DNA of 35,414 nucleotides from Bacteroidaceae bacterium (GTDB lineage: Bacteria; Bacteroidota; Bacteroidia; Bacteroidales; Bacteroidaceae), in assembly GCA_017469685.1 (NCBI GenBank), contig JAFUFW010000038.1, positions 1 through 35,414 of the forward strand, in the 5' to 3' direction. Made by a program: the position numbers and the translations under genes. Under the pieces are notes generated by a model that was not told the DNA's origin, made no database searches, and worked only from the letters and a program-made list of their open reading frames with translations. Of this stretch, positions 1-35,414 are shown in pieces; within the stretch, counting starts at the first letter, position 1; the number at the start of each line of letters is the position of its first letter.

Positions 1-1566
1 GGGCAGCACGCCGCGCTGCTTGCGGTGCTGGCGCACGGCCAGGTTCTCCTTCTCCATGTTGCCTGAGGTGGGCTTCAGTACAAAGCGGGCTATCTGGAAG
101 TCGCTGAATCCGGCCTGCTTCACCTCCAGCAGGAAGTTGTCGGGTATCTCTTCCAGTGAGTTGTAGGTCTGCAACTGGTGCTTCAGGTCTACAATATGCT
201 TCAGACGTTCCAGGAACCAAACATCAATCTTGGTCAGCTGCTCAATGCGCTCCACGCTGTAGCCGTCCTCCAGTGCCTGTGCAATGGCAAAGATACGCAG
301 GTCAGTGGGGTTCTGCAGGGCATCGTCCAGGTCGTCGAAGCGGGTGTGGTCGTTACCCACGAAGCCGTGCATGCCCTGACCTATCATGCGCAGTCCCTTC
401 TGTATCATCTCCTCGAACGAACGGCCGATGGACATAATCTCGCCTACAGACTTCATCGACGAACCTATCTGGCGACTGACACCGGCAAACTTGGTGAGGT
501 CCCAGCGGGGTATCTTGCATATCATGTAGTCCAGCTGCGGAGCTACATAGGCTGAGTTGGGCGTGCCCATCTCGCCTATCTGGTCGAGGGTATAGCCGAG
601 GGCTATCTTGGCTGCCACGAAAGCGAGTGGGTAGCCTGTAGCCTTGGATGCGAGGGCGCTGGAGCGCGAGAGGCGTGCATTAATCTCGATGATGCGGTAG
701 TCGTTGGTCTGGGCGTTGAAGGCAAACTGGATGTTGCACTCGCCCACGATGCCGAGGTGCTTTACACATTTAATAGTTATATCCTGCAGCATCTTCACCT
801 GGTCCTCGGTCAAAGAGCAAGTGGGAGCCACGACAATCGACTCGCCGGTGTGGATGCCGAGGGGGTCGAAGTTCTCCATCGAGGCTACGGTGAAGCAGCG
901 GTCGTTGGCGTCGCGTATGCACTCAAACTCAATCTCCTTCCATCCCTTGAGGCTCTCTTCGACGAGGATCTGAGGGGCGAAGGTGAAAGCGCTCTCGGCT
1001 ATCTCAATGAATTTCTCCTCGTCGGGGCAGATGCCGCTGCCGAGGCCTCCGAGGGCGTAGGCGGAGCGTATCATGATGGGGAAGCCTATCTCGTGGGCAG
1101 CCTTGAGGGCATCGTCCATCGTCTCCACGGCGTGGCTCACGGGCACCTTAAGGTCCACCTCGGCCAGCTTCTTTACGAAGAGGTCGCGGTCCTCGGTATT
1201 CATTATAGCTTCAACGCTGGTGCCCAGCACCTCTACGCCGTACTCCTTCAGTGTGCCGTTGAGGTAGAGTTCCGTTCCGCAGTTGAGGGCAGTCTGTCCG
1301 CCGAAAGCGAGGAGTATGCCGTCGGGACGTTCTTTCTTTATTATTTCAGTTACAAAAAAGGGCGTCACCGGTTGGAAATAAACTTTGTCGGCAATGCCCT
1401 CAGAGGTCTGAATAGTAGCGATGTTTGGATTGACAAGGACGCTGGAGATACCCTCCTCACGCAGCGCCTTCAAGGCTTGCGAACCCGAATAGTCGAACTC
1501 ACCTGCCTGTCCGATTTTCAAGGCGCCGCTGCCTAAGACGAGCACCTTTTTCATACTTTTCTTCAT
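1..1566 (-). CDS. carB: Carbamoyl-phosphate synthase large subunit, N-terminal half (cut by window edge)
   Basis: This is the ammonia/bicarbonate ATP-grasp subunit that makes carbamoyl phosphate for pyrimidine and arginine synthesis in the cytoplasm. The visible 522 residues cover the first ATP-grasp half (carboxyphosphate synthetase) and the start of the oligomerisation region, about half of a roughly 1,070-residue protein. Signatures seen are IGQAGEFDYSGSQ near the N-terminus, the ATP-binding MIRSAYALGGLGSG, and IIEINARLSRSSALASKATG. The wording of these blocks resembles eukaryotic CAD/CPS1 more than E. coli CarB. Two in-frame ATGs exist, at 1566 and 1554; the second (MKKVLVLG) aligns with the usual start of the fold, so either may be used. 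A TAACTTTG -7 box lies about 50 bp upstream. The gene is divergent from mutS2. Confidence 0.95.
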   Translation of the reverse strand, partial: MKKSMKKVLVLGSGALKIGQAGEFDYSGSQALKALREEGISSVLVNPNIATIQTSEGIADKVYFQPVTPFFVTEIIKKERPDGILLAFGGQTALNCGTELYLNGTLKEYGVEVLGTSVEAIMNTEDRDLFVKKLAEVDLKVPVSHAVETMDDALKAAHEIGFPIMIRSAYALGGLGSGICPDEEKFIEIAESAFTFAPQILVEESLKGWKEIEFECIRDANDRCFTVASMENFDPLGIHTGESIVVAPTCSLTEDQVKMLQDITIKCVKHLGIVGECNIQFAFNAQTNDYRIIEINARLSRSSALASKATGYPLAFVAAKIALGYTLDQIGEMGTPNSAYVAPQLDYMICKIPRWDLTKFAGVSRQIGSSMKSVGEIMSIGRSFEEMIQKGLRMIGQGMHGFVGNDHTRFDDLDDALQNPTDLRIFAIAQALEDGYSVERIEQLTKIDVWFLERLKHIVDLKHQLQTYNSLEEIPDNFLLEVKQAGFSDFQIARFVLKPTSGNMEKENLAVRQHRKQRGVLP

Positions 1567-1616
1567 AGTGTGCGTGTTTTTGTGAACTGAAATATGCTTT
1601 TGATATTTTTCGGCCG

Positions 1617-1624
1617 CAAAGTTA
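1617..1624 (-). promoter_or_regulatory. Bacteroidetes -7 box for carB
   Basis: TAACTTTG on the minus strand fits the Bacteroidetes TAnnTTTG -7 consensus and sits about 50 bp before the carB start. No clear -33 TTTG is visible at the usual 19-21 bp distance, so only the -7 element is supported. Confidence 0.5.
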
Positions 1625-1710
1625 GTGATAATAATTTATCTTCACCACTTTTTTTGTATCTTTCTTTTAGAAAAAATGTACAAAAGCCCATCTTTGTCAA
1701 GATTTTGGCC

Positions 1711-1718
1711 TACCTTTG
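1711..1718 (+). promoter_or_regulatory. Bacteroidetes -7 box for mutS2
   Basis: TACCTTTG matches TAnnTTTG and lies about 75 bp before the mutS2 ATG. A TTTG at 1693-1696 is nearer than the usual 19-21 bp spacing. A CTTAAACTCTTAAACCC-like short array follows at about 1752-1771, within the leader. Confidence 0.45.
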
Positions 1719-1794
1719 CAGGCACATTTGTAGAATGCCCCCTTCCTCTATGAACCCTTAAACTCTTAAACCCATAATTTCTCCCCCCTCAATC

Positions 1795-4425
1795 ATGATA
1801 TATCCTCAAGCTTTTGAAGACAAGATAGGAATGACGGATGTGCGCCAGATGCTGAAGGCTCTCTGCCTCAGCCCGCTGGGCGAACAGCGCGTCGACGAGA
1901 TGATCTTCCTAACTGATGCCAAGCTCCTATGTACGTTACACCAGCAGGTCGGCGAGTTCGAGCGCATACGCAAGGAAGAGGATTCCTTCCCCGATGCCGG
2001 CTACTACGACCTTCGTCCCACACTGCAACGCATACGCATCGAGGGCACATACATCGAGATTGATGAGATGTTTGCGCTGAAGAGGGCGCTTGAGACAATT
2101 GCGACTATAGTCAAGGAATTGACAATAGCTAAAAACACTGGCGCTGATGAGCGGTCAACAGACAATGGGGAAACAGGCTGCTCTGAAGAAATAGCCTATC
2201 CAGCCCTTGCCCTCATGGTGGCTACCCGTATCTACGGGAGGGCAACTCCTGATTTCCATTTTCACGTTTCAATTTCCAATTTGATAAAAAAGATTGATAG
2301 TATTCTCGACAAGTTTGGCCACATCAAGGACAGTGCATCACCTGAGCTGGCACACATACGGCGTGAGATGGCGAGCGCCGAGGGCAGCGTGAGCCGCGTG
2401 CTGAATAATATATTAAGGAATGCGCAGGCTGAGGGGACGGTGGCACAGGACGTGGCACCCACGATGCGCGACGGCCGTCTGGTTATCCCCGTTGCACCGG
2501 CACTGAAGCGTAAGATTAAAGGCATAGTCCACGACGAGAGTGCTACGGGCAAGACCGTCTTCATAGAGCCGCAGGAAGTCGTGGAGGCCAACAACCGCAT
2601 CCGCGAGCTCGAGGGTGAAGAGCGTCGCGAGATTATCCGCATCCTGCGCGAGTTCACAGGTAGCCTGCGCCCCGACATACCACAACTGCTCAAGAGTTTT
2701 GAGATGCTGGCCGACGTGGAGTTCGTGCGCGCCAAGGCGCTGCTGGCCGAACAGTTGGGCGCCTTCACGACAACGCAGCCGCAGATAGCCCCACACCCGC
2801 TCATCGACTGGACACTGGCCATACACCCCCTGCTGAAGCGCACGCTCGAGAAACACGGCAAAAAGGTGGTGCCTTTGGAGATTGAGCTTACCCGCCGCCA
2901 GCGCATACTTCTAATTTCAGGCCCTAACGCAGGCGGCAAGAGCGTATGTTTGAAGACGGTTGGCCTGCTGCAATATATGCTCCAATGTGGCTTGCCCATC
3001 ACCGTGGGCGAACGCTCGCGCCTCGGCATCTTCGAACACATCATGATTGACATTGGCGACGAGCAGAGCATCGAGGACGAGCTCTCGACCTACAGCTCGC
3101 ACCTCCTGAACATGAAACAGATGATGCGCCACGCCGACCCTGCCACACTCCTGCTCATCGACGAGTTCGGCGGCGGCACTGAGCCGCAGATAGGCGGCGC
3201 CATAGCCGAGGCGGTGCTCAAGCGTTTCGTGCAGAAAGGCGCCTTCGGCATCATCACCACCCACTACCAGAACCTCAAGCACTTCGCCGAGGAGACCGAC
3301 GGCGTCGTCAATGGTGCGATGCTATACGACCGCCACCTGATGCAGGCACTTTTCCAGCTGCAAATAGGACAACCCGGCTCGTCGTTCGCAGTGGAGATAG
3401 CCCGCAAGATAGGTATTCCAGAGGACGTAATCGCCGACGCCACCAATATCGTTGGGCGCGACTACGTAAATTCCGACAAATGGCTACAGGACATTGTGCG
3501 CGACCGCCGCTACTGGCAGCAGAAGCGCGAGACAATACACGAGCGCGAGCGACAGATGCAGCAGACCATAGCGCGCTACGAGGAGGAAGTGGCTGAGCTG
3601 CACCGACAGCGAAAAGACATCATACGCAAAGCGAAAGACGAAGCTGAGCAGCTACTGCTCGACTCCAATGCACGCATAGAACGCACCATCCGGGAGATAC
3701 GCGAGGCACAGGCTGAGAAGGAAGCCACCCGCCGCACGCGCCAGCAACTCGACGATTTCAAAATACGAGAGATTGAGAGCGACACTGCTGCTGCCACCGA
3801 CGATGCCATAGAGCGGAAAATGGAGAAGATAAGGAGGAGACAGGAGAGGAAAATGAAAAATGAAAAAATGAAAACTGAAAAATCTGAGTTACTTTCAGCC
3901 AACACAGGTAATCCTAATTTTTCATTTGGAGGTGAAGCCGACCATTTTTCATTTTTCACTTCCCCCAATGGGGGATGGGTCCGCCTCAAAGGCCAGACGA
4001 CCGTCGGCAAGCTGCTCTCTGTCGACGGCAAGCAGGCTACGGTGCTCTTCGGACAGATGCGAACGACTGTGAAAGCCGACCGCCTCGTACCCGCACAGGA
4101 GCCAAAGCAGCAGGAGCAGTCGGCAGGCGTCACCTTCGTGAGCCGCCAGACGCGGGAACTCATGCGCGAGACATCGCTCCACTTCCGTCAGGAGATAGAC
4201 GTGCGGGGAATGCGAGCCGACGAGGCTTTGAACGCCGTGCAACTCTTCATCGATGATGCCATTCAGGTTGGCGCCGACCGCGTGCGCATACTCCACGGCA
4301 CGGGCACGGGTGCCCTCCGGCAGGTCATCCGCCAGTATCTCCGCACCATCCCCGCCGTAGCAGATGCTCGCGACGAGCACGTTCAGTTTGGCGGAGCTGG
4401 CATCACGGTGGTAGAAATGAGGTGA
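1795..4425 (+). CDS. mutS2: MutS2 family protein (MutS-like ATPase with SMR nuclease domain)
   Basis: MutS2 proteins bind branched DNA or stalled ribosomes and are linked to suppressing recombination or ribosome rescue; they lack the mismatch-recognition domain of MutS. The 876 residues show the Walker A GPNAGGKS (376-383), Walker B LLLIDEFGGGTEP (about 450-462), a long charged coiled coil (about 565-690), a small linker beta domain (WVRLKGQTTVGKLLSV) and a C-terminal SMR domain from about residue 800 (EIDVRGMRADEAL, HGTGTGALR). Residues about 685-728, between the coiled coil and linker domain, are encoded by an A/T-rich repeat (MKNEKMKTEK ... HFSFFTSPNGG) that does not look like family sequence. 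A second odd stretch, FHFHVSISN near residues 150-160, may have the same origin. Family assignment is firm. Confidence 0.96.
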   Translation: MIYPQAFEDKIGMTDVRQMLKALCLSPLGEQRVDEMIFLTDAKLLCTLHQQVGEFERIRKEEDSFPDAGYYDLRPTLQRIRIEGTYIEIDEMFALKRALETIATIVKELTIAKNTGADERSTDNGETGCSEEIAYPALALMVATRIYGRATPDFHFHVSISNLIKKIDSILDKFGHIKDSASPELAHIRREMASAEGSVSRVLNNILRNAQAEGTVAQDVAPTMRDGRLVIPVAPALKRKIKGIVHDESATGKTVFIEPQEVVEANNRIRELEGEERREIIRILREFTGSLRPDIPQLLKSFEMLADVEFVRAKALLAEQLGAFTTTQPQIAPHPLIDWTLAIHPLLKRTLEKHGKKVVPLEIELTRRQRILLISGPNAGGKSVCLKTVGLLQYMLQCGLPITVGERSRLGIFEHIMIDIGDEQSIEDELSTYSSHLLNMKQMMRHADPATLLLIDEFGGGTEPQIGGAIAEAVLKRFVQKGAFGIITTHYQNLKHFAEETDGVVNGAMLYDRHLMQALFQLQIGQPGSSFAVEIARKIGIPEDVIADATNIVGRDYVNSDKWLQDIVRDRRYWQQKRETIHERERQMQQTIARYEEEVAELHRQRKDIIRKAKDEAEQLLLDSNARIERTIREIREAQAEKEATRRTRQQLDDFKIREIESDTAAATDDAIERKMEKIRRRQERKMKNEKMKTEKSELLSANTGNPNFSFGGEADHFSFFTSPNGGWVRLKGQTTVGKLLSVDGKQATVLFGQMRTTVKADRLVPAQEPKQQEQSAGVTFVSRQTRELMRETSLHFRQEIDVRGMRADEALNAVQLFIDDAIQVGADRVRILHGTGTGALRQVIRQYLRTIPAVADARDEHVQFGGAGITVVEMR
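3850..3980. repeat. Short tandem array with inverted copies, inside mutS2
   Basis: AAAATGAAAAATGAAAAA-type units at about 3850-3892 are mirrored by ATTTTTCATTTTTCACTT at about 3943-3960, with a spacer of about 50 bp. A small CCCCC-AAT-GGGGG hairpin follows at 3963-3975. The same units occur between genes elsewhere in the window. The array is a multiple of three in effect and leaves the frame open. Confidence 0.75.
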
Positions 4426-4470
4426 GATAAGGAACGAGGGTAATAAAAAGAAGAGAGTAATGAAAAAATA

Positions 4471-4500
4471 TTGGGACCGGATGTAATATCTCGGTCCCAA
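4471..4500. promoter_or_regulatory. Perfect 9-bp inverted repeat between mutS2 and the ECF sigma gene
   Basis: TTGGGACCG (4471-4479) pairs with CGGTCCCAA (4492-4500) around a 12-nt loop. On the plus strand no T-run follows, so it is a poor intrinsic terminator for mutS2; on the minus strand TATTTTTTC follows. It lies 45 bp before the sigma gene and could be an operator or mRNA structure. Function is not shown by the sequence. Confidence 0.5.
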
Positions 4501-4544
4501 AGTGTGTATATAAGATTAGAGAGACAAGAAAAACAACGTAAGTA

Positions 4545-5132
4545 TTGGCACACAGCTACGGCATCTCCGGCAACGGCCAACATACACAACAGCTGCTCAG
4601 CGGTCTCCGTCAAGGCAACGCTGCAGCACAAAGACAGTTTCTGAAGCTGTACGCACCTGCTGTGTTCAAACTCATCGTGAGAATGACTCACAATGCCCTC
4701 GACGCCGAGGAGCTGACCCAGGACGCACTGCTGAGCGCCATAACTCACATCAACGACTACCAGCCAGCGCAGGCTGCGCTGCAGACGTGGCTCAACCGGA
4801 TTGCCTATCGCACGGCGCTAAACCACATGCGAGGCCACAGCGCAGAAATTGTCTCATTTGACCAATATCCGGCCTTAGGCGCACAGGCCGACGAGGAAGC
4901 CATCAGCAACTACTTCCAGAAAGCCGACAGCACTTTGACAGAGCTCTTGCGCCAGGCGCTCGACCACCTTCCAACAGACGAGCAGACGCTCGTGAACCTA
5001 TTCTACTATGATGACCTTACACTGAAGGAAATAGCCTTCATCATGGAGGCGCCACCCGGAACTCTCGCCACACGCCTCCACAGAATACGAAAACGACTCT
5101 ACAACATCATCCTAAGACTTCAACAACAATGA
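4545..5132 (+). CDS. ECF-type RNA polymerase sigma-70 factor
   Basis: A 195-residue extracytoplasmic-function sigma factor that would direct RNA polymerase to a small regulon, probably including its own operon. Region 2 is visible at about residues 20-90 (FLKLYAPAVFKLIVRM, DAEELTQDALLSA, TWLNRIAYRTALNHMR) and region 4 at about 130-190 (HLPTDEQTLVNLFYYDDLTLKEIA, TLATRLHRIRKRL). The reading frame opens just after an in-frame TAA at 4539; the only start that keeps region 2 intact is the TTG at 4545, so translation may be weak. The stop overlaps the ATG of the next gene (ATGA), indicating translational coupling with a probable anti-sigma/sensor protein. Confidence 0.92.
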   Translation: MAHSYGISGNGQHTQQLLSGLRQGNAAAQRQFLKLYAPAVFKLIVRMTHNALDAEELTQDALLSAITHINDYQPAQAALQTWLNRIAYRTALNHMRGHSAEIVSFDQYPALGAQADEEAISNYFQKADSTLTELLRQALDHLPTDEQTLVNLFYYDDLTLKEIAFIMEAPPGTLATRLHRIRKRLYNIILRLQQQ

Positions 5133-6544
5133 AAACCCCGACACACAACGAAATAGAGAGCTGGCGCCACGATGACGTCAACCTGCGGTGGGCCGTGGAG
5201 CAGCAGAACAAACAGCTGCCCTCATTGCCCGAGGGGTTTGAAGAGAGGATGATGATGAAGCTCAACAACCTCGCCACTCCCGCCGAAGCGCAGCCAGCCC
5301 CGGCCGGAAGCTCGCACAACTCACGCCGCCTGTGGCCATTCGCTGCAGCCCTCTCGGCGGCAGCAATGCTCGCCGTGGCCTACATCATCTTCAGCCCCAA
5401 AGAAACGGCGCAGATTGCAGAAGCCCCAGTCATTGCTCCAGCCGGAGTACTGCCTGAAGACGAAGGAGCCATTGCTCCCGAGGCTCTCGCAACCAACACG
5501 CTTACAACAAAGGGCGACGACATACTTGCGGAGAAGAAGAAAGCCAAGCAGACAGAAGACAAGATGACTTCCACCGCCAGAGCGGCCTTATCTTCAGAGG
5601 CGGTCATAGAAGAGGTTGAAAAAGATGGCGTTGCGATAGATGATGTCGAAGGAAAGACGGAGGCGTCTACCCCTGACTCCACATCAAGCCAATTCACCAT
5701 CGACTTGAATCGCCTCAACCACCTCGTTGCCGAGGCTACAGGTTCAGGACAAGCCGCGAAGAAAGACTATAAATATAATAATGTACGCGCGAGCGAGGGT
5801 GCTTCTCGGGTCACACTGTCCGTCAACATCGGAGCAGACGGCGGATTGCTGGCCAATGTGAGCGACAATGGTATCGAAACACGTAATGCGCGTAATGACT
5901 ATCAGAACAGCAACTTGGCTGATAACTACTATTTGCCCATAGGCAATGGCTACTCCTACGACAACAATAGCGCCGTGATGGTAAAACAATGGCGATACTC
6001 CGATGTATCATATACTTCTTCAAAGTATGCCTCAAACTCTACTACAAGCCACAAACTCCCCGTCGTCGTCGGCATGAACTTGAGCATCCCTATTACTAAA
6101 AAATGGTGTGCCGAGACAGGCCTCTCATACACAAAACTCAGTTCTACGACCGACAATTATGCTAACGGACAGTATATTCACGAATCACAACGTATACACT
6201 ACCTCGGCATACCTCTGCGCGCACAGTTCCGCTTCCTCGACAGCCGCTTCTTCACGGCCTACACCACCGCAGGCGGGAGCATAGAGATACCCGTGAAGGC
6301 CGCATTAGAATCGAGGAGCCAGGTCTGGAATGAGTCATCAACAACCACAACTTCTCTCTCTGCACCCGTGCAGTTCTCCACCACGCTCAGCCTTGGTGCT
6401 CAATTCAACTGCAACAGCCTCTTCGGCATCTTTGCCGAGCCACAGCTTCAATGGTTTGTCCCCACTGGCTCCGACATTGAGACCTACCGCACCAAACATC
6501 CCCTCCGCTTCGTGCCTGCCGTAGGCTTAAGATGGACGCTATAA
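5129..6544 (+). CDS. Putative trans-envelope anti-sigma/sensor: inner-membrane segment plus C-terminal outer-membrane beta-barrel
   Basis: The 471-residue product begins with a charged, probably cytoplasmic segment of about 65 residues containing LPEGFEERMMMKL, a style common in proteins encoded after Bacteroidetes ECF sigma genes. One hydrophobic helix follows (about 69-88, WPFAAALSAAAMLAVAYIIF). Then comes a low-complexity Ala/Glu/Thr/Lys linker (about 90-215). The last 245 or so residues have alternating polar/hydrophobic strands and aromatic girdles typical of the small outer-membrane beta-barrel families (GIPLRAQFRFLDSRFFTAY ... FVPAVGLRWTL). There is no N-terminal signal peptide. The ATGA overlap with the ECF gene supports an anti-sigma role. 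The two-membrane topology is inferred; the C-terminal domain might instead remain periplasmic. Confidence 0.75.
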   Translation: MKTPTHNEIESWRHDDVNLRWAVEQQNKQLPSLPEGFEERMMMKLNNLATPAEAQPAPAGSSHNSRRLWPFAAALSAAAMLAVAYIIFSPKETAQIAEAPVIAPAGVLPEDEGAIAPEALATNTLTTKGDDILAEKKKAKQTEDKMTSTARAALSSEAVIEEVEKDGVAIDDVEGKTEASTPDSTSSQFTIDLNRLNHLVAEATGSGQAAKKDYKYNNVRASEGASRVTLSVNIGADGGLLANVSDNGIETRNARNDYQNSNLADNYYLPIGNGYSYDNNSAVMVKQWRYSDVSYTSSKYASNSTTSHKLPVVVGMNLSIPITKKWCAETGLSYTKLSSTTDNYANGQYIHESQRIHYLGIPLRAQFRFLDSRFFTAYTTAGGSIEIPVKAALESRSQVWNESSTTTTSLSAPVQFSTTLSLGAQFNCNSLFGIFAEPQLQWFVPTGSDIETYRTKHPLRFVPAVGLRWTL

Positions 6545-6570
6545 AATTGAATTATTGATAATTGAAAATA
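6543..6570. repeat. AATTG-type short tandem array
   Basis: Units like AATTGAATTATTGATAATTG fill the gap between the barrel protein and the next lipoprotein gene. The same family occurs at 9700-9725, 10683-10711, 18362-18405 and 25019-25036, always at gene borders. Confidence 0.6.
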
Positions 6571-6588
6571 AATAAAGAACAGACAACA

Positions 6589-7083
6589 ATGAAAAAGTTG
6601 ATTTCAGAATTTTTGGCGTGCCTTCTGCTTGGCACTGCGTTCAGCGCTTGCGATAACGACATGGAATGGGATATATATCCTGTGGTCGTCCGTATTCAAG
6701 TCGTAGACGAAGCCGGCAATAGCCTGCTTACAGACGAGACGGCAAGCCGAATCACCGCAACCTTCCAAGGCGTGACATATACTTGCCGGGAAGATCTCAG
6801 AACGCGGACTTATATGCCCGACTTCTACGGCCTGAAGCTCGAGGGCGACCACCTGCTCTTCGGCGAACTTGACGGCGAGAAAAACTACAACAACGAGCAG
6901 ATCGTTATCGACTGTGGCGACGGCAGCCAACCAGATGTCATCACGCTGAACCACACTTGCAAATGGAAGCTCAACGGCGACCCCAAAATCTCAACCTCAT
7001 TCAAGCTCAATGGCAAGAACGTCAGCGGACAAATCGTAATCCAAAAAGCAAAGAACAGCTGGACGGAATTGGATAATGAATAA
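6589..7083 (+). CDS. Lipoprotein of unknown function, paralogous to the N-terminal domain of the next gene
   Basis: A 164-residue protein with a lipoprotein signal (MKKLISEFLACLLLGTAFSAC, Cys 21) followed at once by acidic residues (DNDMEWD). In Bacteroidetes such acidic residues can act as a surface-export signal, so the protein may sit on the cell surface. The mature domain is about 140 residues of beta-rich sequence with YMPDFYGLKL, LLFGELDG, NNEQIVIDCGDGSQPD and TSFKLNGKNVSGQI. Each of these blocks recurs in the N-terminal domain of the downstream serpin protein. I do not recognise the family. ATG at 6589 is chosen over a TTG at 6562 because it places the signal peptide at the N-terminus. 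It is part of the ECF operon; the next gene starts directly after its stop. Confidence 0.82.
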   Translation: MKKLISEFLACLLLGTAFSACDNDMEWDIYPVVVRIQVVDEAGNSLLTDETASRITATFQGVTYTCREDLRTRTYMPDFYGLKLEGDHLLFGELDGEKNYNNEQIVIDCGDGSQPDVITLNHTCKWKLNGDPKISTSFKLNGKNVSGQIVIQKAKNSWTELDNE

Positions 7084-8784
7084 ATGAAAATGAGAAAGAG
7101 CGTTCTTCTATTGGCGTGCCTGCTGCTGAGCTTTGGCTCCTGCACAAACGGCGACGACTATGACGGCGGTATCATCTGGGACTTCCCGCCAATCATAGTC
7201 AGCATAAAAGTGCTCGACACCAACGGCTACAGCGTGCTCAACAGCGTCAATACGGCCAGCATCACTGCCACCTTCCGCGGCACGCGCTACCACTGCGCCA
7301 AGCGTACACGCGATTATATGCCTACATTCTACGGGCTCACTTTCAGCAACGACTATCTCCTCTTCGGCGAACTTGATGCCACGCAGGCCTACGACAACGA
7401 GCAGATCGTTATCGACTGTGGCGACGACAGCCAACCGGACATCATCACCTTCAGCCACCAGATAAAATGGGAAGGCGGCAGGCCCGTCTACGAGCAGACG
7501 TTCAAGCTCAACGGACAGGTCGTCGACGGGCAGATAACCATACACAAGGACCTGAAGACGACTGAGAATAGCTCATCGCGCCAGGACATACCTGTCAGCA
7601 ACGAAGAGCGTGCCCGCATCAGCCGTCTCAACGACTTCGGTCTGAACCTCGTCAGGCAGATAGCAGACACCTCCGACGCCCCCGACGCCTCTTTCGTTGT
7701 CTCTCCGCTCAGTGTGGCCTATGCCGTGGCAATGATGAGCTTCGGAGCTGGCCTCGGCGAGCAGGAGCAAATGGATGTGTTGCGCGCCTTCACAGGCGAG
7801 GCAGAACCAGACCTGTCGCTCATCAGCACAGACGTCTTCAACAATCTATTTGCGAAACTTATTGAATCGATGCCTCTCACCGACACCAGCGTCAGCCTCT
7901 ATCTGGCCAACGCCCTCTTCCTTCGCAATGATTTCACCCTTTACGCTGGCTACCCTGATTTCCTTGCACGATACTACACCGCCGACTATGGCCTACTCGA
8001 CTTCAGTTCACCAGAGGCTCTCACCTACATCAACGATTGGGGACGCCAGAAGACACACGGCCTCGCAAGCCACATGCTCGATGCCGTAAAGCCTGACGAC
8101 GTGGCTTATTTCCTCAGTGCCCTATACATGAAGGCGCCATGGAGCGAGCCTTTCGACAAGGAAGAGGCGGCACTGATGCCTTTCACCAAGGCCGACGGCA
8201 CCAAAGCCGGAGTCAAGATGATGCGGTCGAGGCACACCGCACCTTTCGCAAGTACGGAGTCATACAAAGCCACCTGTCTGCCTTTCGGGAACGGAGCATT
8301 TGAAATGATTGTCATGCTGCCAGACGAAAACAGCTCCCCGTCGCAACTCCTCAGCGAACTCACGGCCAACCAGATAAGCCAAATCACATGGCGACAGGCA
8401 GACCTCGACATCTTCATGCCCTCATTCAGCATCACATCAAGCCACAGCCAACTCATAGATCAGCTGCGCGAACAGGGCATACGGCGAATGTTCTCTACCT
8501 CCACTTCGTTCGTAAGCATAACCCCAAACAGCGGCTTCAGCGTCAACTTGTTCCAGCAGACGACGGGCATTGCCATAAACGAGAACGGCTGCTACGCCCC
8601 AGAGAGCTCCACGACAACGTCCGGCGCCGGCTCCCATCAGGACTTCTCCTCCGACATCTACGCCGCCTTCATCCCCGACCATCCCTTCCTATTCCTCGTC
8701 CGCGAGACCTCGTCCGATGCCATCCTGCTCGTAGGCACCTACGGCGGTCCACAGGCTATCAACGACGAAGGTTTAGGCGGGTGA
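7084..8784 (+). CDS. Lipoprotein-anchored serpin with an N-terminal domain shared with the preceding lipoprotein
   Basis: A 566-residue fusion. Signal peptide with lipobox Cys 20 (LLLSFGSC) followed by TNGDDYD suggests surface display. Residues about 25-155 repeat the domain of the preceding gene (YMPTFYGLTF, LLFGELDA, DNEQIVIDCGDDSQPD, TFKLNGQVVDGQI). Residues about 180-560 are a full-length serpin fold: NLVRQIADTS, FVVSPLSVAYAVAMMSFGA, LYLANALFLRNDF, ALYMKAPWSEPFD, DHPFLFLVRE. Serpins usually trap serine or cysteine proteases by inserting the reactive-centre loop into a beta sheet; known bacterial examples (such as miropin) protect cells from host or competitor proteases. Here the loop hinge after NENG (499-502) reads CYAPESS rather than the usual small-residue run, and the loop is about seven residues longer than in alpha-1-antitrypsin, so inhibition is uncertain. 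Last gene of the ECF operon. Confidence 0.9.
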   Translation: MKMRKSVLLLACLLLSFGSCTNGDDYDGGIIWDFPPIIVSIKVLDTNGYSVLNSVNTASITATFRGTRYHCAKRTRDYMPTFYGLTFSNDYLLFGELDATQAYDNEQIVIDCGDDSQPDIITFSHQIKWEGGRPVYEQTFKLNGQVVDGQITIHKDLKTTENSSSRQDIPVSNEERARISRLNDFGLNLVRQIADTSDAPDASFVVSPLSVAYAVAMMSFGAGLGEQEQMDVLRAFTGEAEPDLSLISTDVFNNLFAKLIESMPLTDTSVSLYLANALFLRNDFTLYAGYPDFLARYYTADYGLLDFSSPEALTYINDWGRQKTHGLASHMLDAVKPDDVAYFLSALYMKAPWSEPFDKEEAALMPFTKADGTKAGVKMMRSRHTAPFASTESYKATCLPFGNGAFEMIVMLPDENSSPSQLLSELTANQISQITWRQADLDIFMPSFSITSSHSQLIDQLREQGIRRMFSTSTSFVSITPNSGFSVNLFQQTTGIAINENGCYAPESSTTTSGAGSHQDFSSDIYAAFIPDHPFLFLVRETSSDAILLVGTYGGPQAINDEGLGG

Positions 8785-8785
8785 A

Positions 8786-8876
8786 AAAATCAGGCCAAGC
8801 CTTTTGGCAATAACCCTTAAGGGTTTTGGCTATAACCCTTAAGCCTTTTGCCCAAAACCCTTAAGCCTTTTTTTCG
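8786..8876. repeat. Tandem 22-bp repeat, about four copies
   Basis: Directly after the serpin stop, units of about 22 bp with the core AACCCTTAAGCCTTTTG follow each other three to four times; one unit carries AACCCTTAAGGGTT, a perfect palindrome at about 8812-8825. The last copy ends in a run of seven Ts, so it could also act as a terminator for the ECF operon. Related CCTTAAAC-like sequence occurs at 1752-1771 and 12041-12057. The gene-free stretch 8785-9130 holds this repeat, the dispersed element at 8874-8923, a terminator at 8950-8993 and a promoter at about 9091; I see no gene in it. Confidence 0.7.
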
Positions 8877-8923
8877 CTCGGCTCTGCCGCTCCTTTGAGC
8901 GATAGCAAGCCTGAAGAACATTT
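8874..8923 (+). repeat. Dispersed structured element, copy A
   Basis: About 50 bp ending in GCCTGAAGAACATT. It is related to 25041-25091 read on the other strand (roughly three quarters identical by eye). It can fold with an outer stem TCGCTC (8874-8879) / GAGCGA (8897-8902) around an inner hairpin CGGC-TCT-GCCG (8879-8889). Confidence 0.65.
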
Positions 8924-8949
8924 CGCCGGCACCTTACACTCAGATATAG

Positions 8950-8993
8950 AAAAAAACCTCAGCACTCCCATCAGGAAGCGTTGAGGTTTTTTT
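8950..8993. terminator. Intrinsic terminator, likely bidirectional
   Basis: AAAAAAACCTCA (8950-8961) pairs perfectly with TGAGGTTTTTTT (8982-8993) over a 20-nt loop. It provides a U-tract on the plus strand after the serpin operon and would also work on the minus strand. Confidence 0.8.
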
Positions 8994-9090
8994 CGTAGTG
9001 ATAGAGTTATTCGTCGAGCCATTAGCACTAAAAGAGAAGGCGAATGCAAAATAATCATGAATTATGAACCTTGTATTGTGAATTAATTCG

Positions 9091-9098
9091 TAACTTTG
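9091..9098 (+). promoter_or_regulatory. Bacteroidetes -7 box upstream of the DUF4199 gene
   Basis: TAACTTTG fits TAnnTTTG and lies 32 bp before the ATG at 9131. A CTTG at 9070-9073 is a possible -33 element with a 17-bp spacer, slightly short. Confidence 0.55.
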
Positions 9099-9130
9099 CG
9101 CGCGGAATAAAAAGCAAGAACGCCAACACT

Positions 9131-9718
9131 ATGGACAACAACAGGCAGATCAAAGCCACCGAACGGCAGCAGACGAGGGCATACGCAGCACTGTACGGGC
9201 TGTGGGTAGGCCTCTGCTGGGTGGCCAGCTTCGCACTTACGATGTACGCCCTGGCTCACCCCAGCGTGGGCAGCCTCGGCATCGTAGTGGGCGTCTGCTC
9301 AGTGCCATTAGGCGTGTGGCTTCTGCGCGGTTTCCGCGAGCAAGTGGCCCCGCTGCCGCTCAGGCGCGCATGGTATATGGCATGGCAGATGATGCTGGCG
9401 GCAGCGCTGCTCTGCACCGCCGCACAGTACGTCTACTTCGCATACATCGACGGCGGCACGCTCGTGCGTTCCTACGGCGAAATGCTCGAGCAACCCGAGA
9501 TGCACGACATGATTCAGCAGATGATGCCCGGACAGAACGTCGACGAGCTGATGAACGAGGCCCTCGCCACCTTCAGCGCCACACCACCCTCGCAGCTGAC
9601 GCTCCAGTTCCTGTTCTGGAACGTGCTCTTGGCCACCTTCATCGCCTTCCCCACCGCTCTCTTCTCGTTCACAAGGCCGAAGGATAATGGGAATAGAAGT
9701 TTGGTAATTGATAATTGA
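9131..9718 (+). CDS. DUF4199-like integral membrane protein
   Basis: A 195-residue protein with about four hydrophobic segments (LYGLWVGLCWVASFALTMYA, VGSLGIVVGVCSVPLGVWLL, MAWQMMLAAALLCTAAQYVYF and a C-terminal FLFWNVLLATFIAFPTALF). The region between helices 3 and 4 contains acidic, Met/Gln-rich sequence (MHDMIQQMMPGQNVDELM), as in DUF4199 proteins of Bacteroidetes. That family is often encoded next to a GT2 glycosyltransferase of the dolichol-phosphate-mannose-synthase type, as here (13-bp gap). ATG 9131 is chosen; an earlier TTG at 9071 lies inside the promoter. No activity is known for the family; a role with the neighbouring glycosyltransferase is an inference. Confidence 0.78.
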   Translation: MDNNRQIKATERQQTRAYAALYGLWVGLCWVASFALTMYALAHPSVGSLGIVVGVCSVPLGVWLLRGFREQVAPLPLRRAWYMAWQMMLAAALLCTAAQYVYFAYIDGGTLVRSYGEMLEQPEMHDMIQQMMPGQNVDELMNEALATFSATPPSQLTLQFLFWNVLLATFIAFPTALFSFTRPKDNGNRSLVIDN

Positions 9719-9731
9719 AAATTATTAGAAT

Positions 9732-10682
9732 ATGGACATTTCGGTAGTAATCCCTCTTTATAACGAAGCCGAGTCGCTGCCCGAGCTGCACGCCTGGATC
9801 AAGCGCGTCATGGACGAGCACGGCTTCACCTACGAAGTCATCTTCGTCAACGACGGTTCCACCGACACCTCATGGCAGGTGATAGAAAGTCTCGCCGCCG
9901 AACACAAGGAAGTCAAAGGCATCTGCTTCCGCCGCAACTACGGCAAGAGCCCGGCCCTCTACTGCGGCTTCGAGCGCGCACAGGGCGACGTCGTCATCAC
10001 CATGGATGCCGACCTGCAGGACTCGCCCGACGAGATTCCAGAGCTGCGCCGCATGATCGTAGAGGACGGCTACGACCTCGTCAGCGGCTACAAACAGAAA
10101 CGCTACGACCCGCTCTCGAAGACCATTCCCACAAAGCTCTTCAACGCTACGGCACGTGCCGTAAGTGGTATTCACAACCTCCACGACTTCAACTGCGGCC
10201 TCAAAGCCTACCGCCGCGACGTGGTGAAGAACATAGAGGTCTACGGCGAGATGCATCGCTACATACCTTATCTGGCCAAGAACGCAGGCTTCACAAAGAT
10301 TGGCGAGAAAGTGGTCCACCACCAGGCACGCAAGTACGGCAAGACCAAGTTCGGCCTCGACCGCTTCGTCAACGGATACCTCGACCTGCTGACGCTCTGG
10401 TTCCTCAGCAAGTTCGGACAGAAGCCCATGCACGTCTTCGGGCTCTGGGGCACGCTGATGTTCATCATCGGCTTCGTGGCAGTCGTCGTCGTTGGCGCCA
10501 ACAAGCTCTACGCCCTGGCCCACGGCATACCCGCACGTCTCGTTACCTCCTCGCCCTACTTCTACATCGCCCTCACGATGATGATCCTCGGCACACAACT
10601 CTTCGTCGCCGGCTTCCTCGGCGACCTCATAAGCCGCAACAGCGAACAGAGGAACAGCTACCAGATAAGGGAGGAGATTTAA
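9732..10682 (+). CDS. Family 2 glycosyltransferase, polyprenyl-phosphate sugar synthase type
   Basis: A 316-residue membrane-associated GT-A enzyme that would move a sugar from a nucleotide donor to a polyprenyl phosphate on the cytoplasmic face. Seen: N-terminal ISVVIPLYNEAESLPEL, VIFVNDGSTDTSW, RRNYGKSPAL, the metal/donor-binding DADLQDSPDEIPEL, and two C-terminal hydrophobic hairpins (about 238-265 and 272-298). This matches GtrB/ArnC/DPM1-like enzymes rather than capsule transferases. The acceptor and sugar cannot be read from the sequence. It is coupled to the DUF4199 gene. Confidence 0.92.
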   Translation: MDISVVIPLYNEAESLPELHAWIKRVMDEHGFTYEVIFVNDGSTDTSWQVIESLAAEHKEVKGICFRRNYGKSPALYCGFERAQGDVVITMDADLQDSPDEIPELRRMIVEDGYDLVSGYKQKRYDPLSKTIPTKLFNATARAVSGIHNLHDFNCGLKAYRRDVVKNIEVYGEMHRYIPYLAKNAGFTKIGEKVVHHQARKYGKTKFGLDRFVNGYLDLLTLWFLSKFGQKPMHVFGLWGTLMFIIGFVAVVVVGANKLYALAHGIPARLVTSSPYFYIALTMMILGTQLFVAGFLGDLISRNSEQRNSYQIREEI

Positions 10683-10711
10683 AGATTGAAAATTGAAAGA
10701 TTGAAAATTGA
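10683..10711. repeat. AGATTGAAAATTGAA short tandem array
   Basis: GATTGAAAATTGA-type units fill the gap between the glycosyltransferase stop and the next lipoprotein gene. Same family as 6543-6570. Confidence 0.55.
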
Positions 10712-10727
10712 GTAAAGGAATGATGGT

Positions 10728-11300
10728 ATGAAGGAACGGATGGCTAAAAGGCTGTTGCGCACGGCCTTTCATTTTTCACTTTTCATTTTTCACTTTTCAT
10801 TTCTCAGTTTCCTATCTTGCGACAACTTCTCGTGCCCGCTCAACAACACTGTCGAGAGTGTCTACGGATTCTATGCCGCAAGCTATGACGCCGACGGTGA
10901 GCTCATAACGGGACATGCCGTCAGCGTGGGCGACACTATCACCATCACCGCCCTCGGCACTGACTCCGTGCTGGCGAACAAGCTCATCGGACAGAGCAGC
11001 GTAAGTCTGCCCGTGAGCTACTTCCTCGGCGAAGACGTGCTCCACTTCCACTACACCGACCTGCAAGGGCGCACGGCCGATGACACCCTTTGGGTGACCA
11101 AGCACAACCAGCGCCACTGGGACGACCCCTCGTGCCCCGTGCACATGTGGCACACCATCACCGCCGCACGCTCCACGCACAACCTTATCGACACCATCCT
11201 CGTCGTGAACCCCGAGGTGAACTACGACGGGCTCGAGAACATACAAATCTATTTCCGCACAAGCCAAGACACTGACGATGAGACCGACGATGAAGAATAG
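10728..11300 (+). CDS. DUF6452-like lipoprotein with repeat-encoded signal peptide
   Basis: A 190-residue predicted lipoprotein. The N-terminus is MKERMAKRLLRTAF, then a hydrophobic stretch FHFSLFIFHFSFLSFLSC with the lipid-acceptor Cys at residue 31. The bases coding this stretch are a CATTTTTCACTTTT tandem array identical in type to intergenic arrays in the window. The mature part is beta-rich (VSVGDTITITALGTDSVL, VSYFLGEDVLHFHY, NIQIYFR) and ends in an acidic tail (DTDDETDDEE). I recall DUF6452 proteins paired with DUF6048 proteins in Bacteroidales, which fits the next gene (they overlap by 11-23 bp). Function unknown. Confidence 0.75.
   Translation: MKERMAKRLLRTAFHFSLFIFHFSFLSFLSCDNFSCPLNNTVESVYGFYAASYDADGELITGHAVSVGDTITITALGTDSVLANKLIGQSSVSLPVSYFLGEDVLHFHYTDLQGRTADDTLWVTKHNQRHWDDPSCPVHMWHTITAARSTHNLIDTILVVNPEVNYDGLENIQIYFRTSQDTDDETDDEE
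10766..10804. repeat. CATTTTTCACTTTT array inside a lipoprotein signal peptide
   Basis: Three to four units of TTTCATTTTTCACTTTTCA run through codons 13 to about 26 of the lipoprotein gene. The array translates to alternating Phe/His/Ser/Leu/Ile, hydrophobic enough to serve as the signal-peptide core. Confidence 0.75.
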
Positions 11301-12042
11301 ACTCGCATGCACACTCGCAGTGCTCTTCGCCCTCGCATGCACGGCAACGGCACAGGACAAAGCCGCTGCCGACACTACGAACGTGGCCGCAACCGACAGC
11401 GTCGTGACCATAGGCGACGTTGCCAAAGCCGTGGCCGACAAAGTAAACGGCCGACGTGAGAAGAAAGTCCACTTCCTCAACGGCGTGGCCGTAGGCGCCG
11501 ACGCCGTGGGCTTCATAATGAAAGCCCTGGGCTCCGACTGGCGCCACATGGAAGTGCTCGGCCGCATAAACATCCTCGACAAATACTTCCCCATAGCAGA
11601 ACTGGGCATTGGCGAGGCCGACCACGAGGGGCGCGACATCGACAACCGCTTCCACGTCCGCTCACCCTATTTCCGCGTCGGAGCCGACTACAACTTCAAC
11701 AAGCGCCACAACGGCAACCGCATGATGGGAGGCCTGCGCTACGGCTTTGCCAAGTACACCTACGACTTCACCTCGCCCGTGCCACTCACCGACCCCATCT
11801 GGGGCGGTTCCCAGGACGTGCAGATGCACGACCTCGACGGCCGTTGCCACTGGATGGAAGCTGTCTTCAGCCTCGAGACACGTCTCTGGAGCATCGTCCA
11901 CCTCGGATGGGACATACGCATAAAAGCCAAGCTCAAACAGAAGCGGGCACCTGAAGGAGAGCCCTGGTACATTCCTGGCTACGGCAAGACCGGCAGCAGC
12001 ACCGCATGGGGCGGCTCCTTCAAACTACTCTTCGACATCTAA
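11290..12042 (+). CDS. DUF6048-like outer-membrane protein
   Basis: A protein of about 250 residues with a cleavable signal peptide (MKNRLACTLAVLFALACTATAQ). The body is rich in alternating strands: KKVHFLNGVAVGADAVGF, YFPIAELGIGEADH, FHVRSPYFRVGADYNFN, MMGGLRYGFAKYTYDF, WSIVHLGWDIRIKAKLK, WGGSFKLLFDI. This suggests a small outer-membrane beta-barrel. RSPYFRVGADYN is the block I associate with DUF6048. The ATG at 11290 is preferred because it begins a clean signal peptide; an in-frame ATG at 11278 adds MRPT. It overlaps the end of the preceding lipoprotein gene, so the two are probably co-translated and may act together. Function unknown. Confidence 0.75.
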   Translation: MKNRLACTLAVLFALACTATAQDKAAADTTNVAATDSVVTIGDVAKAVADKVNGRREKKVHFLNGVAVGADAVGFIMKALGSDWRHMEVLGRINILDKYFPIAELGIGEADHEGRDIDNRFHVRSPYFRVGADYNFNKRHNGNRMMGGLRYGFAKYTYDFTSPVPLTDPIWGGSQDVQMHDLDGRCHWMEAVFSLETRLWSIVHLGWDIRIKAKLKQKRAPEGEPWYIPGYGKTGSSTAWGGSFKLLFDI

Positions 12043-12061
12043 GAGTTTAAGGGGTTCCATC

Positions 12062-12099
12062 TTCAATTTTACATTTTACATTTTACATTTTACATTTTC
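12062..12099. repeat. TTTTACA tandem array abutting the ApbE start
   Basis: Four to five copies of ATTTTAC, period 7, run to the base before the TTG start of the ApbE gene. There is no other recognisable upstream signal in the 57-bp gap. Confidence 0.75.
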
Positions 12100-13170
12100 T
12101 TGACCGATCCCATCAATCCCATAGATTCAGATGCTAAGTTCTCGCCTCTAACGCCGCAGGACGCACCGCGGAGCCAGTGGCGACGCTGGCACTTGGCAGT
12201 GCTGGTGCTGCTCGCCGTAGGCTCTTACCTCATCATAAATCGCCACAACGCGCCAGCCCCCTTCCAGAAAGATGAGGGCGCCGTGTTCGGCACACTCTAC
12301 CACGTCAGCTATCAGTCGCGCGCCAACCTCAAGGTCGACATCGAAGCAGCCCTGCAGGAGGTGGACAACAGCCTCTCGATGTTCAACCCCAAGAGCACCA
12401 TCAGCCGAATAAACGCGGGCGAGAGCCAAGAGACCGACAGCCTCTTCCGCATCGTCTTCCAGCTCGCGCAGCGAGTATCTGAAGCCACAGGCGGAGCTTT
12501 CGACATTACCGTGGCACCCCTCGTCAACGCCTGGGGCTTCGGCTTCAAGAGCGGCTCGCTGCCCGACAGTGCCGCCGTCGACAGCCTGCGCCGCCTCGTA
12601 GGCTGGCAGCGCGTAAGGCTCGCTGCCTCTGGCAACCTTGAACTCGACGAACCTCGCGCCATCCTCGACTGCTCTGCCATAGCCAAAGGCTTCGGCGTAG
12701 ACGTCGTGGCCAACCTCCTACGCCAGCGCAATATCGAGAACTTCATGGTTGAGATAGGCGGCGAAGTAGTCGTCAGCGGCGCCAACCCCAAAGGCGAGCC
12801 TTGGCGCGTAGGCGTAAACCGCCCTGTCGACGACCCCGAAAGCGCCTCCACCGAGCTCGACACCGTGCTCGCCATCACCGACTGCGCCATGGCCACCAGC
12901 GGCAACTACCGCAACTACTACACCACAGACGATGGCCGACGCATTGCCCACACCATAGACCCTGCCACAGGCTACCCCGTGCGCCACTCGCTCCTCTCGG
13001 CCACCGTCCTCGCCCCCACCTGCGCCATGGCCGACGCCTTCGCCACATCATTCATGGTCATGGGCCTTGACAGCGCCCGCGCCCTGCTCGCCCGCCATCC
13101 CGAACTCAACGCCTACCTCATCTACGACTCCCTCGGCACCTACCGCACCTTCACGACCCTCGGCGAGTAG
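12100..13170 (+). CDS. apbE: FAD:protein FMN transferase (ApbE family), membrane-anchored
   Basis: ApbE attaches FMN covalently to threonine or serine of target flavoproteins such as Rnf/Nqr subunits, on the outside of the inner membrane. The 356 residues contain all family blocks: GGAFDITVAPLVNAWGFG (131-148), CSAIAKGFGVD (191-201), VEIGGEVVVSG (217-227), AMATSGNYRNYY (263-274), HTIDPATGYPV (284-294) and ADAFATSFMVMG (311-322). A single hydrophobic helix (about 31-46) acts as an anchor; I see no lipobox, unlike many Bacteroidetes ApbE lipoproteins. The start is a TTG directly after a TTTTACA array; no in-frame ATG precedes the domain, and the frame is open back to the previous gene's stop. 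No Nqr or Rnf genes are adjacent. Confidence 0.93.
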   Translation: MTDPINPIDSDAKFSPLTPQDAPRSQWRRWHLAVLVLLAVGSYLIINRHNAPAPFQKDEGAVFGTLYHVSYQSRANLKVDIEAALQEVDNSLSMFNPKSTISRINAGESQETDSLFRIVFQLAQRVSEATGGAFDITVAPLVNAWGFGFKSGSLPDSAAVDSLRRLVGWQRVRLAASGNLELDEPRAILDCSAIAKGFGVDVVANLLRQRNIENFMVEIGGEVVVSGANPKGEPWRVGVNRPVDDPESASTELDTVLAITDCAMATSGNYRNYYTTDDGRRIAHTIDPATGYPVRHSLLSATVLAPTCAMADAFATSFMVMGLDSARALLARHPELNAYLIYDSLGTYRTFTTLGE

Positions 13171-13250
13171 ACAATTAAAAAAATCCTCTCCTCTTCCCTC
13201 CTCCACCTTTCTGCGCTGTGCGGTCCTTTTCAGAAACTTTTGCGAAGAAA

Positions 13251-13286
13251 TGCCACCGGCATGACTTAAAGCTCACGCTGGTGGCA
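13251..13286 (+). terminator. Possible hairpin after ApbE
   Basis: TGCCACC (13251-13257) pairs with GGTGGCA (13280-13286). No T-run follows on either strand, so a terminator role is weak. Confidence 0.3.
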
Positions 13287-13316
13287 CAGATTATCATTTT
13301 GTAGGTCAGAAATCGT

Positions 13317-13391
13317 TTACCTCACTACAAACTTCTTACCACTGATGATGTTCATGCACTTTAGGGGCTTGGGTAGTTTTTTCCTGAAATA
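13317..13391 (-). pseudogene. 3' remnant of a lost gene with a GKKxVVR-type C-terminus
   Basis: Read on the minus strand, the last codons give LPKPLKCMNIISGKKFVVR then TAA at 13317-13319. This matches the 'KGI-IVNGKKVVR' tail found on many Prevotella and Bacteroidales exported proteins, also at the end of the LamG-GH32 protein in this window. Only about 22-25 codons remain; the frame meets the stop of the upstream lipoprotein gene. It is best read as the 3' end of a deleted gene. Short length limits confidence. Confidence 0.4.
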
Positions 13392-13403
13392 ATTTGATGA
13401 GGT

Positions 13404-14087
13404 TCAATCAAACATTATTGAATCCACTTCTATCTGTTCTTTCGACTGTTGTTCATATGCTTCCTCGTAAGCCCTGCGTACATAATCGACATAATCGCCC
13501 CAATTGAAGTCTTTTTCATCAATGGTAAGATATATTTTCTCACATTTACTATCCATAAAATACACATAGTCGCATAAATCCGGTGATCCTCCCTTTGTCT
13601 TACATCTGAATCTATGATGAACGCGCCAGCCGTATAACTCACTCGAATGATTTTGTTTCAAGATTATTAGCGAGTCAAGGTATAATCCGCGAACATTTTC
13701 GGCCACGGTCTTCGCTAGTAATGCTTTTTGCATGTCTTCATACGCGTTCTTCCTTTTATTATATGCAAAGTCGCTGTAATAATACATCCTTGGATCGTCC
13801 CAAATGTCAAAAATCTTCTTCGCATCTCTATATTCCTTCTCATAGTCATCTATTAGCGTGTCCATCAGCTTCATTCTCATGACAAAACTATGAACCAACG
13901 TGTCTCCATACATGTCATATTGCAGGCTATCCACCGTTGTCTCAATTGGTTCATAGCTTTCGAAGTCATAAAGCGTCTTGAACATCGCATCTATGATGGT
14001 TTCAAGAGCTTTCTCTTCTCTTGACTTACAGCCTATGAAGAATAATGCAGTAAAAAATGCACCGAAAATAAAATACTTAGTCTTCAT
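13404..14087 (-). CDS. Lipoprotein of unknown function
   Basis: A 227-residue predicted lipoprotein (MKTKYFIFGAFFTALFFIGC, Cys 20, followed by KSREEK, compatible with surface export). The mature part is charged and mainly helical: YDFESYEPIETTVDSL, LMDTLIDDYEKEYRDAKKIFD, YNKRKNAYEDMQKALLAK. Beta-like segments follow (WRVHHRFRCKTKGGS, DYVYFMDSKCEKIYLTID), and the C-terminus is acidic. The conserved-looking GWRVHHRFRCK resembles the end of small lipoproteins that report a stored cell-surface phenotype in Prevotella, but I cannot name a family. It begins 17 bp after the triple-repeat gene ends and is probably its operon partner. Base composition is AT-richer than the flanking genes, suggesting accessory DNA. 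Confidence 0.75.
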   Translation of the reverse strand: MKTKYFIFGAFFTALFFIGCKSREEKALETIIDAMFKTLYDFESYEPIETTVDSLQYDMYGDTLVHSFVMRMKLMDTLIDDYEKEYRDAKKIFDIWDDPRMYYYSDFAYNKRKNAYEDMQKALLAKTVAENVRGLYLDSLIILKQNHSSELYGWRVHHRFRCKTKGGSPDLCDYVYFMDSKCEKIYLTIDEKDFNWGDYVDYVRRAYEEAYEQQSKEQIEVDSIMFD

Positions 14088-14104
14088 TGCCTAATCTCAG
14101 TTTT

Positions 14105-15676
14105 TCATCTGACAAACGACTTAACGACCTCGTCTTTGTTGATATTGGTACTTGCTATCAGTCGGATCAGTCCCATATTATTATCGTTAATAATCTGGAA
14201 GTTCATATCATCTATATGTATATCAATCGTATCGGTATTTCCAAGGACTACTTCTATGTATTTCGACAGGCAGACTGCCGGGGTCAATGTCTCGTCCTCC
14301 CGTAAGTTACGCTCGATGATGCTGGCAACGCTAAAGGCTTCAAGAGCCTCTGACTTAAGACCCACCCATGAGAAGGTACTTCCCCCTTTAGTGAACGCAG
14401 ACAACTCACAGTGATGGAAGATGGGGTCATTTATGTTCTTACTGAAGACATAATGAGGTCTTGTGTCACCTTTGTACCCTTCAAATGTCCAACTCTCATC
14501 GGGGGCCCCATATAAATCGACGCCGAAGAAATCAGCCAGGAATTGATCTCGCGGAATAAGTTCTTCCTCGCCTTTCTTTCTCGGGAGGTATTTCTCTGGC
14601 GCCTTTTCATCTGCCTTGCCGATAATTTCGTTCTTATTCAAATTCGTCCACAGCGTCAAAGTCATCGTGTCCTCGCTCGTATCATGGCTGATACTTATGT
14701 TGTACTCATCATCTTTGAAATCAATACTATTATAGCTCTGAAGATGCTCTCTATGCTTGGACACGCAATCCTCATAAGTCATGTCCGTTTGGCAGAACAA
14801 GTTTCTCTCTATGAGGAAAGCTATTTGAAGCGCATTATTCATCGTGTACGGAACAGGCTGCCACAAGAAATTTGCTCCGCCGTCTTTGAAAGCTATCACA
14901 TTACAACTATTAAAGAACGTGTCCTGTAACCTGTCGGAACTAAACTTATAATACTTGTTGATGGGATGGATACCTTCAAATGTCCACTCCTCGTTTGGTT
15001 CACGTAAAACGTTCACGCCAAAGAAATCTGATAGGAATTCTTCACGAGAGAGTATCTCTTGTTCTGCAGCTTTTGGCTTGACGTTGACATCACGAACCGC
15101 CTGATATTGTGCGGGTAACAGATGCTTGACATAATCAAATAGGTCAAAGGATGTCCAGAGGTTGAGTTCATAGCGTCTGTCATCATCAATATCCCACCAC
15201 ATCTTGATATTCATATCGTCTATCTCCCACTCCAGCCATTCCTTCTTGTTGATTTTATCGCGGTTCCTCTTGATACTGACATCTTCTGTATAACCCTCTC
15301 CGTAGATGAGGTTCTTCTCAATCTTGAATACAACGTCGAAAGGATGGTTCCATTCGGGAATTTTGGAGTAGAAAGTGAAATTTGCACCCTTGTCTTCAAA
15401 GACATTCGCCTGTGCCTCCTTAAAGAACGGGTCATGGAGATTCGACACTTTGAATGTGTATAACGCACGTCCCTGATTGTTATAGTCTTTCCCGACAAAA
15501 TCCCATTTACCACCCGTTCCGCGTAATAGGTCTACGCCAAAGAATGAATGAAAGAAAGCTTCTTTCTTATCCGGATTTGTTATCGACTTCACCTTTACAG
15601 GCCCGCTACCCGATAGCGGGAGAGAGGCGTTTACTGATACAGATGCCATTGTTGGCGAATAATAATCTTTTTTCAT
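14105..15676 (-). CDS. Unknown protein made of three tandem repeats of about 140 residues
   Basis: A 523-residue protein with no signal peptide or membrane helix. It has three diverged copies of one domain, at about residues 38-177, 210-347 and 375-513. Each begins with an acidic/aromatic helix ending FFGV(D/N)(L/V), then (K/E/S)W(D/T)F(V/E)G, a DxxF segment, a (D/G)GxxF-W/Y turn, IE(R/K)NL, and a C-terminal strand giving LNLWTSF, LTLWTNL and IRLIASTN. Linkers between copies are Lys/Glu-rich. The N-terminus MKKDYYSPTMASVSVNASLPL resembles the short 'MKKxYxxP' openings of many small Bacteroidales proteins. I recognise no family. An unusual inverted-repeat region precedes it, and the lipoprotein gene follows 17 bp downstream. 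Confidence 0.8.
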   Translation of the reverse strand: MKKDYYSPTMASVSVNASLPLSGSGPVKVKSITNPDKKEAFFHSFFGVDLLRGTGGKWDFVGKDYNNQGRALYTFKVSNLHDPFFKEAQANVFEDKGANFTFYSKIPEWNHPFDVVFKIEKNLIYGEGYTEDVSIKRNRDKINKKEWLEWEIDDMNIKMWWDIDDDRRYELNLWTSFDLFDYVKHLLPAQYQAVRDVNVKPKAAEQEILSREEFLSDFFGVNVLREPNEEWTFEGIHPINKYYKFSSDRLQDTFFNSCNVIAFKDGGANFLWQPVPYTMNNALQIAFLIERNLFCQTDMTYEDCVSKHREHLQSYNSIDFKDDEYNISISHDTSEDTMTLTLWTNLNKNEIIGKADEKAPEKYLPRKKGEEELIPRDQFLADFFGVDLYGAPDESWTFEGYKGDTRPHYVFSKNINDPIFHHCELSAFTKGGSTFSWVGLKSEALEAFSVASIIERNLREDETLTPAVCLSKYIEVVLGNTDTIDIHIDDMNFQIINDNNMGLIRLIASTNINKDEVVKSFVR

Positions 15677-15716
15677 TGCGGAAGGACTAATAATATTTTA
15701 ACTGTTATATTTATCT

Positions 15717-15748
15717 TATATATACTGATATTACAATTACGATACAAA
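15717..15748 (-). promoter_or_regulatory. Candidate promoter for the triple-repeat gene
   Basis: On the minus strand TTTG (15748-15745) is followed after 20 bp by TATATATA (15724-15717), about 40 bp before the ATG. The spacing fits the Bacteroidetes promoter; the -7 box matches only the TAnn part of the consensus. Confidence 0.4.
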
Positions 15749-15776
15749 AAACGTGGACTACTTACTTCGTCTACGT
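15745..15776 (-). terminator. Terminator-like hairpin upstream of the triple-repeat gene
   Basis: On the minus strand ACGTAGAC (15776-15769) pairs with GTCCACGT (15758-15751), with one G-T pair, followed by a run of six Ts. It could end transcripts from the DUF4160/DUF2442 side or act as an attenuator. Confidence 0.5.
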
Positions 15777-15897
15777 TATCCAGGTATCGGCAAACACCTA
15801 ACACACTTATATACGAATAAAAGCCCACGCCATAGGCGTGAGCATCCAAGCTTTTTACTCTTGTGTGTTATCTTAAATATTGCCGATTTTGGATAAC
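15775..15897. repeat. Nested 123-bp inverted repeat
   Basis: Four pairs of arms are nested around one centre: GTTATCCA (15775-15782) with TGGATAAC (15890-15897), ATCGGCAA (15786-15793) with TTGCCGAT (15880-15887), TAACACAC (15799-15806) with GTGTGTTA (15863-15870), and GCCCACGCC (15823-15831) with GGCGTGAGC (15835-15843, one G-T pair). On the minus strand the central hairpin is followed by TTTTATT, as in an intrinsic terminator. Gene-free stretch 15677-15995 holds this element, the hairpin at 15745-15776 and a possible promoter; nothing else was recognised. Confidence 0.75.
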
Positions 15898-15995
15898 AAG
15901 GATCTAAGCGGACGCTTCAGTCTATATGTCTAATGAGTGAGTATTCTACATAGGCAGAGATAATTGAGTGGTGTTATGTGAAAGTGGTGCTAAAT

Positions 15996-16235
15996 CTATA
16001 TTTTCAGCACATCCTTAACAGAGTAGATTTTGCTCAGTTTCTCGAACGAGAAATACTGGTCGTCCATAATCATCCAGTCCTCACGATCAGCGCGAGAGAG
16101 CTGTTTGATGTCTGGAAACATCGAGACGGGAACGATTACCTCGCGCCCATCTGTCAGGAACACAGCCATAGTGCCGCGTTTCACTCCGAAGTCAAGCTTC
16201 TTGATGCCCAAGTTTGTGTCTTTATACTTGCACAT
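15996..16235 (-). CDS. DUF2442-like small protein
   Basis: A 79-residue protein with the DUF2442 pattern: FLTDGREVIVPVSMFPDIKQLS, RADREDWMIMDDQYFSFEKLSKIYSVKDVL, where DGR-P-S-(W/M)FP, the (A/R)-R--W segment, and a C-terminal 'I-V--LL'-like end are expected. DUF2442 genes very often sit beside DUF4160 genes, as here (18-bp gap). The pair has been suggested to be toxin-antitoxin-like, but activity is not established to my knowledge. Cytoplasmic; no signal peptide. The ATG at 16235 gives normal length. Confidence 0.82.
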   Translation of the reverse strand: MCKYKDTNLGIKKLDFGVKRGTMAVFLTDGREVIVPVSMFPDIKQLSRADREDWMIMDDQYFSFEKLSKIYSVKDVLKI

Positions 16236-16253
16236 ATGGTTTCCTCCTTTATC

Positions 16254-16556
16254 TTATTTGATTCTTTTTATCTGAATTTTACGACCAGCAAAGACATCGT
16301 CTATACGCTGGTTCAGTTCTTCCCAGTGTTTATCAATCGCTTCAAGGATTTCAGCCTCTTCACTGGCTGAGAGTTCTGACCATGCAATCTCTATTTTCTT
16401 ATGTCCATTTTCTTCTATCCATATCTTTGCTACTGTATCTCCTCGGTGCGAATGTTTGCTGCCACGCCGCACCACATGTATGTGGCGACGGTTCTCTGTG
16501 GCATCGGCGGGAAACACAGACAAGATAAAATAGAGAAGTAACATTAGTTTACCCAT
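16254..16556 (-). CDS. DUF4160-like small protein
   Basis: A 100-residue protein (MGKLMLLLYFILSVFPADATENRR) with the DUF4160 core HIHVVRRGS, AKIWIEENGHKKIEIAWSEL and a C-terminal helix SEEAEILEAIDKHWEELNQRI. The family normally has (P/R)xH(V/I)HV followed by KFW(L/I)E, as seen. The hydrophobic N-terminus is the first strand of the DUF4160 fold, not a signal peptide. The ATG at 16556 (MGKL) matches family starts; a TTG at 16586 lies within the promoter. A TATCTTTG -7 box is directly upstream. It is the first gene of a two-gene unit with DUF2442. Confidence 0.8.
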   Translation of the reverse strand: MGKLMLLLYFILSVFPADATENRRHIHVVRRGSKHSHRGDTVAKIWIEENGHKKIEIAWSELSASEEAEILEAIDKHWEELNQRIDDVFAGRKIQIKRIK

Positions 16557-16583
16557 GTCACACCCATTAGATTGATTCTGCTG

Positions 16584-16591
16584 CAAAGATA
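16584..16591 (-). promoter_or_regulatory. Bacteroidetes -7 box for the DUF4160/DUF2442 unit
   Basis: TATCTTTG on the minus strand, 28 bp before the ATG at 16556, fits TAnnTTTG. A GATTAGGGATT-type short array lies immediately upstream (16597-16628), where a -33 element would be. Confidence 0.55.
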
Positions 16592-16596
16592 GTAAA

Positions 16597-16628
16597 AGAT
16601 TAGGGATTTGGGATTAAGGATTAGGTTT
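16597..16628. repeat. GATTAGGG-type short tandem array
   Basis: AGATTAGGGATTTGGGATTA-type units, period about 7-8, occupy the region upstream of the DUF4160 promoter. A separate sequence family from the GAAAAATG and AATTG arrays. Confidence 0.55.
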
Positions 16629-16677
16629 TTTTCTGTTTTCATCATTCATTTTCAATCTTTTTGCAACTTCGCCCATA

Positions 16678-16707
16678 ATTTTTCACTTTTCATTTTTCAC
16701 TTTTATC
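16678..16707. repeat. ATTTTTCACTTTTC array upstream of rubrerythrin
   Basis: Two to three units ending about 10 bp before the rubrerythrin -7 box. A TTTT within the array lies 20 bp from that box, so the array may supply the -33 contact. Confidence 0.6.
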
Positions 16708-16716
16708 TTTAATCAC

Positions 16717-16724
16717 TATCTTTG
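16717..16724 (+). promoter_or_regulatory. Bacteroidetes -7 box for rubrerythrin
   Basis: TATCTTTG fits TAnnTTTG and lies about 45 bp before the ATG at 16770. Confidence 0.6.
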
Positions 16725-16769
16725 CAAAAGGAAATACAGAACGTGGTATAATCTATTAATCTGACAAAA

Positions 16770-17312
16770 ATGAAAGACTTGAAAGGAACCCGCACAGAGC
16801 AGAACCTCAAGGAGGCTTTTGCCGGCGAGAGCATGGCTCGCAACAAATACAGCTATTTTGCTTCGAAGGCTAAGAAGGACGGCTACGTACAGATTGCCGC
16901 CATCTTCGAAGAGACGGCAGCCAACGAGAAAGAGCACGCTAAGATGTGGTACAAGTACCTCAATGGAGGCTCCGTCAGCGACACTATGACGAACCTGGCC
17001 GACGCTGCCAACGGCGAGAACTTCGAGTGGACCGACATGTATGCCCGTATGGCACAAGAGGCTCGCGAGGAAGGCTTCGACGAGATAGCCGAGAAATTCG
17101 AGCTGGTCGGCGCTATTGAGAAGCACCACGAGGAGCGCTACCGCAAGCTGCTCAAGAATATCGAGGATGCCATCGTATTCTCACGCGAGGGCGACGTCAT
17201 CTGGCAGTGCGCCAACTGCGGTCACATCGTCATAGGCAAGCAGGCTCCCGAGGTATGCCCCACTTGCAATCACCCCCAGAGCTACTTCCAGATTAAAGCC
17301 GAGAACTACTAA
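16770..17312 (+). CDS. rbr: Rubrerythrin
   Basis: A 180-residue cytoplasmic non-haem iron protein that reduces hydrogen peroxide in anaerobes. The N-terminal ferritin-like four-helix domain carries the di-iron Glu/His ligands ([53 protein letters not shown]). The C-terminal rubredoxin domain has paired CxxC motifs, CANCGH and CPTCNHP. The length is normal. It is monocistronic, with its own promoter and a large palindromic terminator downstream. Confidence 0.97.
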
Positions 17313-17350
17313 ACGGGCTTGTAATTCCGTTCTGTCGCATAACAGAAAAC

Positions 17351-17441
17351 CGTATAATCCGTACAATCCGTAGTTGTTTTAGATGCAACGACAGTAACGT
17401 TGTGTAATAAACTACGGATTGTACGGATTATACGTTTTTTT
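17351..17441 (+). terminator. Perfect 25-bp inverted repeat with T-run, between convergent genes
   Basis: Arms at 17351-17375 and 17410-17434 are exact reverse complements. Each arm holds two tandem units of AATCCGTA/TACGGATT. Eight Ts follow at 17435-17442, a strong terminator for rubrerythrin. A smaller stem CAACG/CGTTG sits in the loop. The right arm contains the patatin gene's TAA stop (17428-17430). Confidence 0.85.
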
Positions 17442-18357
17442 TGTTATAAGCATCAATGGCCTTTCGCATGGCCTGCTGCCCCATAGCTGCTATCTCCTCG
17501 CCTTTATCGTAGTCGAAGCCGTCGAAGTCGGTCATGGCAATGTCGGCGAGGATGTCAGGCTTGTTGAGCTGCAGGTTGAGGGCAGCATTCTGCTTGATGG
17601 CGATGGAGAGGGCGCGGTCCACGAGGGTGATGTAGTTCACGTCGAGGTCGTCAGGCAGCAAGCGGTCGAGCAGCTCGGCGCGCGTGGGCAGCGAGGGCAG
17701 GCGGCGACGCAGAGGATTACTGCTGGCGCGCTTGCTGGCATGGCGCTCTTGCTGTTGGCGTGCCTCTTCTTCCTCACGCTCAAGACGCTGGCGGTTCTTG
17801 CCCTCGAAATCAGGACCGCTGACGTTCACGGCCACAAGCAGGTCGCCGTCGTGGCGCTGGACATGGGTGAGGGGCAAGGGATTTATGACGCCGCCATCGA
17901 CAAGAATCATCCCTTCGCGGCGTACAGGACTGAACACGGCTGGCATCGAGATGCTTGCACGTATAGCGTCGTAAAGGCTACCGCTACGGAAGACAACTTC
18001 GCGACCAGTCTCCCAGTCGGTGGCTACAGCGCAGTACGGCACAGGCAAATCCTCGATGTTGACGTCCGGCACCACCTCTTTCATAGCGTCGATAACGCGC
18101 TGCCCTTTCATTAAATGAGTAAGGCTAAGCGAGAGATCGGTGAGGCGCCACATCTTTGAACGGTCGAGGTCAAACATCCATTGCTTGAAATCATGTAGAC
18201 GACCAGCTGCAAACACCCCGCCTACGAGCGAACCCATAGAGCAGCCTGCCACAGAGGTTACCCTGAAACCTTGAAGTTCAAGTTCCTCAATGGCTCCTAT
18301 GTGAGCCAAGCCCCGTGCGCCTCCGCTGGACAACACCAGCGCAACATCTTTATCCAT
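17428..18357 (-). CDS. Patatin-like phospholipase / acyl hydrolase (RssA-like)
   Basis: A 309-residue serine lipase-type hydrolase, probably cytoplasmic or peripheral. It has the oxyanion-hole SGGARG (11-16), the nucleophile elbow GCSMG with Ser 40, and the catalytic Asp in VDGG (Asp 154), so the dyad is complete. A charged helical segment (RQRLEREEEEARQQQERH) follows the core. The ATG at 18357 (MDKDVALVLSSGG) is preferred over a TTG at 18378. The last codons (NKKNV) and the stop lie in the T-run and palindrome of the rubrerythrin terminator. It is the last gene of the minus-strand cluster from pheS. Substrate unknown. Confidence 0.93.
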   Translation of the reverse strand: MDKDVALVLSSGGARGLAHIGAIEELELQGFRVTSVAGCSMGSLVGGVFAAGRLHDFKQWMFDLDRSKMWRLTDLSLSLTHLMKGQRVIDAMKEVVPDVNIEDLPVPYCAVATDWETGREVVFRSGSLYDAIRASISMPAVFSPVRREGMILVDGGVINPLPLTHVQRHDGDLLVAVNVSGPDFEGKNRQRLEREEEEARQQQERHASKRASSNPLRRRLPSLPTRAELLDRLLPDDLDVNYITLVDRALSIAIKQNAALNLQLNKPDILADIAMTDFDGFDYDKGEEIAAMGQQAMRKAIDAYNKKNV

Positions 18358-18361
18358 TGCC

Positions 18362-18405
18362 TTACAATTATCTTTCAATTATCAATCTTCATTTTTCAAT
18401 ATTCA
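18362..18405. repeat. AATTATCAATCTTCATTTTTCAAT short array
   Basis: Mixed AATTATC and ATTTTTCAAT units span the gap between the dehydrogenase and patatin genes and run a few codons into the 3' end of the dehydrogenase gene (NVVNIEK). Confidence 0.5.
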
Positions 18406-19363
18406 CCACATTCACAGGTTTTCCATCAAAGAAAGCCTTCAAGTTTGCTGTGGCGATGGCAATAAGACGCCCGCGAGCCTCACGTGTGGCCCACGCGATG
18501 TGCGGCGTGAGGAAGCATCGGGGAGCGCTTAGGAGTGGGTTGTCGGCGGCAGGAGGCTCGGTGGAGAGCACATCGGCGCAATAGGCAGCAAGACGGTCGG
18601 CAGCGAGAGCGTCGGCAACGGACTGTTCGTCGACAAGGGGTCCGCGACCAGTGTTGATGAGAATGGCCGAGGTCTTCATGCGCGCGAGCGCGTCCTTATT
18701 TATTATTGCGCGCGTGGAGGGCGTCAGCGGACAGTGGAGCGAGAGGACGTCAGCCTCCTGAAGCAAAGCCTCCCATGACGCTTTCTCTACGCCTACAGGC
18801 AACGCCTCTGGCTCACGGCTCGTGACGGCCAAGACCTTCATGCCGAAAGCCAGCGCAATCTGAGCCACGGCTGTGCCTATATTGCCAAGACCGTAGATAC
18901 CGAAGGTCTTGCCGGCGAGCTCCGTCAGCGCCGTGTCGGTCCACATGAAGTCGGGCGACGAGGGCCAGCGGTCGCGAGCTGCGGCGTAGTGAGCAACGCT
19001 GTTGGTGACGTTCAGAAGATGGGCAAAGACAAGCTGCGCCACGGAAGCGGTGCTGTAGGCAGGTATGTTCGTCACTATGATGCCCAGCCTACGGGCGGCC
19101 TCGGTGTCTACGACATTATAGCCTGTGGCCAGCACTCCTATATAGCGCAACGAGGGCAGAGAGGCCATGAGCTCGGCGTTGAGAACGACCTTATTAGTCA
19201 GCACGGCCTCGGCTCCGGCACACCGCTCTGCGGTCTGCTCGGGACGGGTGCGGTCATAGATGATAATCTCAGTGTGTTGACCATCAGCAGCCAAGGCTTG
19301 CAGCAGGCTCCAGTCGAGGTCGTCTTGCGTGACGGTGTAGCCGTCGAGGATAACGATCTTCAT
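18389..19363 (-). CDS. D-isomer-specific 2-hydroxyacid dehydrogenase (glycerate dehydrogenase-like)
   Basis: A 324-residue NAD(H)-dependent cytoplasmic reductase of 2-keto acids such as hydroxypyruvate or glyoxylate. The Rossmann motif is GLGNIG (158-163). The catalytic triad is present: Arg 240 in INTGRGPLVDE, Glu 269 in DVLSTEPP and His 288 in LTPHIAWAT. GVLATGYNVVD and NIPAYSTASVAQ match HprA/glycerate dehydrogenase-type enzymes better than D-lactate dehydrogenases. The exact substrate is uncertain. It lies 24 bp after the fetB-like gene and 31 bp before patatin. Confidence 0.92.
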   Translation of the reverse strand: MKIVILDGYTVTQDDLDWSLLQALAADGQHTEIIIYDRTRPEQTAERCAGAEAVLTNKVVLNAELMASLPSLRYIGVLATGYNVVDTEAARRLGIIVTNIPAYSTASVAQLVFAHLLNVTNSVAHYAAARDRWPSSPDFMWTDTALTELAGKTFGIYGLGNIGTAVAQIALAFGMKVLAVTSREPEALPVGVEKASWEALLQEADVLSLHCPLTPSTRAIINKDALARMKTSAILINTGRGPLVDEQSVADALAADRLAAYCADVLSTEPPAADNPLLSAPRCFLTPHIAWATREARGRLIAIATANLKAFFDGKPVNVVNIEK

Positions 19364-19387
19364 GATTAAAAAGGATATATTGTCATT

Positions 19388-20161
19388 TTATTTATTCCCA
19401 AGATTCAAGCGCCCGAAGGCATCAAAGGCCTGACGCGAAGAGAGCCAGAGAGAGAGGATGAGGGCAAGCATAGAGGCACTCATAGTAATGACAACTATCA
19501 TCATTTGGTACTTAACAGCAACATCAGGCACCGAGCCGCCAAGGATCTGCCCTATCATCGTACCAGGCAGAGCCACGATGCCCATGACGGCCATATTAGC
19601 GATGCAAGGCGTGAAGCTCTTGATGACGGCCTCGCGCATGAAAGGAAGCCACGCCTCGAAACGCGAAGCGCCGTTGCCCAAGAGGTAATAATATGTGGCC
19701 TGTTCGCGTTCTATTCCATTATAAAATGTACTGAGCGTCAGCACACAGACTCCAAGCATATTGCCCATGAGGATGCCCATTATGGGAATGAAATAACGGG
19801 CGGTGAAGGGGTGGTCGAGTTGCAAGACAATGCACAGGAAATAGAAACCGACAACGAGGGCCGATAGCATGAAACTGACGAAAGCAGGGATAGCCACGAT
19901 ACGGCGGGGCAGATGGGTACGCTCGCCAAGGGTGTGGGTCGCAACCAATGCCATTACAACCACCCACAGAGTGTTCAGCCACGGATAGTCCCACTCGAAA
20001 AGGTAGCGCAGATAGATGGCAACAAGAAACAACTGCACAATCATGCGGGCAGCGGCTATGAGCGTAGCCTGCACGAGTCCCGTTCGCAGTTTCCAAAGGA
20101 AAAAGAGGGGGATAAGAAGGAGAAGAAGGCCGATGGCTAAGGAGAGAAGTGATATATCCAT
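19388..20161 (-). CDS. fetB: FetB/YbbM-family ABC transporter permease
   Basis: A 257-residue inner-membrane protein with about seven helices, of the UPF0014/FetB family, whose E. coli member exports iron with the ATPase FetA. Family blocks seen: RMIVQLFLVAIYLRYLFE, FIPIMGILMGNMLGVCVLTL, LLGNGASRFEAWLPFMREAVIKSFTP and GIVALPGTMIGQILGG. The likely ATPase partner is at 22372-22983, separated by aguA and aguB. The metal specificity is inferred from the family only. Confidence 0.9.
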   Translation of the reverse strand: MDISLLSLAIGLLLLLIPLFFLWKLRTGLVQATLIAAARMIVQLFLVAIYLRYLFEWDYPWLNTLWVVVMALVATHTLGERTHLPRRIVAIPAFVSFMLSALVVGFYFLCIVLQLDHPFTARYFIPIMGILMGNMLGVCVLTLSTFYNGIEREQATYYYLLGNGASRFEAWLPFMREAVIKSFTPCIANMAVMGIVALPGTMIGQILGGSVPDVAVKYQMMIVVITMSASMLALILSLWLSSRQAFDAFGRLNLGNK

Positions 20162-20241
20162 GGGTGGAGAAGTGAAAAAAATGGAAAGTTAACAGTGAAA
20201 TAAAAGGGCCTCTTCAGATTGATGAGTGAGATGCCAGAGTG

Positions 20242-21381
20242 TTAAGTAGTAAGCACCCCGACAGGAAATTGCATTGTGGAGCAGTGTAGGGAGCCATGCT
20301 GCCGGATGAGGACACGGCAGTCGATGGGAACGATGTCGTACTTTGGGAAGGCTTTCTGCAACTGGCGACGGGCTTGCTCATCGTTCTCCGGCTGACCATA
20401 GGCAGGCATAAGGACAGCACCGTTTATGATGAGGAAGTTGGCGTAGGTGGCGGGGAGGCGATGGTTGTCGTCGGGGTCGCAGATGGACGCAGGAAGTGGG
20501 AGGGGGATAAGGCGGTAGTCCTCCTCGGCGACAGAATCGCCGAGCACTCTGAATGACTTAAGTTGGGTTTCCATCGCGCGAAGGGCTTCGTAGTGCTCGT
20601 CGGCAGGGTCAGTGCATTGGACGTAGGCGATGGTATTATTGGGACAGAAGCGGGCGAGGGTGTCAATGTGGCTGTCTGTATCGTCGCCTGCAAGGTAACC
20701 GTGGTCGAGCCAGAGGACCCTCTCGGCATTGAAATAATTAAGGAGGTGGTGTTCTATATCGCCACGGGTGAGCATAGGGTTGCGGTTTGGCGAGAGCAGG
20801 CACTCGCTGGTAGTCAGGATGGTGCCGCGCCCGTCGCTTTCAATGCTGCCGCCCTCGAAGACGAAATCGAGGTGAGGCTCGTATGTGCCGTGGAGCGGGG
20901 ATTCAGGCGGGCAAACCGCCGAACAGACTTCTGCAGAGGATACGACAGAGGCGAGGCGGCGGTTGATCTGATTGTCATGATGGGAGGGAAACTTAAGTCC
21001 CCAGCCGTTGAACTGGAAGTCGAGGAGGCGGGGACCGGCCTCGGTCATGAGGGTGAGGAAGCCGTGGTCGCGCGCCCATGTGTCGTTGGTCGGACATTCG
21101 AAGTAGCGGACATGGGGCAGAAGGCGTGAGGGGATGCGTTCATGCAGGAGGGCCTTCACGCGGTCGGGCTCGGAGGTCACTATGAGGAGTAGCTCACCTC
21201 GCACAAGTATCTCCAAGGCGATGCTGACGTAGCAGGCATCAACCTCGGCAAGCAAGGGCGCCCAGTCGGTACTGACGTGTGGCCACGTGAGCTGCACACC
21301 GCTCTGCGGGAACCACTCGGCAGGGAAGAAGGTGGAACGGACCTCAGTCTGTTCAGGGCCTGGTGCCTCGGGCATCTGCAT
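20242..21381 (-). CDS. aguA: Agmatine deiminase
   Basis: A 379-residue enzyme of the peptidylarginine-deiminase fold that converts agmatine to N-carbamoylputrescine. It shows FFPAEWFPQSGVQLTWPH near the N-terminus, the substrate/catalytic NDTWARDHGF, FEGGSIESDG, DDTDSHIDTLARF and the C-terminal catalytic Cys in GSLHCSTMQFP (about residue 367). The ATG at 21381 (or 21375) is chosen because upstream in-frame sequence is the intergenic GTGAAAA array and does not resemble the family. With aguB it makes the two-step agmatine to putrescine route, cytoplasmic. Confidence 0.94.
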   Translation of the reverse strand: MQMPEAPGPEQTEVRSTFFPAEWFPQSGVQLTWPHVSTDWAPLLAEVDACYVSIALEILVRGELLLIVTSEPDRVKALLHERIPSRLLPHVRYFECPTNDTWARDHGFLTLMTEAGPRLLDFQFNGWGLKFPSHHDNQINRRLASVVSSAEVCSAVCPPESPLHGTYEPHLDFVFEGGSIESDGRGTILTTSECLLSPNRNPMLTRGDIEHHLLNYFNAERVLWLDHGYLAGDDTDSHIDTLARFCPNNTIAYVQCTDPADEHYEALRAMETQLKSFRVLGDSVAEEDYRLIPLPLPASICDPDDNHRLPATYANFLIINGAVLMPAYGQPENDEQARRQLQKAFPKYDIVPIDCRVLIRQHGSLHCSTMQFPVGVLTT

Positions 21382-21437
21382 ATGAAGCGTGAGGTCGGAG
21401 ATGGTGGGGGTGGAAGGGGTGAAATGGATTGCCAAGG

Positions 21438-21489
21438 GAAGTGAAAAGTGAAAAGTGAAAAATGCCCCCTCGTGGGCTGAATGGGGGGC
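21438..21489. repeat. GTGAAAA tandem array plus C/G hairpin
   Basis: Three to four units of GTGAAAA (21438-21463) run directly into a hairpin GCCCCC (21464-21469) / GGGGGC (21484-21489). The mutS2 copy has the same two parts, array and CCCCC/GGGGG hairpin, in the same relative arrangement. It lies between aguB and aguA. Confidence 0.65.
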
Positions 21490-21499
21490 GAATATTTGC

Positions 21500-22375
21500 T
21501 TAGTCGCAGAAGCGACGAAGGATGTCATCGTAGGCATCGATGCGGCGGTCACGAAGGAAGGGCCACCAGCGGCGTACCTGCTCGGAGCGGTGAAGATCGA
21601 TGTCGACGATGATGTTCTCGGGCTCTGTGGAGGAAGCTTCAGCAAGGAGTTCCCCTTGAGGACCGGCTACGAAGCTGGTGCCCCAGAACTGGATGCCACG
21701 GGTCTGCCCGCTGGGATCGGGCTCATGCCCCACCCTGTTCACAGCCACTACAGGGAGGCCGTTGGCCACGGCGTGACCGCGCTGGACGAGCTGCCATGCT
21801 TGACGCTGGCGGGCTTGTTCCTCGGGCGTGTCGCTTGACTCATATCCAATGGCTGTGGGATAGATGAGAATGTCGGCACCGGCAAGGGCCATCAGGCGGG
21901 CTCCTTCGGGGTACCACTGATCCCAGCACACCTGCACACCGAGCGCGCCGACGGAAGTCTTGATGGGACGAAAGCCGAGGTCGCCGGGGGTAAAATAGAA
22001 CTTCTCGTAGTAGGCGGGGTCGTCGGGGATGTGCATCTTGCGCTGGATGCCCGCAATGCTGCCATCGCGCTCGAAGACGACGCCGGTATTATGATAGAGG
22101 CCGGGAGCGCGACGTTCGAAGAGACTGGTGACGAGGACGACGCCATGCTCGCGCGCCAGGGCACCGTAGAAGTCGGTGGAGGGACCGGGGATGGGCTCGG
22201 CGAGGTCGAAGTTGTCGACGCTCTCGACTTGGCAGAAGTATGGGGTGTTGTGCAACTCCTGCAGGACGACGAGCTCGGCTCCGCGGGCAGCGACATCGGC
22301 AATGGAAGCTGCTAAACGCTCTTTATTCTTTTCTATGTCCGACGTGCAGGCTTGTTGAATCAAGGCTGTTTTCAT
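21500..22375 (-). CDS. aguB: N-carbamoylputrescine amidase
   Basis: A 291-residue nitrilase-superfamily hydrolase that turns N-carbamoylputrescine into putrescine, CO2 and ammonia. The catalytic triad is seen as Glu 40 (VLQELHNTPYF), Lys 113 (QRKMHIPDDPAYYEKFYF) and Cys 150 (VCWDQWYPEGAR). GLPVVAVNRVG and IQFWGTSFVAGPQGE are typical of the family. The ATG overlaps the stop of the fetA-like gene (ATGA), so it is translationally coupled to it. aguA lies 118 bp downstream. Confidence 0.96.
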   Translation of the reverse strand: MKTALIQQACTSDIEKNKERLAASIADVAARGAELVVLQELHNTPYFCQVESVDNFDLAEPIPGPSTDFYGALAREHGVVLVTSLFERRAPGLYHNTGVVFERDGSIAGIQRKMHIPDDPAYYEKFYFTPGDLGFRPIKTSVGALGVQVCWDQWYPEGARLMALAGADILIYPTAIGYESSDTPEEQARQRQAWQLVQRGHAVANGLPVVAVNRVGHEPDPSGQTRGIQFWGTSFVAGPQGELLAEASSTEPENIIVDIDLHRSEQVRRWWPFLRDRRIDAYDDILRRFCD

Positions 22376-22983
22376 AGGCTTATAGTTTTGTCGCAGAACG
22401 AAAGGAGGACAGGGTCATGGGAGACTACGAGGGCGGCGCGACGTTCATCTCTGCAAGCACTAATTATAGCGTGGGCCACTCGCTGTGTGCTTTCCTCGTC
22501 GAGAGCCGATGACGGTTCGTCGAGGAGCAGCAGAGGCTTCGGCAGCGAGAGGGCAGCAGCAAGCAAGAGACGCTGACGCTGACCGCCAGAAAGCTTCGAA
22601 GCTTCAAGGGAGAGGAGCGAAGGGTCGAGGGCCAGGGAGGCGAGAATGGAGGGGGCGGCAGCGAAGCTACGGTTGGCTTCGAGATCATGGGTAAGCCGGA
22701 GGAGGTCGCGCCCCGTATCGGCGGGGGGCTGGAGTTCCTGAGGCACGTAAGCAGTGCGGCGACGGATGTCGTGAATGTGATGGGCATCCAAGGGCAAGCC
22801 GCACACCTCGATGGTGCCAGAGGTGAGAGGCACGAAGCCGAGGATGGCGCGCAGGAGTGAGGTCTTGCCACAGCCACTCTCGCCGGTGATGCCAACCAGC
22901 TGACCTTGATCCACCTTAAGGTCAAGGTTGCTGAAAAGGATTCGGTCGCCAAAGGCGAGGGTGGCGTGGGAAAGATGTAACAT
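22372..22983 (-). CDS. fetA: FetA-like ABC transporter ATPase
   Basis: A 203-residue ABC ATPase: Walker A GESGCGKT (34-41), Q-loop VPQELQPP, signature LSGGQRQRL (131-139), Walker B LLLLDEP (151-157) and H-loop His 189. Its short length and lone ATPase form fit FetA (YbbL), the partner of FetB (YbbM). The fetB-like permease is in the same cluster, two genes away. It starts at the last base of the pheS stop (TAATG) and overlaps aguB, so expression is coupled to both. Alternative: a general lipoprotein- or amino-acid-type ATPase, less likely given the permease nearby. Confidence 0.82.
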   Translation of the reverse strand: MLHLSHATLAFGDRILFSNLDLKVDQGQLVGITGESGCGKTSLLRAILGFVPLTSGTIEVCGLPLDAHHIHDIRRRTAYVPQELQPPADTGRDLLRLTHDLEANRSFAAAPSILASLALDPSLLSLEASKLSGGQRQRLLLAAALSLPKPLLLLDEPSSALDEESTQRVAHAIISACRDERRAALVVSHDPVLLSFCDKTISL

Positions 22984-24002
22984 TAGTTTGCAGCGGTGAA
23001 CTCTTCAAGGAAACGGACGTCGTTCTCGGAGAAGAGGCGAAGATCCTTGACCTGATACTTGAGGTTGGCAATACGCTCTATGCCCATGCCAAAGGCGTAG
23101 CCTGTGTAGATGCTGCTGTCGATGCCATTGGCTTCGAGCACAGCGGGATCTACCATACCGCAGCCGAGGATTTCGAGCCAGCCGGAACCCTTACACATCG
23201 AGCAGCCCTTGCCGCCACAGATGGTGCAGCTGACGTCCATCTCTGCCGAAGGTTCGGTGAAGGGGAAGTAGCTTGGGCGGAGGCGGATCTGCGTGTCGGG
23301 GCCGAACATCTCCTGGGCGAAGAGCAGGAGCACCTGCTTCAGGTCCTTGAACGACACGTTCTTGTCGACGTAAAGTCCTTCGACCTGATGGAAGAAGCAG
23401 TGGGCACGTGCGCTGACGGCCTCGTTGCGATAGACGCGCCCCGGGCAGATGACGCGGATGGGCGGCTGCTGGCGCTCCATGACGCGGGCCTGCACGCTGG
23501 AGGTGTGTGAACGGAGTATGATGTCGGGGTGAGCCTCAACGAAGAAGGTGTCCTGCATGTCTCGGGCGGGATGGTCGTCGGCGAAATTCATCGAGCTGTA
23601 GACGTGCCAGTCGTCCTCTACCTCGGGACCCTCTGCAAGAGTAAAGCCCAGGCGCGAGAAGATGTCAACAATCTCGTTCTTTACGATAGTCAGCGGATGG
23701 CGCGTGCCCAAGGATATAGGATAAGGTGTGCGGGTGAGGTCGAGGTCATCGCTGACCGTCTCCTGACAGGCTGCAGCCGCCTTGAGTTCGTTGATACGTT
23801 CGGTGGCGCGCGTCTTGAGTTCGTTGATGCGCATACCTACTTCCTTTTTCATTTCGGCAGGCACAGAACGGAACTCTTCCATAAGAGCGCTTATCTCGCC
23901 TTTCTTGCTGAGATACTTGATGCGTAGAGCCTCTGCTTCCTCGGGCGTAGCAGCGCTGAGGTTCTGCACTTCGGCTAAGATGTGCTTTATTTTTTCGAGC
24001 AT
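22983..24002 (-). CDS. pheS: Phenylalanine--tRNA ligase alpha subunit
   Basis: A 339-residue class II synthetase subunit that charges tRNA-Phe with PheT, which is not adjacent. An N-terminal coiled coil (about 1-80) is followed by the catalytic domain: GTRHPLTIV, FSRLGFTLAEGPEVEDDWHVY, FFHQVEGLYVDKNVSF, RLRPSYFPFTEPSAEMDVSC and motif 3 GYAFGMGIERIANLKY. A four-Cys zinc-like knuckle, CTICGGKGCSMCKGSG, occurs before motif 3, as in many anaerobes. First gene of the minus-strand cluster, with a TATCTTTG -7 box upstream. Confidence 0.97.
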   Translation of the reverse strand: MLEKIKHILAEVQNLSAATPEEAEALRIKYLSKKGEISALMEEFRSVPAEMKKEVGMRINELKTRATERINELKAAAACQETVSDDLDLTRTPYPISLGTRHPLTIVKNEIVDIFSRLGFTLAEGPEVEDDWHVYSSMNFADDHPARDMQDTFFVEAHPDIILRSHTSSVQARVMERQQPPIRVICPGRVYRNEAVSARAHCFFHQVEGLYVDKNVSFKDLKQVLLLFAQEMFGPDTQIRLRPSYFPFTEPSAEMDVSCTICGGKGCSMCKGSGWLEILGCGMVDPAVLEANGIDSSIYTGYAFGMGIERIANLKYQVKDLRLFSENDVRFLEEFTAAN

Positions 24003-24043
24003 AAATAATTTATAGTACTATTGATTTATCTTCAAAAACTGCG

Positions 24044-24051
24044 CAAAGATA
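24044..24051 (-). promoter_or_regulatory. Bacteroidetes -7 box for the pheS cluster
   Basis: TATCTTTG on the minus strand, 42 bp before the pheS ATG, fits TAnnTTTG. No good -33 at the usual spacing. Confidence 0.55.
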
Positions 24052-24094
24052 TACAATTCTTTGCAAAAAGTGAGGGAAGATGAGAAAATTAAAC

Positions 24095-24102
24095 TACTTT
24101 TG
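24095..24102 (+). promoter_or_regulatory. Bacteroidetes -7 box for the DUF4348-like gene
   Basis: TACTTTTG fits TAnnTTTG, 39 bp before the ATG at 24141, in the divergent gap with pheS. Confidence 0.5.
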
Positions 24103-24140
24103 CGCGAATTTACCTAAAAGGGAAGCAAAATAAAGCAGAA

Positions 24141-25025
24141 ATGAATGGGAAATGGGCAACAATGGCTGTTGTGCTGTTGTACGTTTTCGTGAGCTTAGTC
24201 GTCAGCGGCTGTGGCGGAAGGGCCAAGCCGATGCACGACTATGCCTATGAGTCTGGCAACGACTCATCCTTGCTTGACTCCATTCTTCAGTTGGAGGACA
24301 CTTTTGCCCTCGACTTGGAGACTGCAGCCGAGCCTACCGCAGTGACAGAGGATGAGCTGTTCAACGACTTCATCTTCAAGTTCGACCAAAGCGCCCGCCT
24401 GCAGCGAGCTCGCGTACGTTTTCCCCTGCCTGTCCTACACTTGAATGGCGATGAAAGCTCAATTGAGCAGGCCGACTGGCGCCACCACGCCATCTTCCTC
24501 GGTCAGGATTTCTGCACCGTGCTGTGGAATTCGCGGCAGCAGATGTCGCTGGCTCAGGACTCAAGCGTGACGTCCGCGCGCGTAGAGCAAATATATCTTC
24601 ACAGCCGCACAATCAGCGCCTACTCTTTCGAGCGTGACACAATGAACGGGCTGTGGATGCTTGCAGAGATGTACGACATCCCGTTTGAGCACACCGACCT
24701 TGAAGGCTTCTTCGATTTCTACCGCCAGTTTGCCACCGACTCTACCTTCCAGCGCCAGCACGTGCGCACACCCCTGCGCTATACCACTGCCGACGAAGAC
24801 TCTGAGTATGAGCCCATCACTGGAACAATAGATGCCGACCAATGGTTTGAGTTCGCACCAGAGATACCTCAGGACGTTATAACTAATGTTAACTTCGGCC
24901 AGACCTATCCTAACCCTAACCGCATGGTTGTTCAAATGCGGGGCCTGGCAAACGGTTTGCAAAGCATAATGATTTTCCACCGAGACATTAGCGGGCGCTG
25001 GCAATTGACGGACTATGAGAATTGA
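24141..25025 (+). CDS. DUF4348-like lipoprotein
   Basis: A 294-residue predicted lipoprotein (hydrophobic segment then LVVSGC, Cys 24). The mature part has an acidic linker (about 30-70), then FNDFIFKFDQSARLQRARVRFPLPV, a block I associate with DUF4348 proteins of Bacteroides (F--F---F--D---Q--R--FPL), repeated in weaker form at FFDFYRQFATDSTFQRQHVRTPL. This suggests two related halves. The C-terminal end, GLQSIMIFHRDISGRWQLTDYEN, looks like a beta-sheet fold. Function unknown; envelope location expected. Ends close to murB, with a repeat-filled gap. Confidence 0.72.
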   Translation: MNGKWATMAVVLLYVFVSLVVSGCGGRAKPMHDYAYESGNDSSLLDSILQLEDTFALDLETAAEPTAVTEDELFNDFIFKFDQSARLQRARVRFPLPVLHLNGDESSIEQADWRHHAIFLGQDFCTVLWNSRQQMSLAQDSSVTSARVEQIYLHSRTISAYSFERDTMNGLWMLAEMYDIPFEHTDLEGFFDFYRQFATDSTFQRQHVRTPLRYTTADEDSEYEPITGTIDADQWFEFAPEIPQDVITNVNFGQTYPNPNRMVVQMRGLANGLQSIMIFHRDISGRWQLTDYEN

Positions 25026-25040
25026 AAAATTGAAACGTAG

Positions 25041-25091
25041 AATGTTCTTCAGGCTCGCTGTCGCTCATAGAAGCGACCAAAGGTCGAGCGG
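25041..25091 (-). repeat. Dispersed structured element, copy B
   Basis: Reads on the minus strand as a relative of 8874-8923. Outer stem CGCTC (25062-25066) / GAGCG (25086-25090) surrounds an inner hairpin CGACC-AAA-GGTCG (25074-25086). Short GAAAAATTGAAA and GGTTGAAAGGTTGAAA arrays flank it on both sides (25019-25036, 25091-25110). Confidence 0.65.
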
Positions 25092-25109
25092 AAAGGTTGA
25101 AAGGTTGAA

Positions 25110-26138
25110 ATGAAAATTACAGAAAACTGCTCGCTCAAGGAGCACAACACATTCGGGATTGAGGCCAAAGCCCATAAGTTTGTAGAATACAGCTCAGTAG
25201 AAGAGTTGCAGGCATTCATTCGCCAACGCTCGGCGGCGGGCGACAGCTCTCCCCTACTCCACATAGGCGGCGGTTCCAACCTGCTGTTTCTCGGCGACTA
25301 CGAAGGCACCATCCTCCACTCGAGCATGCAGGAAATTTATGTGACGGCAAATGAGGGAGACTACGTCTACGTTCGCGTCACGGCTGGCATCACGTGGGAT
25401 GCCTGGGTGCAGTACGCGATTGACAGCAACTGGTTCGGGCTCGAGAACCTGTCGCTCATCCCTGGCGAGGTAGGTGCTTCGGCTGTTCAGAACATCGGAG
25501 CCTATGGCTCTGAGGCCAAGGACTTCATTATCTTCGTGGACGCAGTAGACCTCGAGACAGGCGAGATTCGTCATTTCACTGCCGAAGAGTGTCGCTACGG
25601 CTATCGCGATAGTGCCTTCAAACATGAGTTGCGCGGCCGCTACGCCGTGACTCATGTCCACTTCCGCCTCTCCCACGCCTTCCGCCCCATCCTCGACTAC
25701 GGCGGTCTGCGCCGAGCCATCGAGGAGCGCGGTTTTGATGAGACAAACTTGACTCCACAGCAACTGCGCCAGACGATTATCGAGATCCGTCGCGCCAAGT
25801 TGCCCGAACCCTCTGAACTTGGCAACGCAGGCAGTTTCTTCACCAATCCCTTCGTTGCGCGCGAAGTCTTCGAAAAGCTTGCGGCAGAAAACCCGTCTGT
25901 TCCTCACTACGACGTCGACGCCGAGCGCGTTAAAGTGCCTGCAGGCTGGCTTATTGAGCAATGCGGATGGAAGGGCAAGGCGCTGGGCAAGGCTGGCGTC
26001 TACGACCGGCAAGCGCTGGTGCTCGTGAACCTCGGAGGTGCCACGGGCAAGGATATCAAGGCGCTGTGCGAGCAGATACAGGCTGACGTCCGCGCGAAAT
26101 TCGGCATCAATATCACACCTGAGGTGAATTTCATCTGA
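25110..26138 (+). CDS. murB: UDP-N-acetylenolpyruvoylglucosamine reductase (type I MurB)
   Basis: A 342-residue FAD enzyme that reduces UDP-GlcNAc-enolpyruvate to UDP-MurNAc in peptidoglycan synthesis. Motifs: NTFGIEAKA, the FAD loop LHIGGGSNLLFLGDYEG (50-66), SLIPGEVGASAVQNIGAYG (115-133), YGYRDSAFK (163-171, containing the conserved Arg), and GNAGSFFTNP (239-248) with the proton-donor Ser 242. The YGYRDS loop and length define the E. coli-like type I. The ATG at 25110 follows a TTGAAAGGTTGAA array directly. Confidence 0.97.
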   Translation: MKITENCSLKEHNTFGIEAKAHKFVEYSSVEELQAFIRQRSAAGDSSPLLHIGGGSNLLFLGDYEGTILHSSMQEIYVTANEGDYVYVRVTAGITWDAWVQYAIDSNWFGLENLSLIPGEVGASAVQNIGAYGSEAKDFIIFVDAVDLETGEIRHFTAEECRYGYRDSAFKHELRGRYAVTHVHFRLSHAFRPILDYGGLRRAIEERGFDETNLTPQQLRQTIIEIRRAKLPEPSELGNAGSFFTNPFVAREVFEKLAAENPSVPHYDVDAERVKVPAGWLIEQCGWKGKALGKAGVYDRQALVLVNLGGATGKDIKALCEQIQADVRAKFGINITPEVNFI

Positions 26139-26200
26139 CGCTCACTGTTGCCCACACATAAGGTCAGAAGCATTCAAGAACCTAAGGAAAGAATAAATGC

Positions 26201-26284
26201 AACCGGCTGGATTGCCAAATTCAGCCGGTTGAACAGGTCAATTCGGCTGGCTGCATTGGACGATGCAACCAGCCGAATTTTTTT
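26201..26284 (+). terminator. Tandem hairpin terminator after murB
   Basis: Hairpin 1: AACCGGCTG (26201-26209) / CAGCCGGTT (26222-26230). Hairpin 2: AATTCGGCTGG (26240-26250) / CCAGCCGAATT (26269-26279), followed by a T-run to 26284, with an inner TGCA/TGCA pair. The arms of the two hairpins can also pair with each other (CAGCCG with CGGCTG). The genes on either side converge here. Confidence 0.8.
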
Positions 26285-26313
26285 ACGCTCCAATAAAAGC
26301 GCTCAGGCAAGCT

Positions 26314-27561
26314 TCACTTTCCGAATTTCTTAATCATGAATTGCGGGCTGCAGCGCATGAAGATGCCGAAAGTGAAATTGTTGTTCAAGGCCGACGGACG
26401 CTGCTGCCCGTCGGGCAAGGTCTCGACGCCCGTGCGGGCAAGATAGGAATCGAGCTTAGCACCGAGCACGTAGTCTTTAGCAAACGTATGGAACCACTCA
26501 ACGCCAATGTGGGGCGTGAGAACACTCTCGAACCGCCCCCCCGTCTTCGTTGAATATGTGGAGAAGAACGGAGCGCCGTAGATTGGGCAGAAATCCTTGG
26601 CATAGACAGCCGTGGCAAACAGCCTGACCTGACGAAGCAGCTCAACGCTCACCGATGCCGATGCGCCCACACCCGAATCGAAAGGCCACAGCTGCCCGGT
26701 CTGCTGCCAACAGCCCAAAGCCAACAATTCTGCGTTCAACCCGTTAAACACTTTCCGCCTACTGTTCCACTGCAAGCCGAGGCCCACGGCCAGATTGTCT
26801 ATTGTCTGCACGCCCGTGTGCGTATCGTCGATTTCTCCCCCGCGATGCTGGATGAGCACATCGATGGGAACGTAGAAGTTGAAAGCCCGTGAATGGTCAA
26901 GCGTCCTGCTTGGCCGAGCGGAGAGCGGAGAACCAAGTGCTATGCGCTGAGAGAGGCCCACGGTGAAAGCCTCTTGATGCGTGTCCTCACGAAAGATGAA
27001 GCTCTGCCAGTTGATCCACGCGTCGAGATGGTAGTGCGGCCTGTCCACGAGTAGCTGGAAGCCCATCTCAGGATCCTGCGAGAGGTTGACCTCGGCGTTC
27101 ATCAGAGGTTCTACGATCCCGTGGTTTGCCCCTCCATAGATGTCGCCCAACACAAACGTGAAGCTGCCGAGGCGCGCCTGAGCCCTAAAGAACGGGAGCA
27201 CATGGCTCGCGCGCTGGTACTGGTTGCCCTTCCACCGCGCTATGTCGTGGTAAGCGAAGCACGGGTACTTGTTTGCTCCATTATACACCAAGGCATGAAA
27301 GCCTGCCTCCAGACGTATGACATCCATGGGCTGGTAGGACAGCCGCGGCTGCAGCCAGAAACCAGGGAGAGTGTAGCCTGTCGCTTGAGGGCCGCCGAAC
27401 TCGTTGTTCTTAAAGAACGTCAGGGCATTTACATCTACGCCCAACGATCGCGTCTGGTCGTAACTGAGACGATAGTCAGTGGCGACCAGACGCGTAGCTA
27501 AGTCTTGTGCTCTTAGCGGCACAAGGCAGGTGAGAAGGATGAAGAGGCTGATTTTGCGCAT
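26314..27561 (-). CDS. Outer-membrane beta-barrel protein of unknown function
   Basis: A 415-residue protein with a signal peptide (MRKISLFILLTCLVPLRAQ) and alternating strand sequence throughout: GYTLPGFWLQPRLSYQPM, VIRLEAGFHALVY, LPFFRAQARLGSFTFVLGDIYGG, YHLDAWINWQSFIFRED, AVGLGLQWNSR, LRQVRLFATAVYAKDF, LTPHIGVEWFHTF and FTFGIFMRCSP. An outer-membrane channel or porin-like barrel is likely; no plug or TonB box is seen. I do not recognise a named family. The start at 27561 is preferred; 27576 (MNGSN) is possible, and the TTG at 27594 falls in the promoter. Confidence 0.8.
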   Translation of the reverse strand: MRKISLFILLTCLVPLRAQDLATRLVATDYRLSYDQTRSLGVDVNALTFFKNNEFGGPQATGYTLPGFWLQPRLSYQPMDVIRLEAGFHALVYNGANKYPCFAYHDIARWKGNQYQRASHVLPFFRAQARLGSFTFVLGDIYGGANHGIVEPLMNAEVNLSQDPEMGFQLLVDRPHYHLDAWINWQSFIFREDTHQEAFTVGLSQRIALGSPLSARPSRTLDHSRAFNFYVPIDVLIQHRGGEIDDTHTGVQTIDNLAVGLGLQWNSRRKVFNGLNAELLALGCWQQTGQLWPFDSGVGASASVSVELLRQVRLFATAVYAKDFCPIYGAPFFSTYSTKTGGRFESVLTPHIGVEWFHTFAKDYVLGAKLDSYLARTGVETLPDGQQRPSALNNNFTFGIFMRCSPQFMIKKFGK

Positions 27562-27591
27562 ATTACTTCCGTTCATTTCTGTTTGGCGATG

Positions 27592-27632
27592 CAAAAATAC
27601 ATCTTTTCCGTTTTATCACCAATTATTTGGTG
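27592..27632 (-). promoter_or_regulatory. Promoter for the outer-membrane protein gene
   Basis: TATTTTTG (27599-27592 on the minus strand) fits TAnnTTTG. ATTG (27623-27620) is 20 bp upstream, near the -33 position, and lies within an inverted repeat CACCAA-TTAT-TTGGTG (27617-27632) that could be an operator. Confidence 0.5.
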
Positions 27633-27669
27633 GAAGTAAATGCAAAAAAGCCTCTCAGGGGGCAACCTA

Positions 27670-28554
27670 CTAAGCAAGAAGCTCTGTAGGCAGAGCGGGC
27701 ATGGCGCCGTTCTGCGTGCATACGAAGGCGCTGACTCGGACGGCTGTGCGGTGGGCCTCGGCGACGCTCTTACCATTGAGGATGCTGCCTACGAAGCTGC
27801 CGGTGAAGCTGTCGCCAGCGCCAACGGTGTCGGCCACGGTGACCTTCGGCGTCTCCTGGAACGAGACATTCCCGGGCGTGAAGACATAACTGCCGTTGGT
27901 GCCGCAGGTGAGCACGAGCATGTCCAAGTTGTACTTGCCCAGAATGAGCCAGCATTTGTTCTCGATGTCGAGCCCCGGATAACCGAACATACGGCCTATG
28001 AGCACCAGTTCCTCATCGTTAATCTTCAGTATGTTGCAGCGGCGGATGCTCTCTTGTATGATTTCCTTGGTGTAGAACTGCTGACGCAGGTTAATGTCGA
28101 AAATCTTGAGGCAATCGTCGGGCGTAGCGTCAAGGAACTTCTGAATGGTGGTTCGGCTCACGATGTTGCGCTGGGCAAGCGAGCCGAAGCAGACGGCACG
28201 GCAGTTCTTAGCGATGGCTGCGATATCGTCGTCGAAGGGAATATTGTCCCAAGCGACGTTCTCCTTAATGTCGTACGTGGGGATGCCGCCCTCAGCGAGG
28301 GTTACCTGCACGGTGCCAGTGGGATAAGGCACGCGGGGCAACAGGTCGTTGAGGTTGTGTTCGCGCAAAGCTTCGATGGTCTCATCAGCCAGACGGTCCT
28401 CGCCAAGAGCACTGATTGCAATGGTGTTGTCAGAGCCGAGGAACTGCCCTGCGTGGTAAGCGAAGTTGGCAGGTGCCCCGCCGAGTTTCTTGCCTTCAGG
28501 CAAAACGTCCCACAGGACTTCGCCGAGGCCTACGACATAACGTTTTTCGTTCAT
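27670..28554 (-). CDS. Fructokinase (PfkB/ribokinase family)
   Basis: A 294-residue cytoplasmic sugar kinase: N-terminal GLGEVLWDVLPEGKKLGGAPANFAYH, which is fructokinase-like, and the catalytic anion-hole motif DTVGAGDSF with Asp 248. DINLRQQFYT and LVLTCGTNGSYVF are further family blocks. It would phosphorylate fructose released by the GH32 enzymes and imported by the adjacent transporter. Its ATG overlaps the transporter stop (ATGA), the same order as in the Bacteroides levan locus (fructokinase BT1757 after transporter BT1758). Confidence 0.94.
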   Translation of the reverse strand: MNEKRYVVGLGEVLWDVLPEGKKLGGAPANFAYHAGQFLGSDNTIAISALGEDRLADETIEALREHNLNDLLPRVPYPTGTVQVTLAEGGIPTYDIKENVAWDNIPFDDDIAAIAKNCRAVCFGSLAQRNIVSRTTIQKFLDATPDDCLKIFDINLRQQFYTKEIIQESIRRCNILKINDEELVLIGRMFGYPGLDIENKCWLILGKYNLDMLVLTCGTNGSYVFTPGNVSFQETPKVTVADTVGAGDSFTGSFVGSILNGKSVAEAHRTAVRVSAFVCTQNGAMPALPTELLA

Positions 28555-29720
28555 AGTCTTATGCGGTTTTTAAGTTGTTTGATATACGTGAATAGATAGA
28601 TGACACCTACGGCCATGACAAGCACAGCTCCGGCCTGCCCCATGGCATCGCTCATGAAACCCATGAGCAGCGGGAAAATGGTGCCGCCGAAAAGCCCCAT
28701 GATCATCAGGCCACTGACCTCGTTCTGCTTGCTGGGCATCGATTCCAGGGCTGTGGCGAAGCACATAGAAAATACGTTGCTGTTGCCGTAGCCCACGAGG
28801 GCGATGGCAGCATAGAGTACCCATTTATCCTGACCGAAGTACAGGCCGCACATGGACAAGGCCATCATACACACTGAAACAATAAAGAACGTGCGCATTC
28901 GCAACACGCGAAGGAAGAAGGAACCCGTGAGGCAGCCGATAGTACGGAAGATGAAATAGAGCGATGTGGCGAAGGCAGCTTCATTGAGCGACATGCCGAG
29001 GCGCTCCATCAGGATCTTGGGCGCGGTGGTATTGGTGCCTACGTCGATGCCTACATGACACATGATTCCGAGGAACGACAACAGCACGATCGGGGTGCCG
29101 AGCAGTTTGAAGCACTCGACGAACGTGGAAGGCTTACCCTCAATGGGCGCTTCCTCGATGGGAGTAGCCCACAACCAGAGAGTGGAGAGCACACCCACGA
29201 CAAGGAAGATGGCAAAGAGCACGCGCCAGTTCCAGCCGAACTCGGGGATAACCTGCGTAGCTCCCCACATGGCCAGATACGGAGCTGAGAACGAGGCAAT
29301 AGCCTTGACAAACTGTCCGAAGGTGAGAGTCGAGGCAAGATTGCCGCCGCCCATGACGGTGCTCACCAGCGGGTTGAGCGACGTCTGCATCAGCGCGTTG
29401 CCGATGCCCAGCAGCGAGAAGGCCACCAACATCACGCCGAAGCTCTCGCCAAACAATGGCAGTATGAGAGACACGACGGTGACCAGCAACGATAGCAGCA
29501 CGGTCTTCTTGCGGCCTATCTTGTTCATCAACATGCCTGTAGGCACGCTGAAGATCAGGAACCAGAAGAATACGAGCGACGGGAAGACGTTGGCCACGCT
29601 GTCTGTCAGCGAGAGATCTTCTTTCACATAGTTGGAGGCGATGCCCACCAAGTCCACAAAGCCCATGCAGAAGAAGCAGAGCATCACGGGGACGAGTGCA
29701 AGTTTACTTGTTTTTGTCAT
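28551..29720 (-). CDS. MFS fructose/sugar permease (FucP-like)
   Basis: A 389-residue inner-membrane transporter with about 12 helices: LALVPVMLCFFCMGFVDLVG, PTGMLMNKIGRKKTVL (the MFS loop 2-3 motif), LLGIGNALMQTSLNPLVSTV, FAISLYFIFR-like helix 7-8 segment and LMIMGLFGGTIFPLLMGFMSDA. It resembles the fucose permease branch to which the Bacteroides fructose carrier belongs. Location between GH32 and fructokinase genes indicates fructose uptake. Coupled to fructokinase by overlap. Confidence 0.92.
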   Translation of the reverse strand: MTKTSKLALVPVMLCFFCMGFVDLVGIASNYVKEDLSLTDSVANVFPSLVFFWFLIFSVPTGMLMNKIGRKKTVLLSLLVTVVSLILPLFGESFGVMLVAFSLLGIGNALMQTSLNPLVSTVMGGGNLASTLTFGQFVKAIASFSAPYLAMWGATQVIPEFGWNWRVLFAIFLVVGVLSTLWLWATPIEEAPIEGKPSTFVECFKLLGTPIVLLSFLGIMCHVGIDVGTNTTAPKILMERLGMSLNEAAFATSLYFIFRTIGCLTGSFFLRVLRMRTFFIVSVCMMALSMCGLYFGQDKWVLYAAIALVGYGNSNVFSMCFATALESMPSKQNEVSGLMIMGLFGGTIFPLLMGFMSDAMGQAGAVLVMAVGVIYLFTYIKQLKNRIRL

Positions 29721-29754
29721 TGCATTATTTGATTTAGTTAATTAGTCTTGTTGG

Positions 29755-29806
29755 TTGCTGCATCATGATGCAGCAATTGCACGATAATGATGCAGCATTT
29801 GCTGCA
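29755..29806. repeat. Palindromic GATGCAGCA repeats between GH32 and transporter genes
   Basis: A perfect 22-bp palindrome (29755-29776, centre CATG) is followed by a second hairpin ATGCAGCA-TT-TGCTGCAT (29789-29806). Altogether the unit GATGCAGCA or its complement occurs about four times in 60 bp. It could be an operator, an mRNA processing signal or a weak terminator within the locus. Confidence 0.65.
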
Positions 29807-29816
29807 TGATGATGCA

Positions 29817-31562
29817 TCAATCAATCAAATCATATATGGTTGCCTTGCCGCCCTTAACTTTCAGGCTATTATATGGCTCTGAGGGGAAGACGAGGTTGGT
29901 CATGGCAAAGCGCCCTTCGGCATCAAACGCCTCGATGGAGCTGCGATCAACGAAGATGCGCAACTGCCTGAGGCGTCCGTGAGTAGGAGCCTTGGTGGTG
30001 CATGGGAAGGCCTCGCTGAAGCCTACTTCTCCGCTACCGGTGCGATCCATGCTGAATATGCGTGCATCATCATCGTATGTCATCAGGACCTTTTCACCTT
30101 TAGCGTTGGCAAGTGTTATGGTGGCCGAGGCCTTGAGTTCGACGACTATCTCGCAAGCCTCGGCTGGATTCTTCAGTCTCTTTCCGCGTGCTGCAAGCAT
30201 CTCCGGCGCAGGCTTAACGCTGACGTACCATTCACTGCCATCATTGAACAAGCCCAGGTCACGGGCTATTGAGTTTGCAGAGCGGAACTGCCGGGTCGGC
30301 ACGTCGTTGGCATACTGCCAGTTGCTCATCCAAGCCAGCACTGTGCGGCGTCCCTGAGGAGCGCCCCAGAACGAGACCGTTGCGTAGTGGTCCTTACCCC
30401 AGTCCATCCATTTCGTGACCTGAGGGTCGGAGTTGCAAGTGAACTTATGCCCATCGAAATCGCCCACGAAGTACTGTGTGGCCGAACCGCCGAAGGGTCC
30501 ACCGGGGTTGATGTTGCAGACGAGCACCCATTTTTCACTTTTCATTCTTTCATTTTTCACTTTGAATAAGTCCGGGCACTCCCATACGCCGTCGTGGCTG
30601 CCGTAGCCAAGTCCGAAACGGCTCTCCTCTTTCCACTCGCGCAGGTTGGGCGACGAGTAGATACGCATCTCCTGCCCCACGGCCAGGATGAGGTTCCATG
30701 CGTTGATATCCTCGTTCCAGAACATATTCGGGTCGCGAAAGTCGGGCACGTCAGCCGTCAGGATGGGATTGCCTGCGTATGGTGTGAAGGTGCGGCCGCC
30801 GTCGGTTGAGTAGGCAAGCGACTGGCTCTGCACATCACCTGCCGAGGTGTAGAGAGCGATTACAGCGCCAGCGCCGAAGCCGGCCGTATTCTTCTCGTCA
30901 ACGACACATGAGCCAGAGAAGATGGCTCCGTGGGCGTCGGGCGAGATGGCTACGCCCTCGTCCTGCCAGTGTAGCAGGTCGCGCGAGGTCGAGTGGCGCC
31001 AGTTCATATTGCCCCACATGGCGCCATAGGGGTTGTACTGATAGAAAAGATGCCACACACCATCCTTGTAGAACATGCCGTTGGGGTCGTTCATCCATCC
31101 GTAGACAGGCGTGTGATGATAGAGCGGACGGAAGCGTTCGCGGTTGGTCATATTGAACTCATCGCTAAGACGAATGTTCTGCCAGCAGATCTCAGAGGCA
31201 GTGCCGCCACGGTTGCTGCGGTCGATGTTCATGTGAACCTGCATTACAAGGTCGTGGCCACGGAACTCGTCGAGCATGAGCGGCACGAAATAGTCAATCT
31301 TGTGCAGCGCCATTCGCACGTCGATGTTGCGGCGCAACTGTCCGTCGACAATCAGTTTCAGGCGTGCTTCGGGAGCCTTTTCCTCCACAGGGAGCAACAG
31401 ATACTTGGACGTCTCGGTGGGTGCCACACGCAGCAGCCAGTTGTCATTCGCCAGCTGATCGGCGTGAAGGGGCTTTCCCTGCACGTCCTGTGCCATCGAC
31501 GCTGATGCGCCAGCCACAGCCAGAGCCGCCATTAGCGACATTACTGTAAGGATTCGTTTCAT
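29817..31562 (-). CDS. GH32 fructan hydrolase (exo-levanase/inulinase type) with DUF4980 N-terminal domain
   Basis: A 581-residue secreted enzyme with signal peptide (to ASMAQ, about residue 25). Residues about 28-115 match the DUF4980 domain that precedes Bacteroidetes levanases. The five-bladed catalytic domain shows nucleophile Asp 159 in WMNDPNG, RDP (276-278) as transition-state stabiliser and acid/base Glu 328 in WECPD, so it should be active on beta-fructosides. A C-terminal beta-sandwich follows. A loop just after WECPD (about 333-345, KVKNERMKSEK) is encoded by an ATTTTTCACTTTTC array. The enzyme is probably periplasmic and releases fructose. Promoter TATATTTG upstream. Confidence 0.94.
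   Translation of the reverse strand: MKRILTVMSLMAALAVAGASASMAQDVQGKPLHADQLANDNWLLRVAPTETSKYLLLPVEEKAPEARLKLIVDGQLRRNIDVRMALHKIDYFVPLMLDEFRGHDLVMQVHMNIDRSNRGGTASEICWQNIRLSDEFNMTNRERFRPLYHHTPVYGWMNDPNGMFYKDGVWHLFYQYNPYGAMWGNMNWRHSTSRDLLHWQDEGVAISPDAHGAIFSGSCVVDEKNTAGFGAGAVIALYTSAGDVQSQSLAYSTDGGRTFTPYAGNPILTADVPDFRDPNMFWNEDINAWNLILAVGQEMRIYSSPNLREWKEESRFGLGYGSHDGVWECPDLFKVKNERMKSEKWVLVCNINPGGPFGGSATQYFVGDFDGHKFTCNSDPQVTKWMDWGKDHYATVSFWGAPQGRRTVLAWMSNWQYANDVPTRQFRSANSIARDLGLFNDGSEWYVSVKPAPEMLAARGKRLKNPAEACEIVVELKASATITLANAKGEKVLMTYDDDARIFSMDRTGSGEVGFSEAFPCTTKAPTHGRLRQLRIFVDRSSIEAFDAEGRFAMTNLVFPSEPYNSLKVKGGKATIYDLID
30528..30562. repeat. ATTTTTCACTTTTCATTC array within the GH32 gene
   Basis: Two to three units of CATTTTTCACTTT-type sequence inside the coding region, same family as the intergenic arrays at 16678-16707 and 21438-21463. 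It keeps the frame and codes a charged loop. Confidence 0.7.
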
Positions 31563-31620
31563 GAATAATAATGTGTTTAGTTTCGAGTTTATAAGATCTA
31601 ATTGTGCGTCTTTAGTGCTG

Positions 31621-31628
31621 CAAATATA
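31621..31628 (-). promoter_or_regulatory. Bacteroidetes -7 box for the DUF4980-GH32 gene
   Basis: TATATTTG on the minus strand, about 60 bp before the GH32 ATG, fits TAnnTTTG. A TTTTTTAG at 31660-31653 is a little far for a -33 box. This suggests the GH32-transporter-kinase part has its own promoter. Confidence 0.5.
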
Positions 31629-31675
31629 GCCTGTATTATTAAATAGGACGTACTAAAAAACGTTCTTTCACCGCC

Positions 31676-31700
31676 AAAAATGTTTCTCCGCAACATTTTT
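31676..31700 (-). terminator. Terminator after the DUF1573 gene
   Basis: AAAAATGTT (31676-31684) pairs perfectly with AACATTTTT (31692-31700) over a 7-nt loop. On the minus strand the 3' arm ends in ATTTTTGG, giving a U-rich tail just downstream of the DUF1573 stop. Confidence 0.65.
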
Positions 31701-31713
31701 GCAAGAGAAAGGG

Positions 31714-32358
31714 CTATTTTACGCGCACATCTAACATGATGGGGATGCTGATTGTGTTCCCGTCATGCTGCACGCTGATCGTACGACTAATATGCTGCAC
31801 GCCTTTTGGCATTTGCGCATCGGCTGAAAAACTAACGGTGATGAGTTCCTGGCGGTCTGAGACCTGGCCATTATCGCCAGCCTCACCCCTATGCAGGACG
31901 ACGACGCCACGCTCTTTCGTCTCGCCCGCCGACATTATACCGAGGTCGAAACGGTTGGCGTTTAGCCACAATGATTCGTACACGCGAATGGGAAACTGCT
32001 GCGCAAGGGATTCCTCTGATGAGAGACAGGTGCCTTCGAGTGAGAGCGTCAAGGATTGTCTGGCTGACGGATCGCCATTAACGGCATACACCAGCGTGCC
32101 TGTCTCGAAGAACTCACCACTCTTGCCACGAGGGTTGAAGCGCAGAATGACAGCGGTGGTATCGCCAATGGCTATACAGCTATCCTTGGCGAATTGAATA
32201 GTAGTGCATCCACAGGAGGTGTAACCTTGGCTCAGACATACGGCGTGCCAGCCTGCATTTCGCAGCAGGAAGGAGCGTTCCACCGTACCTTCGGCCTCGC
32301 GAATGGTGCCAAGCGAGAGTGCCGCCATGCCTATGACTACGAGAGAGTCTGCAAACAT
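31714..32358 (-). CDS. DUF1573 domain protein in the fructan locus
   Basis: A 214-residue protein with the DUF1573 Ig-like pattern: LSLGTIREAEGTVERSFLLRNAGWHAVCLSQGYTSCGCTT, where the conserved SCGCT occurs. A second, weaker copy follows from about NRFDLGIMSAGETKERGVVVLHR to the C-terminus. Such domains are common in exported Bacteroidetes proteins. The ATG at 32358 gives a short hydrophobic N-terminus (MFADSLVVIGMAALSLG) that merges with the first strand and is a poor signal peptide; an ATG at 32421 overlaps the upstream GH32 gene. Function unknown; its presence in a fructan locus is unusual. Confidence 0.8.
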   Translation of the reverse strand: MFADSLVVIGMAALSLGTIREAEGTVERSFLLRNAGWHAVCLSQGYTSCGCTTIQFAKDSCIAIGDTTAVILRFNPRGKSGEFFETGTLVYAVNGDPSARQSLTLSLEGTCLSSEESLAQQFPIRVYESLWLNANRFDLGIMSAGETKERGVVVLHRGEAGDNGQVSDRQELITVSFSADAQMPKGVQHISRTISVQHDGNTISIPIMLDVRVK

Positions 32359-32375
32359 AAACGAGTGGCCGTAGA

Positions 32376-34724
32376 TTATCGAATTACCTTTTTGCCGCCG
32401 ACGATACAGATTCCTTTCCACTCAGAGCCAGCTACGCGTCGCCCGCTCAGGTCAAAGCATCGTCCATTGTCCATAGTCCACTTGCCATTGCCTCCCTCTG
32501 CCGGCAGTTCGCTTATGTCGTCTGAGGTCTGAGACGCATCGAGCGTCCAGGCTTGCAGCGTAGCTTCGGTGGGGCTGGAAGCGAAAGCCTCGGCTGCAAC
32601 AGCATCGGCACCGGTGGGGAAGAGGCGCACGGAGAAGGCCCAACGGTCACTGACAAAGATGTCGGCGATACTGCCATCGAGGAAGACGTGCAACGACAAT
32701 TGTTCGCCCGCAGCTGGGCGGACTGGGAGAGTGGCGGTGTAGGTGCCGTTGTAGACACCATTGTCATTTTGCGTGCGTGCAAGGGCTGTGAGGTCGAGAG
32801 TTATGGTGCCACGAGCCGCATCGTAGGTGAGAATGGCAGCACGATCGCCTACGCCGAGGAAGCGGAAGCCCATCTGCCCTGTGCCCACGGTGAACGTGCC
32901 GAGGAGTTCCAGCTGGCGACCACTGACAGGCGCGAGGGATTGCACGCCGTTGAGGGTCAGCTGCTGGCTGAAGGTCGTCTGCGAACGCATGGCTGCGAGA
33001 CCGCTGTAGGGGCGCTGAACGAGTTGACCGCTGGCGTCCACGCTGATTTCACGGGGCAACGAGAGCAGGTGAGCATAGCCCATCTCGCTGTTGATCTGTG
33101 TGGGAAGCTTGTCAGGAACGATGCCCATGAGGAGGGTCTTGTCTGCATGGCGGTAGATTGTCGGGGAGAGCAAGCCATAGCCATCGCGGCTTATGCCCCC
33201 AAGCTCAATCGTCTGAGCGCCGGCGGCATCGGGTTGGAAATGGCCGTCGGCATCGATGCTGCCGACCCAGCAAAGCGTTCGAACACCCACTCCTGTGCCC
33301 AATGGCGTACAGGTGAAGAGGTACTTGCCCCCCGCCAGAGGCGTCACGTTGGGCATCTCCCAGAACGTCCCGTGCTGATTGCGGTCGCCACCACGGAAGA
33401 AAATGTCGCCATCGTTGGTCCATGTGCCACCCGAGAGCTTGTGCAGCGTGCAGGCTCCTACGCCGCCCTTACTGGTCCCGACGATGATATACTCCTGCCC
33501 GTTAGCCTCAAAATAGTAGGGGTCGCGGAAGTCATCGCTGAGTCCGGCAGGACGGCCGTTGATGACGATGCCCTGCTTCTGCCATGCGGTGAGTGCGGCA
33601 TCCTTGGGCGTTGCCTGCACAATCGTAGCACGGGCATTATCTACGGCTGTATATAATATATAATGTGTGCCACCGTTCTCATATACACAACCGCTCCAGC
33701 ACCCCTTGATGTCGTAGCTCTCGCCCGGAGCGATGGCTATCGGTTCTTCTGTCCAGTCGTAGAGGTTCTGGCTGGAGAGGTGCCCCCAATGCAGGCGTGC
33801 CATATACGGGCCATTGGCATTTTTCTGGAAGAAGACGTGGTAGCGACCGTCTGCGAAGGTCATGCCATGGCTCTCATTCATCCATCCGCCAGAAGGCATG
33901 GCATGGAACTGCGGGCGCCAGAGCGAGGCTGCGTAGCGAGATGCGGGGTAATTGAAGTCGGGGGTTATCGAGCTGTAATCAATGATATCCACGAGAGAGA
34001 AGTCAATGGCAGCATTCATTATCTTGATATCATCTATGAGACCGCAAAACGTATTGAGAAGCATCTTGCCCGTCCATGGGTCTGTGACATTCTCATGATT
34101 CTTGCCTATATAGAAATCGTCGGATGAGTGAACGATGTCCGCACGGCTCATGCGTGCTGAGCCAATCTCAGTCCCGTTCAAGTAGAGCGCAGCCTTGTTG
34201 GCTGCCTTGTTCATGACGGCCGACACCATGCACCACTGGCCATGAGGCAATTTCTCCGTGCCTGCCACAGAGAGCAGGAATCCGCTTGCCGAGCCGAAGC
34301 GGAGGCGAAGGTCACCCTGTGATGACAGCTCGATGGCGAAGCCCTTCTTGGAATCCTCATTGAGATTGCCACAAATTGTAGCGTAGGAAGGTGTCTGCTC
34401 TGCATCCTCCACACGCATCATAGGATATGTCTCGGCTGCCAGCACAACGCTGACTGTCAGCGCCTCCGTGCTGAAGGTGCTGGCGGGTACTGCCGCCCTG
34501 ACGAAACATGAGTAGCCATCGAAACGCAATGCATCGCCACCAACGCCCTCGGCCGTAGTGACCGGGAGCTGAGAGGTAACGGCAAACGTCTGTCCGCTGA
34601 CGCTCTCAGCAATCTTGCCGTCAGAAGAAACGGTCATAGGGAAATGAGCCACTACCGTCTGGGCGGTGACGTTCGCCGCTTCTGCAACAAAAATGGCAAC
34701 AGCCATGAATAAATTAATTCTCAT
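32376..34724 (-). CDS. LamG-GH32 fusion protein with altered catalytic motif
   Basis: A 782-residue exported protein. Signal peptide to about residue 22 (EAANVTAQ). Residues about 24-245 form a LamG/concanavalin-type sandwich (LRFDGYSCFVRA, WCMVSAVMNKAANKAALYLNGTEIG, CGLIDDIKIMNAAI). A GH32 domain follows: WMNESHG (281-287) in place of WMNDPNG, RDP at 400-402, and WEMPN (455-459) in place of WEC. The nucleophile position is therefore Glu 284, not Asp, while the other two acids are kept. A C-terminal beta-sandwich ends about residue 730. The tail CFDLSGRRV ... GKKVIR is the short Prevotella-type C-terminal motif. In this locus position the Bacteroides levan locus has an endo-levanase; activity here is uncertain. 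Confidence 0.88.
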   Translation of the reverse strand: MRINLFMAVAIFVAEAANVTAQTVVAHFPMTVSSDGKIAESVSGQTFAVTSQLPVTTAEGVGGDALRFDGYSCFVRAAVPASTFSTEALTVSVVLAAETYPMMRVEDAEQTPSYATICGNLNEDSKKGFAIELSSQGDLRLRFGSASGFLLSVAGTEKLPHGQWCMVSAVMNKAANKAALYLNGTEIGSARMSRADIVHSSDDFYIGKNHENVTDPWTGKMLLNTFCGLIDDIKIMNAAIDFSLVDIIDYSSITPDFNYPASRYAASLWRPQFHAMPSGGWMNESHGMTFADGRYHVFFQKNANGPYMARLHWGHLSSQNLYDWTEEPIAIAPGESYDIKGCWSGCVYENGGTHYILYTAVDNARATIVQATPKDAALTAWQKQGIVINGRPAGLSDDFRDPYYFEANGQEYIIVGTSKGGVGACTLHKLSGGTWTNDGDIFFRGGDRNQHGTFWEMPNVTPLAGGKYLFTCTPLGTGVGVRTLCWVGSIDADGHFQPDAAGAQTIELGGISRDGYGLLSPTIYRHADKTLLMGIVPDKLPTQINSEMGYAHLLSLPREISVDASGQLVQRPYSGLAAMRSQTTFSQQLTLNGVQSLAPVSGRQLELLGTFTVGTGQMGFRFLGVGDRAAILTYDAARGTITLDLTALARTQNDNGVYNGTYTATLPVRPAAGEQLSLHVFLDGSIADIFVSDRWAFSVRLFPTGADAVAAEAFASSPTEATLQAWTLDASQTSDDISELPAEGGNGKWTMDNGRCFDLSGRRVAGSEWKGICIVGGKKVIR
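32458..32495. repeat. TGGACTATGGACAATGGAC array in the 3' end of the LamG-GH32 gene
   Basis: On the minus strand, units like TATGGAC and AATGGAC, period about 7-8, code for GKWTMDNGR just before the C-terminal tail motif. The same kind of array is common between genes in Prevotella; here it lies inside a gene. Confidence 0.55.
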
Positions 34725-34762
34725 AGTAGCATTTTAGTCTTGTGTGGTTGTTATTTCGTCTG

Positions 34763-34770
34763 CAAAGATA
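34763..34770 (-). promoter_or_regulatory. Bacteroidetes -7 box for the LamG-GH32 gene
   Basis: TATCTTTG on the minus strand, about 40 bp before the ATG at 34724. ATTG at 34795-34792 is 21 bp upstream and fits the -33 position. Confidence 0.6.
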
Positions 34771-34866
34771 ACGATTATTGAGCCCAAGCAGCAATAAAAT
34801 TTGTTTCAATTATCTCAAAAAATCGTTCGGTGCACCATTTTTCCTGAAGAATAGAGGCAAAAAGAA

Positions 34867-34892
34867 GGCGGGAGGCTCGACGACCTCCCGCC
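34867..34892 (-). terminator. Terminator after the DUF4960 gene
   Basis: GGCGGGAGG (34867-34875) pairs perfectly with CCTCCCGCC (34884-34892) over an 8-nt loop. On the minus strand TTCTTTTTG follows, an intrinsic terminator separating the binding-protein gene from the GH32 gene. Confidence 0.8.
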
Positions 34893-34942
34893 ACAGTGCG
34901 TTCATGGGATAATATCAATGTGTATTTATGGATGATGAAGCC

Positions 34943-35414
34943 TTATTTCAGATAGCTGATGCAGTTTTGAGTGAAACGCTCCAACTGGCCCTGCTTCTCG
35001 TTCTGCCCTCCGATGTTCCACTCATAGGCGGCGAGACCTACGGCGAGGATGCGACCGGCGAATGTGGTTGTGGGCTCAAAGTCGATAATACCGGCACAAC
35101 AGTAATCGACGACATGGTTCCATGTGCCGAGGACATGGCTGTTGGTGAGGTCCTCCCAAGTCTTCACGACATTGGGGTTGGGAGCAAGACCATAGGCATT
35201 GAGATCCCACATACAGTTGTGGTCGCCCTTCACGCCAGCACCGATGAAGGTGTAGATGCTACGATCGTAGAGTCCGCTGACGAAGTCCATGCCCCAGTAG
35301 ATATCATGCTGACTATGGTCGTAGATCTGCCCCTCGGTATTGCCGATGACAGGCTGCGAGCCCCAGATATCATTGTTCTGTCCGCCTTCGCCATTGCCAT
35401 AGATGCCGGGAGCA
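34943..35414 (-). CDS. DUF4960-like surface glycan-binding protein, C-terminal end (cut by window edge)
   Basis: The visible 156 codons are open to the window's right edge on the minus strand and end YLK-stop at 34943. Blocks such as GIYGNGEGGQNNDIWGSQPVIG, IYDHSQHDIYWGMDF, VDYCCAGIIDFEPTTTFAGRILAVGLAAYEW and a final FTQNCISYLK are what I recall for the DUF4960 region of the levan surface glycan-binding protein (BT1761-type). It would hold fructan at the cell surface for SusC/SusD-type import. An internal ATG at 35290 is not the start. Family assignment is from recall and context. Confidence 0.7.
   Translation of the reverse strand, partial: APGIYGNGEGGQNNDIWGSQPVIGNTEGQIYDHSQHDIYWGMDFVSGLYDRSIYTFIGAGVKGDHNCMWDLNAYGLAPNPNVVKTWEDLTNSHVLGTWNHVVDYCCAGIIDFEPTTTFAGRILAVGLAAYEWNIGGQNEKQGQLERFTQNCISYLK

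Follow-up and report, generated by a model that had tools for sequence, protein, structure and literature searches.

A probable Dma/Das-type sigma factor and barrel unit with a serpin output in Bacteroidales

Introduction

Serpins are proteins that as a rule inhibit proteases. What does an ECF sigma factor control when its gene stands in a row with genes for an envelope barrel protein, a lipoprotein and a serpin, and has such a system been described before? Four genes in the window, the stretch of 35,414 nucleotides analysed here, raise this question. The host is a gut bacterium from a group found in ruminants.

A protease-inducible serpin operon of Bifidobacterium breve is reportedly under the control of a two-component system, which is a similar logic of an envelope signal leading to a serpin. 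That system is from a Gram-positive organism, which has no outer membrane, and is not known to involve a sigma/anti-sigma pair. Miropin, a serpin of Tannerella forsythia, belongs to the order Bacteroidales. It is a reported inhibitor of host and bacterial proteases (PMC6718151). Nothing on the regulation of miropin was found in the available parts of PMC6718151 and PMC8233489, and the term two-component is absent from the available text of the former. Dma and Das of Bacteroides thetaiotaomicron are a dual membrane-spanning anti-sigma factor and its ECF21 sigma factor (PMC13088901, available part).

Results

The four-gene operon

The operon of ECF sigma factor, anti-sigma-like barrel protein, small lipoprotein and lipoprotein-serpin fusion (lipo-serpin) is confirmed (Table 1). 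A sequence-only reading of this DNA had described four co-directional genes with overlaps or zero spacing. All four are present in that order; the sigma factor and barrel genes overlap by 4 nt and the stop codon of the lipoprotein directly abuts the serpin start, but the barrel and lipoprotein genes are separated by 44 nt (from ATG 6589) or 17 nt (from TTG 6562). Among the 25 NCBIfam matches listed, the general ECF model is the sole one above its cut-off.

Table 1. Features of the operon and its upstream region (positions in the window).
Feature	Position	Strand	Evidence or remark
Predicted autoregulated ECF promoter	4482..4510	+	TGTAAT-N17-TGTATA
Inverted repeat flanking the -35 element	4471..4500	.	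TTGGGACCG / CGGTCCCAA; arms 4471-4479 and 4492-4500
ECF sigma factor, Das-like	4545..5132	+	TTG start; PF04542 2.6e-14 (region 2), PF08281 9.6e-14 (region 4), TIGR02937 4.9e-27
Dma-like putative anti-sigma factor (barrel protein)	5129..6544	+	PF13568, hydropathy, composition, alignment of relatives
Outer-membrane beta-barrel domain PF13568	5978..6409	+	Pfam E 5.4e-11
Small lipoprotein, unnamed domain	6589..7083	+	ORF, homology to N-terminal domain of the serpin protein
Lipoprotein-serpin fusion	7084..8784	+	Pfam; closest solved chain by sequence 5ncs
N-terminal lipoprotein domain of the fusion	7174..7548	+	Homologous to 6589-7083
Serpin domain PF00079	7627..8742	+	aa 182-553, E 1.4e-65
Reactive-loop hinge, degenerate	8581..8616	+	ENGCYAPESSTT replaces EEGTEAAAVT

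Conservation of the operon in the genus

Of the 139 genomes of the genus, ten have the order sigma factor, barrel protein, lipo-serpin (the window, G151, G055, G147, G116, G043, G178, G003, G107 and G170). The neighbourhood is thus kept in nine further genomes of the genus, it recurs across the order, and it is not a chance arrangement. A lack of conservation in related genomes, named by the sequence-only reading as a refuting outcome, is therefore not what the comparison gave. The genomes are related and the counts are therefore not independent. Most module-bearing members share a mutS2-like neighbourhood, so a large share of the genus-level count goes back to a single inheritance. The module of G116 sits at a different chromosomal site.

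In a serpin tree obtained by a short search (113 rows from 120 domain hits; domains below about 280 residues left out), the 19 Dma-adjacent serpins of the genus occupy four separate parts, and their Dma proteins belong to distinct clades. The analysis covered 100 genus neighbourhoods, with the window as the 101st, omitting G056:C70 (fragment), G130:C16 (partial) and G019:C32 (fragment, examined separately).

The Dma-like barrel protein

The barrel protein is composed of a hydrophilic N-terminus, one membrane helix, a low-complexity linker and a C-terminal barrel. The N-terminus (aa 1–65), the putative sigma-binding part, is conserved. Besides Met1, eleven of the first 37 residues are invariant in all ten aligned sequences (E10, W12, D16, L19, R20, A22, P31, L33, P34, G36 and F37). 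The helix is predicted at about aa 71–89 by hydropathy alone, with a best 19-residue value of 2.09 at aa 71; basic residues precede it and no other window exceeds 1.0. By composition, the linker (about aa 89–265) consists of 75% P/S/T/A/E/D/Q/G/N/K and 21% hydrophobic residues. PF13568 is matched in 10/10 aligned relatives of the genus and in 11/15 order-level relatives. The protein is a putative sensor that probably spans both membranes.

This layout, compared in sequence, is that of the Dma/Das family, in which an ECF gene likewise adjoins the gene of an anti-sigma factor with an N-terminal sigma-binding part, a membrane helix, a disordered tether and a C-terminal barrel. Single-ORF sigma-barrel forms, as in Dma3, are also present in the genus of the window (10 loci). 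According to the available part of PMC13088901, the Dma/Das operons of B. thetaiotaomicron are themselves among the most induced genes, and their downstream genes are of unknown function. In contrast, a serpin or lipo-serpin lies downstream here, with serpins at other places preceded by the same promoter element. The main text of PMC13088901 does not contain the word serpin. The sequence-only reading knew of no described system with this set of genes. Judged by layout, the sigma/trans-envelope barrel half is already known; the serpin output appears to be undescribed in the searchable literature.

The lipoprotein domain

The stand-alone lipoprotein and the N-terminal domain of the serpin protein are 55–56% identical, so the fold that the two had been said to share holds as homology. 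Searches of Pfam, NCBIfam and PDB sequences gave nothing convincing for this domain. The small lipoprotein has a single chance Pfam match (E 0.19), and 19 relatives of the domain have just three single-member Pfam matches (E 0.01–0.1). A NigD-like identity was considered but is not supported, as no NigD family model matched. Among the ten genomes with the sigma-barrel-lipo-serpin order, only the window has an additional free-standing lipoprotein between the barrel protein and the serpin. The domain also occurs with Dma on its own, in the order lipoprotein, sigma factor, Dma without a serpin (G124, G032 and G130).

The serpins and their hinges

The closest solved chain to the operon serpin by sequence is 5ncs (E 3.9e-34), and the related chains 5ncw and 5nct carry the name miropin. 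The operon serpin resembles miropin as a serpin of Bacteroidales; it differs by the lipoprotein domain in front and by its degenerate hinge. Inhibitory serpins have an ExGTEAAAA-like hinge at P17–P9 (PMC8233489, available part). The operon serpin matches the serpin family, and its hinge reads ENGCYAPES. The hinge is also off-consensus in G107/G048 and in G170, and the lipo-serpins of the window, G107 and G170 keep full-length reading frames despite the loss. The second serpin of the window genome, on another contig (G000:C66), has an intact hinge, as have all 18 order-level paired serpins (EEGTEAAA type).

The operon's own serpin is probably not an inhibitor, judged by this hinge. The lipo-serpin is probably a non-inhibitory surface protein such as a binder, a bait or a sensor partner. 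An inhibitory role of the operon serpin itself was dropped, and the expectation that the operon produces a surface-displayed protease inhibitor is not supported on this point. Such an output fits the second serpin and many relatives better because the operon serpin has lost the usual inhibitory hinge.

Promoter elements in the genus

A scan for consensus sigma-70 sites upstream of the sigma factor gene gave no site. TGTAAT-N17-TGTATA precedes the sigma factor in 11/11 lipo-serpin-type operons examined (G019 being cut by a contig end) and in G002. Exact inverted-repeat arms of at least 8 bp are present at 7 of the 14 listed sigma factor promoters versus 0/18 other promoters with the TGTAAT-TGTATA element; the arm sequences vary among genomes. 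This element has only two further matches in the window genome, one ahead of the second serpin and one ahead of a likely lipoprotein.

The genus promoter TGTAAT-N16-GTGTATA has 44 matches in 22 of 139 genomes, compared with 11 for the reversed control. Of these matches, 31 fall in the 12 genomes with the operon's sigma-Dma pair (ten complete operons plus G019 and G018, which are cut by contig ends). Nineteen of the 31 are not operon promoters; six precede another serpin and nine a likely lipoprotein. G117, which has a lipo-serpin without such a sigma factor and Dma, has no match. Neither the genus element nor the order element described below is present in the eight neighbouring serpin/sigma pairs of another type in the genus.

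Serpins, ECF factors and Dma across the order

Of 393 genomes sampled across the order, 170 have serpins. The serpin sites sampled are the higher-scoring part of the list. Among 55 serpin regions selected without regard to their neighbourhood, 13 have an ECF gene within 400 bp, and a Dma-like gene stands directly behind it in all 13; four of these Dma neighbours are seeds of the Dma profile. The other 42 regions have no ECF/Dma neighbour as detected with a sigma profile that was built on the window's genus and may miss other ECF factors. ECF and Dma as a general background around serpins were considered and not seen, as the remaining 442 kb of the serpin flanks contain no match to either.

An order-wide search found a Dma relative in 101/393 genomes. 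Neighbours were inspected for the best 30 Dma loci, and serpin linkage is therefore claimed for certain lineages only. A serpin lies within the 1.5-kb flank in 4 of the 15 Dma loci with high scores that the profile does not include, so an adjacent serpin is missing in many Dma relatives. The serpin is a recurrent Dma neighbour in four serpin lineages of the genus and in ten other families of the order.

A different element, GCAAC(C/T)-N15-17-C(A/G)TC, faces the sigma factor in 14/14 divergent order-level pairs and the serpin in 11/14, a tally without the five divergent genus pairs, which are counted among the genus pairs. Block shuffles of the divergent pairs gave 0.02 expected for one direction and 0.0 for both. 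The element precedes the sigma factor in 12 of 15 Dma loci that were used neither for motif discovery nor in the profile. It is absent from the three same-strand order pairs, which were searched for this element alone, and from the front of the serpin in 7/18 order-level paired serpins. Before unpaired serpins, the GCAACC form is found in 10/33 cases in genomes with that Dma versus 0/34 in genomes without (Fisher 3.7e-4). If GCAACT is also allowed, the contrast falls to 10/33 versus 3/34 (p 0.027). The order motif is lacking at 23 of the 33. Both motifs, genus and order, were first seen by eye.

The claim that a sigma factor and a sensor that probably spans both membranes are coupled to a serpin is supported by gene order and by matching promoters in these two locus classes.

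Discussion

It is likely, from gene order and promoter elements, that a Dma-restrained ECF sigma factor drives serpin production and that the locus acts as a signalling unit of the Dma/Das type whose output is a serpin. By the layout of the family, the barrel would sit in the outer membrane, the disordered tether would cross the periplasm, and after one inner-membrane pass the cytosolic N-terminus would hold the sigma factor. An event at the outer membrane or the surface, plausibly proteolysis, would release it. The sigma factor would then act on its own promoter and on serpin and lipoprotein genes preceded by the same element, which would yield more of both products at the surface. Within the window genome, the intact-hinge serpin of this regulon would be the second serpin, on another contig; the operon lipo-serpin has lost the inhibitory hinge. 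Proteases as the signal are what we infer.

Dma/Das might instead serve mainly vesicle formation or general outer-membrane upkeep, with serpins and lipoproteins as cargo among other targets and proteases not being the signal. In B. thetaiotaomicron, vesicle output rises when Dma1 or Dma2 is lost (PMC13088901, available part), and the genus promoter also precedes likely lipoproteins that have no serpin domain. A role of this kind does not predict that serpins recur in separate genus lineages and in other families, and we hold it to be possible though doubtful.

The lipo-serpin could also be part of the sensor rather than the output. Its surface-exposed serpin or lipoprotein domain would touch the barrel, and cleavage by a protease would make Dma free the sigma factor. 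This would suit the lipoprotein domains that accompany sigma factor and Dma without a serpin, and the full-length frames that outlast the inhibitory hinge. A gene within the sigma factor's own operon also suits an output, and the sensor role is unlikely.

A different ECF factor could read the TGTAAT-TGTATA promoters. An ECF gene (L332 72-617) lies about 1 kb upstream of the window genome's second serpin, with small ORFs between the two, and the genus motif stands before a serpin or a likely lipoprotein in G016, G015 and G105, which lack the operon. Another ECF factor may therefore read the motif there. As the main reader it is rather improbable, given the motif before the operon sigma factor in every lipo-serpin-type operon examined and in G002, and the concentration of strict matches in sigma-Dma genomes with none in G117.

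That the serpin is a chance passenger kept by shared descent, as the common mutS2-like neighbourhood and the many Dma relatives without an adjacent serpin might suggest, is very unlikely in view of separate serpin lineages, the second chromosomal site in G116, differing gene orders and matched promoters in cis and in trans.

Returning to the Dma-restrained sigma factor, a wider and more tentative proposal is a dedicated anti-protease response of Bacteroidales. The barrel, tether and sigma factor would report surface proteolysis and switch on a regulon of serpins, both in cis and in trans, across 11 or more families. In a ruminant-gut clade, the operon serpin might have lost its inhibitory role and become a non-inhibitory surface component of the pathway.

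Candidate targets follow from the promoter elements, and an obvious candidate signal is protease challenge. With Dma linked to serpins, both the Dma signal and the reason why many Bacteroidales carry serpins become directly testable. The system would be a rare example of bacterial serpins under transcriptional control.

Composition of the operon

A gene check of the window bore out the positions that the sequence-only reading had given for four consecutive genes. The first product matches PF04542, PF08281 and TIGR02937 and is an ECF sigma factor; in relatives of this operon type the codon equivalent to its start is GTG or ATG. In family searches the second protein has a C-terminal OMP beta-barrel domain and the last one contains a serpin domain; the small lipoprotein between them matched no family convincingly.

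Features of the operon region and matches of the element TGTAAT-N17-TGTATA in the window assembly
Feature	Position in window	Strand	Remark
Inverted repeat	4471-4500		around the -35 element
ECF sigma factor gene	4545-5132	+	start codon TTG at 4545
Dma-like barrel protein gene	5129-6544	+	
Small lipoprotein gene	6589-7083	+	ATG 6589 most likely the start
Lipo-serpin gene	7084-8784	+	serpin domain at residues 182-553
Repeats	8800-8880		several near-identical AACCCTTAAG copies just 3' of the serpin gene
Element match 1			before the operon's sigma gene
Element match 2			53 nt ahead of the start of the second serpin gene (G000:C66)
Element match 3			37 nt ahead of a likely lipoprotein of 204 residues

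The second protein begins with a hydrophilic, conserved N-terminus, followed by one hydrophobic helix (about residues 71-89) with basic residues ahead of it, a 177-residue linker with a high content of P, S, T, A, E, D, Q, G, N and K, and finally the barrel. Proteins of the dual membrane-spanning anti-sigma (Dma) family combine a sigma-binding domain, a membrane helix, a disordered tether and a C-terminal barrel, and their genes adjoin that of an ECF21 sigma factor (PMC13088901). The layout visible in the second protein corresponds to this, and its gene lies beside an ECF sigma gene, so by layout it is termed Dma-like. Its N-terminus would bind the sigma factor, and the barrel is predicted to lie in the outer membrane.

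The small lipoprotein shares 55-56% protein identity and 67% DNA identity (248 of 368 aligned bases) with the N-terminal domain of the serpin protein. Its gene thus resembles a duplicated copy of that domain. The lipoproteins are presumably surface-exposed.

The module in the genus

Of 139 genomes in the genus, 61 contain serpins and 18 the lipoprotein domain. Among 100 fetched serpin neighbourhoods and the window, the sigma factor, the Dma-like protein and a serpin with the lipoprotein domain in front (lipo-serpin) follow each other in 10 genomes, the window counted. Genome G002 has the same order with a serpin devoid of the lipoprotein domain, and in eight loci the serpin is divergent from, or upstream of, the sigma-Dma pair. 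Contig ends cut the pair in G019 and adjoin serpins of the lipo-serpin clade in G018 and G048. Gene order, domain layout and conservation are, like the hinge state described below, read directly from the genomes.

A collection of 84,980 species, scanned with a single peptide pattern taken from the lipoprotein domain, yielded 10 loci. Five have titles that name the stomach of goat, sheep or water buffalo, three bear RUG isolate names, which belong to a rumen catalogue, and two are named by sequencing runs only. The sigma and Dma genes stand ahead in 9 of the 10, and in 8 the module follows a gene that is presumably mutS2-like. The module is at another site in G116 (L203), G117 (L204) has a lipo-serpin behind the mutS2-like gene with neither sigma factor nor Dma, and this site is empty in G163.

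Other arrangements were seen in the genus. At ten loci (L190-L199) a single reading frame, about 530-670 residues long, encodes both the sigma factor and the barrel, like the Dma3 described in PMC13088901. A lipoprotein-sigma-Dma order without a serpin is found at L181, L182 and L183 (G124, G032 and G130). Tandem double-serpin proteins of about 820-910 residues recur (L088, L091, L097, L110, L116, L121, L124, L129 and others).

Serpin neighbourhoods across the Bacteroidales

Serpins were found in 170 of 393 sampled genomes of the order, and inspection covered 85 of the places, all from the upper part of the list, where scores are higher. With 1.5 kb flanks, 5 of 30 places contained an ECF gene, each with a Dma-like gene behind it; one of the five has an extra gene between ECF and serpin, and the Dma-like gene of L271 was recognized by position and layout, not by the first profile. 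With flanks of about 5 kb, sigma-Dma pairs were present at 4 of 15 and 9 of 40 places. These last 55 regions, which were not chosen by neighbourhood, hold 13 ECF genes, all within 276 bp of the serpin and every one followed by a Dma-like gene (10 divergent, 3 same-strand; four of the 13 Dma genes are seeds of the Dma profile). The remaining 442 kb gave no ECF or Dma match with profiles of which the sigma profile, built from the genus, may miss other ECFs. The 18 order-level cases span 10 families, the window's family apart.

A profile of 15 serpin-paired Dmas found a relative in 101 of the 393 genomes. Fifteen of the top 30 Dma loci are outside the profile, and four of these have a serpin within the flank examined. 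A literature search, mostly by title and start of abstract and with the first Dma report outside its reach, found no description of a serpin linked to an ECF sigma factor or anti-sigma; the word serpin is absent from the main text of PMC13088901.

A promoter element shared with other serpin genes in the genus

Every one of the 11 lipo-serpin-type operons inspected, with the truncated G019 among them, has the element TGTAAT-N17-TGTATA upstream of the sigma gene, and so does G002. The whole 2.83 Mb window assembly contains three matches, listed in the table, and none of the reversed control.

The strict motif TGTAAT-N16-GTGTATA gave 44 matches in 22 of the 139 genomes vs 11 for the reversed control. 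Thirty-one fall in the 12 genomes that carry this sigma-Dma pair, of which 10 have the complete operon and two, G019 and G018, are cut by contig ends. Nineteen of these are not operon promoters; among the 18 examined, 6 precede other serpins and 9 precede likely lipoproteins, recognized on visual inspection by a signal peptide that ends in Cys, and the rest are a repeat copy, a match before a contig end and one with no such gene in reach. Of the 13 matches in other genomes, 12 were examined. They precede a serpin and a lipoprotein in G016, a serpin in G015, a lipoprotein in G105 and, in G046, a sigma factor 43% identical to that of the window; the other seven have no serpin or lipoprotein behind them. 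Eight further serpin/sigma-Dma pairs in the genus have neither this element nor that of the order in the gap. The elements in cis and in trans, in two classes of locus, are observed features of the DNA. The operon's sigma factor would read them, and proteases may be the signal.

The arms of the inverted repeat vary between genomes and remain complementary. Arms of at least 8 bp occur at 7 of 14 sigma promoters listed and at none of 18 promoters that carry the element ahead of other genes; the repeat may act as operator, insulator or read-through hairpin. Lipoproteins of 134-139 residues behind the same element (L334, L351 and L361 in G105, G016 and G170) look alike by eye, and one that was scanned had no Pfam match. 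In G018, repeats of the TGTAATCTGTGTAATCTGTGG kind, dispersed over many contigs, make up 14 of 15 matches to a looser motif and do not look like a promoter.

A different element across the order

Divergent gaps, read by eye, share GCAACC-N16-CATC facing the sigma gene and a mirror copy facing the serpin. The wider form, GCAAC(C/T) and C(A/G)TC spaced by 15-17, faces the sigma gene in 14 of 14 divergent order-level pairs and the serpin in 11 of 14; in this after-the-fact test, the expectation from block-shuffled gaps was 0.02 in one direction and 0.0 in both. The motif precedes 11 of the 18 paired serpins, and is found before neither gene in three same-strand pairs. As background, the wider form matches 38 times in the 1.11 million bases of the 55 regions, with both strands counted and true sites included.

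Two further tests were not after the fact. The GCAACC form precedes the sigma gene at 12 of the 15 Dma loci outside the profile (27 of all 30 top loci). It also precedes 10 of 33 unpaired serpins in genomes with such a Dma vs 0 of 34 in genomes without (Fisher 3.7e-4), or 10 of 33 vs 3 of 34 with GCAACT allowed (p 0.027), both uncorrected for kinship. Since this element differs from that of the window operon, the sigma factor appears to have shifted its DNA specificity and kept its link to serpins.

Phylogeny and the reactive-loop hinge

A serpin tree of 113 domains, obtained by a short search and with some long branches, puts the 19 Dma-adjacent serpins at four separate positions (8 parsimony changes). 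In the Dma tree, the Dmas of lipo-serpin loci form one clade, with G002 adjoining, and those beside divergent serpins form a different clade. The two trees together indicate repeated origin or retention of the serpin-Dma association.

In inhibitory serpins the hinge at P17-P9 reads ExGTEAAAA (PMC8233489). A hinge of this type is present in all 18 order-level paired serpins and in the second serpin of the window genome. Hinges off the small-residue stretch are ENGCYAPES in the window, ENGCQTGTD in G107 and G048 and EKGLGQPDA in G170.

At P14, Thr is usual. Cys is found there in 9 of 11 aligned lipo-serpins (window 7084-8784, L099, L156, L160-L162, L164, L174 and L176). The lipoprotein domain contains a Cys in all 11, often with another Cys near the C-terminus.

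A shared clade of the Dmas from the window, G107 and G170 suggests that the hinge may have been lost once in this line, but in the serpin tree the long G170 branch falls outside the group of window, G107 and G048. The reading frames of the window, G107 and G170 lipo-serpins are intact (that of G048 is cut by the contig end). Thus, the hinge-altered lipo-serpins are probably still functional and would keep some role other than suicide inhibition.
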